This document shows positions 1 through 64,000 of a DNA stretch of 64,000 nucleotides, piece after piece. A program made the translations under genes and the position numbers. The notes below the pieces were generated by a model. That model worked only from the letters and a program-made list of their open reading frames with translations. It was not told the DNA's origin and ran no database searches. Within the stretch, counting starts at the first letter, position 1; every line of letters begins with the position of its first letter. Source of the stretch: Lepraria neglecta. Its lineage: Eukaryota; Ascomycota; Lecanoromycetes; Lecanorales; Stereocaulaceae. Location of the stretch: positions 689,501 through 753,500 of the forward strand of contig CM065646.1 of the NCBI GenBank assembly GCA_033220425.1. The letters are read 5' to 3'.

Positions 1-2709
1 AAGGGAGAAGTCTACCAATATCGAGGTTATCGAGACTACCGACACCACGTTGTTGCCGCTGCAGGGGTTATTCGATATGCCCACTCAATTGGTTGTGCTC
101 GTGGACCTGACGCTAATGGCATCTACTTCATACGTCCTCTGGACATAGATTGGCAACAGGTTGCCCTTGAAGCGAGACATCTACTACCAGAGGAAACATC
201 AAAGTTAACTGAACAGCGTCTGCGACGAATGTGGATAGATGATTTTTCCATGTTTCGTGGAATCGCTCGTCAAGCGATGGTTAAGGAAAATTTTGAATTC
301 TTACGAGGTAATGGAAGGATCTGAGATCTAAAAATTTGGCTAATTGGGTGACTTAGACACGTTCTTAGGGGATTTCACCAAGCTTGATGTTAGCAATCGA
401 AAAACTTTCATGCCAGATTTTGTTTACAAGCGAATTCAGCAGATTGCTCGCGCGAAAATTTATGAAGAAGCTGCCTCAAGATCGCCCTCATTCGTTCAAT
501 GGGAAGGTGAAAGATCGATTGTCAAAAGCGGAGGTCTCCAGAGGATCCAAAAATCGATCTGCTGGAGTGTAAAGTCTCAGCTACAGCGCGACTATCGACA
601 TAGCGCTAAATCTTTTGACGCTGTATGGCAGAGTGAATTGGTGTCCTCCGTCATCCTGGTCCAATACTCAAAATTGGCTTTTGTCCTTTCCAAGGGCTAT
701 GTAACCCCGGATGCTTGGGAAGCCTGGAGCGTGCTACCAGCGTGGATGCCCCCAGAGACGTCCCTCTTTCATGACAATCAAATGGATGCCAGAACGCAAG
801 ATGAGGGGCGGTCAGGTTCCAGTAGTTCCTTGGTATCAACTCCGCAGGATGTTTTAGACACTCTTGCGGAATTGCAAGCGAGGTACGATGCGAGGGCATG
901 GAACAATCAGCCCCGGGAGGTGGAAGAGCAAAGCCTGGAACATCTTGCGCACGCTTCTGGATCTAGGGGTACGAACAAAGGAGCATTTGAATGGCTGCAA
1001 GAGCGTGTGTCCATCAAGGCCATTAAGTCATGCTTTGCTGTTGGTGAGCGGGCTGTTGCACGAAGAGAAGCAGAAAAGAAACCTGAGGTTTCAGACACCA
1101 CGTCGGCGATCTCCAGTCTCTCAATGATTCAACGCGCACAGCAACAGGGTAAGAGAAGTGCTGGCAGAAAAGAGACTCGGGGAGCGCCAGCAAGACTAGA
1201 AGATCCTAAGACCAAGGTCATCAAAACAAAATATTCAAGGGGAAAAAACGGTTCAGAGACTCCGCCAGATTTGAAACATCTTGAGAAGAAAAGTAGACAG
1301 CAACGGAAGGCCCCTCTCCAAGAGAATGAGTCGAAGGCAATCTGTAGACCAAAAAAATTCAATAGGTCCATCGAAGGTGGCGTGAACCCCCTTATGGAAG
1401 ATAGGCCACTAGTAGTCTCGCCCATTCGATCGCTACGTCAAGAGACCATAACCCAATACCTGATCCGGTTGCATTCCCTCCTCCCAGACCAATGCCGCCA
1501 AATCAACAGTGAGTATCCCCTATGACGACAATTGTCCGATTACTAACACGCCAATGCAGGCAAAGAGGATCTCGAGCTTCTTAACATCCTTGCCTTACGA
1601 TCGGACAGCGAAAGAATTACATTGGCGAAGGAGCTAGTGGCGAAACACAATGACAGTAAATTCAATCAATGGCGTTTTCTAGAGCGCTACGTTTGGGATC
1701 AGCCTGTTACGAAGGTATTCGCATCAGGGCTCTACAGAACGTTAAATTGGAATGATGATTCTAATGGTATGTACTGATCAACCTGTTTATCGAACAATTC
1801 GGGCCTTTCTAATGAATATGGCATCAGAGCCCTTGTTTCGCATCCTCAGAGAGGAACTCTGCCGAACGACCGTGCAGTCGACTGATGACATTGCTACAAT
1901 CAACGCTCTCCAGCCATTCGCGCCCAAAGCTATTGAGAAACGAAAGCAACTTGTGTCCGAGTTTTCGAAGCGAGTGGATTTGGATAGTGGATTAATAGAC
2001 AGCAATTATCAGTACTTGCGGTGCTCTGAACAAGGTCTGATTCAACTCTGGAAGCAAGATGAGGATGGTTCATGCCTTTTTGACCAGCTGGAAGCGCGAT
2101 ATCAGGAACATGTGCAGTAAGTAAACCCCTTCCTGGTCGCGCTTTAGACGACCTTATGAACTGTCTCATTTTTACTAATGTCAATGAAGCTCATCTACTG
2201 CGCATGGTGTTCTCTGTCAGCAGTGTGGCGATCAATTTTCGACTCAGAGCATCTTGGACGACCATAACAGCAAGTATATCAAGTGCATTGGGAGATGTAA
2301 AGCTTGCGAGTCCAACGGGTTTGGTTGCGATCTAAGACGAAAGATAACAGGCTCTTGCACAAGATGTGAGAAGATGCAGACTCAATGCATGAAGGAGGAT
2401 ACATGGGTATGTGCTCAGTGCGATTGGCGGAGGATCACACCGTCTGGCGGTTTGAGAGCTGCAAAGGGAGATCATGGGAAACAGTGCGAGGGCAAGTGTC
2501 GTCGCTGCAAGGACAAGGGTCTCCCATGCAGCGGCCGAGCAGCAGCCAGGCAGCTACGATGGGCCTCTTGCATCTGGTGTCGAGATGCAGATGAGCCTTG
2601 CTGCTGGGATATTGTGGCCACCAAAGGCAACGGAAAGAAAAAGACCGCTGGTAAGAATCGGAGCAAAAGTGTGGAGATTCTGGACGACGCAGAGCCTACA
2701 TCATCATGA
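1..2709 (+). CDS. Unknown Cys-rich fungal protein (5' end outside window)
   Basis: Five exons join in frame: before 1-307, 357-1508, 1560-1766, 1828-2116 and 2190-2709, giving at least 824 residues. All four introns are 49-73 nt, GT-AG, and phase-consistent. I do not recognise the family. The N-terminal part is mixed helical; the middle (about 900-1400) is low-complexity, basic and Ser/Gln-rich. The last exon opens with CQQCGDQF, a possible half C2H2 finger, followed by four or five short modules of the form C-x2-C-x5/6-C (CKAC, CTRC, CAQC, CRRC, CIWC). These resemble broken Zn2Cys6 or zinc-ribbon units and suggest metal binding, probably nuclear; that is inference. The final residues are Lys-rich and could be a localisation signal. 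No stop interrupts the spliced frame, so it is probably a live gene. Confidence 0.7.
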
Positions 2710-3483
2710 GGCGTAACTGTGGGAAACAATGACAGAAGTTCAGGGACAGCGACCAGACGATCCTACATGCTTCCCTACAATAAGCAGTATTCTCAGACGA
2801 CATCCACTGTACTCTTACCTTGTATCTACAGTCCGTCTAGAATGGGTCCTCATAGTCAAAGAAAAGCTTTTCTGTTGACGCCACCAAGTACATTGTGGTT
2901 CCAAAGAAACCATACATTGTAACGTCGGCTTCCAGAGTCTACCATTCAATAATCGAAGTGGTGAATTGTAGTCATATAGTAGTCTAAAAGTATTATTTTA
3001 TCAGATTGTTGTCTCCTTAAAATTAAAGCAGGACAAGCGAGCTGTTCTAATCAAGCAAATAAGGGTGAGAGTCTGTTTGCCTATCAATCGGAAAATAAAG
3101 GAAAAGATACCATGTCTCGCACTACCCTACAACCCACTTTGATCACTTTCATATGTGTTTTCCAATTCTCCAAAAAGTCCATCCAACGCAACCCATCCAT
3201 CCATTTTTTTCCGGCTCCAGAAGACGCACTCATTAGATAGTAGAGTCCGATGCTCACACCCTATCTACTCTTCAATTAGTCCACCTACTTACTCCTCTCT
3301 CCAATGCTCCCTCTCCATTTTCTGACCCAACCCCTCAGGCCCATCCGTCCGCTTCCCTCTCATCCAATCCGCCACATTGCGCTTTTAAACACTCGGACTT
3401 CAGCCAGCCGATTCACCTACCCTCCTCCCCGTCTTTCTAGCCTTTAATACACTCAGACACCTCTAATCCACTCTCTCCCCCAT
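2710..3483. other. Convergent intergenic region
   Basis: This is the 3' flank of the unknown Cys-rich gene and of the PurL relic, which point towards each other. It is AT-rich near 2990-3060 and pyrimidine-rich near 3200-3480. I see no supported gene in it. Confidence 0.5.
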
Positions 3484-6400
3484 TCACCCAACCCATCGCC
3501 TCGCGCTTTGAAACACGCGAAACCACGGGCCATAATTACCCCATTCATCCTCTGCGCCGGGCGGGACCCAGGACCCCGGATTGAGAACGCAGCGCTCCGG
3601 ATGTGGCATTATGGCCAGAACACAACCGTCTGCTGATCTCACACCAGCGATACCGGCAGGACTGCCATTCGGATTCGCGGGATAGGTCATTGTTGGACGT
3701 AAGTAGTGATCCACATAGCGAATAGGCACCTGTTTCGCAGCGAGTAGGGTCTCCGCGGCCGCGGACTGATCCGGAGCGCCAGCGAAGTGAGCCCGTCCTT
3801 CGCCGTGGCTGAGAGCAATCGGCATCGTGGTGCCTGCCATACCATGCAAAAAGACCGAGGGCCTTGTGATATCATCGAGGATTTCCGCCATACAGTAGCG
3901 TGCTTCGTATTGCTCGCTGACGTTCCGCTGAAAACTGGGCCATGCCTCTGCACCCGGGATGAGGGCCTTAAGACGGGTAAGGAACTGACATCCATTGCAC
4001 ACTCCGAGGGCGAAGGTATCTTTCCTTGCAAAGAAGTTGGCAAATTCCTCTCGGATGTCTTGACGAAGAAGGACAGTCTTTGCCCAGCCTTGGCCCGCCC
4101 CCAAAACGTCCCCGTACGAAAACCCGCCACAGGCGGCTAATCCTGTGAAATAATTGACTAAATAAAGTTAGGAGATATAAGACAAGGTTTCCGAAAGGGG
4201 AAGAAAAGGCTCAAAATTTTACTGACAAGATTCGCGACCAGAGAGTAAATCGCTCATATGGACGTCTACGGCCGTGAAGCCTGCACTCATGAAAGCAAAC
4301 GCCATCTCGCTCTGACCATTGCTTCCTTGCTCCCTAAGGATAGCTACCCGAGGCCTATTTGTCAATGAGAGACGATTTGAAAGTTTAGTGGTGAATAGTA
4401 GAATGTCGTCGGCGGGTTTAAAAGTGAGATTGTAGGAGAGGCCTGGATCTTGGGCATCGAGAAGTGACTCGTATTCGGAGTCTGCGCACGCTGGATTATC
4501 TCGGAGCTTTGCCATCTGATAAGACGTGCTTGCCCAGGCCTGGTGAAGCTTGCTTATGGCCGAGTGGTAGAGGAGATCCATACGATAGTATATATTGATC
4601 GCGAGTTTTTCGGAAGAAAAAGAACGTAACGAAGACGTTTTTCCAATCCTCTTGATCAGGCCATCAGGAGGACCACAGGTTGCGAAGCAGCGATGGAAGT
4701 TGATCTCATCTTTCTTTCGAAGTTGGAATACCGCGCCCAACTCCTCGTTGAAAAGAGTGGAGATGACGTCCGCTGTGCCTGTCGATTTGCATATCGTATC
4801 CAGCGTAACATTCATGCCGCATCTTCCAGCTATACACATCTCAACAAGGCATGTGAACAAGCCGCCGTCACTGATATCGTGGTAGGCTAGGACGATGCCG
4901 GCTTCATGTAATTGCTCGATGGCGTCGAAGTAATCCTTTATTAAGTCTTTATTCCTGACGTCTGGAGCTTCATCGCCGAGCTGGCCAAAAACTTGGGCAA
5001 CCGCACTACCGCCCATTGCTTTATGCCCCATAGCGAGATCGACCATCAGCAGCACCGTCTCCCCAACACCTTCTTCCTCATCGCGGCGTAGAGCAGGCGT
5101 CCACGTATTACGGATATTAGTATGTTGAGATCAGATACGCTGAAACCAGCGAGACCTTTGAATACGGTTAGCAGGTTCGATCATTGCTGCTTCATTGTAT
5201 ATTTTTCCCCAGCTAAAACAAAATAAAGCTTCATACCTGCTTTTGGTTTCGACCCGCGTCCAACAGCGCCTTCGTCTCGCAGTTCCCCACCCGAGCCTAC
5301 GGTAATTAATTAAGAAGTTCGTTGCAAGCAGCATATTAGATAAGGCTATGTGTACCTGTAGCTGCTCCCGGAAAAGGAGACACCTGCATGGCGGTCAGCT
5401 CCATGGAACATGTTTCTGACGTAAGAGAATGGAGCAAAGTCTTTGAATAGAGGGAAATCTTAGCATTCACTAAGTCCCGTAGGGCTGTCACTGTGGGACT
5501 TAGAAAATTTCCGGTTCTCACCGCAAAATTTCCCCTCTATTCAAATATTTTGCTCCATTCTCTTACGAGGAGGCATCGAGAGAAAAGGAAACCGTACAGC
5601 GCTTGGCTTATTGTGGCTCTCTACTTTCATCTTCTATGAATCAGCATGGACAATCTTGCGCGATATCATTGACGCATTCATACCAGATAATGCACCTTCT
5701 CGTTGACCTGTCTCCATTCCCCCGTAATTTGATCAGGCGCAAAGAACGTTCCCGTTTCTCCGACGGACTCAATGACTGCTGCGTTATCGCTGTAGGCACT
5801 GACTACCCATTTAGGGTTCTTTTGATGAGTCTGCTTAATCATGCCAAATAACGTGTATGGCTGCTTCACCCCATCAATAGTCCACGAAGCGTTGAATTGC
5901 TTGTGACGGCAATGCTCACTGTTGATCTGTGCAAACATCATCAACTCCACATCTGTAGGAGACCGTGCAAGTCCATCATCTTTAGCATAGGCATTGACAA
6001 GGTATTCAATCTCGGACTCATCTAGTGCTAGGCCTAGTTCCTGGTTCGCCTTTCTAAGAGTGGCATGCGGTGTCCTCCCTTCCACATATAAATCAATGAC
6101 CTTCAAGGGAGTAGGCGTGCCTTGTGCGAACATTTGCTGCATGTCAGGGATAGACTGGCTTATCATCTGTGTCATTGGATCATGCAATGTTCTAGTAGCC
6201 AGATCCTTGTCCAAAACTTCCTTTGACCTGATCTTGATGATGGTGCCCCGCTCTATTCGCTTGACTTGTTCGAAGCCGCAAACTTTGGCAATAGACGTAG
6301 CTTTACTACTCCAAGGAGATATTGTAGAGATCCTTGGATACACAAACAGAGTAGTAACTTCATCGTCATTTCCTGCTACATCATCAACAGATTTGTCGCC

Positions 6401-6574
6401 GTATGTAAGTAATTCGTGCAATGCTCCCTGGTCAAGGTCGCTGGGTGAATCATCGAGAGCAATGTAGTGCACATATCTTGCGCAGATTTCATCACATCCA
6501 ATCTTTTCCGCGAGTTGCCGTCTTCGAAAATCCGAAAAGGCCTCAGACCCTAGAAAGGTTAGATACTGTGACAT
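3484..6574 (-). pseudogene. ADE6: Phosphoribosylformylglycinamidine synthase (PurL/ADE6), internally deleted
   Basis: The family makes FGAM from FGAR, ATP and glutamine in purine synthesis and is usually about 1,350 residues. The N-terminal part (ATG at 6574) is open for 298 codons to VHYLV near 5685. Next come short exons at about 5416-5356 (SPFPGAATG), 5296-5237 (GSGGELRDEGAVG, GSKPKAG) and 5155 downward (GLAGFSVSDL). At about 5117 the sequence jumps to RNTWTPALRR, so roughly 450 residues covering much of the synthase core are missing, and the frame shifts at the join. The C-terminal half is well preserved: VDLAMGHKAMGG, HDISDGGL, then the glutamine amidotransferase domain with GVCNGCQ (catalytic Cys) and HPERC. 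An intron at 4158-4226 has a GTCAGT donor. The HNHPTA motif is scrambled, and a 148-bp foldback element lies beside it. I infer an inactive copy; purine prototrophy would need an intact one elsewhere. Confidence 0.85.
5420..5567. mobile_element. 148-bp foldback (MITE-like) element inside the PurL relic
   Basis: The ends are imperfect inverted repeats of about 40 bp: CGTAAGAGAATGGAGCAAA on the left is matched by its reverse complement ending at 5567, and the match continues through CTCTATTCAAA. A second, inner inverted pair (CTAAGTCCC / GGGACTTAG) sits near 5470-5503, so the whole element can fold into a hairpin. It has no coding capacity. It lies within or at the edge of the intron before the SPFPGAATG exon. 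I could not find a convincing target-site duplication. Confidence 0.7.
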
Positions 6575-7010
6575 ACCGAAGATGGCAAAACCCTTTTTAG
6601 ATCAAGGAAGATGGATCATTAAGCCTATACTACATCAACCGTGAATGCGAGGACATTCTTGAATGACGGATGTTGAATGAGTCTGCATCACGAATATTGA
6701 GGAGCACTGGCTGTTCGAATCTGAAGTTGTAAGGCAGAATCCAAGGAGAAGAGTTCGTGGGCAACGGTTGGGAAGCGAGAAAAGTCGAATTTAGCGAAGC
6801 TAACTCCGCTAGCTCCGCTACTACCAAAGTAACATTCTGCTGATACAGATATGTAAATCGAAACTTTGTTCTATTGCCTTCGATCTCATCTCGCGCGCCA
6901 ACCTTTTCAGTGTATTCCCCTTTACCTTTCCGAACTCGTCATCTTCCACCAAGAACCCCTTTCAGACCCAGCTCCCGGCTCCTCGACCCTATACGCCCAT
7001 CACCACCAGC
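6575..7010. promoter_or_regulatory. Upstream region between PurL relic and secreted-protein relic
   Basis: This is the divergent upstream region of the PurL relic (minus) and the small secreted relic (plus). The stretch 6880-7000 is pyrimidine-rich, as is usual just before fungal start codons. No individual site can be supported. Confidence 0.3.
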
Positions 7011-7241
7011 ATGCGCCTCACCCTCGTTACCATACTCCCAGCGGTCGCCTCCGCCTAGGCATAGCAGCCCATGGGCGAGAATATCTAAGGCTGGGTCTCT
7101 GCGCTCAAATCCTACATCCCCTCCGCCGCGAGCGCACCCCTCGACGCTGGCGCCCTCGTACCACCCCAAGTCGGGCACTGCTCGGATTACACGTTATCGT
7201 CCGTAACTGTTCCTGCGGTATCTCCGTCCTCCGGGGAGTAA
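7011..7241 (+). pseudogene. Relic of a small secreted protein
   Basis: ATG at 7011 starts a classic signal peptide (MRLTLVTILPAVASA). The same frame then has stops at 7056 (TAG), 7062 (TAG) and 7086 (TAA), then continues as GWVSALKSYIPSAASAPLD and on to CSDYTLSSVTVPA before stopping at 7239. Signal peptide and body being in one frame, separated only by stops, supports one decayed gene. Each stop can be derived from CAG or CAA by one C-to-T change in CpA context, the RIP signature. The body looks like small fungal secreted proteins of unknown function; that assignment is from memory and weak. The 3' part after 7241 is lost or unreadable. Confidence 0.55.
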
Positions 7242-8200
7242 GGATTCTTGATCTGGAAAGCCATGATCTGAAGGTCGGTAGCGGTAGACCAGACAGTAAC
7301 AATGTCGGCAGAGAATGGTCTCAAATCAAGCAAGGAACGGCCGACTCTGCGGGTTGAACGCCAAAGGGATAGTAACCGAAGCTAGCACCCAAGATGAGTG
7401 GAGAGAACGAAACGAAAAGAGAAGAGGAATAGTTAGGGAGAAAGCTCCGAGGGTAAAAAATCAAGGGCGGAAAGATTTGAATTTTTCGGGGAAATTTTGA
7501 AAAATTCTAAGTCAGAAAAAACCCCATACCTTTCCGGGCCATAATAGCGGCGGCGGCGGCGGCGGAGAGCTCTAGAAGATAGTAACGTCAGCGCAATTAT
7601 TATATAGTAGCTAAACTAAGAATGGACCAATTATACGTCTTTCCAGCCTTAATTTTACTAATTTAGGGTATCTCTTGAGGTTTTGTAAGGGTTGGATCCA
7701 GGTATATAGGTTTTATACCAAGTTTTGGAGGGGGCTACGCGAAAAAATAGAAAGAACCAAGATTATTTTAATATGGGTAATTGGAAATGGATATTGAGAC
7801 GCTGATCTTGCGGCTGAGAAGCTTGCAATTGCTGACTCGCCAAGGGACTCTTACATGAACGACATGATATAATGATTCCTACGATCGAGCTTGCGCACGA
7901 ATCAAAGGAAGTCGAGTTTTTCAGGCTATGCTAAAGGGTGCACCTCAGGGCGAGAGCCTGCCGCGATGTCATGCGCTAGATCGAGAAATAGCGCCGACGG
8001 GGCCACGAGTGCTAGCCTCCGGTTGGTACTTCAATCAATGTTGAGTGCTAAGGTTGCCCTTGATTGTAATATATGGTAATTGTGTAGTAACGTAATCATG
8101 GTATCTGCCTATTTCCGTATCCACAGCTTACAACTCTTATTCCAACTTCGGGTTACAGCAACATCTCCTTTTTTTATCATTCTCCCAAGCAAAAGGTGAG
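7242..8200. other. Gene-poor stretch with a GCG microsatellite
   Basis: No supported gene. A short (CGG)n tract of about six units lies at 7549-7566. The stretch 7600-7790 is AT-rich. The last 100 bases are the leader of the alpha/beta hydrolase gene, with a pyrimidine-rich tract at 8165-8190. Confidence 0.5.
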
Positions 8201-9603
8201 ATGGCCTTCTCAGTCGCTCCGTTGTGGAGCGCCACAAACCTCCTTGTCGCTCTATCGTCCCTTGCTATCTTCTTCGTGCTCCTCCGCCTTACCTACCCTA
8301 TGAACAATCCCATGACCCCAAGAAGGGTGATTCCATCCCCACGAGAGACCCTCATACCGTTTCTATCTCGCAGCCAAGCTACTGCACTACCGTATCCGCC
8401 CAACTTCCTGCCAGGCTCTCGCGATGTTGATAGTCCCTATGGTGTGATGCGAGTGTACGAGTGGGGTCCCGACGAGGGTAGAAAAGTGGTCATGGTCCAT
8501 GGAGATACAACACCCGGACCCATGCTTGGACCAGTTGCGAAGGCTTTGGTACAGAGGGGCTGCAGAGTCATGATCCTAGGTGTGTCTACGTAGGACTTTC
8601 TCTGTGCAGGTTATACCCTAGGCGATTTATCCATCAAAAACTTCTAATGGCTGGGTCTTCCTGTTGTACCTTCATTACCACTCTTTGCGCGAGGGTGGGG
8701 AGGCTAGTTTCCGTGGTCACCTCCCCTGCTTTCGAAATTCTGGGTCAAGCAATACTGCAGAATGCTGACTCTGCTTATACTGCAGATCTATGGGGCAGGG
8801 GATACTCCGACAGCCCGCTTGATGTGCCCCATGACGCCAGACTCTTCTCCATGCAGATACTCTTTGCAGCGGCCTCATCCCCGTTATCGTGGACTGGTGC
8901 TACATCCGGTGGCTTTTCTGTGGTAGCTTTCTCCCTCGGCTGCGGTGTTGCCATGTCTTTCGCCTCGCACTTTCCCTTCCTCGTGAACGCCATCATCCTC
9001 CTTGCTCCCGGTGGACTTCTTCGTCGCATGCCCGATGGGTACGATAATCTTTTCTTCCGCTATCCTTCGCTGGTCCCATTGGCATACTTGAGGAGACTTG
9101 TTGGAAAAATACTGGGTGTGACCCTTTCGGGCGTACCGATAAACCAGAATCTCCCTGAAACCAATGTTCCGGCAGCCCCCGGAGTGCCACCATCCTCCGA
9201 AACAAGGGAAAATCAAGACCTAGACATACCTGCCATCGTGCAATGGCAATTCGATAATCATCGAGGATTTGTACATAGCTTTGTCAACACCATCAATCAT
9301 GGGCCACTTATGCACCAGCAATCTGAGTGGAGCAATATCTGCAAGATCATCAGAGGCGAAAGCTCGAATGCGCCAGCCTCGAGCCTATCTAGTCAAGTTC
9401 ACAACAGCAAGATTCTTGTGCTTTTGGGCGAGGCAGATGGTATCGTCTTAGCCAATGAAGTGTCTGAGGATTTGAACCAAATCCTGGGCCCAGAACATGT
9501 TGAAATCAGAACGTTACCTGGAGGCCATGGTTTCCCCGTTCCACATAGTGACGATGTCATTGAGGAAATTTCCAAGTTTTGGAAACTTCAGGTAGTTGAC
9601 TGA
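8201..9603 (+). CDS. Alpha/beta hydrolase, membrane-anchored
   Basis: Two exons, 8201-8579 and 8786-9603, join at phase 1 and restore the conserved DLWGRGYSD; the product is 398 residues. The 206-nt intron is longer than its neighbours but has a GTGTGT donor and a CTGCAG acceptor. An N-terminal hydrophobic segment (about residues 8-28) is a likely signal anchor. Fold landmarks in order are VMVHGDTTPG (oxyanion loop), DLWGRGYSD, the nucleophile elbow AFSLGCG with Ser near 176, LLGEADGIV (acid residue) and GGHGFPVPH with His near 374. The elbow has Ala where Gly is usual (G-x-S-x-G), which is tolerated in some members. The substrate cannot be predicted. It appears intact although it sits among decayed genes. 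Confidence 0.82.
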
Positions 9604-10272
9604 GACGTGAGGTATCGCAGGTGTATACGAGGAGCAAGTAAAGTTTATTACGACAATATCAGACTACGTATTCTTTCACAAAATGAAACGAAACGAAAAA
9701 ACCACCATTACCCTTTTTGCCCAGTCTTTCCTTGCACAGACTCCCTGCAAATTCCTCGCCGGAGCAGCACGCCAATAATACTTGCCGTGCCGTAGCTTTT
9801 TGTCTATGCATTAGCTTAGGGTGTGATACTGACAGGCATTGCATAGCATCATCCATTCCCCTTTACCGCTCATGGAAGCTGACTACTTCCAGAAACTTTT
9901 AACGAGATTGCGGAGGCCATGCCATAAGTCTGACGAGGGAGGCTTTTTTTTCGGCCAATAAGCGTGCGATCGTCGTGTTGCCAAACAGTCGGGATTGGAA
10001 TGAGAAGATCAAACTTGGATTGCAGCTCTTTGACGTTAAACAGCTGTTATTTCCACGGCCTGCAGCTTAGGACTCTACGGATACGCTAGACGCCCCGGCG
10101 ACTGCATAAGGCTAAAGAATCACTCTACTCCACTAGCGCAAGCTGAAGCCAATCAAGATCAAGTATTGTATTAGCAGATGCAACGTATGCCGCAAAGGCT
10201 GTCGCCTTTTCGATGCTTGCTATTTTCATCCCTGGGTCAAATACTGCCATTCTAGCAGTCTCACATACAAGT
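9604..10272. other. Intergenic stretch, nothing recognised
   Basis: Only short ORFs without family resemblance are present on both strands. It contains the 3' flank of the hydrolase and the leader of the rhodopsin-domain relic. Confidence 0.4.
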
Positions 10273-11658
10273 ATGGCTACAGTTATGCCCCGAGAAACAA
10301 TTACTAGCGACGATTACAGTCCAGTTGTCAATATTCTGACCTGGATCTTGTTAGTGGCAATATTCTTGTCTGTGTGCTCATAGGTGGTGATAAAGGTCAT
10401 AACTTGCCGTACATTCAATATAGATGATGGGGTGCTGGTTGGTGCGATGGTAATCCTCCAGACGCGCAACAAATATCTAGCACTGATGAATTTCAAATAG
10501 TGTGTGAGCGCTGGACAGTCCATAGCCGCCTCCATACAAGTTCTCAACGGCGTTGGGCGCCACTTGACTCTTTACTCGCTTCCCAAACCGAAACTTTTGA
10601 AAAGGTATGATTCCCATAACTACATAAAGAGCCCAGACTGAGTTGACCCCCTTTTAGGCTGGATATTCTGCTGAATTGCTCCTTATAACCAGCTTAGCCG
10701 TTTCCAAGTGCTCTATTCTCATACTCTTGGGGCAAATTACTCCTGTTTCTCTTCATAGACGGCTGGCTGCAGCTCTTGGAGCCTTTATTGTTGCTTGGAG
10801 TTTATCAAGTTTTGTCGCGAGCGCCTTTCAGTGCTCCTTGCCGAGTGCTTGGATGATTTTGGGAACCAAATGCTTCCATCAAGTATGTTATCTCGCTCTT
10901 GACATCTTGGACCGACTTTGCATATCGACTTATCTATCAATGGGTTCCCTTTTGGACAGCATACGGTGTGGTGAACATACTCACGGAGGCTCTCCTCATA
11001 GCCCTCCCTGCTTACACCATATGGAATGTACATATAGCGAAGAAGCAGAAGTCAGCCGTTATTGGGTGCTTTGCGACACGGTTGACGTATGATATATCTC
11101 TGTTCATATAAAAAGTTACATGATTGACTTGCTTCACAGGGTTATTGGCGCTGTTATCGCTCAACTCTATCTCCTCAACAAGATTCGAAAAACAACAGAC
11201 ATTACATTCGATTCTTGGTCCTACCAGATCTGTACTCAGTTGGTACAAAACCTAAGCGTCATCACGGTGTGCATACCGTATATCAGGAATGTCCTAGTGG
11301 GGCTTGAATCTGGCATGCTCCAGACAGGAGCCTTCCACTTGCGCAAACTCAGCGCTACAACAACAACAAACACGGTCATCCAAGTGGGGTATCAAAGAAG
11401 AAGCCACCCACAGCTGACTCAACGCGGCTTAACCACATTGAAGACCCCACTGGCTCGTGTGACTATATCGAAGACTATACACCAGATGTGGGACCCTTCC
11501 ACGCGAATAATACCGCCGTAGTAGAAGCAAGCACGCCGACGGACGGGTGGGATGGTGAGAGCCAGTCAAGCCAGGCGAAGATTATCAAACAGACTACAGA
11601 ATGGAGGGTCGATTATGACCCTCAGCAGGGGCCGAGTGCAGCTTTCAGTAGCGTTTAA
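10273..11658 (+). pseudogene. Rhodopsin-domain (SAT4/PTH11-like) integral membrane protein relic
   Basis: The family consists of seven-helix fungal membrane proteins of unclear role. Recognisable pieces in order are the start MATVMPRETITSDDYSP, a first helix (TWILLVAIFLSVCS), NIDDGVLVGAM, then after a phase-0 intron (10450-10500) SAGQSIAASIQVLNGVGRH, then AGYSAELLLITSLAVSKCS, FQCSLPSAW, VPFWTAYGVVNILTEALLI, and VIGAVIAQLYLLNKI. Damage seen: an in-frame TAG after the first helix (near 10381), a frameshift before the exon join near 10600, no usable AG acceptor before VPFWTAYG, and another frameshift near 11350-11390 before the acidic tail ending IIKQTTEWRVDYDP. Several independent lesions make this a pseudogene. 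Confidence 0.75.
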
Positions 11659-12187
11659 TGTCGCATCAGTAAGAAAATCAATGCTATCTAATCGCTTTAA
11701 TTGTGATTCGAGTGCTTAGACATTTACAATTGGAATTGAAGAGCGGTTCAAATAGCTTCGTTAGTTCTTGTGGAACTACTTCAGAGCCGCTTATTTTGAG
11801 TGGAGTCAAGCTTGGGCGATCCCTGGAGACAAGTACGAGTATCATACTTTGGCCTACGCAGGATGACACCAGAAGTCTTGATTTGCGCTAACGATCTTAG
11901 CGTGCTAAGACTGGCGAACTCAACCCTAATCTCCGGGCAGCCTCTTCAGGGCGCCAGAGAGCGATATCTTTTGGCGGGCTTGAAAAACGGCCCAGCGAGC
12001 CCATAGAGACTTCTTTAGGGAGCACCCGCCTAGAGAACACCCTAGAGATCTAAACTATAGGTACTCTAAACCGCCGTAGAGTACAGGCTGGGAAGCTGGC
12101 TCCAGGGACCCCTCGGGGTCTAGGGTTAGGGTAATGCTCAAAAGACTTGGCGGAGATCAAAGACTTTTGGTGTTACTCTATCCTCCC
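11659..12187. other. Intergenic stretch next to a TIR element
   Basis: No gene is supported. Two interstitial TTAGGG-like units occur near 12120-12132 (CTAGGGTTAGGG), too few to call a telomeric relic. Confidence 0.4.
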
Positions 12188-12417
12188 TCGCGGGTGACAA
12201 AAATCGTGGCACCCTAAAAACCTTAGCTGAGTTTCATAGCACCACAACTCCCTAATGGCTAAACTTAAAGACTTAAGTTGCATACAAAAGTTAGTGAGAA
12301 CCTTTTATTCTATAAGTTTGCTACCAGAAATATTCTATTAAAATCTTTCGTTGAGGAGTTATGGTAGCATTTCCGAGTGAAGTAGTTTGGGGGTGCCACG
12401 GTTTTTGTCATCCGCAA
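12188..12417. mobile_element. 230-bp non-autonomous TIR element
   Basis: The left end (12188-12214) reads GCGGGTGACAAAAATCGTGG and the right end (12390-12417) is its near-perfect inverse. The inverted similarity continues inward through CACCACAACTCC on the left (about 12240) and its counterpart near 12353-12366, making imperfect arms of about 65-70 bp. There is no ORF. This fits a MITE derived from a DNA transposon. A clear target-site duplication was not found. Confidence 0.75.
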
Positions 12418-13248
12418 GCCTCCGCATACTTTACCTAACGTACCGGGCCGTTACAGGTAGTTCTACTACCTTCCTTCCGACTACGTATTGGACACGATGT
12501 AGTTACAGATTGGTCCTCGTCCCTAAAAACCCTGTTGATGCCACCTTCTCCGCAATTGTGCATATGGAGGGTGTATGACGTTTTCGGGTGCTTCCTCCTC
12601 GCCTAACCGCAGAATTCAGGATTCCTGAGTGGGGCCGCCATGTTGCTGGATCCATCGAGTACGGAGGAAGATCTCTGTTGCAATCCGTTGCTTGATTGCT
12701 TTCTATGCGATTCCAGAAGCCTGTTGCTAGCCGTCCTTTGTCTGTTTTGGCCATATATGGGGCCCTGGGGCCCCCATTAGCTAGACATCCTTCCCAGCCT
12801 ATTGCCACATTGCAACAATCTCTATTGATGGGCGATGTGACTGCATTGATACACCGCCTTGCGCATAGCATAGCCGAGCTGTGGCCCGAGACGATCAATC
12901 ACGCATGCATGATAAGGGGAAGGAAGCATGTTCATGTTCAGCTCCAAGAGCGGTACTACCTTTTCCCGCATTGCCTGCTACTAGAGCTACCTAACCACTC
13001 GAGTTTTCCCTCTCTACCGCTACATGTCGCAGCCTTGCATGTACATTGTGATATCACTTCGCATTATGCCCCCACTTTTTCCTAGGTTGCTTCTGACCTT
13101 CCGCGCTTTCTTGGCTTCCTTAGCTTTCTTCCTTGCGCCTCCTTGACAAATCGAATTCTAGGTTTCTCTTTCCCTTTTTTAGTTGCTGCTTCAAAAACTA
13201 AGGTACTCTATATCACTCTCTGTACCAGAGCAACAACCTTTGTGTACC
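12418..13248. other. Long gene-poor stretch, nothing recognised
   Basis: ORFs of 129-131 codons exist on both strands at 12503-13085 but show no domain, intron or signal-peptide logic. It may be old transposon or gene debris. Confidence 0.35.
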
Positions 13249-15427
13249 ATGGACCAAGGACAGGAGCTTGAGACTTTCAATAATTCCCACTCCTATGCTG
13301 GCACTTACTCCGACATAAGCGGACATCGATATCGCCAGAGGGATGAGCACACATTAGCTCGACTAGGGAAAAAGCAGGTGCTCAAAGTACGTTGCTGGCA
13401 CCCAAGGCCTGGATTCTGACTGTGGAGATGCTAATTACTTCTCAGCGTCGATTTGGGTTCCTGTCCTTGTTCGGCTTCAGCAGCACCATATTGGCCACGT
13501 GGGAAACCGTTCTAGCGTGAGCAAGCACCCAAAGCAAGCTACTAGGTCTTAGAGGCTAATATCAAGTCGAGATTGTTCCAGGGAGCATTTCAGAAGTAAT
13601 CCACGGGCTTCAAGGGGCACTAAAACATAACTGGGAGAAGCTGATTCGGATTGCAGTGGAGGGCCGGCTGGACTCGCCTACGGGTTCATCATCGCATGAT
13701 TCAGCACATTCTCCGTGTATATAGTCATTGCAGAAATGGCTTCGCTGTTCGTCTCTTCTATGTTTTCTCTGACGCGTATTTGACCAGAAGACATCAGAGT
13801 TCCTATGGCCGGCGGGCAATATTTCTGGGTTTCGATGTTGGCTCCAAGAAAATACAAACTATTTGCTAGTTATATTACAGATGAGCCAAAAATTTCAAAG
13901 TCGTAGTGTATGGAATACGTTGTCACATCCACATCCATGTCGTCAGCTTTTTGCATTAGCATGATGGCTAATGACCTTTCCAGGCTGGCTGGCTTCTATC
14001 GCATAGGTGGCTGTTCTGGCTACGGGAAGTATCTCTGTCGGAACCATTATTCAAGGCCTGATAATCCTCAACTACCCCGACTACGAGTCTCAAAAGTGGC
14101 AGGGTACCCTTTTGTGTTGGTCAGTGATAGCTGTGGCCGTCTTCGTCAATACCGTGGTTAGCGGTTTACTACTCATGATTGAAGGCATAATCCTGGTTTT
14201 CCATGTCCTGGGCTTTGTTGCTGTCTTGATACCGCTAGTTTATCTTGCCCCGCATGGCTCCGTGGCGACTGTGTTCCAAACGTCGTTGAACGAGGGCGGC
14301 AGGCCTACGCAAGGACTATCGTATTGTGTTGGTTTCATTGGCAATGTCGCTACTTTCGTTGTTGGGTGGAATCTTGCATAATTGAAAATGGGCTTTGCTA
14401 ATGCTGATGTGATTGCATTAGATGTCGGAGGAAATTGAGAATGCCGCTTTGAATGTGCCGAGGGCCATCTTTACCACGATGATACTCAACGGCGCCACTG
14501 ACTTCGCTATGCTGATTGCAGTACTTTTCTGTTTGGGTAATATTGATACTGTCATCGTAAGTGCTACGATTTTTGTACCAGAAGCCGCCTCTGACGCCGG
14601 CCATAGAATACACCGACCGGATTTCCCTTCATCCAAGCATTCTACAATGGAACAAGATCCAAAGCTGGGGCGGCTGTGATGGCAGCGCTCTTTGTCGGCT
14701 TTCTCTGGTGTGCTGTGATTGGTTTCTTCGCTACCGGGTCTCGGATGACGTAGTCATTTGCTCGCCACCGCAGCATCCCCTTCCATCGGATCATCAGCAA
14801 AGTATGTATTGAGTTATCTGTTGCTTCAATCTATCAGACCACTACTTACAGTCCTCGCCAGGTCGAGCCCCGTACGCACATACCCATGATTGCTATTGGC
14901 CTGGTTACAACGATTCCCGCACTTCTTGCCCTCATATACATTGGCTCGACTGTATTCGAGGACGTGGTCTCCTTATCAACTTCAGGTCTTTATGCCTCAT
15001 ACTTTATCCCTTGCTCTCTCCTGCTCTGGCGCCGTATAACTGGGCAAATTAGACCTCACTCTTCCGGTGATGACGACACGACTTCACCTACGCACTTGCC
15101 GCAGGGTCGACAGTGGAAATAACTGGTGACGACGAAGTCGTGGAGCCTGTTCTTGCCTGGGGACCGTGGCATATTCCAGGTATCTTGGGTATTGTTAATA
15201 ATGCTTATGCTTGCGTATATATCCTATTCGTGTTGTTTTGGAGCTTCTGACCGCCATCTGCACCTCCATCGCCAAGCACAATGAACTATACCGTCTTGAT
15301 GACGGGCGCAGCGATCTTGTTAAGCATCGTATACTATCACGTTTGGGGAAAGCACCAGTATATGGGTCCACTCATAGAACGCGAGGTCAGAGGCTTTGCT
15401 CGCAAGGTAGGGAAAGATTCGGAGTAA
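13249..15427 (+). pseudogene. Amino-acid/GABA permease (APC superfamily) relic
   Basis: Fungal APC permeases of this group are about 520 residues with 12 helices and import GABA, choline or amino acids. Pieces found in order: MDQGQELETFNN, RRFGFLSLFGFSSTILATWE, GPAGLAYGFIIA, GGQYFWVSMLAPRK, VAVLATGSISVGTIIQGLII, LNYPDYESQKWQGTLL, IPLVYLAPHGS, NEGGRPTQGLS, MSEEIENAALNVPRA, GLYASYFIPCSLLLWRR, EPVLAWGPWHIPGILGI, YMGPLIEREVRGFARK. Together they span the family from end to end. Damage: conserved Trp codons became stops at 13697 (TGA), 14004 (TAG) and 15248 (TGA), with frameshifts before MSEEIE and around 15060-15110. All three Trp-to-stop changes are G-to-A, which fits RIP acting on the template strand. 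Decay was fairly recent, since the protein is still readable throughout. Confidence 0.88.
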
Positions 15428-16273
15428 GATCTCATGTATAATAGAGCAAAATCAAATGCTGATTCGGGGCATCAAATTGTGGTACAAATTATTTTGTTTC
15501 TCGGTTGAGACCACCTTCCTCGTATAACCAAGCTAACTTTCAAAATAATGCTACCATCCATGTTCTATACTTTAACCGTTCATGTCAAAGGCACCAGGAG
15601 TCCAATGCGCCAATGAGAAATGTTCCCCAAAGACATTTGAGTATGTCACTGCAAGCGTGTTTTCTTAAGACACCCAAACCATTCCATCCTTCGATCCACG
15701 GCACTCATTAGCCGCGAAGGTTTGATAGCATCCGCACTGGTAGGGCACCCCTCTACTATCAACATGTGTTGGAAGATCTCTCCTAAGCAAAGAGCCGGCG
15801 GCCAACACAAGACACACAGCAGCAGGAAATGACGGATCAATGCCCAGCTTTATGGCATCCTCAGGCGATGGATAAGCGCAGGAGCAATCGTGGTCACTGT
15901 CACTGGACCCGCAGTCCTGGGGCCCGCTGCATTTGTCGCCACATATGGTCAAGTTTGTTGATGCTGTACTATTGACAATGTTAGTCACATTTGGTGGCGC
16001 ACCTGGGATCGGTCCTAGCAGCCCCTTGTTCCATGCCTGTAGGCAAAATTGCGATCCGCTAGCACCGCAAGTTCCAGACGAGGAGCCAGGTCTATTCTGC
16101 GCAGGCAGCACTTGAACCTGACCCTGTCCGGTTCCTGATGCCTGGGAGACGACCGAGCCGTCAGACCGCAGACCCAACTCGTGGCCTTGAACATACGCAC
16201 AAAAACGGGTAGTGATATTATCGAACGTTGGATTTGTGTCGCAGGTACAACGTTGCCAGCACCAGAAGCGTAT

Positions 16274-16342
16274 CTGTCGTGTGCAAGACTCTTGCCAATG
16301 CTTGGCATTAGCACTCATTGCGCCCCCCACCACATTTTATAT
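16274..16342 (+). repeat. Left arm of a 69-bp perfect inverted repeat
   Basis: The arm starting CTGTCGTGTGCAAGACTC matches the reverse complement of 17293-17361 without a mismatch by eye. It overlaps the coding part of the third block of the Cys-rich gene (AKHWQESCTRQ on the minus strand). Confidence 0.9.
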
Positions 16343-17292
16343 TGTTGTATGCTATTTGCCATTTTCCTTTGCCATTTTCCTTTATCACCATTTCTTTGTC
16401 AACATTCTAGCGTCTTCTACTGTTTGACACTCCATCATGTATATTAGGAGCCTCATTCCATAGATTCTGGCTCCTCAGGCTGTTCACATTCATAGATCTC
16501 ATTGATATCTTGCAACGCTTACACCATAGCGACATATATAGAGAAACCAACAAACATCAATATATCGATATAATAGTCAAATTTGAGGCCCTAAAGCCTC
16601 CTAAATACTAATACGGTGGTGTTACAATGTCTGGACGCCATTCCTCTCGATCCAGGCCCTCTACCCCCACCCCCACCGCTGCCCCTGACTAGTAGCCCTA
16701 GCGCTAACTCCAAGTGTCTCCTCGTCTTATATTATCTTGCTATAGAGCTGGATCGCTAATTAGTATATAAGCCATAGATCTCCAGCAACTTTGCGCCTTA
16801 AAGAGACTCTTATCCAGGAGGAGTCGGGAGACACTACTCTGGTGTACCCTTATATTCCATTCCTTGAGGAACTCCGCTATCTCGTCCTAATAGACCTACG
16901 GGTTCTCATCCACCTATTGGAGAAGACTTCTTTTTACAGTAGTATATATTCGACGCAGTAGACCGCTTTTGCTAGGGACCCCACGCAAATTTAGTGAGCC
17001 TAAGCCCGGATCCTTCGCTCCCATCTGTAGACCGTCGACTTATACAGTATGACCTCTCAGTAATAGCATCAGGTCGCTAATAACTATGTAGAAGAACCAC
17101 GGCTTTCGATTTAGTAACTGAGTCGATTAGGCGGTGCGGTATTATATAGTAAGCGGTGGGAGGGGCGGCGGCGGCGGTGGAGGACCTGCAACAACAAGGA
17201 TTAGTCTATAAATAGTAGCTAGGACCTTATTTTTATCTAAATGGGACGGTGGGAGCGAATATGTCGATATATTGATATTTGTTGGTTTTTCT
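16343..17292. mobile_element. Insertion of about 0.95 kb bounded by inverted repeats
   Basis: A second inverted pair lies inside the first: 16535-16572 (GAAACCAACAAACATCAA, ATATATCGATAT) against 17264-17300. On the right the inner arm abuts the outer arm; on the left about 190 bp separates them. The interior has only short broken ORFs, one starting MSGRHSSRSRPSTPTPTAAP at 16627 and stopping at once, and a GGC-rich tract at 17162-17176. No transposase is recognisable. It separates two parts of the Cys-rich gene, so I infer a non-autonomous or decayed element. Confidence 0.6.
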
Positions 17293-17361
17293 ATATAAAA
17301 TGTGGTGGGGGGCGCAATGAGTGCTAATGCCAAGCATTGGCAAGAGTCTTGCACACGACAG
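17293..17361 (-). repeat. Right arm of the 69-bp perfect inverted repeat
   Basis: Reverse complement of 16274-16342. On the minus strand it follows GGGNFFASAS of the Cys-rich gene and runs straight into the inner inverted repeat. One of the two arms must be a copy of gene sequence made during insertion or inversion. Confidence 0.9.
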
Positions 17362-18500
17362 ATGGAAGCTGATGCGAAAAAATTGCCCCCGCCCCACGTC
17401 CACTCGAGGCGAGGCGTCATCTCATCAGAGAACCAGACTGTTCTCTGGGTAGAGCCGTCGGGGCCGACCGTTCGGTGACAGTATCCTCCGGCGTTTGGGC
17501 CCCTGCTGAAACGGAAGCCAGTCAGCTTGGCTCATCAGAATGATTGGATGCGGAAGAAAGGCCTTTGAGCCTACTTACGAATTGCCTCCCGAAAGCTGCA
17601 TCACGCCCATGTCCTGCAAACTTGCAAAATTTGAAGTCTGGTACGGAGAAGGCAGATTGAAGGTAGGTAGATTCCCTCTGCATTCGATCTTATTGCCAGG
17701 GTCTAGACTTATAACCTGGAGAGGCAAGTTACGAGTATCTCCTAATGTCTGGCCGATTTGGCTGTAGGTCTGGACTATTACAGAGTCGACTTTGGTGGTT
17801 CCAGATTTGCCATTCTTTTGCGCTCGCGGTATAGTAAAATCGTCCTCGATATCAAGTTGAAGCTCATAAGTACGGTAAGATCTTTGCTCAACAATTTGGA
17901 ATAGGGCGTGAGCGGCTTTTGGCTGGACTGATGGGTTCGCAAGCCCGTAGGTGCAGGACCATCGGTAGAAGCACCCCAGTAACACACGCGGATTTGCTAT
18001 TACGGTGTTGATTTGGGCACCGGCACTTACTGCGGATATTTCGGAGTCAGCGTACTCTCTATAGGCGAAAAAAAGACCTAATAGATATGTTCAGCGAGCA
18101 AGTGGTATGGCAATACTCCCGTGACATATCTAGGACCAAAACAACGGTCTGATCTGGGAATCTAGACGCCGAAATGTACATACGGTCGAACCCTACCTCT
18201 CCGCTATTCGCACCTTCCATAGCAGGCCGTAGTATGCAATAGCCACCGACATGCTGCCCCGGCTCTCCACCATTGTATTGTGGTTTGGCACACAGTTTTT
18301 GGACGCTAACCTTGTTTGGGTTGAAATTTGAAAACACCGGGAGTTCCAGATCGTATGAGTCGCCAGTGCACGTTAAGTTCCCTGTAGGGTCTGCCTCCGC
18401 CGGGTCAAAGTTTTCTGTCTCGTATGGGTTTCGGCTTGATTATGGCGGCAGAGTCGAGAATTCCACTAGTAGGCATGTTTTGTTTCAATTTTCGTCCTCT

Positions 18501-19940
18501 TGAACGCTCCAACAGCTCCACTGCATTCAATCTTGTATGCGAGTTGTCTCAAGTTCAATTAAGGTGCAATAATGATGCTCGTCAATTCGTAATTAAGGGT
18601 TAAAATTTACGAAAAGGAGAGAAGGGAGTAAATATGCGCGGAGACGAAAAAACTATCCAATACTACCAAAAGACAGCTGAAGACAGCCGAAGACCGAACC
18701 CAACACAACCAACCACAAAACACCCAAACACTGTACCCCAAAACCCCAACGCCAACGGACCCACAAGAAATACACTAAACATTCTCCTGTCATCTGCAGG
18801 GTTTCCAAATGGCCCTTCCGGCTCGAATTGCGGTGGGACAAATATAGGCGGCACAGTGGGCACAGAACGACGAGACTGAAGTTCGCGGTCGCTTTGAAAT
18901 GGCGTCTCACGCGCGGCGGCTGCCCTCTCCTAGTGTTCTTTCCTCATGTGAGCTTTAAGCATACTAGGCAATCACGATGCTATTATTACCTAGTTCAAAT
19001 TATCGAAGCTAAGGACCCACGACCAATGGTAGCGCGTACGTTGCTGTCCTAAGATATAGACTCTCTTCATTCACAATCAAATATTGCACCGTACGTTTCG
19101 TGGTGCTATACCACCACTACGAGTGGTAGCGGAAGCATCGGGTTATAACCATGAATTAGTATATTTTCAAATAGTCTATTCCTTGTAGTAGGTACAGGCT
19201 AACTGATTAAAAAGCTGTTTAAATTTACAACAAAGGTATGAAAGGTAGGTAATGCGGTACCAGCAAAGAAGTTATTGCTATGGACGACGCGAAATTGGCT
19301 CGGTCGACGTGATAATTCTGCCTGGCTATCGTGGCTGCCCTAATCGGCAATACGCCCACCTAAGTCGCGCACGAAGCTGGATCCATTGGATTGTATCTAG
19401 CTAATAATCAACATAAGTCCAGTATAAGTCTCTCCACCTTAGACTCAAACCTACACTAATGTATAAGGAGGGCGATGGAATCTAATACGAGCGTGAGCGT
19501 ATGTGTTATTCCGAATGTATTGGAACAGGTACCTGTAGTATCCTTAAAGGTGAGATGAGGAACGGCAGTCTAGTATCGCTACTACTATCTGTGTCGATTG
19601 ATTGTAGGTTGTGGAAGAAGAGCTTTGGAAGGTTGAGGAACAGAGTCAGCAAATTGAGACGGTCAAGTCTGTCAATATCATAACTATATTCAGAATTTGA
19701 GTCGGAAATTTTTGGATTAGAGCGTCAGGCTTATCATTACTAGATTTCCAACTGAGAGAATCAATCGAAAAGGCTTTCATAAGAGCGTCAATTCTGTCAG
19801 TATCGGGATCTCCAAGCTCGGACTCGAATCGAAAGAATCCCAACCAGAGCTCCAACTGTGTCAATAATAGACCTTCAAGTCGTCCGTCCCAGCTTCCTTC
19901 AATGAGCCATGTTTCCACTTGCATGGCGTTTTTCGCTCTC
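18501..19940. other. Gene-poor stretch of 1.4 kb
   Basis: The region around 18640-18740 is a CA/AC-rich low-complexity stretch that opens frames on both strands without meaning. The rest holds only short ORFs. The final 200 bases are the 3' flank of the MBOAT-like gene. Confidence 0.45.
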
Positions 19941-21350
19941 TTACAAGCCAGCCATCTCTCTGACCAAACCAGCTCTAACCCACCCTCTCGCAAAATTCCT
20001 TCCCGTATACAGCAGAACGCAAATCCACCAAACCCGTCCAACAACCCCATCATACCACCTCTCCAGACTTTTGCCATCATCCTCCTCACCTACTTTCCTC
20101 TCTCTCTGCTTCTTTTGCGATTTCCTGTGCCTCAAAATAACCATCTTCACCCCCTCCTCAATCACAACAGCAAGCCCATTCCCCGCAAAGAACCACGCTT
20201 CCCCAAAAGCACCATCCCACCCACCCATAATCGTATGTGCCGCAAAACTGTGCACAAAAGCCGAACTCACAAACCCACCAAGTACTTTCCCCACATCAGC
20301 TGCCTCATTAGGCGCCCTTCCTGCCAGTTTTCGCTCAAGCCATTCGCCAGGCCAGACGCCGTAGACAAGGAAGAGACGAGAGAAGAGACGATGCCAGCCG
20401 TAGCTCCAGAAATCGCGGACAGATTTCAAATCCCAGACACGAGCCGTATACAGAGGCGGAAAATAACTCAACGGATGTGGCTTCAATGGCGCCAACATAA
20501 TAGCAAAAGCACTATGACCGAAAGAAAATGCAGACATCAGAAACGCGCCCAGCGCCACTGTTAATACAGCTTGCAGAAGGTATGGCAAATCATCAAACAC
20601 CTCTCCATGCGACAGTCGCAGCACGTATACATCTCGTATAATGGCCCAACTAATCAGCAACACCGGTGCCACATGCACGAGTATAGAGTGTGTACGGTCA
20701 CGTATTGAGGGCCGCCATGTTGATCTTGTGTGCCGAACATCTGCACTCGTCCATGTAAAGCCAGCGCCGCGCATCGAGAGTTCAAGTTCTAGGGCCCAGC
20801 TCATACGGTCAAGCCAGCCGTGCGGCCATCCTTCATCCGTCGTCGCCGTCTCCGTAACAGCTTCCCCGCCAGTATTTAGGAAGTGTAAGCTGAAGTAGCT
20901 TTCAGCGTCGGCGCCTCTTGCTGGCCCCGGCGTGCGTGCTCGTGGCACATGATGGTACTTGACTCTCCTTGGTATATGGCCGAACAAACACGGTGAGATA
21001 AAGAAGGCGTCCAGTACCCTGCAGCCTCCATATAATCCTACTAAGGCCAACTGGTAGGTCAGGCCGAAGCTAAACGGTACATGATATGCCAACGGGAGGC
21101 GGAAGAAAAGTATGCCCGAGGTGAGGGCCAATAGGTTTCGTATCACGGGTATTGTATGTTGGACCAGACGGGGGGAGAGGTTTGAGTCTTTGGAAACGGA
21201 GAGGAAGGGTGGGAGGAGCAGCAGGGCGAAGTAGTATATCAATGGTGGGGCGAGCGCGGCGAGGGGTGTAAGAGGTGTGGTACCCGGAAGCGGGTGGAGG
21301 TCAGGGCGGGGCGGTGGGGGAATGGCGGGAAAGTAGGCAGAGAAGGCCAT
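19941..21350 (-). CDS. Wax-synthase/MBOAT-like membrane O-acyltransferase
   Basis: One exon of 469 residues. The protein is hydrophobic with about eight predicted membrane segments. The signature region reads SVRDFWSYGWHRLFSRLF, the fungal form of the wax-synthase motif (S-F-W-x-x-x-W-H), followed by SAFVHSFAAH, which carries the likely catalytic His. Fungal members acylate alcohols or secondary metabolites (Tri7-like acetyltransferases) at the ER membrane; the substrate here is unknown. The N-terminus is Pro-rich and soluble. No biosynthetic cluster partners flank it, so a secondary-metabolite role is not supported by context. The start is the first ATG in an open frame, and the length is usual for the family. 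Confidence 0.8.
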   Translation of the reverse strand: MAFSAYFPAIPPPPRPDLHPLPGTTPLTPLAALAPPLIYYFALLLLPPFLSVSKDSNLSPRLVQHTIPVIRNLLALTSGILFFRLPLAYHVPFSFGLTYQLALVGLYGGCRVLDAFFISPCLFGHIPRRVKYHHVPRARTPGPARGADAESYFSLHFLNTGGEAVTETATTDEGWPHGWLDRMSWALELELSMRGAGFTWTSADVRHTRSTWRPSIRDRTHSILVHVAPVLLISWAIIRDVYVLRLSHGEVFDDLPYLLQAVLTVALGAFLMSAFSFGHSAFAIMLAPLKPHPLSYFPPLYTARVWDLKSVRDFWSYGWHRLFSRLFLVYGVWPGEWLERKLAGRAPNEAADVGKVLGGFVSSAFVHSFAAHTIMGGWDGAFGEAWFFAGNGLAVVIEEGVKMVILRHRKSQKKQRERKVGEEDDGKSLERWYDGVVGRVWWICVLLYTGRNFARGWVRAGLVREMAGL

Positions 21351-22011
21351 CGGATAGAGGGTTGGTATAACATGATGGGAGAGACCAGCTTGGTTGGTAT
21401 TTGGAGAGGCAAAAGACGAGCTTTATGCGACGTCACAATGTTCGATAACCCTAAGGCTAAGCCAGATGAATAGTAACCATCGGTCCCATTTGTGTACTGG
21501 ACTGGGCTGAAAAATCGGCTCGGGATTAATTACCATTTGACTTACTAGCCTGGGTGAACATTAAGCTGGAATTCCCTGCTGCTCCTGAGTAGTACGCGCT
21601 CTACCATCTGCTCATCATGAGCATGAAAGCTCTCAAATTTCTGCACCGAAGAGCGGCAGCTTCGTCATTTACTCTTCCTCTGAAGCAATTGGGCTGAGAA
21701 TATCTATGGCTCCTGAGCAAAACAGTTTCAAATTCTCGCCTTCATCAGCAGAGAATTCCTCAATTTCCTGCCCGGTAGGGCAGCAAAGTGGTCACTTATT
21801 GGTCATCTTGAGCAGAGTACCATCTTTTCCTGCAGCTTTTGACCCAAGGTATACACACGAGGTTCAACAGCAGAAGGGAAACTCCTCAACTAGGAATAGC
21901 GCATCTCATAAGTGATTCCTGTCAATTCAGATAACCTTTTGGCCGTTAGATGCGGTACTTTTATATTCAATCCCCCGATGCATGTTGAAACGAGCCAACC
22001 ATAATCTCAAT
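21351..22011. other. Intergenic region upstream of the MBOAT-like gene
   Basis: It holds the promoter of the MBOAT-like gene (minus) and the 3' flank of the BOR1-like gene (minus). No gene is supported; a 69-codon ORF at 21706-21915 has no features. Confidence 0.4.
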
Positions 22012-24675
22012 TTATGACCTTCCACCACGGCTCGTACTCCTCTGACTAACGCCCCTATTCCTCGATCCTAACCTCTGCATCTCAAAATTATCGCCACCCG
22101 TCTCGTTCCTAAAGCTTGCCCTTCTGCGAGTCATCTTACTGCTGGCTTCGCCCCTTTCAACAATCTCATCTTCCTCATGCTTCCTCTCAGACCCCGTAGG
22201 GATAGCAACGTCTGCTCCCTCAACCTCTTCCCCAAAATTCCCACCTACACTTTCCATAGTGAATGGACTCGCAGTCGGTGCATCCAACACGCTCAACTCC
22301 TCAGCAGTGAAATACTTTGGCAGAAGAAAAGTCCTCACGGGAACAAGCAGGAGGATAATGGTCGGGAAGCCGATGGCTGCGATTGTCTGTGTGATTGCAA
22401 ATGTTGCACCAAAGCCGATGAGCTCAAGAGCGACAAAGTACCAGATAGCTTGCTGGCGCTGGATGCGTTTAAGCGGATCAGAAGCCGGCGTGAGATTCTT
22501 ATCTCTCGCAAGATAGAGTAACTTCAGCATAATCCCATTCGCCTGTAGAGCTTGCACCCCCATAACAAAAAACAACCCCGCAAGTACACCTCGTGGGATG
22601 AGATTTAAAACCACGAGCAGCGGTCCGGTCATAGTACCTAGCGTGAGCAATCCCTGTGCAAGGTTGGAAACGCGTTGCTCGACGACGTGATCGACGACAC
22701 GAGCTGTATGGCCTTTGGCCGCGCCGGATTCAGATTCGTCGGTTACTTGGCGCGTGACACAGAGAGCGTTGGTGTGGAAGGGCGCTTGGGGGATGAGGCC
22801 GTTGGGGAATGGGATGCCAAGGAGGCCGGCGACGCCGGTTGTGAGGCCCAGGAGGAAGATGTCCCAGTGGAAGCCGGCGGGTTTGCGGAGGGGAAATTCG
22901 GTGCCTTGGGCTATTAGAGATGAGACTGCACGCGAATTAGCTATTTGTTCATCGGATGAAAGTGGTAAGAGAAACTGCAAATCTGTGCTTGAATTGCGAA
23001 GTGGCAGTCATCATGTGTATATGATTCGCTCTTTTCTCACGCTGGTATGTAGATATAGCAGCATAAAGGGTGAAAATCGTCATCACAAAGCATGAAAGGA
23101 GCAGACGAAAAGGAACGGGTGTGCTGCAGCAACCGCAGCGAGAGCAGCGATTAGCCTGTGCAAGGATTTGGGATGAAAAAATTCCTAAAAAGCTGGAAAG
23201 GCATTTTGGCGGAAAGATAACGAAAAGGAAAGCTCACCATTGTGATCGAAATAGAACAGAATAGTCAGGAGAACGGCGAACGGTATGGCAATGAAGATGT
23301 CTGCAACGTCGATATCCCAGAAATGAATGAACCATCCACGATCCTGTGTAGGGAAGAAGGCCTTGCTGGTAGGTAGCGTCGCAAGATCAACGTCCTTCAT
23401 GTGCCCGAAATGGACAAATCCGGTAAAGAAGATGATTGTAAGCGGTGTTCCGTAATCTTCGATGAATTTGCGAACATGGCGTTGGAACAGGTTACTGCCT
23501 CCGATGACACCACCTGCGTAACCAAAGCCCAGGACAAGTAGTGAAACCATGATCGAAAGGTAAGCTGCGGCCTCACCCGAAATGCCCCATTGGCGGGTAA
23601 GTACCTGGATGCCTTTCTGCAGGTAGATAAAAGCGACGTAGAAACCAAAGATGTCGCAGCTGAAGCGGGTGACATATTTGAGGCCGTTGCAGGCGTTGGT
23701 GAACGCTAATGCCCAGTGCATAAGTAGAGACCATCTGTTTGCAGGTAAGCCTTAGGCTAGAGGACAGCATTAGCGTCGTGAAAAACGCACAGTCCAATCC
23801 AGCACATGAATGCAAAGTAATTTGTGCCGCGAGGGGTGATGATGTCGTAGACCGTATAGTTGAAGACCGTGATTGGACCTGCAAGTGCATTAGGAAAGTT
23901 CCTCTGTCAATTCGAGATAGAGAAATTTGTACCGGTTACACCAACAATTACAAGTGGCTGCGCAGCAAAAACGGAGAAGACCACCGAGCCCAGGACGGAA
24001 GCTAGGAGCACTTCATTGACGCCGAAGCTCATATCCGTTTTGGTGAACATATCCAGCGAAAACGCGAGGGCTGGCAAGATACTAGAAGAACCATTAGTGG
24101 CGGTCGTCGACCGCAGGACGAGCTGCAAAGCAGGTAATTGAGCAAGGTGTATGTCGAAATCATGGCTAGATAGTGCTTGAATGTGGAACAATGGAAATTG
24201 CTCAAGGCAAAACTACACGAGCATCGCGCGGAAAGGTGTTGTGCAAAATAAAAGTTGATGTTGCACAGATATTCTGGGTTCATACTTTGCCTGGTGATAA
24301 TGGTCAGCAACTTTCCTCTTGTAGAAGAGTCTGAACGAGGAAACGCACAAAATACATGTAGACAGTAGCAGGGATAACACGATAATTCCAAGCATCCCTC
24401 CAATCACTCCAATAAAATGGAGCTCTTCTCCTGACATCATTAATCATGCCTCTAAAAAGGCGAACCTTCCACCACCGTTTGTCGATGTTTGATGCATTAG
24501 TCGAGACCTGGGCTATCTCATTGGACAGGTTCTCTTCGCTCTCTGGTTGTCCACAAGAGCGTGATGAGATGAAAGGCAGGCGTAGCTGCCATGGCTTCTT
24601 TCTAGTGCTGCTTGTCGATCGAGGGTTAGAGGGGTGGATGTGGGCCCCGGAAGGCAGCCTGTAGGGAGAGCTCAT
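22012..24675 (-). CDS. BOR1-like anion (borate/bicarbonate) exchanger
   Basis: Exons: 24675-24349, 24081-23933, 23878-23791, 23734-23238 and 22925-22012, about 658 residues. Landmarks are VIPATVYMYF, ILPALAFSLDMFTKTDMSFG, AAQPLVIVGVTGPITVFNYT, GTNYFAFMCWIGLW, GYAGGVIGG, GIPFPNGLIPQAPFHTNALC, GPLLVVLNLIPRGVLAGLFF and AIWYFVALELIGFG, all typical of the SLC4/BOR1 family. These plasma-membrane proteins export borate in yeast. The C-tail is hydrophilic, Glu/Ser/Arg-rich. Three introns fit perfectly; 22926-23237 is long (312 nt). The first intron (about 267 nt) is the weak point: GT right after MYF does not keep phase, while a GC donor two bases later does. Either that intron is non-canonical, a tiny exon was missed, or there is a lesion. 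Confidence 0.82.
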
Positions 24676-25801
24676 TGTGACATTCGATTCACAAAATACA
24701 AAATTAGTGCAGTGATCTATGAAACATCAAAATGAAGCGTTATGAATGCAGAGGGATATTTGAGCAGCCGGGTCTAAAAAATGTTGAAGTTTGAAGCCGT
24801 TTTCCCGGCCGTTTCTTCGTCTTAGCGTCTTAGGACTTGGCTCCGATACTTGGCAAGGGAAGCTACGTCTTCTAAAAAAACGCTGATCTTGATCAATGCA
24901 CCTGAGCGTCAACTGTCACACCGTCGGTCTTGGTTGCATACCTTCCATCTGGAAAGGTCCCCGCATGCTCACTCTGCTGCATAGAGAACAAAATACAGCA
25001 GAAGAGGAATAACGGAGGCGCGAAGATTCTCCACACTCTACCTAATATCTATTTCTGCAGTTGATGTATACCCAAGTTAGCAGCGAAAATTGTATAGTCA
25101 CGGTCCCGGTGCACAAACTTACCTTTAAGGAAAAGATTAAGGTAGTGCTTAGGGGAAACGCCAGTTTTCCCGGCGGCATCACTACATATTGAACCTACGT
25201 GATAGCACAAAATAATTGAGGCTTGATTTCATAACTCAAGTATACTATTGTACACTAGATGTCATATTCTAGGTGAGATCGTGGGAGAGCAAGAGCCAAA
25301 ATGCCCCAGAATAAATCGAAACACATTAAACAGCATATCAAAGAAAAAGGTACCTTCGCGTGCCTCTTCCTTTAGGGAGTTAGCTGCAATCAGGTACACA
25401 AGATAAGCTTTTGATGGCGTCATTAATAGCTTTGATATCTTGGCACTGACTCGCACAACGGCAAACAAACAAACAAGTTCATTCTGCCTTGAGGGTCGAG
25501 AACGGGAGCATAATGGCGTTATTTAAATTAGTCCAAGCGGGTAATTCATATGCCGGTAAATGCCTAGAGGTACCTCGAGGCGCAGAGACTGGTGAGCGTA
25601 GCCATCCACCAATAGGGTGATCGACAATTCAATCGTGCTTGGATCCGTTACCTCCGACACGAACTTTACCATCTATGTACGCATTATTAATAATCTCGTA
25701 CTCGTCACGACGCCTAGACACAGTTTTAAAATCTCTCCGATTGCGCTCATCTTCGAGACCAAATTTGGCGGGAGAGATCAAATGAAGTGCACTACCTGTC
25801 A
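24676..25801. promoter_or_regulatory. Divergent region between BOR1-like gene and Zn2Cys6 regulator
   Basis: 1.1 kb separate the two start codons. No ORF here has support. It contains the promoters of both genes; no individual site is certain. Confidence 0.4.
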
Positions 25802-28800
25802 ATGACGTCTACTCAGAGCCATTCAGGCTCGTCAGATGGGGAATATGAAGATGATGCGGCCATGCCAGAGGCGCACTGGCAGTCACAACAACAGATTTCA
25901 GCGGATCCATCACCATCCATAGACGGCAGCGCGCCCTCCTCAGCTCAGGCTGCAAAACCTGCCATACCAATGCAAAAACGCAGGCGCGTGACCAGAGCCT
26001 GCGATGAGTGTAGACGGAAGAAGATCAAGTGCGACGGGAAGCAGCCTTGTACACACTGTACAGTCTACAGCTATGGTCAGTGGAACACCCAAATGCTAAC
26101 ATGAAATCATGGAATGCTCTCTGGCGTGCGATCGCTGACCTTTTGCTCTCAGATTGCACCTACGACCAGCCTTCGAATCGGAGACGCAACCCTGCTCCCC
26201 AGTATGTCGAAGCGCTGGAAAATCGATTGCAACGAGCCGAAGCTCTCCTGAAAACTGTCCTCCCCGATGCCGATCTAAGCGATCCCAATATAAACATCGG
26301 AGTCCCACAGCGCATGCATTCATCAATAGAACAGGAGCTGCAGCCGACACAGTTAGGCCAGGCTAGGCCTTGGGTGCCTCTTGAAAAGCCTCAACAGGGC
26401 AGCGATGGAGAGAGAGAATCAATGCTAGAGTCTATGGTGGCAAACACGGGCTTATTGGACCTTGACGATGAAGGCAACTGGGATTTTCACGGGCACTCGT
26501 CAGGTCGTGCGTTCTTAAAGAAAATGCGGGAACAGTTTGGTGACTTGGTTGGAAAAGACTCGTCAAACGGTCGAGCACCGTTGACTTTCGTGGGATACAA
26601 AACTCTTTCGCCGTCCATGGACTCGCCAAAGTATTCAGTCGACTCTCCCTTGGCTCGGAATCTGCCAATCACCCATGAATTACCCGCAAAGCATTGTGCA
26701 CGACTACTGTGTGAAAATGCGTTGGATGACGCTGGTGCTATGATACGAATTGTGCACCAACCGACCTTCTATGCTATGTTTGATCGAGTGTACGATACTC
26801 CTAATGAAGGGCTTGGAGACGAGGAAAATAGATTCGTGGCGCTACTGTATGGTGTGATAGCACTAGGCGCACTTTTTGCCAGAGCAGAACAGAGTCAATT
26901 GATGAAAAATGGCTACGAAGATGCCATCGATCAAGGGTGAGTGAAACCGATGGATATACTAGGAATTGCACAATGACCATCTATCAGATACCACTGGTTC
27001 AGAGTTTCCCGTCAACTGGTTGATTTGACTGATTGCCGGGACTTGACATCGCTGCAAACAATTTTGTATATGATTATGTTCCTGCAATCGTCAGCACGCC
27101 TCAGTACGTGCTACTCCTACCTTGGCATTGCTCTCAGATCTGCCATACGCATGGGTCTGCACCGTTCAGTTCCCAATACGTTCAACCCTGTGGAAAGGGA
27201 ACTCCGAAAGCGCATGTTCTGGATAATTCGAAAATTGGATATTTACGTGGGTGCGCTGCTTGGGTTGCCTCAAATGTTAAGCAACGATGACGTCGACCAA
27301 GAGATGCCACTGGAAGTCGATGATGAATACATCACCTTGGAAAAAATCTGCCCAATGCTCCCTGGAAAATTGTCGATTTTTGTGGCGTTCAATGCCCATA
27401 CTCGATTAGTACAAATATTGGCCAAGACAGTCAAATACATCTATCCTATCAAAGGAAACGACCATTCAAGAACTAAGAACCCCCAATCATATGTGGTAAA
27501 CCACTCGAAGATCCGGGAAATCGAGCAAGACTTGCAATCATGGATGGAGAAATTACCAATGCCTTTTAGACCCGGCGAAGAGGCAACACCTGAGTTTATG
27601 AGGTACCATTTGTTCTTTGAGAAATTGTGAGCTTATACTGATTTGTGCTTTAGGATACGGCACATTCTACGTATGGTGTACGCCCATATTCAAATGTTTC
27701 TCTATCGTCCGTTTCTTCATTACGTTTCCCGGTCAGTCCAGGCCAAAATGGTCGACAAGCGCTCGTATGCCTGCGCTGCAGCCTGTGTGAGCGTTTCTCG
27801 CAACATCATTCACTTGACCGCCGAGATGAAAAAAAGAGGATTGCTTGTTGGCTCATATTGGTTCTACATGTACACGACCTTCTTTGCAATCATATCTTTA
27901 CTGTTTTATGTCCTCGAAAATCCTCAAAGCTCCACTGTCGAAGACATATTAAAAGATGCGCACGAGGGAAAAGACACTTTGGCTGGGCTTGCTGCGAGAA
28001 GTATGGCAGCTGATAGATGCTCGCAAATGTTGAATGTAAGAATAGCCCCCCCTCTAGATCCACAATGTGTGCTCATGACCGTTCTTAAGGGTCTCTTCGA
28101 AATGATTCCTGGCAAGCTACAAGAGGTTCGAAATTCATCCTCGCAGAAGAAGCGGCAAGCACCTTCACAACTACCTTCAGCAGCATCACGTACAGCGCAG
28201 AGTGCACTGGAAGTACCCCTAAGGGCAATGTCAAACAATGCCAATACTCCTATGCGCCGCGCGAGCGACTCCCCTACTCAGCAAGACTCTTGGAAGCGGA
28301 CTTCAACACATCAAGAATCCTCAAACCTTCGCCACCAGGCCGTCAACAACGTGGATTCGCAATATCGTCGGGGTTCGCAGGATCCCTATAGCTCTTCGAA
28401 TCCTGACAGCACGGGCATGCAAACGCCGAATAGCCCAAGCAGCTCCATGCCATCAAGCACAACTCAAGCCTCCTTCGGCATGCAAAACCCGTTCACTAGC
28501 CAAGTCGTCCCTGATCTATCCGCTATGATGTTCCCTTCAACCGATCCGTTTGCTTATCCCAATCAGCCTATGACAACGCTTGAGAATCGGCAATTCATCA
28601 AGCAAGAGAATCCTATGGACTCTGGTATCTACAACCTAGCGCCTACCACTAGTGCCTCTTACGATAGTCTTAATTCACAGATGTTTGGCGGAATGCCGCC
28701 GTATCTGATACAAGGACAACAACCCGGTTTCGGCATGCAGAGCATGAGCAGCGCCGGCCCCACGGCTACTTCCATGTCAATGGACGCGAGTGGATGGCCG

Positions 28801-28899
28801 CAGCAGCCGCAAAGATCGGGAGGTACGCCTGGCGTCAATTTTGATCAGTTATTTGGCGAAGATTGGGGAGGGTGGATGAACCAGGGCTACCAGCAATGA
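25802..28899 (+). CDS. Zn2Cys6 transcription factor with fungal-specific middle domain
   Basis: Exons 25802-26075, 26153-26936, 26988-27602 and 27654-28899 join in frame to 972 residues. The first intron splits the zinc cluster, which reads [15 protein letters not shown], then [12 protein letters not shown], with all six Cys present near residues 69-97. A linker and a short coiled coil follow ([18 protein letters not shown]). The Fungal_trans domain spans about 270-600, with [19 protein letters not shown] as its core motif. The C-terminus is Gln/Ser/Pro/Met-rich, probably an activation region. The zinc cluster and following [11 protein letters not shown] look like the Asg1/FarA-type regulators known from stress and fatty-acid control; I am not sure which, so no symbol is given. 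The start is the ATG giving an acidic Ser-rich leader. Confidence 0.9.
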
Positions 28900-29952
28900 C
28901 CAGTGCTGAGCAACAGTCCTAGGGATATAAACGATCACAGCCTTACTGTTTCAAGGAGGGATGGCTAATGAATTCACGTGGTTCTGTACTGTACATAGCT
29001 TGACGTAGCGGGGTGGTTTGCTGAGCCACGGAGTACGCGTCACGCAAGGGATATTGGACATTGGCGGCAGCTCCTGTTTCGATGAGACACCTGCTAGTCA
29101 GGTAGAAATCTTACATACATTGATCTTGCGAGCGAATACGCCATTGTATTACTATTTAGCGAGAAGCACATTATACTTCGATATCTTCTCTTATTCCCAT
29201 AGCAAATACGGTCTCGTGCGATCCGTTACCATGAAACCCACAGAACAGAAACGCAAAGACCCATTAGAGTATGTAAAACTGATGCTTATCCACTTCTGCC
29301 GTGCCCAGAGATCGACGAGGGTCTTAAAACCACTTTTTCTGGACTCAACGCTCGAGATTGAGTACGTTTTGGTACGTTTTTTAGGGTTCGTAACGTTGCC
29401 TCGTTGCAGATTATGCAGTTCTGGATGCTGCACTACCAAATTTTGCTTCATCGAGGGTCTGCCTACAGGCCCTCTTACTGGACGATTGATAAGCCACTGC
29501 ATGTCGATCCAAAGCTTGAAGGCAGTCCCAAAGCGTTCCGCTCGGAGAAAGAATTGGCAAAGCGGGCCAAGCGAACCAAGACCGGGGCCTGGGCCCATTC
29601 TGGGCGAGAATTCAGATGGACAAAGGGGGTGAAATCAAAGGGGCTGTGTTATGCAAGTAGTGCTGACTAGTGACAATAGACCGAGTCCCTTATTTGCTCG
29701 AATGTAGCCTGCCAAGATTTTCCGAAGAATTAAAGTTCCGCTCAGTCTTGGCAAAAATTCGCTCGCCTTTTTGCCCTCCCTCTTTTCTCTGGTACTTGCC
29801 TTCTTAATTAACACAACCCACCAAGACATATCCTCTTGGTATCAACAACTTTTCGGTGGTCAAAAATCGCACATATTCTTTCATCAGAAAAGCACTTGTT
29901 CGCGTCTTTTGTCGAATATTGGACTTTGCTTGGCCGATTTTACTTGGCAAAG
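28900..29952. promoter_or_regulatory. pacC upstream region with five GCCARG sites
   Basis: The PacC core site is 5'-GCCARG-3'. Exact matches lie at 29566-29571 (+), 29711-29716 (+), 29747-29752 (-, CTTGGC), 29929-29934 (-) and 29943-29948 (-), all within 390 nt of the pacC start codon; the last two lie in the probable 5' leader. An ORF of 204 codons at 29018-29632 has no domain and is not called. Confidence 0.65.
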
Positions 29953-31876
29953 ATGAGCCAAGAAATGCCTCCCAAAGGCCACTCTGGGCACAATCCTTCA
30001 GACCAACCGTCCTTGCAACAACAACAACAGCCGGGTGCCCCAGTACCACCACTCCAGAGCAGCGCTGACAGCCAGTTTCAATGTCAGTGGGTTGGGTGTG
30101 GCGAGCGTGCCGCCAACGCTGAGCAACTCTACGTTGGTGTTCACCTACTCCGACCGGTAAAACTCGAACTGACCATGACTTTTAGGACCATGTCTGCGAG
30201 AGCCATATTGGCCGCAAGAGCACCAACAATCTCAATTTGACGTGCGCTTGGGGTAACTGTCGCGTTACCGTCGTAAAACGCGATCACATCACCTCGCACA
30301 TTCGTGTTCATGTCCCTCTGAAGCCGCATCGATGCGAATTTTGTGGAAAGGCCTTCAAGCGCCCTCAAGACCTCAAGAAGCATGTAAAAACACACGCTGA
30401 CGACTCTGTCATTCAACCTGGACCAAGTGTGCCCCAGCGTGGTCATTCAAACGGTCACCAGAATGGAGGATACAATGCGCAGCCCCAGAATAAACGTGAG
30501 TAGCCCTCACTACAGTACACAAAACACCCTGCTTTGCAGGGAACTCTCCCTCAACCTGACGTACTTTAGACATGGTGACTGACTTGCAAGCTCTTGCTTC
30601 TACAGCGCAAGGCTTCTTTCCCGAGCATCACCAGCAGCTGCATTCCAACATCCCCATGAGCTATCCTCAACACCAACCTCAAAATGGCTCCGCGAGCTAC
30701 TACGCACCTAGTCAGAGTTATTCCTACGGCAACGTCTCTTACGCCGTCAACAATGGTCCCGACGTTGACGCTCATCCTTCTATCGAGTCTCACAAGCAAG
30801 GACTGGAGTCTGTCCGAAATTTGGTCATGGAAGCTCGTGGTGGTGTCTTCGACCCCAGGTCGTATTCTCAAGTCGGCCCTCGCTTGTCGGCCATTCAAAA
30901 TACCCAGCTTCCGTTCCTTGCAACTCCATCCATGGGCGATTACCAATCTGGAGGAGGGAGCCCTGGTGGTGTTGTCTACGGGCCAACTGCTCAATACGCG
31001 CTTCCTATTCCTAACTTGAGAACCAAAGATGACCTCATGTCAGCCGACCAAGTCTTTCAGGCAATGCAGACAACTGTTTACGATAATCCCAACAACATCG
31101 CTGCAGCAGGTGTCGGTCAGCCTGGTGCTCACTACGTACCAACTATGGGCGGCCCCCGTCAGAGCCACTCTCCCCCTGGACTGCAGATTCCATCTGCGCA
31201 CAATACCGACTACAGCAACGCAGCTGGGACATCTCGGCAATCAAACCACAGCGGAACTCCTGATCTGTCGCCCCCATCGAGCGCCCATTCGAGCCACTCA
31301 CCACGTTCCATGCACGGTAACACTATGTCACCTACTACCCCTGCAGCCATGTATCCAACTCTGCCTGGAGCGTCGTCCAACTCGACAGCCAATGGCTATG
31401 GCTCATCCAACATGGCACCAACCTCCACTCTCGGCTCCCAATTCGACAACCAACCCCGTCGTCGCTATAGCGGAGGCAGACTCCAGAAAGCTCAGCCAAT
31501 CGAGCGCGCTCCCAAGCGTGAAGACGAGATGGATACAGCCGAAGACTCTCCTATGACGCCAAAGAATGCTGCCGTTTCCAGCTCGTCATCCGAGGCTGGG
31601 TCAGTCATCAAGCCCCAAACCCGCCGCAACGTTGACTTCTCCTCTTCCAACCTGGATCCAGCTCTAGGTGGTGTGGTAGCCTCACCCTCTTCAGGCGAGA
31701 TGGACGAGGGAGCCATCAAGGCTAACGAGATGTGGGTCGGCAATGCCCGTACTATTGAGGCATTGAGAAATTGGATCAAGCAGCGACTGGAGAACCATGA
31801 GTACGAGAGCGAAGAGGAGGCGAGCCCTGTGGACAAGGAAGGCACGCCGAGTTTGTATCCTGTGCTTTCCACATAA
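29953..31876 (+). CDS. pacC: pH-response transcription factor PacC/RIM101
   Basis: Exons 29953-30132, 30186-30495 and 30570-31876 give 598 residues. Three C2H2 fingers lie at the N-terminus: finger 1 with C44/C49 and H62/H67, finger 2 with C80/C85 and H98/H102, finger 3 with C110/C113 and H126/H130 ([17 protein letters not shown]), the order and spacing of PacC. In the family the full-length protein is closed and inactive; at alkaline pH it is cut by PalB and then by the proteasome, and the short form binds GCCARG sites. MYPTLPG (about 423) and RRRYSGG (about 460) match the region of the signalling protease box. The acidic tail with NWIKQRLE fits the inhibitory C-terminus. A poly-Gln run precedes the fingers. 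palI lies 3.5 kb downstream. Length is near the usual 600-680. Confidence 0.95.
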
Positions 31877-32631
31877 TTGTGGGGGTTTCACGTCAAAAGA
31901 GGACGATGTCTAGGGCTTATGTCCGCAATGAGGCCTATTTTCATGAGGCGTTGAGTATCTTTTATGCAGTACGGTGGCTTCTTTTCCTTGTAATCATGCT
32001 ATCAAGTGGGCAGGGGCTTTAGGCTTCATTACTAGTTTGCATGCAATACCTTCAGTTTGCCCAAAATTTCGCTCTCGCATATGTAAGAAACGTGATAAAC
32101 CAAGGGCGACTAGTCAATTATATGTTCACTTGCAGCATCATTTTACTCCTGGAAGTCCTGATAACTTGCCGTTCGAGTAGCGGAGTAAACAGGATCTCGT
32201 CCTCAGAATTATGAGATCGATAATGAACTCACCGTGCTGAAAGAATGAAATTATAGACCGATGCGGAGCATTGCGTGGTAGTACTTGTCCCGGGTAAGAG
32301 CGGGAAAATTGTTAAAGCATGATCTCTCGAAGCCGTGGTCTTGTCTATTTGATTCTTCATCAAGTAGAAGTGGCACGGTTGTCTGTTTCCTTGAGCAAAC
32401 AACCCTCTGCTTTCTGGTCCTCTTGAGCAATCCACTGTTTACTTGCTGCTGACTTTGAACAAAGATGGAGTCACGACGTTAGAACAATCTAAACAGCAAG
32501 GAACCCCAATGAGGTATAGTGTTCTATGTATAGTTCTTCTCTAAGCTGAAGCAGTGAGCTGAGTGATAGCATTATGCTGTATGACAGCCATGCGCTTTAT
32601 GATCTATAAGAGAAGCAACATACCCTGCGGC
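31877..32631. other. Convergent intergenic region, pacC / ABC1 gene
   Basis: The 3' flanks of pacC (+) and the ABC1-like gene (-) meet here. No gene is supported. Confidence 0.45.
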
Positions 32632-34683
32632 TCATCCTTCAAAGACACCATGGTTCAACTCGACCCCAAAATCCTTAGCGATCTTCTTCATCTGCTCTTC
32701 CATATCATCCTCCATCCCTCCTCCAAAACCAAAAACCTGCCTTATCTTAGAGGCGTAGAAAACTACATCGCTGCTCAACATCACGAATTTGAAAATCAAA
32801 TGGCGTCCGAAATTCTTAGCCTTCTCTGAATAGCTTAGGTCCGGGTCATCGACTAGGCTTCGCGAAGCCCAATTGCCTGTTATTTTAATCCGATTGACGG
32901 GCGAGCCTAGGAATTGGTTGTTTCCTTGCACGATGCGAAGGTTGCGGCCGATGAAGATGAGCTCTTTGGGCCATTTTGTCTCGTCGCCGAGGACGTCGCG
33001 GATGCCTTTGCGCATCTTTTGCTGCATTTCGAAATAGCGTTCCTGTTGTTCTTTACCTGATAGGCCTTTCTTAATGCTATCCGACGTAGTGTTGTCACCG
33101 CCGGTATATGGACGAAGTAAAGTAGCGCTGGCAAAAATATCTGCGTTATTGATACCCCAGGATTTGACTATTTCGTTGAGCGTCTTGTTGTCGAATGTCA
33201 TTAGGCTTTTCCAGAATAGGCTGTATTGGTGCCGGAATTCTGGCTTCATGTGTACGTATAGACCGTGGTCTATGAGCACGAGCTCTGGTCTTCCTGATGG
33301 TAATCTTCGGATAAAGATATTGCCGGGGTGGGGATCGCAGTGGACCCATCCCCAGAGGAACATTTGCGCGGAGAAGAGATCTATCATTTCGGTCATGACG
33401 GCTTTCAATGATAGACCGAGACCGCCGGTGCCGTCTGAGCCTTTCCACCACTCTCGGTCAGGCTTCAGCTTCTCATCTACGAGATTGCTGCGCACTATGT
33501 CCGCAACTTCCTCCTGCCTGGGAGGATCAAGAGGCGCGCCACCGCACCCGGGGCTGCCTTGTCTCCATCTGCCTTTCCACGGTTTGGTAAGATTCTCCTT
33601 GTCCCATAACCGTACACCTTCGATCCACTCTGCTGTCATCACTCGCCTGGAGCTCAATTCGCGATACACTTTCGGAACGTAAACTCGTCCACGTAATCGG
33701 GGTTCTCCCGCCACCAGTTTTGCCATTCGCTCTGCATTGTCCGCCTCATTTACAAAATCTGTCTCGAGTAGTAGTCTTTCGGTAACGAATGGGACCAGGG
33801 TGTATAGAGGCAAATCGAACCAATATGTGTATATTCGTGTAACTGCTCTGGGAGAGCGGTACATTGTTAGCATTCAATGGCATATGAAGGGGCGTATGAT
33901 TCCCCACTTGAAAGCCCATAGGTCCCATCCCACTTGCTGAGCAATCTCTCGTTTCTGGACCTTTATAGCAACCTCATTGCCATCCGGCAATCTTGCCCAG
34001 TGGACTTGGGCCACACTAGCACTTGCTCTTGCAGTCCTTTCCATAACACCATTGTCTGGGTCTCCGCTGAAGCTGACCCCGAACACCTCTTCCGGAGATT
34101 TCCCAAAGTCTTCTCTAATGACCTGTTCAACATCTTTCCAGGAATTTTGCGGAGCGTCATCGAACATTTTGGCAAACATCTTCTGAAACTCTAGAGGCAG
34201 CACAGCAGACTGCATGGCAATTGCTTGCCCGATCTTGAGGTATAGGCCGCCATTTGCTTTGAGCAGGTCGGCGAGACGTTCTGCACTGCGAGCGTGAAGG
34301 GCGGCTATCGAGGGAGCGAGAGGAGGATTTGCTCTGAAATTGATTTTGTAATCCAAGGCCACAAATAGGCCCAGACCGAAGGTACGAGCACTTCGGGTTA
34401 TGGAAGAAGCATAATATTGCCTGTCGAAACCGTAAATGACACCTGTGCCGAGGGCGAGGTAGAAGAGACGTCGAGCCCATCTTCGTGTTCGACGGTAGGT
34501 TTTGGCTGGAGTTGCTTTACCTAGAGAGCTTGGGGAAGGAGGAGTAAATGGTTGGAATTTTTGGGTTTGTAGAGATCTATGAGTGAAATTTGATATGAGT
34601 GTTCCTCCTCTTCTTCTGAATGGATCGAGGTCCTTTGATTTTCTGAGGCAACGTGCACAGAGCCCTAAGGCAGGATTAATCAT
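32632..34683 (-). CDS. Mitochondrial ABC1/UbiB (ADCK) kinase-like protein
   Basis: Two exons, 34683-33908 and 33847-32632, give 663 residues; the 60-nt intron has GTGGGG/CCCAG ends. The Arg-rich N-terminus (residues 1-70) followed by one hydrophobic segment (about 72-86) suggests mitochondrial import and inner-membrane anchoring. Family signatures: KxGQ at 150-153 in LKIGQAIAMQS, the Ala-rich loop as ASASVAQVH, the VAIKVQ lysine, FVNEADNAERM, HCDPHPGN (catalytic loop) and LIDHG (metal-binding loop). The group resembles yeast Cqd2/Mcp2 and human ADCK1 more than Coq8, judging from the long insert and C-terminal extension; this is inference. Family members affect coenzyme Q distribution and mitochondrial lipid balance. 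It lies between pacC and palI with no known link to pH signalling. Confidence 0.9.
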
Positions 34684-35415
34684 TTCAGGGACGAGGACGG
34701 AGCCCCAAACGTTCCATGCAAGCTGTGATAGATGTCTCCCTACATCTACATGATGACGGTGAGATTTCCGCAGGTTCCCGGGCTGAACCCCTGTCCACTA
34801 CGGTGGACTTCAGGGAGCATCGGCTGTTCCTGGGCCTTGGCAGAACAAGCAATACGAAGCTCTACGAAACGTCCAATCTTAGAATTTGGGGATTCGGCAC
34901 AGAGCTCCGTGAACGGTTCTTTCAAACTCTTTTCAACTGCTTCACAACTCCTTTTTCACTCTTTTGTTTCATTCATTCGCGTCGCTCCTTTCTCACACAT
35001 AGTCACCCATTTGAAACACCGCCCAAAATCTCACAGCCAGTCAATTGCCCAGACACCATCTCCCACACTAGAACCTTAGGCCCGGAGCTTTAACCAAACC
35101 GCCACCAGCGCGGTCACACTTGCGGCCAACCTCCATATCAGGGAAATCCACCTCCTCTCCCAAGGTTCGTGGGGCAGTTGTGCTTCTTCCAACAACTACA
35201 ACATTTAATCGTGACACCACGCTGCAATGCATGGTCGAGCCTCGAGCAGAGCGAAATAGCTTTCGCCAATGTGCTCGCAAATACGTCGGCTGGGCTCATT
35301 AAGCCCACAACGAGATCCAAACGCAACGAGGTGCAGGGACACCACGTCGCTCTGATAGGATTACCAGCCAGCTGCACCTTCTTACTCTCGCTACTCTTAG
35401 AGAACTACATTCGCA
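34684..35415. promoter_or_regulatory. Divergent region between ABC1-like gene and palI
   Basis: It holds the promoters of both genes. One PacC-type site (CTTGGC, 34836-34841) lies about 575 nt before the palI start. Overlapping ORFs at 34716-35093 and 35068-35606 have no protein features. Confidence 0.45.
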
Positions 35416-38057
35416 ATGTTACGACCAGCAACACCTCTGACGGTTCTCTTTTTTGTCGCATTCGTACTGCTACTTCTATCGACTATCTCGACACCTATAA
35501 TCAAAGGCATACCACTTGCATCCTTCAATGGAGTCACTTTCGGCGTCTTTGGATACTGCAAAGCCTCAGGCTGTACAAAGGAAAAGATTGGGTATTCTGT
35601 CGGTAAGTGAACATATCATATCATATTATATGCATGTGGCCATTGGGGTCAATGCATACCAGGGCCTGGCTTCTTGGAAGATACGAGCGTGATCTTACGC
35701 CATGCATGAATGCGATTGTCTAGTCTTGTGGTAGGGATCTATGCTAACGTTTTCTCTATAGATCCGAAGAAGCTCTTTGGCAATTCCAATGACAACTCCG
35801 CTTTTTCGCTACCGACGAACACTCGCTCTGATCTGTCCGCGATCCTCATAGTCCACCCAATCGCAGCACTTCTCACACTAATATGTTTAATTCTGGCTGC
35901 TACCTCTCACTTACATTCGCCATCACACTCTCCGCGCTATCTTCTCGGTCTTATCATTCTCTCGGTACCAACGCTATTGATCACGCTGCTGGCATTCTTG
36001 GTGGATATTCTACTCTTCTTTCCGCACGTGGCATGGGGAGGATGGATCGTTTTGGCGTCGACAATACTCATTCTGGCTAGTAGCATCGTGACTTGCGCAA
36101 TGAGGAGGACTCTGGTTAGCAGGAAGGCTCGGAAGAAGCGAATAGCAGAAAATGCGGAGATGAATGGAGAGAACTTCTATGCGCGACAAGCCGCACCCCC
36201 AATGATGGCCGTGGATCGGGCTGAATCTCCACCTCCGTTGCCGCCTCAAGCACAAATGAGTGGAGGCTTAGGATCAGACAAGCTGCCAAAGTTCGCCACC
36301 TTCGAGACGTCAACCGGCAGCGAGGATGACAGAACACCACTTAATCAACGAACGCCATCTAACAAAACGTTGCCAAGTATGCCTAATGGTAGAGGGGGAT
36401 ACGCCGAGGATGGGTTCAACAGATATGGTGGACCTGGAAGGGGAGGCCCTGGAGGGATGCGAGGTGGGCGTGGAGGATACAACGTGCCAAGGGATGAGTA
36501 TGGCAATCCTTTACCACCGTCGAACGCTTTCGGTCCAGCGCCACCAGCCGGTATGCGAAGAAATGGATCCGAACCCCCAAGGATGAGACGTCAGTATTCT
36601 GACGAGACAATGAACTCTCAAGGGTCTCGTGGTAGAGGAAGAGGTGGATATGGCCCATCCAGGGGATACGCCAGAGGTGGACCCGGCTACGGGCCGGGAC
36701 CTGGACCTGGAAGGGGCGGCTACGGTAGAGGTGGTATGCCAATGGGAGCGATGGCAGCAGGAGCCGGTGCAGGCATGATGGCGGGAGAATGGAGACAAGG
36801 GCAAGATCGGTCACCACCTGGGTATGGCAATGGCTATCCGCCGCAAGATCGTCCTGGTCAGTATGATGGTCCAAACCCTGCAGGCTACGGCAGGAGTCCG
36901 TCAGCTCCTGGATATGGCAGGCGGCCTTCACCAGGGCCACCTTCAGCACCTGGAGGATACAGACGACCATCTCCAGGACCGCCATCGGCACCTGGGGCCT
37001 ATAGAAGACCGTCGCCCGGGCCACCATCGGCTCCAGGAGGTTATGGGTATGCGAATGGAGATCCGCAAGGACCACCAGTGCAACCGTACAGGAGTGAGCC
37101 TTCTCCGCCGCTACCTGTCGCACACACAGATCCTGAAATGATCGGGCAAGCCGTGGAAATGGACGCGAGGCACGGTAACCCTTCATTGAGGTCACCAAAC
37201 TTCCCTCCACCAATGGGGATGCAGCTTCGCGATAGTGACAGCGACGTTCAAGGGTTCGTGGGTCTTCAACAGCAAAACCAAGCTAGAGACTCGGAAGCCA
37301 GCGTCTACAGCTCCCAAGAGTAAGTCAAACCCCAAGAACACCCTTCACGACCACTTACCCACATATCTATAGACCTTACGTCCCACCCCGCGCAGCGTGG
37401 ACCGGTATCACTCGCGGTGTAACCCCACCTCCCAACACCATCGCCCTCGACCCCATCGAACTTCCCACCCAAACTTCAGGCACCGTCCGAAAACAGAAAC
37501 CTCGCTCATCTTCTCTCCCTAAGAATAACCCACCCGGCCACACACGCAACCAGTCCTCAGGAAACTATTACGAAGACGTCGACCCACGCTTTGCTCCTCC
37601 CGCCGAGTCCCTACCCGTCAACCCCACCAATAATGCTGTCCCCTCCTCTCTCACACCCGGCTACGCCGCCATCCCCGTACAAAGTCAACAAACCCAATAC
37701 CAAAACCCACACCAATCCATCCAGCCAACAATTGAGCATATCGACCCCAGCAGCTCCTACGAGTCTATACAAGACGGCCAAAGGAGTCCTGCTAGTGACA
37801 ACAGTGGTATGACGAGCATCTCCCAACGAGGCGTGAACCCGAATTGGAAGCCACCGCCCGAGAAATACCGCGGCCAAACGAACCTCAGTGTCCCACCAAA
37901 ACAGAGATCAGGGCCGCAGCAACAGCAACAGCAACAGCAACAGCAGAGGGATATGGTACTGCAATCGAACCCAGATTTCGAGCTGGGACATTCTAGGGGT
38001 GCTAGTGCAAGTGGCGGAAAAATCCCACCGCATCTGATGCAGGGGCAAGCTTTCTAA
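35416..38057 (+). CDS. palI: pH-response regulator PalI/RIM9
   Basis: Exons 35416-35602, 35762-37319 and 37373-38057 join to 809 residues. The N-terminus (MLRPATPLTVLFF, then STPIIKGIPLASFNGVTFGV) is the hallmark of PalI/Rim9, a SUR7-like protein with four membrane segments: one at residues 8-27 and three between about 85 and 165 (HPIAALLTLICLILAA, LLGLIILSVPTLLITLL, WIVLASTILILASS). In the family it helps place the PalH pH sensor at the plasma membrane and so acts upstream of PacC processing. The long cytosolic tail is Gly/Arg/Pro-rich, with three consecutive 14-residue repeats of the type YRRPSPGPPSAPGG (about 395-440), an RGG-like region and a poly-Gln run encoded at 37918-37944. The first intron is 159 nt, longer than usual. 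Confidence 0.93.
36895..37045 (+). repeat. 42-bp in-frame tandem repeat in palI
   Basis: Three consecutive near-identical units encode RRPSPGPPSAPG followed by GY, AY or GY; a partial unit (RSPSAPGYG) precedes them. Differences are mostly at third codon positions, so the protein repeat is kept under constraint or gene conversion is not recent. Confidence 0.8.
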
Positions 38058-38356
38058 GCTGTGAGAGGTATTGCTGATTCTTTATTTGTCCTTATGATAT
38101 GACTTTTCCTCACATGAACATCTGTCTAGCATGACTCCTGTTTTCGTGAACAAGCTCCTTTATCTATGCGTAGAGTCAGAGTCTCTTACCATTCGCATTC
38201 TTCGGCGTGATTTCTCTAATAACGGGCGGGTCACATCATTCCTTTTGTTCTTGTACATAACGTGAAGAGATGGTTTGGAGGACAGTCTAAAATGTGTATA
38301 ATGAGTGCTAGTTCTGCACTCGAAGGGTTGGGACTAGAAGGGGGCATATAATAGTG

Positions 38357-38508
38357 GGTGCACAATATTAATTATAACGGCGGTCAGTCAAAAGATTCCC
38401 ATTTTCCGGTTTATCTCCAATTTCTCCCGCTATGAGTGCACAACGTCAAGCATGATGGCAGTCAAAAGATTCCCATTTTCCGATGTATCCTCAATTTGCG
38501 CTCGCAAA
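38357..38508. repeat. Two tandem copies of a 76-bp unit 3' of palI
   Basis: Both units begin GTGCACAA and share CAGTCAAAAGATTCCCATTT followed by TCCG; copy one is 38357-38433, copy two 38434-38508. They lie 300 nt past the palI stop codon. No coding content is seen. Confidence 0.75.
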
Positions 38509-38643
38509 CTGTACATTGACCAGTTATACTATCTTTCAGTCACACTTCATTGATAAGAGTACCCAGCTGGACACGCACAGCGAAGAGTTACAGCCCTGCC
38601 CTCTTTCCACCACCCATCCTGCTCACTCTCACGGATCTCGGTA

Positions 38644-39054
38644 TCATTCTCGCCTTCGATGTTTCCCTCGCTCCCGGTTTCTCAGTCTTACGGGTGTTGA
38701 AATCAGTCTCGCTTTCGCCGTTGCCCTCGCTCTCAGATTCCCACTCCTACCCTCATATTCATCCTCACTCTCGCTCTCATAACCATCATACCCACCTTCC
38801 TCCTCCTCCTCCTCCTCCTCCTCCTCCTCCTGGCTGTTAACCTCGCCCTCGCTTCCGCTCTCACTCCAGCACTTCCCGCCCAATTCATTCCTTTTCCATC
38901 CGACCCTGGCGTCCCTGGTGTCCCTGGCGTTCTTGGTGTTATTTGGGTCTGGTAACATAAATCCGATCGTGCCTATGACGAGGCATACTATGCCGATGGT
39001 TTGGAAGACAGGGAAGATGAGACCGATAACGAGGGAGATGGTGCCGACTGTGTG
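38644..39054 (-). CDS. Small membrane protein with poly-Glu tract (uncertain, 5' end unknown)
   Basis: The minus strand has an open frame that begins after a CCCCTAG that could be an acceptor at about 39055. It encodes two hydrophobic stretches (VGTISLVIGLIFPVFQTI and GIVCLVIGTIGFMLP), then a charged tail with a run of 11 Glu encoded by the (GAG)n/(TCC)n microsatellite at 38795-38830, and a basic C-terminus ending GKHRRRE. The two-helix-plus-acidic-tail layout argues for a real gene, but no first exon or start codon is visible and the opposite strand is also open. No family is recognised. Confidence 0.4.
   Translation of the reverse strand, partial: HTVGTISLVIGLIFPVFQTIGIVCLVIGTIGFMLPDPNNTKNARDTRDARVGWKRNELGGKCWSESGSEGEVNSQEEEEEEEEEEEGGYDGYESESEDEYEGRSGNLRARATAKARLISTPVRLRNRERGKHRRRE
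38795..38830. repeat. (TCC)n microsatellite
   Basis: About eleven uninterrupted CCT/TCC units. On the minus strand it encodes the poly-Glu run of the putative small membrane protein. Confidence 0.9.
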
Positions 39055-39421
39055 GAACTAGGGGAGGATGGGTAGGGAAATTTTTGGGGGAAAGGCTGAG
39101 TGGATGTGTGGTTGGGGGGGTTGATGGTCTTATGGTGTTTGTGAGATGTGGGGAGGCGTGTGGTTTGTGTCTTGTGGGGCGAAATTGTCTCAGTCGAGTC
39201 CCTTAAGATATGAACAGGATAGAAAAGTAGTTTATTGAATATATTGCTCTCATGAACATGTGGCTAGGATTCTCGCAATTCTTCTCAACCGCAATTCTCT
39301 GTGTGGAACTTCGCAATTTCTCAACACATTCAGCATGAATAGCTGTAAAATCATCTACTCATTCGTATTTCTTCCATTCTAATCAAATCATACTATATAC
39401 ACGTACATGATATCCCTCCTC
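39055..39421. other. Intergenic stretch before the acetyl-CoA transporter end
   Basis: No ORF of note. It is the 3' flank of the transporter gene and would hold the missing 5' exon of the small membrane protein if that is real. Confidence 0.35.
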
Positions 39422-41553
39422 TCAATTCCGCTCTCCACTTCCTAACCTCCAAGCCCTGAGTGGCAAGGCCTGCAATTTCATAGCTGCTGGTCTTATGAAG
39501 CCCCAGAACGTCACAACCCCGATAATCACACATACTATGTTCGTAATGTAATATCCATCTCTCGAGATATCGCAGGTACCTCCACCATCTAGGCAGCGAT
39601 GCTTTTCTGCTTCTGCGACGCAGGAGAAGGGGGCGGTTATGAGGGCGCCTTTGAGGTCTTTTGCGTTGGGAGGGGAGGAGGGATCTGGAGGGTGGCAGGT
39701 CGCGATTGTGAAGGTGTCGACGAGTTTGAGGATGAAGAAGCGGGGGAAGGTGCCGCCGAGGTTGGAGACGCTGTGGAGAAGATTGTTAGCCTTAAGTCAG
39801 ATAGTAATTAGATAGGAGAGAGGACTTACGTAGCAAGCAGAGTCATATAAGTCCCTCCAATGACCGGATCTGCGATTTTTGCGTGGAAAGCTGAGATGGC
39901 GACGAACATGACTGTGCTGGTGAACGTGGAGAAGATGTGCGATCCGATAACTGTGAGGAGATACCATGGTTGTACTCCGTTGGCCGGGAATATCATCACA
40001 GTAAATTGAGCAAGGCAGGCGGCTATGAGACGGCCGATGAAAGCCCAGCACCAAACGTGGATAGGTGGGTTGGAAGTGGACCAGCGACCGGCGTAGTAGC
40101 CTAAGCTGATTTCGAAGGGGAAATCAATCAGGACTGTCAGGGCCATATCTTCTTGGCTGAACCCCTTGTCGATGAGTTTGAGATTTGTGACTGCGTCGTT
40201 GGCTTGGAAGCCGATTTTGGCGATTAAGTGGATTATGATGATGCTCTGAATATTCTTGAGCTTGAGTATGCCGAGCATGCTTTTGTAGACATCCAGGATG
40301 CCGTCTCGCTCTTTGGTTTTATCTTCGCGCTTTAGGACTGCGAGGCCAACCGTTACAATGAGGTAAGCCCATCCTGCAAATTGGAGGTAGCCTCCTAACG
40401 TCATGACGCCTTCGGGGCGTGGGGAGGAGCGGAACCAGCGGTTTGCGAAGTCGGGGGAGTTGAAGGCGAGAAAGACGGTATAGGAGAGGAAGTGGCCGGC
40501 TGTTAGGCCGACAGTCTGTGCGGTGGAGGCGTAGGACAGATTTTGCGGGGAGAGGAGGGTGAGGGCCCAACCATCCACTGCGATATCTTGTGTGGCGCAT
40601 AGGAAGACGAGGAAGAACCACCACCATGTAAATACCCATACTTTAGATCCGTCACTTGCTCCAGCAGCAATCATCATGTCTTTCACACGTCCGCCTAGGT
40701 ATAACATCCCTATCCCAGAGCAGACTTGTATTGGCAAAATCCAGCTCTTTCTCCTTCCCAATTTGGGACTCCAGACTGCATCCACTATAGGACTCCATAG
40801 TAACTTGAGTGAATACGGGTATGATGCTAGCGAGAAAACTCCGATCTGTCCGTACGAAAGATTTTGTTGTTTGAGTAGAAAAGGCACTGATCCTGAAGCC
40901 AATCCCATCGGTATACCCTGTAAGAAATATAGAAGCACCAGAAGCAGAAAATTCCTCCTATCTTGCCTTGGCAAATCGAAGAAGCTCGAATTTGGGTTCG
41001 GCGTCATGGGTGTTTGGGGTGGTTCGTCGTCGAGTGTGAAGCTTTCTCTGCTAAGAAGGCTGGCGGTTTGTGAGGCAGTTGTTGGAGACTCTAAGGATTG
41101 ATGTTTCCGCCGCATTTCGAGGTGGGACTCCATGTTGCCGTTTGCGTGACCGTTTGTGTGGCCGTTTTGGCCTCCCGACGCTGTCGATGAGGGCCGCTCC
41201 GGCTCGCGTAGAGAAGATGGTGTGGATTTTCGGCCCATTTGAGAGTCTTCTGAGTCGTAATCGAAGTCGGAGGGGTGGGCTAAGGATCGAGAATCTTCGC
41301 CGTCAAGGTTCGCTGATACTCTTGGCGAAGGTGATGAGTGGGCTGTCGGTCTAGATTCTGTAGGTAAAAGTTCTTCGTTGTTGGTGTTGTGGTGCCGATT
41401 GTTGGACTGTGAATCTTGTGCTTCTTGCAATATTCGGTTCAGAGGCTCTAACTCTATCTGGCTGGGTGGTTGGTGTATTGGTAAAAGGTTCGATTCCTGT
41501 ATTTCAGGCTGTACAATATTGTAAAGGAAAGAATCGCCGAACGGAGTAGGCAT
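39422..41553 (-). CDS. Acetyl-CoA transporter (AT-1/SLC33A1 family)
   Basis: Exons 41553-39830 and 39770-39422 give 690 residues; the intron has GTAAGT and CCACAG ends. After a hydrophilic Ser/Pro-rich leader of about 190 residues come twelve or so membrane segments. Diagnostic stretches are LLYFLQGIPMGLASGSVPFL, LLWSPIVDAV, GRRKSWILPIQ, ATQDIAVDGWALTLL, FANRWFR and the end motif DGGGTCDISRDGYY. In animals the family moves acetyl-CoA into the ER/Golgi lumen for protein acetylation; yeast relatives exist but are less studied. The end motif lies in exon 2, so the short second exon is part of the gene. It is intact as far as can be seen. Confidence 0.9.
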
Positions 41554-41909
41554 TCAATAACGTAAGGCCTTTCTGTTCAAGCCGGCTGGACCAGATGCGA
41601 ACTTAGTCATCCTGCTGGCTTGAGCAACAAGGAATGTCGGCAAATCAATGCCATTACAAAGAAGGTTACTGGCGGAGAGACCGAGGAGACGTTGTGGACA
41701 CGATTCGGAATTTGATACTTTAGATCACGGGACTGCGCGACAAATGGAACGCGCTTGATTAGCGCGCTCAAATTCAGAGTACCGTACCCTCCAGATCTAC
41801 TGTAAGCATTTCACTGCTGTTTCATCCTGTTCCCGGCAAGGAGTCTTGTGGGGTCGGCTAGCACCTCTATTGGTGCCTAAGAGCAGGGTAAGCCATCAGC
41901 GGCTCTACC
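41554..41909. promoter_or_regulatory. Divergent promoter, acetyl-CoA transporter / DUF7918-like gene
   Basis: 356 nt separate the two start codons. No distinct site can be supported. Confidence 0.4.
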
Positions 41910-43110
41910 ATGAATCCCTTTGAAGGCCAAATCCTGAAACCCTACGATGACAATGACAGTGACGATTCCGAAGACCGCTACACACGCCAGCGTTACATCG
42001 AAGCAGTTACAGGGTCTACGTTTGTGATAAGAATAATGTTCACAAACAAGTTCAAGTTGCATGACCTGAAACACGACGACGGTGTTGCTCCCTGGCTCAA
42101 TATAGATGGGGGTGCTTACCACAGGGCGAAGTATATCAGTCGGAACGAATTAGACACGAAGTTCCTCAAAGCCGAGCCTGGCATTACTGAATTCTCGAAT
42201 GTCCCTCATTTCCGCGAAGAGACTGGGCAATGGATGGAAAGCAAATTCGTTTTAGCAGTCTGCAACTAAGTATGAATCTTTCACTGACCTCTCGAATTTG
42301 TTCTAAACATATTTCCAGAGGATTTAGCTGATAAGAAGTACACTGTGGCTCAGGCGAAGGATCTTGGGGAAATACGAATCACCGTCCGAAGGTGTAGATT
42401 CGAAACGTAGCTCATACCGAAGGCGAGAACCATGGAAACACTGAAGGCAATTACGAAGGTGCCGGAGAAAGTGCTAAAAGGTAGAGCTATCGCGAACACT
42501 GTTGGGTAAGGTCGATTCGAGAGCTAGGTGGCAGCAGGTAAGCTTACAAGCTTTGGTCCAGGTGTACACCAGGCCTGCCTTCACGAGCACCGGCCGCATT
42601 TACTTCCCGCCTCGCCGGAGCCTTGCCAGGAGCAGAGGGCAAACCTCTGGTGTACAACATCCTATATCGGTCTAAGCGTAAGTAACCCCTTAAGACGCCG
42701 AAGTCCATATATCGAGAAGTCCCAAGATGCCCTGCAAATGCTGGGCTGCATAGCACCGGAATCCATCACCATCAGTGACCTCGCCTCTAGACGATTAGGC
42801 TAGCGCCATTACCAGCGAGATGGGCCGCACTGCTTCTCCTGACATTCAGCAGGAGGTGCAAGACTTACGAGTCAGTCCAAAGGTCTAGATTTGATTCCTT
42901 GAGTGTTCATTGATCTGGTCGCAGGCTCGACTTGCTGTCCTAGAGCGTGGCCTCAACATCAAAGCCGAACCTCCGGATGGGAGCGCGGGTGTCAGAGCTG
43001 AAGGGCCAAGCAACCTCAAACACGAGCGTGAAGAAGACGAAAACCTAGCTCCTCGACAACGTCGACAAACTTCTGTCACAATCGAGACAGTCGACCTCAC
43101 TGAGGGCTAG
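41910..43110 (+). pseudogene. DUF7918-like gene, probably damaged
   Basis: Exon 1 (41910-42269) reads RYIEAVTGSTFVIRIMF, the usual opening of DUF7918 proteins. Later blocks fit the family: DLGEIRITVRRCR (about 42360), EKVLKGRAIANTVG (about 42466-42508), a YRS-type then SQDALQMLGC block (about 42640-42750), and a tail with a coiled stretch (LAVLERGLNIKAE), a KHEREEDE acidic patch and VTIETVDLTEG. The GTATGA donor after exon 1 is directly preceded by an in-frame TAA (42267-42269), and the next exon does not join in phase. Another TAG follows RRCRFET. Either my splicing is wrong at two places or the gene has decayed. Function of the domain is unknown. Confidence 0.55.
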
Positions 43111-44606
43111 CTGCAGTTGTATGCTAGCGTCAAACTTTCGGTAGCCGGAGTTTGTCTTCCTCCTCACTATCATTTTGCAAGCTCTGATCCAGCTCTAGGC
43201 GCAGAAATTACCATCAGCACCGGTCAGGAGTTACTTAGCATGAATGCTCGGTTCTTTAATTATCGAATGTCCGTCTTGTTTGGTCACAGGTTATCTTGCA
43301 ATGCTATGCTCTCTAGCAACTGTACTGGTAGGATTTGCTGAAATTGCTCAATCGCTCGGGGTTAAAATTATGCAGCAAGACAGACTTTGTATATACACTG
43401 TGCCTTTCGCTTTACCAAAGCCTACTCATTCGACTATCAGTTTGATGAGTGCATTCGGCAGGTAATCGCTTCTTCTATTTATGGACATATGAGCTTTGTA
43501 AGTCTATGATGCACTATATGCGCTGGTATTCTCGCGAGGAAGCCATGACAGGCGATGACGATACCTGGTCAAGCATTGAATACGATCATTGAAAGATGTG
43601 GCCCTCAGAATTGTGTCCCAACCAGTCTGCCAGAGGGTAACTCTAGCCGCTAGTGGGTTGCCCCTGACGAACGGGATCTTTTTCTGACGTAACCTTATAT
43701 TTATGTGGTCGCGACGCGCAGAACCAGGCTTTTGTACTTCTACCAGTCTTGTGGGACCATTGATCATGACATGCAGTGCCAACTCATAGTTCGAGATATG
43801 GTGCGGAGATGTTGTGGTAGACCATGCAGCAAAGAACCATTCATAGATGTGGTATCAATCGTCATTCTTTCTATTCGCCGTTCCAAAACTAGGCGCTGCA
43901 GGCATATCACGGAACCTCATTATGCTATTGGCCGAGTCTGAAGAAACAACCAATCGCTTGCAATTCACCTCTAATATCCTTTTGTGTGATGTGTCACATA
44001 GCATTGGTTCAGGCCATAGTTTGGAGGGGTGAGCGGTAACCGAACTTAGTAATTGATGAGGTGTGGTAAACAAGAGATAAATGCTCTCACGAACCTCCAC
44101 GTTGCTCTCCTGAACATCAGATATTTGGGTAGAGAGAAAGGCTTTTACCGGCCTTCGCAATTGAAAAATCGACTTGAAGAATTGATTGTATCACCTTGCT
44201 TTATCCCGTTGCAGCCTGCCGCTGCGTGCCGCCGGGTATACTCCGGGGGCGACCAAGGATCTGGGGTCTAGCAATTATTTTCTGACCTGTAAACAAAGCA
44301 CAAATCCTGCAGAACGACCACCAACCACTACTCAACGAGTGTCAGGATACTTGCATCAGCTACCAGAGAACCTTGCAGCATTCATACTTACAGCTTTGGT
44401 CCAATGACAGCCCCTTGAGCTGATCAGACGAAACCGACCGAGGCTGCAGTCAACACCTGCGGTAATATGAAGCACCAACCCGAGATATCATCCTTGCGGT
44501 ACCGACGACTGCAAAAGCAATCAAGAGCCCAGACAATACAATAAAGTCTTTGTGGGCTTTGGTAGCACCGGCAGTGTCTCATTGCTTTTGCGCCCCGGAT
44601 TGAGCT
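43111..44606. other. Gene-poor stretch of 1.5 kb
   Basis: ORFs up to about 100 codons are present on both strands but none has a motif, signal peptide or splice pattern I can defend. The last 200 bases are the leader of the proline-rich membrane protein gene. Confidence 0.45.
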
Positions 44607-46279
44607 ATGAATCCTCCACCTCCCCCTCCACCTCATGGCAACACAGCCGGAAACAAAAATGGTCTTCCTGATGGCAATTACGACATCTTTATCATACCTC
44701 CACATTCAGCCGGCGGTGGCTTCCTATACCTACCATCCCTACAACCACAACGAAACAGCTTCTTGGCGGGAGTCGTGTGCGCGCTGATGGCGATGCTGTT
44801 CTGGGTGACTGTGAGACCGGTGTTGAAGGAATGGTTTCAAGCGATTATGGCAGGGGGCGGAATTTCTGTCATCATATTATGTATCGCGGTCGGTGTTGCC
44901 TGTTGGGCATTCGGCAAGACTCAAGCAGAAACATATATGCCAAGTGGAGGAGGGTCAGGCGGATCGTCTGGAGCACACACTGCTGGGAGTACTGCGGGAG
45001 GACCGACGCCCGGTGGGCCAACACCACAACCCCAGCCACAACCTCAACCGCAACCTCAACCGCAACCACAATATGCTCCTCCCCCAGAGCCTAGAGCACC
45101 ACCCAAACCAACTTGGCAACGATCGAATACCGGATCCGCGAACGGCACGGCGAATGCAGGGGCAGCAAAAACTAGTTGGGACAAGGCAAGAGAGGAGTTA
45201 AGGAAGAAAAAGGAAGAGGAAAAGAAGGCTGAAGAATTAGCCAAGAAGAGGGAGGATGCCGCGAAGGAACGCGAGCTACGTCGGGAGAAGGAAGCTCGTG
45301 AGAGGGCTGAGAGGGAGGCGCGGGAGAGAAGGGAGAAGGAACTGAAAGAGCTGAAAGAAGCCCGTGAGAGAAGGGAGAAAGAAAGGTCAAGACCACCATC
45401 TCCGACCAAGAGTCACCAACATCCCACAGCAAAGACAGCGACAGAAGACGACGCCTACTCATTCCGGCCTTACGACAACCCGAAACGGTCTGGACAGAAG
45501 ACAGCATCAGCTTCCTCGATCTACTCGGAATCCTCATACGCACCATCACAATCAACAGCCCGAACAACACCTCCACCTTCGCATCGAGGACCTTATCGCT
45601 GCAAGGACCCTAACAAGATCGTCATCAAAGCCGTTTATTCGTTCAACGATATATTCCCCAAGAAACCCATTGCCCAATTGATCTCTGGAAAAGGTTCTGT
45701 GACCGATGGTCTTGTTCTGAGGATCGAATCCGCAGGGCTCTTCATCGACGACGATGTGAGAGATGTAGGTCAACGAGAATGGGATGTCAAGGCTTGGACG
45801 TTGAAATTAATGGAGGTATGCTGTTCCCACCTGTACGCTTTGGGAGCAAGTTCTGGCTCCACCCCTGCATCCCGTAATGCTACTTCTGGTCCCCTGGAAT
45901 CTTCGGCAGAAGCCCGGCATCCAAGGGGACCACGGAGGAAGAGGCGAGGTGTTTCCTCGAAGCCGCTACGCGTGCTTGTAAACCGTCAGCATTTGTGGAT
46001 TCTAGTGCCCCTCCAACCCCCTTGAGAAATTGATCTAACTTGGGCAAATCATCACAGACCGGTGAATTCAAAGGACTCCATGTTCTCAGAGCCTCTATAA
46101 GGGACACAGAAAACAAACGATACGTGTTCGTTCTGTCGGCAGAAGAAGGATGGAAGGTTGCTGTCGGGTTGCAGCGACTCAGACGAGGCACACAGTGCAA
46201 AGCTCTGGGAGTGAGTGGGATAGCAGCCAACGAGATGAAAGCTATGTTAGATAACATGGGATTCCTTAAAGAGGCGTGA
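44607..46279 (+). CDS. Proline-rich coiled-coil membrane protein, unknown function
   Basis: Exons 44607-45815 and 46058-46279 give 476 residues; the 242-nt intron has a GTATGC donor and CATCACAG acceptor. Layout: Pro run at the start, two adjacent hydrophobic segments (about 54-70 and 78-104: AGVVCALMAMLFWVTV, GGGISVIILCIAVGVACWAFG), a Gly/Ser linker, a PQ dipeptide repeat (about 139-151), a long charged coiled coil (about 192-262, alternating Glu/Lys/Arg/Ala), a Ser/Thr-rich linker, and a compact C-terminal domain with VIKAVYSFNDIFPKKPIAQL, WDVKAWTLKLME and YVFVLSAEEGWKVAVGLQRL. The C-terminal domain is the conserved-looking part and runs across the intron, which supports the splice. I do not recognise the family; a membrane-tethered scaffold is only a guess. 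Confidence 0.8.
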
Positions 46280-47382
46280 GGTGGAGTCCTTTCTTGATGA
46301 CCGGTCAGTACCCACTGGAATGCACTAGGAAATCGCTTCAACAACGGAAACGAGCACAACCCAGCGCACTGTACCCCACATTTCGGACATCTCAAAGCAG
46401 AAACGGCGCGAATTTTTCACCCGGATATGGCCTTCATGGCATCGTACTCTTTCATGTTCGGATCATCGCAGCGAGAGTACTGCATAGCATGCATGCATGA
46501 GCGACGGCGTTCACACTCATTTCAAAAGCGATAGCATCGACTTTTCATACCCCATATTTAAGAAAGCGTGCTTGATGTACATACATACATATATACATAC
46601 AGTCTGCTCTGGTCAGAGCCAGCTCGTTCAAAGTTTTGGAGTCGAGGAACCAAGGAAGGTTAAGAATCTTCCACTTGGTGACTCGACCATACATAGACAT
46701 TCGGAGCTTGCAAAATTGTATTCAAAAACAAACTCCTGGCCACTTTATGTTTACTGAACATGGCCGATTATACACTTTGACTCCGTAGTGGAAATATCCC
46801 AATAGGAAGGTGTATGCAATACGCCAGAATCATGGCGACTTCCGTATGAGTAGCAGACACATGACTAAGCCATATCTTTACCTCTCGGCCAGCCTATTCT
46901 TCTTTCATCATTCTTCAACGCCCTTTGACACACCGCTAAATACTTTCCTAAAGACGCTTGGGAGCGGAAAAACAGTGTTATATAGATCATCAAACCCTTT
47001 AGCTTTCATTCCTGCACGAGCGGAACATTTTGCCGCGACATCTGACTGCATGCGACGCCTTTCTTCTAATCATCCTACATTAATCTCCTACTTCATTCTT
47101 TGGAAGCGTCCTACTCTAAGTATGCTCCTTTCACAGTCCTTGACTCTCGTTTCCGTCGGTCTACTCTAGCGTTGTGATCGTGGCTTCCCTCTTTGGCTCC
47201 CCTCTTTGGCTTCCTGACTAGACCATCACCATCTTCTTGAGAAGTCAAAACCCTCTCCAACTCTAAAGCCGATTTGTGGTGGCATCCATTGCGAGTGTTC
47301 ACAATCGCGGTCAAGGCATCGAAAAAGTTCAAGGATCGACTTACAGATCTGTGGGCCACGTCTCACTTTATAACTGCCTACA
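46280..47382. other. Gene-poor stretch of 1.1 kb
   Basis: Short ORFs only. A CATA-type microsatellite lies at 46578-46600. Nothing else is recognised. Confidence 0.45.
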
Positions 47383-48058
47383 GCATTGAAGGTTCAGTCG
47401 GATCCACGATACTTCTATATGCGGGACGGCATATCTGACAGCCGCGCGATATTTTTCCGTAGTAGATTCAATTTCGGATATCGAATGTGACGGCTACCTC
47501 CCCAATGATCCTCCAGGCCTGCAAGCAGATTACTACAATCTGCGAAACCTCTACGCAGCAGATAGCCTAATCCCCGCAGGAAACATGGGTTGTATCTGCG
47601 AGGATCAAGGCTTATACTGCCCTATTGCCACCAAATCCTGGATACAACAAATCTCTGTTCATTGTCTCGCACAGTGCAATTGCGGTCCCAATACTCAAAT
47701 CAGATCTAGCGTTTCGATAAATACTGGAATTACTCTTAAACTCAGGCAAGATTCGTGGGTGGACAACCAACATGCGGACATTAAAGATGGGCCGAATCCC
47801 TTTGGCGATATTGAGGGGTGGTCGACGCACTCGACAATAGTCGAGTCGTGCCCCAGCTGCTCTATGACGGCTGGCTCTAGGATCATATCTAGAGACTCGA
47901 ATGGGAATTGCACCTGCGCCAACAGTTCTAGCATCGCGCTGAGAGATGCTCCTGAAAATGGTGATCCCATAAAATCAGATATTTCGAGTATCTCACCCAG
48001 GGACTCTCCCGAAAGTGGCGCTCCTACAGGATCAGAGACCACAATATCTCGCCAATAG
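47383..48058 (+). CDS. Cys-rich protein, tandem copy 1 (5' end unclear)
   Basis: The frame is open from about 47395 to the TAG at 48056 and includes DIECDGYLPNDPPGLQADYY before the only internal ATG at 47585, so the start is upstream, possibly in an unseen exon. Core: YYNLRNLYAADSLIPAGNMG, CICEDQGLYCP, HCLAQCNCG, DGPNPFGDIEGW and two CxxC-like pairs (CPSC, CTCA). The same core occurs in the next gene, so the two are tandem paralogues. Here the C-terminal part is much shorter and ends in a duplicated sequence (PRDSPESGAPTG / LRDAPENGDP). It looks like an extracellular protein by Cys content, but no signal peptide is visible. It may be a truncated copy. Confidence 0.5.
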
Positions 48059-48138
48059 ATTTACTCATAGAAGGCAGAAATCCTAAACAACCAGGCACAC
48101 CTAACACCTCGCCCATCTCCCCTCTCCACAATCGCGGC

Positions 48139-49122
48139 ATGCTCATCCCATCCGCAGTCGAATGCCACGGCATTCTTTCCCCTTGGCCCCTCAGCGCCCC
48201 ACCTTCCGAACCCCCAGTAGAACTAACACGACTCTACCACAACCTACGCAACCTCTGCACGGCAGACAGCAATGCCCCCACTGGGAACATGGGTTGCACC
48301 TGCGAAGGCAAAGCTCTGCACTGCCCTCGCGGCACCTCGTGGGAATTCCAACAACTTGCCGACTATTGTCTTGAACAATGCGACTGCGGAATTGGAAGTT
48401 TCAGTAAGTATCTTGACGATGCTACAGAATTGGCTGGCGCTACTATCAATAGCGATGTTCTTCTGTGGTCGGCGTTGACAGCTGGCGATGGTCCAAATCC
48501 CTTCCAGGATGTGCCTTCTGGGATTATGCCTATTGTAGATAGCAATACAGGGACAGGACCGGTGCCGGGCCAGGATTCCTGTCCTGGGACTTGCACGAGC
48601 GTTACGAGACAGTGCTCATACCGCGAAACTTGTTCGTGCTACGCACCTCCGGTTGGCATTATATTCTGGCATTCAGGCAACTGTGGACTGACGAGAAAGT
48701 CCATAGCGTCGCTGACCGCTGCAAACGCTGCTAGTGGCATGGGCGGGCGGAAAGCCAAGAGACAGGAGGATCTAACATCACTCAATGGGACGGCCGCTGC
48801 TCCTGCTCTTGGTTCAAGTGCGACGGCAGATATTCGAATGCCATCATCGTCGAATAGCACATATGGAACCACGAATTCCACTATCGATTGGAATACCTTC
48901 CCCGCGCCATGTAATGAGAGCTATGTTAGCTATGCTTGTGCGAATAGCACGGATAGCATTGTATATGAGCCGATTGAGAATTGGCTAGGTGCGCTGCTGC
49001 CTGAGAATGCGACTGAGATACTGCCGGTGCCAGAGGAGTGGCTGAAGGTTCATGGGATTTCGAGTGATCCGGATAGTAATGCGACTGCTAAGGTGAGGCG
49101 GGGGGATAGTTGGAGATTGTGA
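48139..49122 (+). CDS. Cys-rich protein, tandem copy 2
   Basis: An open frame of 327 codons from ATG at 48139; the frame extends upstream, so an earlier exon is possible. Shared core with copy 1: YHNLRNLCTADSNAPTGNMG, CTCEGKALHCP, ADYCLEQCDCG, DGPNPFQDV. It continues with CPGTCTSVTRQC, CSCYAPP and a C-terminal part with Asn-Gly/Ser/Thr sites (NSTYGTTNST and others) that suggest N-glycosylation, hence secretion. A dibasic-type site (RKAKRQ, about residue 202) could be a Kex2 target. The Cys pattern near CSCYAPP resembles the end of the split Cys-rich gene at 15.7 kb. The family is unknown to me. Confidence 0.65.
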   Translation: MLIPSAVECHGILSPWPLSAPPSEPPVELTRLYHNLRNLCTADSNAPTGNMGCTCEGKALHCPRGTSWEFQQLADYCLEQCDCGIGSFSKYLDDATELAGATINSDVLLWSALTAGDGPNPFQDVPSGIMPIVDSNTGTGPVPGQDSCPGTCTSVTRQCSYRETCSCYAPPVGIIFWHSGNCGLTRKSIASLTAANAASGMGGRKAKRQEDLTSLNGTAAAPALGSSATADIRMPSSSNSTYGTTNSTIDWNTFPAPCNESYVSYACANSTDSIVYEPIENWLGALLPENATEILPVPEEWLKVHGISSDPDSNATAKVRRGDSWRL

Positions 49123-50886
49123 TGTTAGAGGAAGGATGAAAAGTTGTACATGTGTTGTATGTAAATTAAATCTTCAACTGCTTTTGAACGACAGGTTCAT
49201 GACCCATGGCGCTGTACGCAACCTAAGACCTCCAAGCGGGGAATGCTCGAGAGTTTGGTGTGTGATTGATAGCTCAATCATACGGACGTAGCGAAAAAAA
49301 GCTTGAACAAGTTAGTTGGTATGAGAACACTACACACTAACCTTTTCGAGTTTCCAATCTCTGTCTGTTGGAGGTCGTGGTGTCTTCCGGACGTAAGCTG
49401 AGCTGTGAACTTCTGATGGATATTTGAGCCCCAACATTGAGAATCTTTGCTCAAGTTCTTAAGAGGTGATCGTGGTTGCAGCTTGATATGATGGTCATTT
49501 GAGGTGGGAGCAGGGATTGGAAGTAAGAAGGCGTGGAAATCTGGGGGTTATAGCATGATGGGATGGCCACTCCGGCCTCATGTGATTGAAGCATGGATTC
49601 CAAAAAAGGCGAGCACGGGAAGCCAGACTTCGACAATTCTCCGGGTTCTGATCCTTTCTCACTTTATGGAAGCTTCAGCTTTGGAGAATTGAGATTTCGC
49701 GACGCTTAAATCCACAGTGTACCTGAAGTCAAGTTTTCACGATTGAATGGATGTTAAAAGAAGCTGGACCGCTGCTTTATTGCTGCTCCAAGCCTCCCTT
49801 GTGGTGAATGCTTTCACGAGGGGTGACTAGACTATCCAGGTGTCTTTTGTGTAATTCATGATTATTCTGGCTTTCCTAAAGAAGGTCTACAGATCCTCCA
49901 TAGCCATGGACCTAGAAGGCCTCAATAATTCGTGGGCTGTCATTCGCCACCGTCAGCAGTTGCAATTTATGCCAAGACTTTCAGCAGTCATTTTGTATGG
50001 CGTCATGAACTCCCCAATTAGGCAGCTGAGAAGCAAAAGTCTGCTAGTAAGAGCGGGGTAGGTAGTATTTTCAGTTTCACAAGTGCTTATGACCGACTCT
50101 GTCCTCCTCGATGGAATGTGGCATTCATCGTCTGCTGACTTCCTTGGACGAAGTTCTATATATGACCTAAGCAGAAGGCATTCTGTGCCGTTCATTGCGG
50201 AGTGCATCCTTAGATCATGCGGGCGTTTAGCCTCACCCGCGGGTTAAATGTTTCGAGGGGAGCTTTGGCCCATCAATTTCTCTTTACCCGATGGAATAGC
50301 CGCTGGTTGAGGGTGTTGACGTCGAGATCTGGCGCGGAGATGGGTATAGCGACTCTCCTCAGTTTCCTAGAGAAAGCGAAGTACTCGTACCCTGCATGAT
50401 TTGAAATCCGATCACAGTAGTTCCAAGCCTATGATCCATTGGCTGATAGAGGGATTACCTGCTGACAATGCAGGCACAGCCTCGTACCTTAGAGATGTGG
50501 GTGCCATAGCAACACTAGCGGTAGTGAGCACGCATTAGCAGAGCCAAGGACGGGGCCACATACGAGATCGTCGAGCGCCATCTTGCTCTGTTTGAGCCTA
50601 TGATGGTTGTCGTTGGCCGGGCGAAGTTCCTAAAGTGAATTTATTGGGGGCGATCATCCCCTACGTCAGGCTCCACCACTCGGCAATGTACATGGTATGC
50701 AGGGTGTGCTGAAAGGTTTATTTATGGAGCTCTGGCAACTGAAAACATCCTTCCGAGCTGACTCTCATCATTTCATAAACACTGCAAGAACAGATGCTCA
50801 TTCAATTGTTGCATCCGTTGCTCTTTGTATGTACCTTTGGTGTTGCCGTTGAAACTGCATTAGCTGCCGCTTGAATCAGCCTAATC
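49123..50886. other. Long upstream region of the beta-glucosidase gene
   Basis: 1.76 kb without a supported gene. ORFs of 60-84 codons at 49451-50399 lack features. The last 150 bases are the GH3 leader. Confidence 0.45.
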
Positions 50887-53754
50887 ATGATGTGGCTCGC
50901 GCCATTCGCTCTGCTAGTGACGAGCCTCGTCCATCCATCATCACAGCAAGATGGCAACACTACAGCACCCTTTCCTAACGCGACATATCCCAATGCTACT
51001 TCGCCGAACCCAGCTGCTGCTGTCAATGCGTCGTTCTCACCACCATACTACCCTGCGCCATGGGGAACTGGAGCTGGGGAATGGGCGAGTGCCTATGCAA
51101 AGGCACAAGCTTTCGTCAGCCAGCTCACGTTGACTGAGAAGGTCAATCTAACAACAGGAGTTGGGTACGTCGCAACTCTCTACAGGCGAGACAAACATGG
51201 TCTGACGAATATACAGATGGGAGGGCGAGCGCTGCGTTGGTCAGAATGGAGCCATCCCTAGACTGGGCTTCCGAAGCATGTGCTTGCAAGATTCGCCTGT
51301 TGGGGTCAGAGACAGTATGCTCCCCGAATGTCTAAACGACTTGCTCGTCAAGCTGATCCGTCAATAGCCGACTACAATTCCGTTTTCCCTGCCGGTGTCA
51401 ATGTGGCCGCTACATTCGATCGAGGCCTTGCATACGCTCGAGGGCAGGCTATGGGCTCCGAGCACCAGATGAAGGGGTCCGACGTCCAATTGGGACCCGT
51501 CGCTGGGCCCCTTGGTCGCGCACCCGAGGGCGGACGAAACTGGGAAGGCTTCAGGTGAATCGCCCATCATCATGGTGCAATGTGCATTGAAGATGCTAAC
51601 ATTGCAATCCAGTCCTGACCCTGTCCTGACCGGTATCCAATTTGCCCAGACTGTTCAAGGCATACAGAGTGCTGGTGTTATAGCATGCGGGAAGCACTAC
51701 ATTGGCAACGAACAAGAGCACTTCCGTCAGTCTACTGAGGCGGCAGGGTATGGCTACAACATCAGCGATGCCGTTAGCGCGAACATTGACGACGTTACTA
51801 TGCACGAGCTTTACCTATGGTAAGAAATACCTTCCAAGGCGTTTGACAAATCCTAGCTAACGATTTCAGGCCATTCGCAGATGCGGTCCGTGCTGGTGTC
51901 GCCTCAATTATGTGCTCCTACAATCAAGTTAATAACAGCTACGCTTGCCAGAATAGCCACATGCTCAACTATCTGTTGAAGGGAGAATTAGATTACCAAG
52001 GCTTCGTTGTCACCGATTGGCAGGGACAGCATTCTGGTGTTGGTAGCGCATTGGCGGGCTTGGACATGACAATGCCTGGAGACACACTCTTCAACTCCGG
52101 ACAATCGTACTGGGGTGCGAACCTTACAGTTGCTGTCCTCAATGGAACGGTACCGCAATGGCGACTTGACGATATGTGTATTCGGATTATTGCTGCCTGG
52201 TATTACGTGGGTCGCGACAATGCCTCCATACCCATCAATTTTGATGCCTGGACTACCGATACATATGGCTACCAGCACTTTTTCGCCAAGGAGGGCTACA
52301 CTCTGATCAACGAACATGTTGATGTCCGCCAAGAACATGCCGATCTCATTCGCCAGATCGGTTCAGCAAGCACTGTGCTTCTCAAGAATACCAATAACGC
52401 TTTGCCTTTGACTGGAAAAGAAAAGTTCACCGCGGTCTTTGGAGACGACGCTGGAGACAATCCTTATGGTCCTAACGGCTGCCCTGATCGAGGCTGCGAC
52501 AATGGCACGCTTGGCATGGCATGGGGTTCTGGATCGGCCAACTTCCCGTATCTCGTGACGCCCGAGACTGCAATACAGAATGAAATCCTCTCAAACAACG
52601 GGGTCTTCCAATCTATTACCAATAACTTCGCAGGCATGCAGATCCAGCAGCTTGCTAGTCAAGCAAGCGTTGCTATTGTCTTCGTCAACGCGGACAGTGG
52701 CGAGGGATATATCACTGTTGATGGTAACGAGGGTGATCGTAATAATCTCACTCTCTGGGATGGTGGCGACGTACTGATTCAGAACGTGTCTGCTATTTGC
52801 AACAACACCATTGTTGTCATTCATTCGACCGGCCCTCTCTTACTGGGCAACTATTCGACCAACCCAAATATCACGGCCATCTTGTGGGCTGGCATTCCAG
52901 GCGAGCAGTCTGGAAACTCCATTGCCGATGTCCTTTATGGACGAGTTAACCCAGGGGCCAAGCTTCCATTCACGCTAGCAGGAGCTCGCGAAGATTATGG
53001 GACTGACCTTCTGTACATTCCCAACAACGGTAAAGGTGCTCCTCAAATCGCTTTCACGGAAGGTGTGTTTATCGACTACCGTGCTCTGGATCGAGCGAAC
53101 GTTACTCCAATCTATGAATTTGGATATGGATTGAGCTATACAACATTTTCATACTCGAATCTACAGGTCAAGACCGTACTAGGGATGAATGGGACCTACA
53201 CGCCCACGACAGGGTCAACTCCACCAGCACCAACCTATGGCACTGTTAGCAACAACACAGCTGACTATCAATTCCCCTCGAACTTGACTTACGTTCCATA
53301 TTACATCTACCCCTATCTGAACAGCACGACCCTCTCAACCGCTGCAAATTCAAGCGATTATGGAGACAACAGCGACGTCCCTCTCAATTCCCAGAACAGC
53401 TCTTCCCAACCTCTGCTTCCAGCAAGTGGCGCTCCAGGCGGTAATCCAGAACTGTACGACGTTCTGTATGAGGTCACTGCTACAATCACCAATACCGGTA
53501 GCATTGCAGGCGAGGAAGTGCCACAGCTTTACATCTCACTAGGCGGCCCATACGACCCGAATATTGTGCTTCGCAACTTCGAGAGGCTCTCTATCCAGCC
53601 AGGTATGAGCGCAACATTCACTGCTGATATCACACGGCGTGATCTTTCGAATTGGGATACCGTTGCTCAGAATTGGGCGATTTCGAGTTATACGAAGACG
53701 ATTTATGTGGGGAGCTCGTCGAGGAAGTTGCCGCTGTCGGCGACTCTGTCTTGA
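50887..53754 (+). CDS. Secreted GH3 beta-glucosidase
   Basis: Five exons (50887-51164, 51217-51314, 51368-51554, 51613-51819, 51870-53754) join in frame to 884 residues, the usual size for Aspergillus/Trichoderma-type GH3 beta-glucosidases. A signal peptide is evident (residues 1-20, [20 protein letters not shown]). N-terminal domain: [72 protein letters not shown]. The nucleophile is Asp about 306 in [13 protein letters not shown]. Middle domain: [47 protein letters not shown]. After a Pro/Ser/Asn-rich insert typical of the subfamily comes the FnIII-like domain ([24 protein letters not shown]). It would hydrolyse cellobiose outside the cell. Many N-glycosylation sites. No damage seen. Confidence 0.95.
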
Positions 53755-54296
53755 GCTGCGAGGTCGATATATTGAATGAGCAAATGTAATGCATGCGTCT
53801 ATGTGGTAATGGAGAGTTGCATGGGATGGAAAAGCATTTTGAAAATAGATGTGTCCAATTTTGGATGCTTGAAAGCTCTTGGATAATTCTTAATATCCGA
53901 GCCAGATTGAACTCGCCAGGAGTATAATTGCATGGGAAAGTGGAAGTTATTCACTCCTTCGGATTAGCATTCTTGTACATACGTTTTACCACAAGGGTAT
54001 CTTGGGTTTTGGTCCAGTTCACTTTGTATGCGGATTGAGTCAGAGGAATGGCTTTCGTCTATTCCCTAATCGTAAAAATTTCCAAAACAGTGGCAATATA
54101 AAGTGGCTGAGACCAAAGTGTCAAGATCGACAGAGGAGGACTAGCGCCAAAGGTACGTCAGTCCCGTTGCCTCGTCTGAAATTCCAAGAATCGTCAACAA
54201 ACCCTCCCACAACAACCACAGCACAACAATGGCTTCCACAATCCTTACAATCCATCTCTCAGCGCCCTAGCTTCCAAATTCTCAACCGTCCACACC
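53755..54296. other. Intergenic region, GH3 gene to Scs3/FIT gene
   Basis: GH3 3' flank and promoter of the next gene. An ORF from 54002 overlaps the Scs3/FIT gene in another frame and is rejected. Confidence 0.45.
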
Positions 54297-55372
54297 ATGG
54301 CGTCCAACCGCCGCAACGGCGCCAACACGCCCAAACCCTCAACGCCCATCGAACTTCCCGAACCAGCCACCCGTCCCACCTCCATCTCCAGCTCCACACC
54401 CACCCCTCACCAAGACAGGGACACCACAACCCACTGGATAACCGCCCTCTTCCCCACCCCCCTCGAAACCCTCCTTCTATCAACCTATCCCGCCCTCCTC
54501 CTCCTCGGCTCCCTCTTCTCAACCCTCTCCCCAACAACCCGCAGCGCGCCCTACAACCCCACCACACAATCACACCCCCCTTCCTCCGCACCCTCCTACT
54601 TCGCCCTAAAATCGAACCTCCTAAACACCTATTTCGTAAAGATAGCCTGGTTCTGGGTCTCGCTTGCCTATCTATTATTCTTGGTCGTACACCCTGCAAA
54701 TGGACCTGGCCTACTAGGGAGCAGGGGACTGGTGTTGACGCCGAAGCGGTTACGCGGGGTGCTGAGATGGGCTATTGTGACGATGTGGTGGGGAGGCGTG
54801 ACGCAGTGGTTTTTCGGACCGGCGATTATCGACCGCGGGTTCCAACTCACAGGTGGGGCGTGCGAATTGGCGAGTCAATATGAAGGAACGGGCGGGGGAG
54901 AGGATTTCGTGACGGGACAGGCTTGTAAAGCTGTTGGGGGGACGTGGAGGGGTGGGCATGATATTAGTGGGCATGTGTTTATACTGGTGCTGGGGAGTGC
55001 GTTTTTGGGATTGGAGGTGCTACCGATTTTAATGGGGTTGAGGGATGAGAGGAGGGTTAGGGGGAGAGATGGAGGCGTGGGAGCGCCTGAGAGGGAACTG
55101 GTGGCCCAAGAGCAGGAGGGACGGAAGGTGGGGTTGGGGTTACCCTTGGGGGTTATGGGGTTGAGTGCTTGGATGTTGCTTATGACGGCTACGTTCTTTC
55201 ATACGTGGTTTGAGAAGGTATGTGAAGTGATTATGCCATTTTGCAGACTTGATGTGCTAACTATTAGCAGTTAACGGGGCTCCTAGTAGCGTTCATGGGC
55301 ATTGTCGTTGTGCTTTTCTTACCGCGAGCAGTGCCGGCTTTGAGGGATGTTGTTGGTATGCCCGGGATTTGA
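54297..55372 (+). CDS. FIT family lipid-droplet protein (Scs3-like)
   Basis: Exons 54297-55217 and 55271-55372 give 340 residues. FIT/Scs3 proteins are ER membrane enzymes that cleave acyl-CoA and support lipid-droplet formation. Seen here: six or so hydrophobic segments (for example TLLLSTYPALLLLGSLF, VKIAWFWVSLAYLLFLVV, IVTMWWGGVTQWFF) and both FIT motifs, GGTWRGGHDISGHVFIL with the first conserved His pair and MLLMTATFFHTWFEK with the second His. The intron falls directly after WFEK and keeps phase. The GC-rich N-terminal 40 residues are Pro/Thr-rich and poorly conserved in the family. It looks intact. Confidence 0.88.
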
Positions 55373-55745
55373 TAGAAATTAAAGATCATCCACTCTTAGA
55401 GAGGCTGCTTGTCCTTTGCTGTGATCTTCCTCTGCGTGGAGATGGATTACTACTTGATTTGCAATCCGATGCAGAGAACGCGCCACAGTAACGGGACGAA
55501 AGACGAATCCACTCCCAGGGACAAGATTCTTACTGTTCCTTCTAGAAAATTCGATAAATGCTAGGACCCCTTTGAGTTGAGAACGCGTTTAGGAAGGATT
55601 GCATTGATATGGATATCCAAAACCCTAAACCTTGGTTTTGGCCGTCAAAACGTCTCATCTATGTCAACATTTCCTTGGTATCATGATTGCAGATTGCAAG
55701 CTGCAATAGTGAGCCTGCAGGAGCAGGCTTTCAGGAGTACCACCC
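55373..55745. other. Convergent intergenic region
   Basis: It holds the 3' flanks of the FIT gene (+) and the RS/RD-rich gene (-). Nothing recognised. Confidence 0.4.
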
Positions 55746-57016
55746 TCATGTCCCCTTCAATCTCCCCCATTCAGGTTTGGTCTCCACACCATCTTCCCCA
55801 ACTACTTTCCCTCGATCCCATTCCCTTCCCTCCCCCCTCCCTTTCCAAACAACATCCTCCTCTCTCTTCTCACCACCCTTCTCCCACTTTTGCACCTCCT
55901 CTTCTGTAAAGCCAGCAGACTTGAGCCTTTCAGCCCCCTGCTTCTGCCAGCGTTGTCGATCCCGAAGCGCTTCTAGTGCCATATCCCAATCATCCACGTC
56001 ATCTATATCAGGCTGGACATCTGTCGAGGGATCGTAGTTCGAGGAGAAGTGAGAGTCCATTGCGGAGGTGGACGCGAAGGCGCCGCGACCACGGCCTTTG
56101 ATCTTAGGTGCTGGTGGATGCGGAGGTGGACCGATGATTGATTCTAGTGGGTCTGAGTCGTTGTCTGGCGAGGGAGAGCGTTTTTTGCCGATGTTCGATC
56201 CGTTTTCCAAGGGTGTAGAAGTGATCTCTTTTTTTGCTCTAGATCTGTCTGACTCGCGTGCGTCGCTGTCTTCAGATACAGACGACGTTGATCTCCTCGG
56301 GGGTGACCGATGCCGATGAGAACGTCGTTTTCTATCGGGACCTGGGGAACGTGACCTTGATCGGTGCGTTGACTTGGGGCGTCGCTGATGCTTCGTGCTA
56401 GGCTCATCGCGCTCCTTACTCCTACTTCGTCGACGGTCACTGCGGTGGTGATGATGTCTGCGCTCATGATGGCGTGATCGTTCGTCCTCAGCATCATCGC
56501 TATCATAGCGGTCGTCACGATGCCGACGGTGGTGGCGGTGGCTTCTCGAATCCACTCCCCCATGCCGTCGTGAGTGCGATTTCCTATGGTCTCGCGGCCG
56601 ATCAGGCTCTGCCTCACCCTCGTTTTCAACGCGCCTCCGTTTGGGACGATGGTGGTCTTCTGGGCTCAATCTGCCATAACCATTCGTAGAGATCGATGAC
56701 GCCCCATCTCCATTACCCTCGCGAAGTCTCCGTAGTCTTGTTCGGGACTCTGCAAGCTCCTTAGCCCGTAGAGCCGCATTATGGTTGTCGGTCTCTCTTA
56801 TTATGTTCTTTAAGAACCTGGTGTTGGGCTTGGGGGCATTGGTAGTTGCTCTGTTCAGATCAGCTATGGTATAATGAGATATGTCTGACAATGAGCCTAC
56901 CGCTTGGGTAGCAGCTCTTGCAACCCGTACTGAGAGTACTTGACGTTGTTGCTCTTTGCATCCTTAGCCAACAGACTGGCAACATAGTCATCGGAGAGCT
57001 CGTCCTTCGCAGGCAT
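55746..57016 (-). CDS. Arg/Ser/Asp/His-rich putative pre-mRNA splicing protein
   Basis: Exons 57016-56901 and 56850-55746 give 406 residues. The ordered N-terminus (DELSDDYVASLLAKDAK, YGLQELLPKR, then across the intron ATTNAPKPNTRFLKNIIRET) is the best conserved part and also validates the splice. The middle (about 110-260) is a long disordered tract of Arg, Ser, His and Asp (RS/RD-like), and the end holds a short acidic/aromatic motif (DVDDWDMALEALRDRQRW, FTEEEVQKWEKG). Fungal homologues are often labelled Prp38B-like, but the PRP38 fold is not visible here, so treat the label as provisional. The gene is divergent from the Sos7 gene. Confidence 0.75.
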
Positions 57017-57327
57017 GATGGGTGATGAGGATGGAGAAAGACGGAGACTGCTGGAGAGGCAGTGTGGGCATTATAAAGGAATAGGTCCCATTCACTGAAC
57101 ACAGGCTCAGGTAAAATTCACTATTCACAAAGCGATAAACAGTATATTTCACATGCCAATAAAGAGTTGTCGCGGCTCTGCGCAGAAGTGAGTGTGACGT
57201 TGCCAAGACATATCTGGCTAAGATAAGATAAGATGAATGCTAAACCTTATCAAGCGCGATAGTAAACAAATGCCAAAAATGCAGAAACATTTCTGATCGC
57301 AAACCCTGTAGTCGACCAAATACCAAG
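57017..57327. promoter_or_regulatory. Compact bidirectional promoter with GATA repeat
   Basis: Only 311 nt separate the start codons of the splicing-like gene (-) and the Sos7 gene (+). It includes three GATA-type sites in a row at 57219-57234 (AGATAAGATAAGATG) and a CRE-like TGACGT at 57195-57200. Confidence 0.5.
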
Positions 57328-58239
57328 ATGGCAGACTCCCTACACGTCCAAAACGTAATCCAAGGCCTCCGTGCCCTACGAGAAGAACCCCTCTCCATCA
57401 TCGGTCTCAGCGAACCCATCTCCGCAGCACCAACCTCCCACCGCACATCAGATGTCTCCGAAGCCGCCTTCGAGAACCCTTCGCCCGCTTCTCTGGAAGC
57501 TGATCTGAGCCATTACAAAGTCCGCTATCCCCTCCCTCTTCTCCATCCAAAAATCAAATTGCTTACAAGCTTACGTACTTAGGAACTCTTCTCCAAACTC
57601 CGCTTCTCCTACCTCGAACAAGTAACCAAAGAGAAGTTCCTCCGCGCCATCGTCGGCGACCCATCCCTCATAGTCGAACACACTGAGAACCTCGAACTAG
57701 AATCCCAGCTTGCTGAAATCAAAGCCGTGCTTAAAGCGCAGAAAGAATATGTGGGTGAAATGGTCAAAGAACTTGATGTGAGGGGAAGGGATTTGAGCAG
57801 ACGCTATGAGACTATTACGTTGCAAACTACCCTCCTTTCATCGCTGCCGCCGCAGATAGAGGAATTAGACCACACACTGGTGGAGTTACGGAAACAGAAT
57901 CAATCAGCAGGCAATGACACGAATGAGACGAATCTTGAGATGGCGCTGCCGTTGCCTGCTACGCTGCAATTGGTTGAGGAAAGGAAAGCGAGGCTGGAGG
58001 AGGTTAATAGGCAGTTGAAGAGCTTGCAGCAGGCGGTGCCGAGGCAGACGAGGGTGCTGGAGAGTGAGGAGAGGGAATTGAGGAAGCTGGAGGGGGAGAG
58101 GGGGAGGGCTGTGCAGGCGGCTAGGGAGGCGGTGGAGAGGAAGAGCGAGGGTGGTGGGGCGGATGAGTTGGAGATGAGGGGGAGGTGGTTGAGGGGTGTG
58201 GAGGGGGCGGTTAGGGGAATGTTGGAGGTGGAGGGTTAG
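57328..58239 (+). CDS. sos7: Kinetochore protein Sos7
   Basis: Exons 57328-57519 and 57583-58239 give 282 residues. The segment DLSHYKELFSKLRFSYLEQV, split by the intron, then EKFLRAIVGDPSLIVEHTEN is the mark of Sos7, which binds Spc7 at the outer kinetochore in fission yeast. The rest is mostly coiled coil (about 95-150 and 195-275, heptads rich in Leu, Glu, Arg), as expected for the family. The GTCCGC donor is non-consensus but is the only one that keeps the conserved motif in frame. The 3' third is very G-rich in codon use (GAG, AGG, GGG) compared with the 5' part, giving a sharp strand skew. Confidence 0.82.
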
Positions 58240-58584
58240 GGGATGCGGTTGCTGAATTTTCGACTACGGTTTATGCTTGGAGTTTGGGGATTTAGGGGTT
58301 CGAGAGTTGTAAATCATGGATGTGATTCAACATAGTCAGAGCTAGTGTGCATTGTGATTTTTTGCTTTGGCTATCTGTTAAGATGCCATATCATGCGCAC
58401 GGCTTGTGTACATGTCTCGTATGCAGCGGCCGTTAGTCATGAGTCGTTTGGTATCTTCCATGTCAGCCTCCTTTGCTACACCCCGTTCGTCATTCATAAT
58501 TTCCGCCTCTCACTCATTCCTTAACTCCAATCCCGTCTATCACACCAAACACGCATTCCGTATCCCCCACTAGTAGCTTGCTAA
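58240..58584. other. Convergent intergenic region
   Basis: It holds the 3' flanks of the Sos7 gene and the hypothetical gene that follows. Nothing recognised. Confidence 0.4.
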
Positions 58585-59759
58585 TCACTTCTTGATGCAC
58601 CTGGCCTGAACCTGTAGGTTACCCTTGCTGTCGGCACACGCCTTGATAGCCGTATCAATCATGCTCTTATGCGCTTGCATATTACCCCAAGGCAACATGA
58701 TTGGCCACTGCGCACCCTCCAAATTGACACTGACGGCGGCCAAATCCCCATTGCGCGCACTCCCTCCCAGCAAGTTCCAAGTCGATAAAGCTTGGTTGAA
58801 GAAAAACGCCCACGTGTGGCATTGACTGATCGAAGTTGGAACTGCGCCCAGACCCTCATCTGAGAGGAAGAAGTGAAAGAGGATATCTTTCCCGGTAGTA
58901 GCCTTCGGATCCGGCGGCTGGTCTGGGCACACAATTGGTGTCGGCGGCTTTGCACCTTTTGGGGAGACTGACTGGTACTGAATGGGCATTTCGGGAAACA
59001 GATTCTTCATGGTATACGAGCCAGGTACATGGATATATGCCCTCCCGCTGTCCCTTGGCGCGCTGGCCGCTGGGCTTACACTGCGGTTGAGGTCGATGAC
59101 CGGAGAAGCCGATGCTGCAGAGGGTTGCTGACGCGTTGGGGAAGTCTGGAAGCGAAGCCTTTTTGTCTGTGGTGCGGGAGGGGACAAAACGTGCTGAGGA
59201 GGCCAACGTCGCTTCTTATGGGGCCATTACCAACTCTGTGTCTGCTCCAAAAATTGTGATTAGTCTGTGGAAACTTCGATCAACCGGTTCACTTTTCCAA
59301 TCCTTGGGAGCATGCCATTGAAAATTTTGACCTTTCAATTTAACTCACCTTATGATAGATCGACAAAATCCTCCTCGTCAATCGCACGTACAGTGCTTTG
59401 CATCCCCTTGCGTGGCTTTGACTGGCCTGCTCTAAAGCTGCTTGCAATCGTTCTCTTGGTGAAGCCCAGGTCGCCTCGAAGCCATGCGAAATAGGTTGCA
59501 CTCGCCTCCTATTATCCACACCCCATAAGTACGGCGAATGTCCCAACTGAAGATTCGCTGCGCTGGCCCAGCGTTTCTCACCAGCATGAGCAACGTAGAG
59601 GTAGACATCCGCCATTAATGCGGCATCTTCTACAAACCGGCGATGTTTCACATAGCCTTTCATATCATCCAGCAGTACTTTTGGCAGTCCTGGGGAGGGA
59701 CCTTTGTGAGACGTGTCAAGGAATCCGAGCTGAGCGCATAGCTCCAGTGCTGTCGCCAT
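58585..59759 (-). CDS. Hypothetical protein (two-exon model)
   Basis: Exon 1 59759-59349 (137 codons) and exon 2 59193-58585 join in phase 0 with a GTGAGT donor and CCTCAG acceptor, giving 339 residues. The 155-nt intron is long for this window, so two separate genes cannot be excluded. The first part reads MATALELCAQLGFLDTSHKG and is helical. Exon 2 starts with a Ser/Pro/Gln-rich linker, then an ordered region (YTMKNLFPEMPIQYQSV, DILFHFFLSDEGLGAVPTSI, TWAFFFNQALSTWNLLGG). I recognise no domain. No transmembrane segment or signal peptide is evident. Confidence 0.6.
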
Positions 59760-60240
59760 GTTGTATCTGGTTCAATTTGCAGTATGCTGGGTGTTCGTGG
59801 AGTGAGAGATGGTGTAGCAATGGGGCCAGGTAGCCTCACTTGGTGAAGAAATTCATCGCGAAGCGTGGGGTAAAGGGGTGAGGGGAATCAGCACAAGAAG
59901 CAGGCACGAGGCTAGCAATTCGAGACGTGAAGTGACGTAGTAATTAAGGTTTAAGGACATGAAGCTCATTTGCTGTACAGTTTGGGGGATGGGGAGCCCT
60001 GAACATTCACAGGTGAAGAGAGCTCACTGTTTACCAACGCTTAATTCCACCTCAACCTCACAGAACGAGCCGTGACGTCAACGTGGCCCTCTCCTGGGCA
60101 TTTGTGCAAGCGAAAATATATGTTGTTGACAGCGTCGAGCCGGAAAGGGTATCCTAAGAGCGATTGCATGTACAAATGACCAAGATCACATTTGAACCGA
60201 AATCTAGTCCTCACCTGCCTTTGTTATTACAAGCATGACC
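59760..60240. promoter_or_regulatory. Upstream region of the hypothetical gene
   Basis: 481 nt between the start of the hypothetical gene and the stop of the telobox gene, both on the minus strand. No gene or defined site is supported. Confidence 0.4.
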
Positions 60241-63137
60241 TCACTCCTCATCGTCCACGATAGCATCCACCCTTTGCCCAGTTTCAGGATCGTAATTGAT
60301 GCCAACCCCTTTTAATCTGTCAATATGCAGCTTGCTGAGGGGGATGCGGTTGAAATTTGGAGGCAAAATCCTACTGGACCTGGTTTCTGTAATTAGCTTA
60401 TGCTGCTACAGACGTAACGATGTACATACTTTAGATAGTCCATTTTCATATTCCGAGCCTTGTCCTTCAGCGCAACCTGGTCCCGAGATGCTAAGACGCC
60501 CCCAGCTGCAAAGTCCTCGTTCTTGAGTAGCTTCCAGCTGGTCCCGTGCTCCTCTATCAAGTCAAGAAGCCTTTCAGTCTCCTCTTCTGTCCAAGCTTTG
60601 CGGACCTGCGGCAACTTGACTTGCCAAGCCTTCTTCTCTTTTGCTGCTGCGTTCGCAGCCATATACTCGTCGAATTGAGAAGGCGGGGGTCGATCTAACT
60701 GCCCGTCTCGTCTAGCATCTGGACCTTGGGAGCCGCTGACTTCTTGAACACGTACTTTTTTGGGCGATCTACCTTGGCTTCCTGCAGGCTCAGTTGCAGC
60801 ACGTTTAGTTGCGGGCTTCAGATTCCGCCTTAGGCCAGCGTCTGGAGGCAGATGTTGCTGCTGAAATCCCTCGTCCTCACTGTCGTCGATCTGGCTGGCT
60901 TGGCGGTTCGAACTAGATTCTAGAGGATCAAATTCTAATCGCACCGCATTCGCTTGAGGATCTATGAGTCGCCTTTGGCTACTCGGTGGCAGCAGGTCTC
61001 TCTGAGACTCTGGAACTTCCACGATATTCTCCTTATTGCTCTCGGCCTCGCGTTGGTCTCTTACTGCGAGCACCTGGCTAAGGACTAAATCATGATTCGG
61101 TTCCGAGGACACAAAACTTTCATCATCTTCATCTCCTGTTGCTTGGGGTCGCCATCCGTGGTCTTGAATCTTGGCTGGCGCAGAAGATGGAACAGCTGGG
61201 CCCCTAGGCTTCCGTTGCGGGGTTACTAGTCGTGCAGAATGTTCTGCTGTCGAGGCTACCTGAAGATCCGAAGCTGAAGTTTGAGCGTTCTGCATCGATG
61301 TTTGCTCAGCTAGCTTCGCAGCTTGCCGACCCAATATCCTTCGTTTCAGAGATGCGGCTGCACCTCTCGCTTTTGGGGAGTCGCGACTATCATGAGCATC
61401 AGCGCATGAACATAGAGCATTGCTAAATGCAGAGGGCATGCAAATTGCAAACGTCGGAACAAGCTCTGCTACCTACCTGAATTGCCCGAGATTCAGCGTT
61501 TTCGTCCGAGATGATCTAAGTGGAACGTCTTGCTGCTCTAATGCAGTATGTGACGCTTCAGATGGTGGCTCGTAATTGAATTCTAGCTGGGGGCTCTCAT
61601 CATCGTCGTTGTCATTGATTGATGATTTCGCCAGTCTGTTCCTCTGGATTTCGTCATTAAGACCCTGGCAGGTAGCTTCGGTGCCACCACTAGACGTGAT
61701 TTGAGCGTCGACTTCATTCGAGCGCAGACTGATCCAACCAATTGTCTGAGACGCAAAGGTCGTCCACGGAAAACTGGTTCGAAGGCGCTCAACAGCTGCA
61801 CTGGGGTCCTCGGGAGAGGCTTCGAACGCTTCTCGTAGTTGTCCTACCCGTGTGACGATGGAAAATAGCACTTCGTTTGTCAAGTCCTCGGAGCGCAGCC
61901 CCGTGATTCCCCATCCTTTCAGCATCTTCTCGTCCCTAAAGAATGTCTGTTGCATTACAACGTCCCAGTCAAAGTTAGGCTGTCCGGAGACTCGGGCAAG
62001 CAGCATTATAGTGTATTGTGTGCGCACCTCGAGCGCATATTGGAAGGTTTCTACGGCTAGCGCGCTTGTTCCAGGTATCAGCGTGTCAGAAGACACCAAT
62101 GCTTCCGTAAAAGACCTAGGAAAGATCTGTTCAACCTCTTCGATGAATTGATCGGCCTGTTCTTGCCATGGTTGGGAAAGGATACTGGATGCAAGGACTG
62201 CCAGGTTGGCTTTCTGTAGCAATGGATCCGGTCGCCATGGTCCGGAGTTGCTTTCTGAAACACGTTTCGTACCGAGTAGTATCCTTAAGGCTCCCAGTGG
62301 ATTGATGTAATTGTCACTACCATAGAAATCACGCTGCGCTTGAAATGTGTTGCCCAATCGCCTCCAATTGCGGCTCTCCCTAGAACCTTTCGTATGCAAT
62401 TGAGTCATCATACTGGCGACCGAGGCTTCTGAAAGCTCGGCGGGCATGAGAAGCCCCAATAGCTTGTCGGCAGCCTCCACGAGATCTGGAAGGGCATCTA
62501 ACATACTCTCCGAATCTAGGTCGGCAGAGTCCTGGGCGGAGAGAGATGTCCTCGCCGTGGTTCCGGAGAAAGCTGAAACTCCTCCAGGAGACTTTGAGGT
62601 CTGGGGATTTGGTTGCGGGAGGTTCTCGCCATCCTCGGCATCGTGACCTGAATCGTCATCTTCACCAGCCGGAATATCGGGATAGACAACACTAGGATCC
62701 TCTTGGACTGTGCTGAGATCTGATGTTGTGATGATCAGTTAGCATTGTCTTCAGCCTAGTAATGGCGGAACGACTTGTATGTCTGGCCAAAAAGCTCCGC
62801 GACCATATGCCCAGATGAAGTCCCAATGTAACCATGTAGGAAGGCTTGCCATACCTTGCAGAGCTCTTTTTTGGTTCGCTGGCCGCCCTTTTCGGCGTTT
62901 CGCATTGCTCTTCCCAACAGCGCCGTCTATCCCTTCCGAAGCTACCTGCTTTGTGCTCCGCCGTGCCTTTGCGCCGGTTCTACCCCCCTCATTGTCACTT
63001 ATGTCATGGCTTTGGCTTCTCGTCGCGCGTGTCGTGCGCTTTTGCGGGCTTTGGGATGCTGCCACGCGAGCAGTTCTGGGGGCAGGTTGGGGTGTTGTGC
63101 GCCGGCTGGCTGTTCGAGTTGAGGTTCGCTCTGCCAT
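60241..63137 (-). CDS. Telobox Myb/SANT protein, TRF/Taz1-like candidate
   Basis: Exons 63137-62855, 62719-61477, 61386-60430 and 60379-60241 join in frame to 873 residues. The N-terminal 90 residues are basic and low-complexity. Residues of about 150-420 form a helical region (from MLDALPDLVEAADKLLGLLM) that could be a TRF-homology dimerisation domain; this is inference. A disordered linker follows, including an SPKKVRVQE patch (possible nuclear signal). Near 790-830 lies one Myb domain, RKAWTEEETERLLDLIEEHG with SWKLLK, ending in the telobox-type helix VALKDKARNMKMDYLK. A single C-terminal Myb with telobox is the layout of TRF1/2, Taz1 and Tbf1. The last exon adds a conserved-looking tail, GVGINYDPETGQRVDAIVDD. 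The final acceptor was chosen because it alone keeps the frame. Confidence 0.8.
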
Positions 63138-63610
63138 TGCGGTGGCTAGGTGGACTCAATCGGTGCCTGTTGTGAATAGTGCAGTAGATATAAGAGCCGG
63201 CTATTTCATCGTATTGGACTCGCTGTGTAAGATGAGGAAGTGGTTTGCTACAAAGTATGGGCAGTGAGTGCGCCCAATCAGTGTTCATTGTTGACAAACG
63301 ACTTTCCACCAAAACAGCTCGGCCGAGGCTATACCCTTTTGAGACTCCTGCATCACTCTGCCAAGCGAAGCCAAGGCCGCAAAAAGGCCTTCTACTTAAG
63401 CCGTGGTACCTGAAGAATGCTAAAACAACTTATCCGACCTGCAAAACTATCCCTCGAGCTCGCATACACTCCTTTGCCCTACTTCCACGGTTTTGATGAT
63501 TGATGTAACGTTCTGGTTGTATTCCTCAGTTTCCCACAGCAGCCCCTGCAGAAGCAGGAACCAACTTCTGCCCAGCTTCCCCCTGGAATCGCCGCGTCAT
63601 CACAGCAAGT
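63138..63610. promoter_or_regulatory. Divergent promoter, telobox gene / secretory-pathway gene
   Basis: 473 nt between start codons. Pyrimidine-rich stretches precede the plus-strand start. No individual site is called. Confidence 0.4.
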
Positions 63611-64000
63611 ATGAAGATACGACAGCGGCCATCATCATTGATCCTATTACTCATCCCATGTCTACACCTCACCTCCGCTCTCCTGTCATCGGAAGACGTT
63701 GTTGCCTTAGCCGAGGGCAAGCAAATCGGACCTCCACCAGAATTTCCCGGGAGCCCAGGACCCAAGCCGCCTACTGTGGACGGCATTGGGACCAAAGACG
63801 CCCCTGTCGATGGTAAAGATGGGAGACCGCACCTGGGACCTTTCGTGGAGACCAGTGCTGAAAGAGGTCGGAAAAAGGCCAAGGAGAGTGGCGACGAGGC
63901 AAAAGTAGAGAAGCCAAAACCATCTACCATTGGGACCGAAGCATCAAGCGAAGATGGGTGGAAGATGCCTGAGACCAACGATGGGGTGATGGATGATCCA
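63611..64000 (+). CDS. N-terminal part of a secreted or ER-membrane protein (3' end outside window)
   Basis: ATG at 63611 opens a frame that runs to the end of the window (130 codons). It starts with a clear signal peptide, PSSLILLLIPCLHLTSALLS after a short basic leader, followed by a hydrophilic Gly/Pro/Lys/Asp-rich segment (PPPEFPGSPGPKPPTVDGIG, RGRKKAKESGDEAKVEKPK). An overlapping ORF in another frame is rejected for lacking such logic. Long disordered luminal leaders like this occur in fungal ER stress sensors and other type I membrane proteins, but the visible part is too short to name the gene. Confidence 0.6.
   Translation, partial: MKIRQRPSSLILLLIPCLHLTSALLSSEDVVALAEGKQIGPPPEFPGSPGPKPPTVDGIGTKDAPVDGKDGRPHLGPFVETSAERGRKKAKESGDEAKVEKPKPSTIGTEASSEDGWKMPETNDGVMDDP

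Follow-up and report, generated by a model that had tools for sequence, protein, structure and literature searches.

The genes for the transcription factor PacC and for the membrane protein PalI, both components of the Pal pathway of ambient-pH signalling, are separated in this genome by 3,539 bp, measured from the stop codon of pacC to the start codon of palI. The linkage is real, and it is probably a lineage-restricted accident of gene order. We consider it likely, with a probability of roughly 0.8, that a genome rearrangement in this lineage brought ordinary pacC and palI orthologues close together, and that their adjacency is without function.

Organization of the pacC-palI locus

The window, the whole stretch of 64,000 bp that was analysed, covers positions 689501-753500 of contig C1 in an assembly of 42.0 Mb and 11 contigs. 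The fungal families Zn_clus, Fungal_trans and SUR7/PalI (Pfam) are represented in it and, together with the GT-AG introns described below, mark the DNA as fungal, most likely from a filamentous ascomycete; a 5.8S rRNA search of the assembly gave no match. The gene order on the contig is pacC, a gene of the ABC1/UbiB family and palI, with the middle gene on the opposite strand, and both pacC and palI are complete. The locus is composed of the following features, in window coordinates:

28900-29952 (+): region upstream of pacC, with five GCCARG (PacC-type) sites at 29566, 29711, 29747, 29929 and 29943
29953-31876 (+): pacC, encoding the PacC/Rim101 transcription factor; 3 exons, 598 amino acids (gene model; Pfam zf-C2H2)
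31877-32631: convergent (3'-3') spacer of 755 bp separating pacC from the ABC1 gene, without GCCARG sites
34683-32632 (-): ABC1/UbiB-family atypical kinase-like gene; 2 exons, 663 amino acids (Pfam ABC1)
34684-35415: divergent spacer of 732 bp, common to ABC1 and palI, with a single GCCARG site at 34836
35416-38057 (+): palI, best candidate for PalI/Rim9; 3 exons, 809 amino acids (SUR7/PalI domain)

The start codon of pacC is at 29953, and 38057 is the final base of the palI stop codon. The three genes contain five introns (30133-30185 and 30496-30569 in pacC, 33907-33848 in the ABC1 gene, and 35603-35761 and 37320-37372 in palI), all of which are of the GT-AG type, and the reading frames are uninterrupted. 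A preliminary description of this DNA had reported pacC and palI as physically linked, about 3.5 kb apart and in like orientation, with one ABC1/UbiB gene between them on the other strand. The gene models, which place both genes within 29953-38057, bear this out in each respect.

The two open frames of the intervening gene match Pfam ABC1 with E values of 3.4e-35 and 1.2e-16. Its protein, queried with the first 259 residues, resembles UbiB and COQ8 relatives, with NCBIfam matches below their cut-offs. The genome contains at least four clear ABC1 loci, of which this is one, and our guess places the gene in the Mcp2/Cqd2 branch.

Several other genes were recognized in the window. The open frames immediately upstream of pacC, on the same strand, belong to a Zn2Cys6 transcription factor (25730-28899, Zn_clus and Fungal_trans). 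PacX is described, in the literature passages covered, as containing a coiled coil and a zinc cluster; the presence of Fungal_trans sets the upstream gene apart from this description, and its identification as PacX is unsupported. About 6 kb upstream of pacC, two open frames on the reverse strand (22012-23751) match the HCO3- transporter family (Pfam PF00955), and the position of an ion-transport gene near a pH regulator is probably due to chance. Adjoining palI on the other side is a reverse-strand frame of the Acetyl-CoA transporter 1 (Acatn) family (39826-41553), which strongly matches acetyl-CoA transporter 1 chains of known structure. Further along the forward strand are two overlapping cysteine-rich open frames (47390-49122), which are alike by eye, have the stretches NLRNLxxADS and GNMGCxCE in common and perhaps represent an internal or tandem duplication, a FIT (fat storage-inducing transmembrane) family protein (54180-55274, Pfam E 7.2e-64), and a frame of the kinetochore protein Sos7 family (57583-58239, Pfam PF20882).

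Identity of pacC and palI

The PacC protein contains three C2H2 zinc fingers near its N-terminus, which start at residues 44, 80 and 110 according to a pattern search and agree with its assignment to PacC/Rim101. In the exon-2 frame of the gene, Pfam zf-C2H2 marks one finger with an E value of 3.3e-8. In PacC/Rim101 proteins, PalA-binding motifs flank the region of the signalling protease. Here, the YPXL motifs YPTL at residue 425 and YPVL at residue 593 are located one on each side of a 14-residue C-terminal stretch at 552, which we take to be the conserved signalling protease region. YPX[L/I] is given as the PalA-binding motif in the title of a cited reference. A search of the whole genome with the fingers returns this locus at 5.6e-71, and the next best match elsewhere has an E value of 3.2e-6. 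The same query found one remote zinc-finger match among contigs of other genomes (32 percent, in archaeal bin L030) and no match among viral contigs; both results are uninformative.

The exon-2 frame of palI matches the Pfam SUR7/PalI domain with an E value of 1.2e-19. Both matching palI exons are above the cut-off in a genome-wide search with the SUR7/PalI profile, at 73.5 and 34.6 bits, whereas two other SUR7 loci outscore them with the same Pfam family, at 155.6 and 137.2 bits. The protein has the layout of PalI, with a membrane N-terminal part followed by a long low-complexity tail rich in Gly, Pro and Arg. PalI proteins are divided into a long class of 476-756 residues and a short class of 225-399 residues (PMC9696871, covered in part); with 809 residues, the protein encoded here is of the long class, yet above its printed upper bound.

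When the genome was searched with the N-terminal part of palI, a single locus was returned, that of the window gene (one candidate scored). A tblastn search of seven loci revealed a weak second relative on contig C8 (E 1.2e-4, 39 percent over 46 columns), which is the best of the five other SUR7 loci compared with palI. That another gene of the SUR7 family is the true palI is less favoured, since the N-terminal search finds the window gene alone and none of the other five loci exceeds the C8 match. As computed from a printed intron table (source covered in part), introns 1 and 2 of palI have phases 1 and 2 both here and in Magnaporthe oryzae MoPALI, and the first and last introns of pacC have phases 0 and 1 both here and in MoPACC; the agreement is weak evidence, because any one phase has a one-in-three probability of matching by chance. 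MoPACC and MoPALI each contain one intron more than the genes described here.

Judged by sequence, the window gene is the best palI candidate, and its orthology is argued from family, length class, intron phases and comparisons within the genome. Both identifications had been called strong in the preliminary description. That of pacC holds on the three fingers, the pair of YPXL motifs and a match far better than any other in the genome; that of palI holds at the level of best candidate, given the domain match and the long class, despite the two higher-scoring SUR7 loci.

Other pathway genes and the chance of linkage

Candidates for the remaining genes of the pH pathway were sought genome-wide as family matches, of which only the best were scored. 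One palH match lies on C8 at 0.68 Mb. Bro1-domain matches are located on C2 and C4, calpain matches on C3 and C5, and the four Arrestin_C matches on C3 (two), C4 and C8. The nine Arrestin_N matches are distributed over C1 (three, at 0.20, 5.38 and 5.68 Mb), C5 (two), C8 (two), C3 and C7; with pacC on C1 at 0.72 Mb, each of the nine is either separated from it by 0.5 Mb or more or located on a different contig. C1 carries two of the six Snf7-family matches, at 0.21 and 4.79 Mb. The genes palA, palB and palF stand as candidates within the Bro1-domain, calpain and arrestin match sets, respectively, with none singled out; the Bro1 model detected no palC, even at E values up to 10. The pacC-palI pair is the only close pathway pair seen among the best candidates scored, which does not prove it to be the only one.

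In a model in which genes of an assumed length of 2.5 kb are placed at random, the probability of a gap no larger than 3,539 bp is 2.9e-4 for the named pair and 0.006 for any of the 21 pairs among seven genes. For this pathway taken alone the latter value is small, and it counts against an accident. Because the pair was chosen after the window had been read, the fairer yardstick is the number of such pairs expected per genome, which is about 1.3 over 100 ten-gene pathways (the number of pathways is assumed).

PacC-type sites and promoters

PacC-type sites were counted as matches to the GCCARG consensus (PMC4446002, covered in part), the only motif counted, and the window contains 82 of them. 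Five are located in the 1,053 bp upstream of pacC, compared with 1.35 expected at the window rate, a count matched in a fraction of 0.002 of 2,000 mononucleotide shuffles. The enrichment is nevertheless modest, because 30 of 1,259 overlapping segments of 1,053 bp (2.4 percent, the pacC upstream region included) contain five or more sites. The spacer between the ABC1 gene and palI contains one site against 0.93 expected (727 of its 732 bp counted). No sites are present in the pacC-ABC1 spacer or in the ABC1 gene, one is in pacC, three are in palI, and three are downstream of palI. The shared regulatory sites of a functional gene cluster are thus not seen, with five GCCARG matches upstream of pacC and one beside palI. 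Furthermore, pacC converges on the ABC1 gene, and the ABC1 gene diverges from palI, so that pacC and palI have no promoter in common. The enrichment upstream of pacC would fit autoregulation of pacC, without extension to palI.

Gene order in other Pezizomycotina

Gene order was compared through the locus numbers of three distant Pezizomycotina, Aspergillus nidulans, Neurospora crassa and M. oryzae, a small sample in which the numbers are taken to follow map order. On this assumption, pacC and palI are far apart in all three species, in contrast to the 3.5 kb found here. The respective locus numbers in the sources, each covered in part, are AN2855 and AN4853 in A. nidulans, where the two genes are likewise components of the Pal pathway and one locus is listed for each; NCU00090 (pac-3) and NCU01996 (pal-9) in N. 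crassa, again like components; and MGG_10150 (MoPACC) and MGG_02630 (MoPALI) in M. oryzae. Aspergillus niger (47049, 52449) and a Fusarium species (UN05739, UN01473) were left out of the count, as nothing suggests that their numbers follow map order, and F. graminearum and G. tritici are outside it, with the pacC tag alone found in the passages covered.

The literature on Pal and PacC was covered in part (PMC9696871, PMC4996508, PMC3712939, PMC4446002, PMC4832277, PMC2718513, PMC12825994, PMC12387645, PMC7392285, PMC6167834, PMC11277687, PMC2171039). Its titles, abstract openings and selected passages contain no description of a pacC-palI linkage that we could find, which is a weak negative.

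Origin and significance of the linkage

It is unlikely that the pair is a block inherited from the ancestor of one class or order and retained, without function, because gene order generally decays slowly over short distances. In favour of such a block, the three compact genes together occupy 8.1 kb and their spacers measure only 755 and 732 bp, which may leave little space for a harmless break, and the class of this fungus may be absent from the species compared. Against it, the far-apart locus numbers in Aspergillus, Neurospora and Magnaporthe imply that their common ancestor did not have the block, unless it was lost repeatedly.

Selection for the linkage, by which a common chromatin domain or neighbouring PacC-bound regions would tune the sensor helper and the regulator together, appears very improbable. 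It would agree with the low chance value of 0.006 for this pathway alone, with the position of the five PacC-type sites 5.5-5.9 kb from the palI start, and with the N. crassa results in the passages covered, where expression of the palI homologue depends on alkaline pH and on PAC-3. Nevertheless, PacC-type sites are not enriched beside palI, an opposite-strand gene of another family sits between the two genes, N. crassa regulates its palI homologue without linkage, and the locus numbers are far apart in three of three species. Least credible of all is that selection has made the two genes of this lineage a pH module, with PacC that binds upstream of pacC also acting on palI over 5-6 kb.

We therefore return to rearrangement in this lineage as the preferred reading, in which pacC and palI would each work as in other Pezizomycotina. 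PalI would assist the PalH sensor at the plasma membrane, the Pal/ESCRT machinery would cleave PacC at alkaline pH, in the two-step proteolysis typical of PacC/Rim101, and PacC would regulate its targets, including its own gene via the five upstream sites. Being adjacent would in itself do nothing: palI has its upstream region in common with the ABC1 gene and not with pacC, and any PacC control of palI would act in trans, as in Neurospora.

The interpretation offered in the preliminary description is thus retained in part. Besides the gene identifications, its statement that Pal/Rim genes are generally dispersed holds as far as tested, with no palH, Bro1, calpain or arrestin candidate within 0.5 Mb on the same contig. 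Its suggestion that linkage may provide co-inheritance or shared chromatin control is unsupported, given the separate promoters, the enrichment at pacC only and the distant locus numbers in all three species. A linkage that proved to be conserved and under selection would be a rare instance in which genes of a dispersed signalling pathway have become physically linked. At present, ordinary pH-pathway genes are documented, and the layout and site counts give no cause to expect joint control, which is a useful negative result.

Comparison with pH regulation in known systems

In the published passages covered, N. crassa pal-9, the homologue of palI, is bound by PAC-3 and its expression depends on PAC-3. 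Since the locus numbers of pac-3 and pal-9 are far apart, this regulation acts in trans. Both genes rise at alkaline pH, and the pal-9 deletion strain grows normally at alkaline pH. The palI gene of A. niger is significantly regulated, which its authors credit to growth rather than to pH, and the same paper describes the pal mRNAs of A. nidulans as not pH regulated. Among the pal and vps homologues and pac1 of T. reesei, pH changed only pac1 and palF, again in the passages covered. Given the N. crassa and A. niger data, some co-expression of pacC and palI is possible. Taken together, these reports indicate that pH control of palI differs among species, and that in Neurospora linkage is not needed for it.
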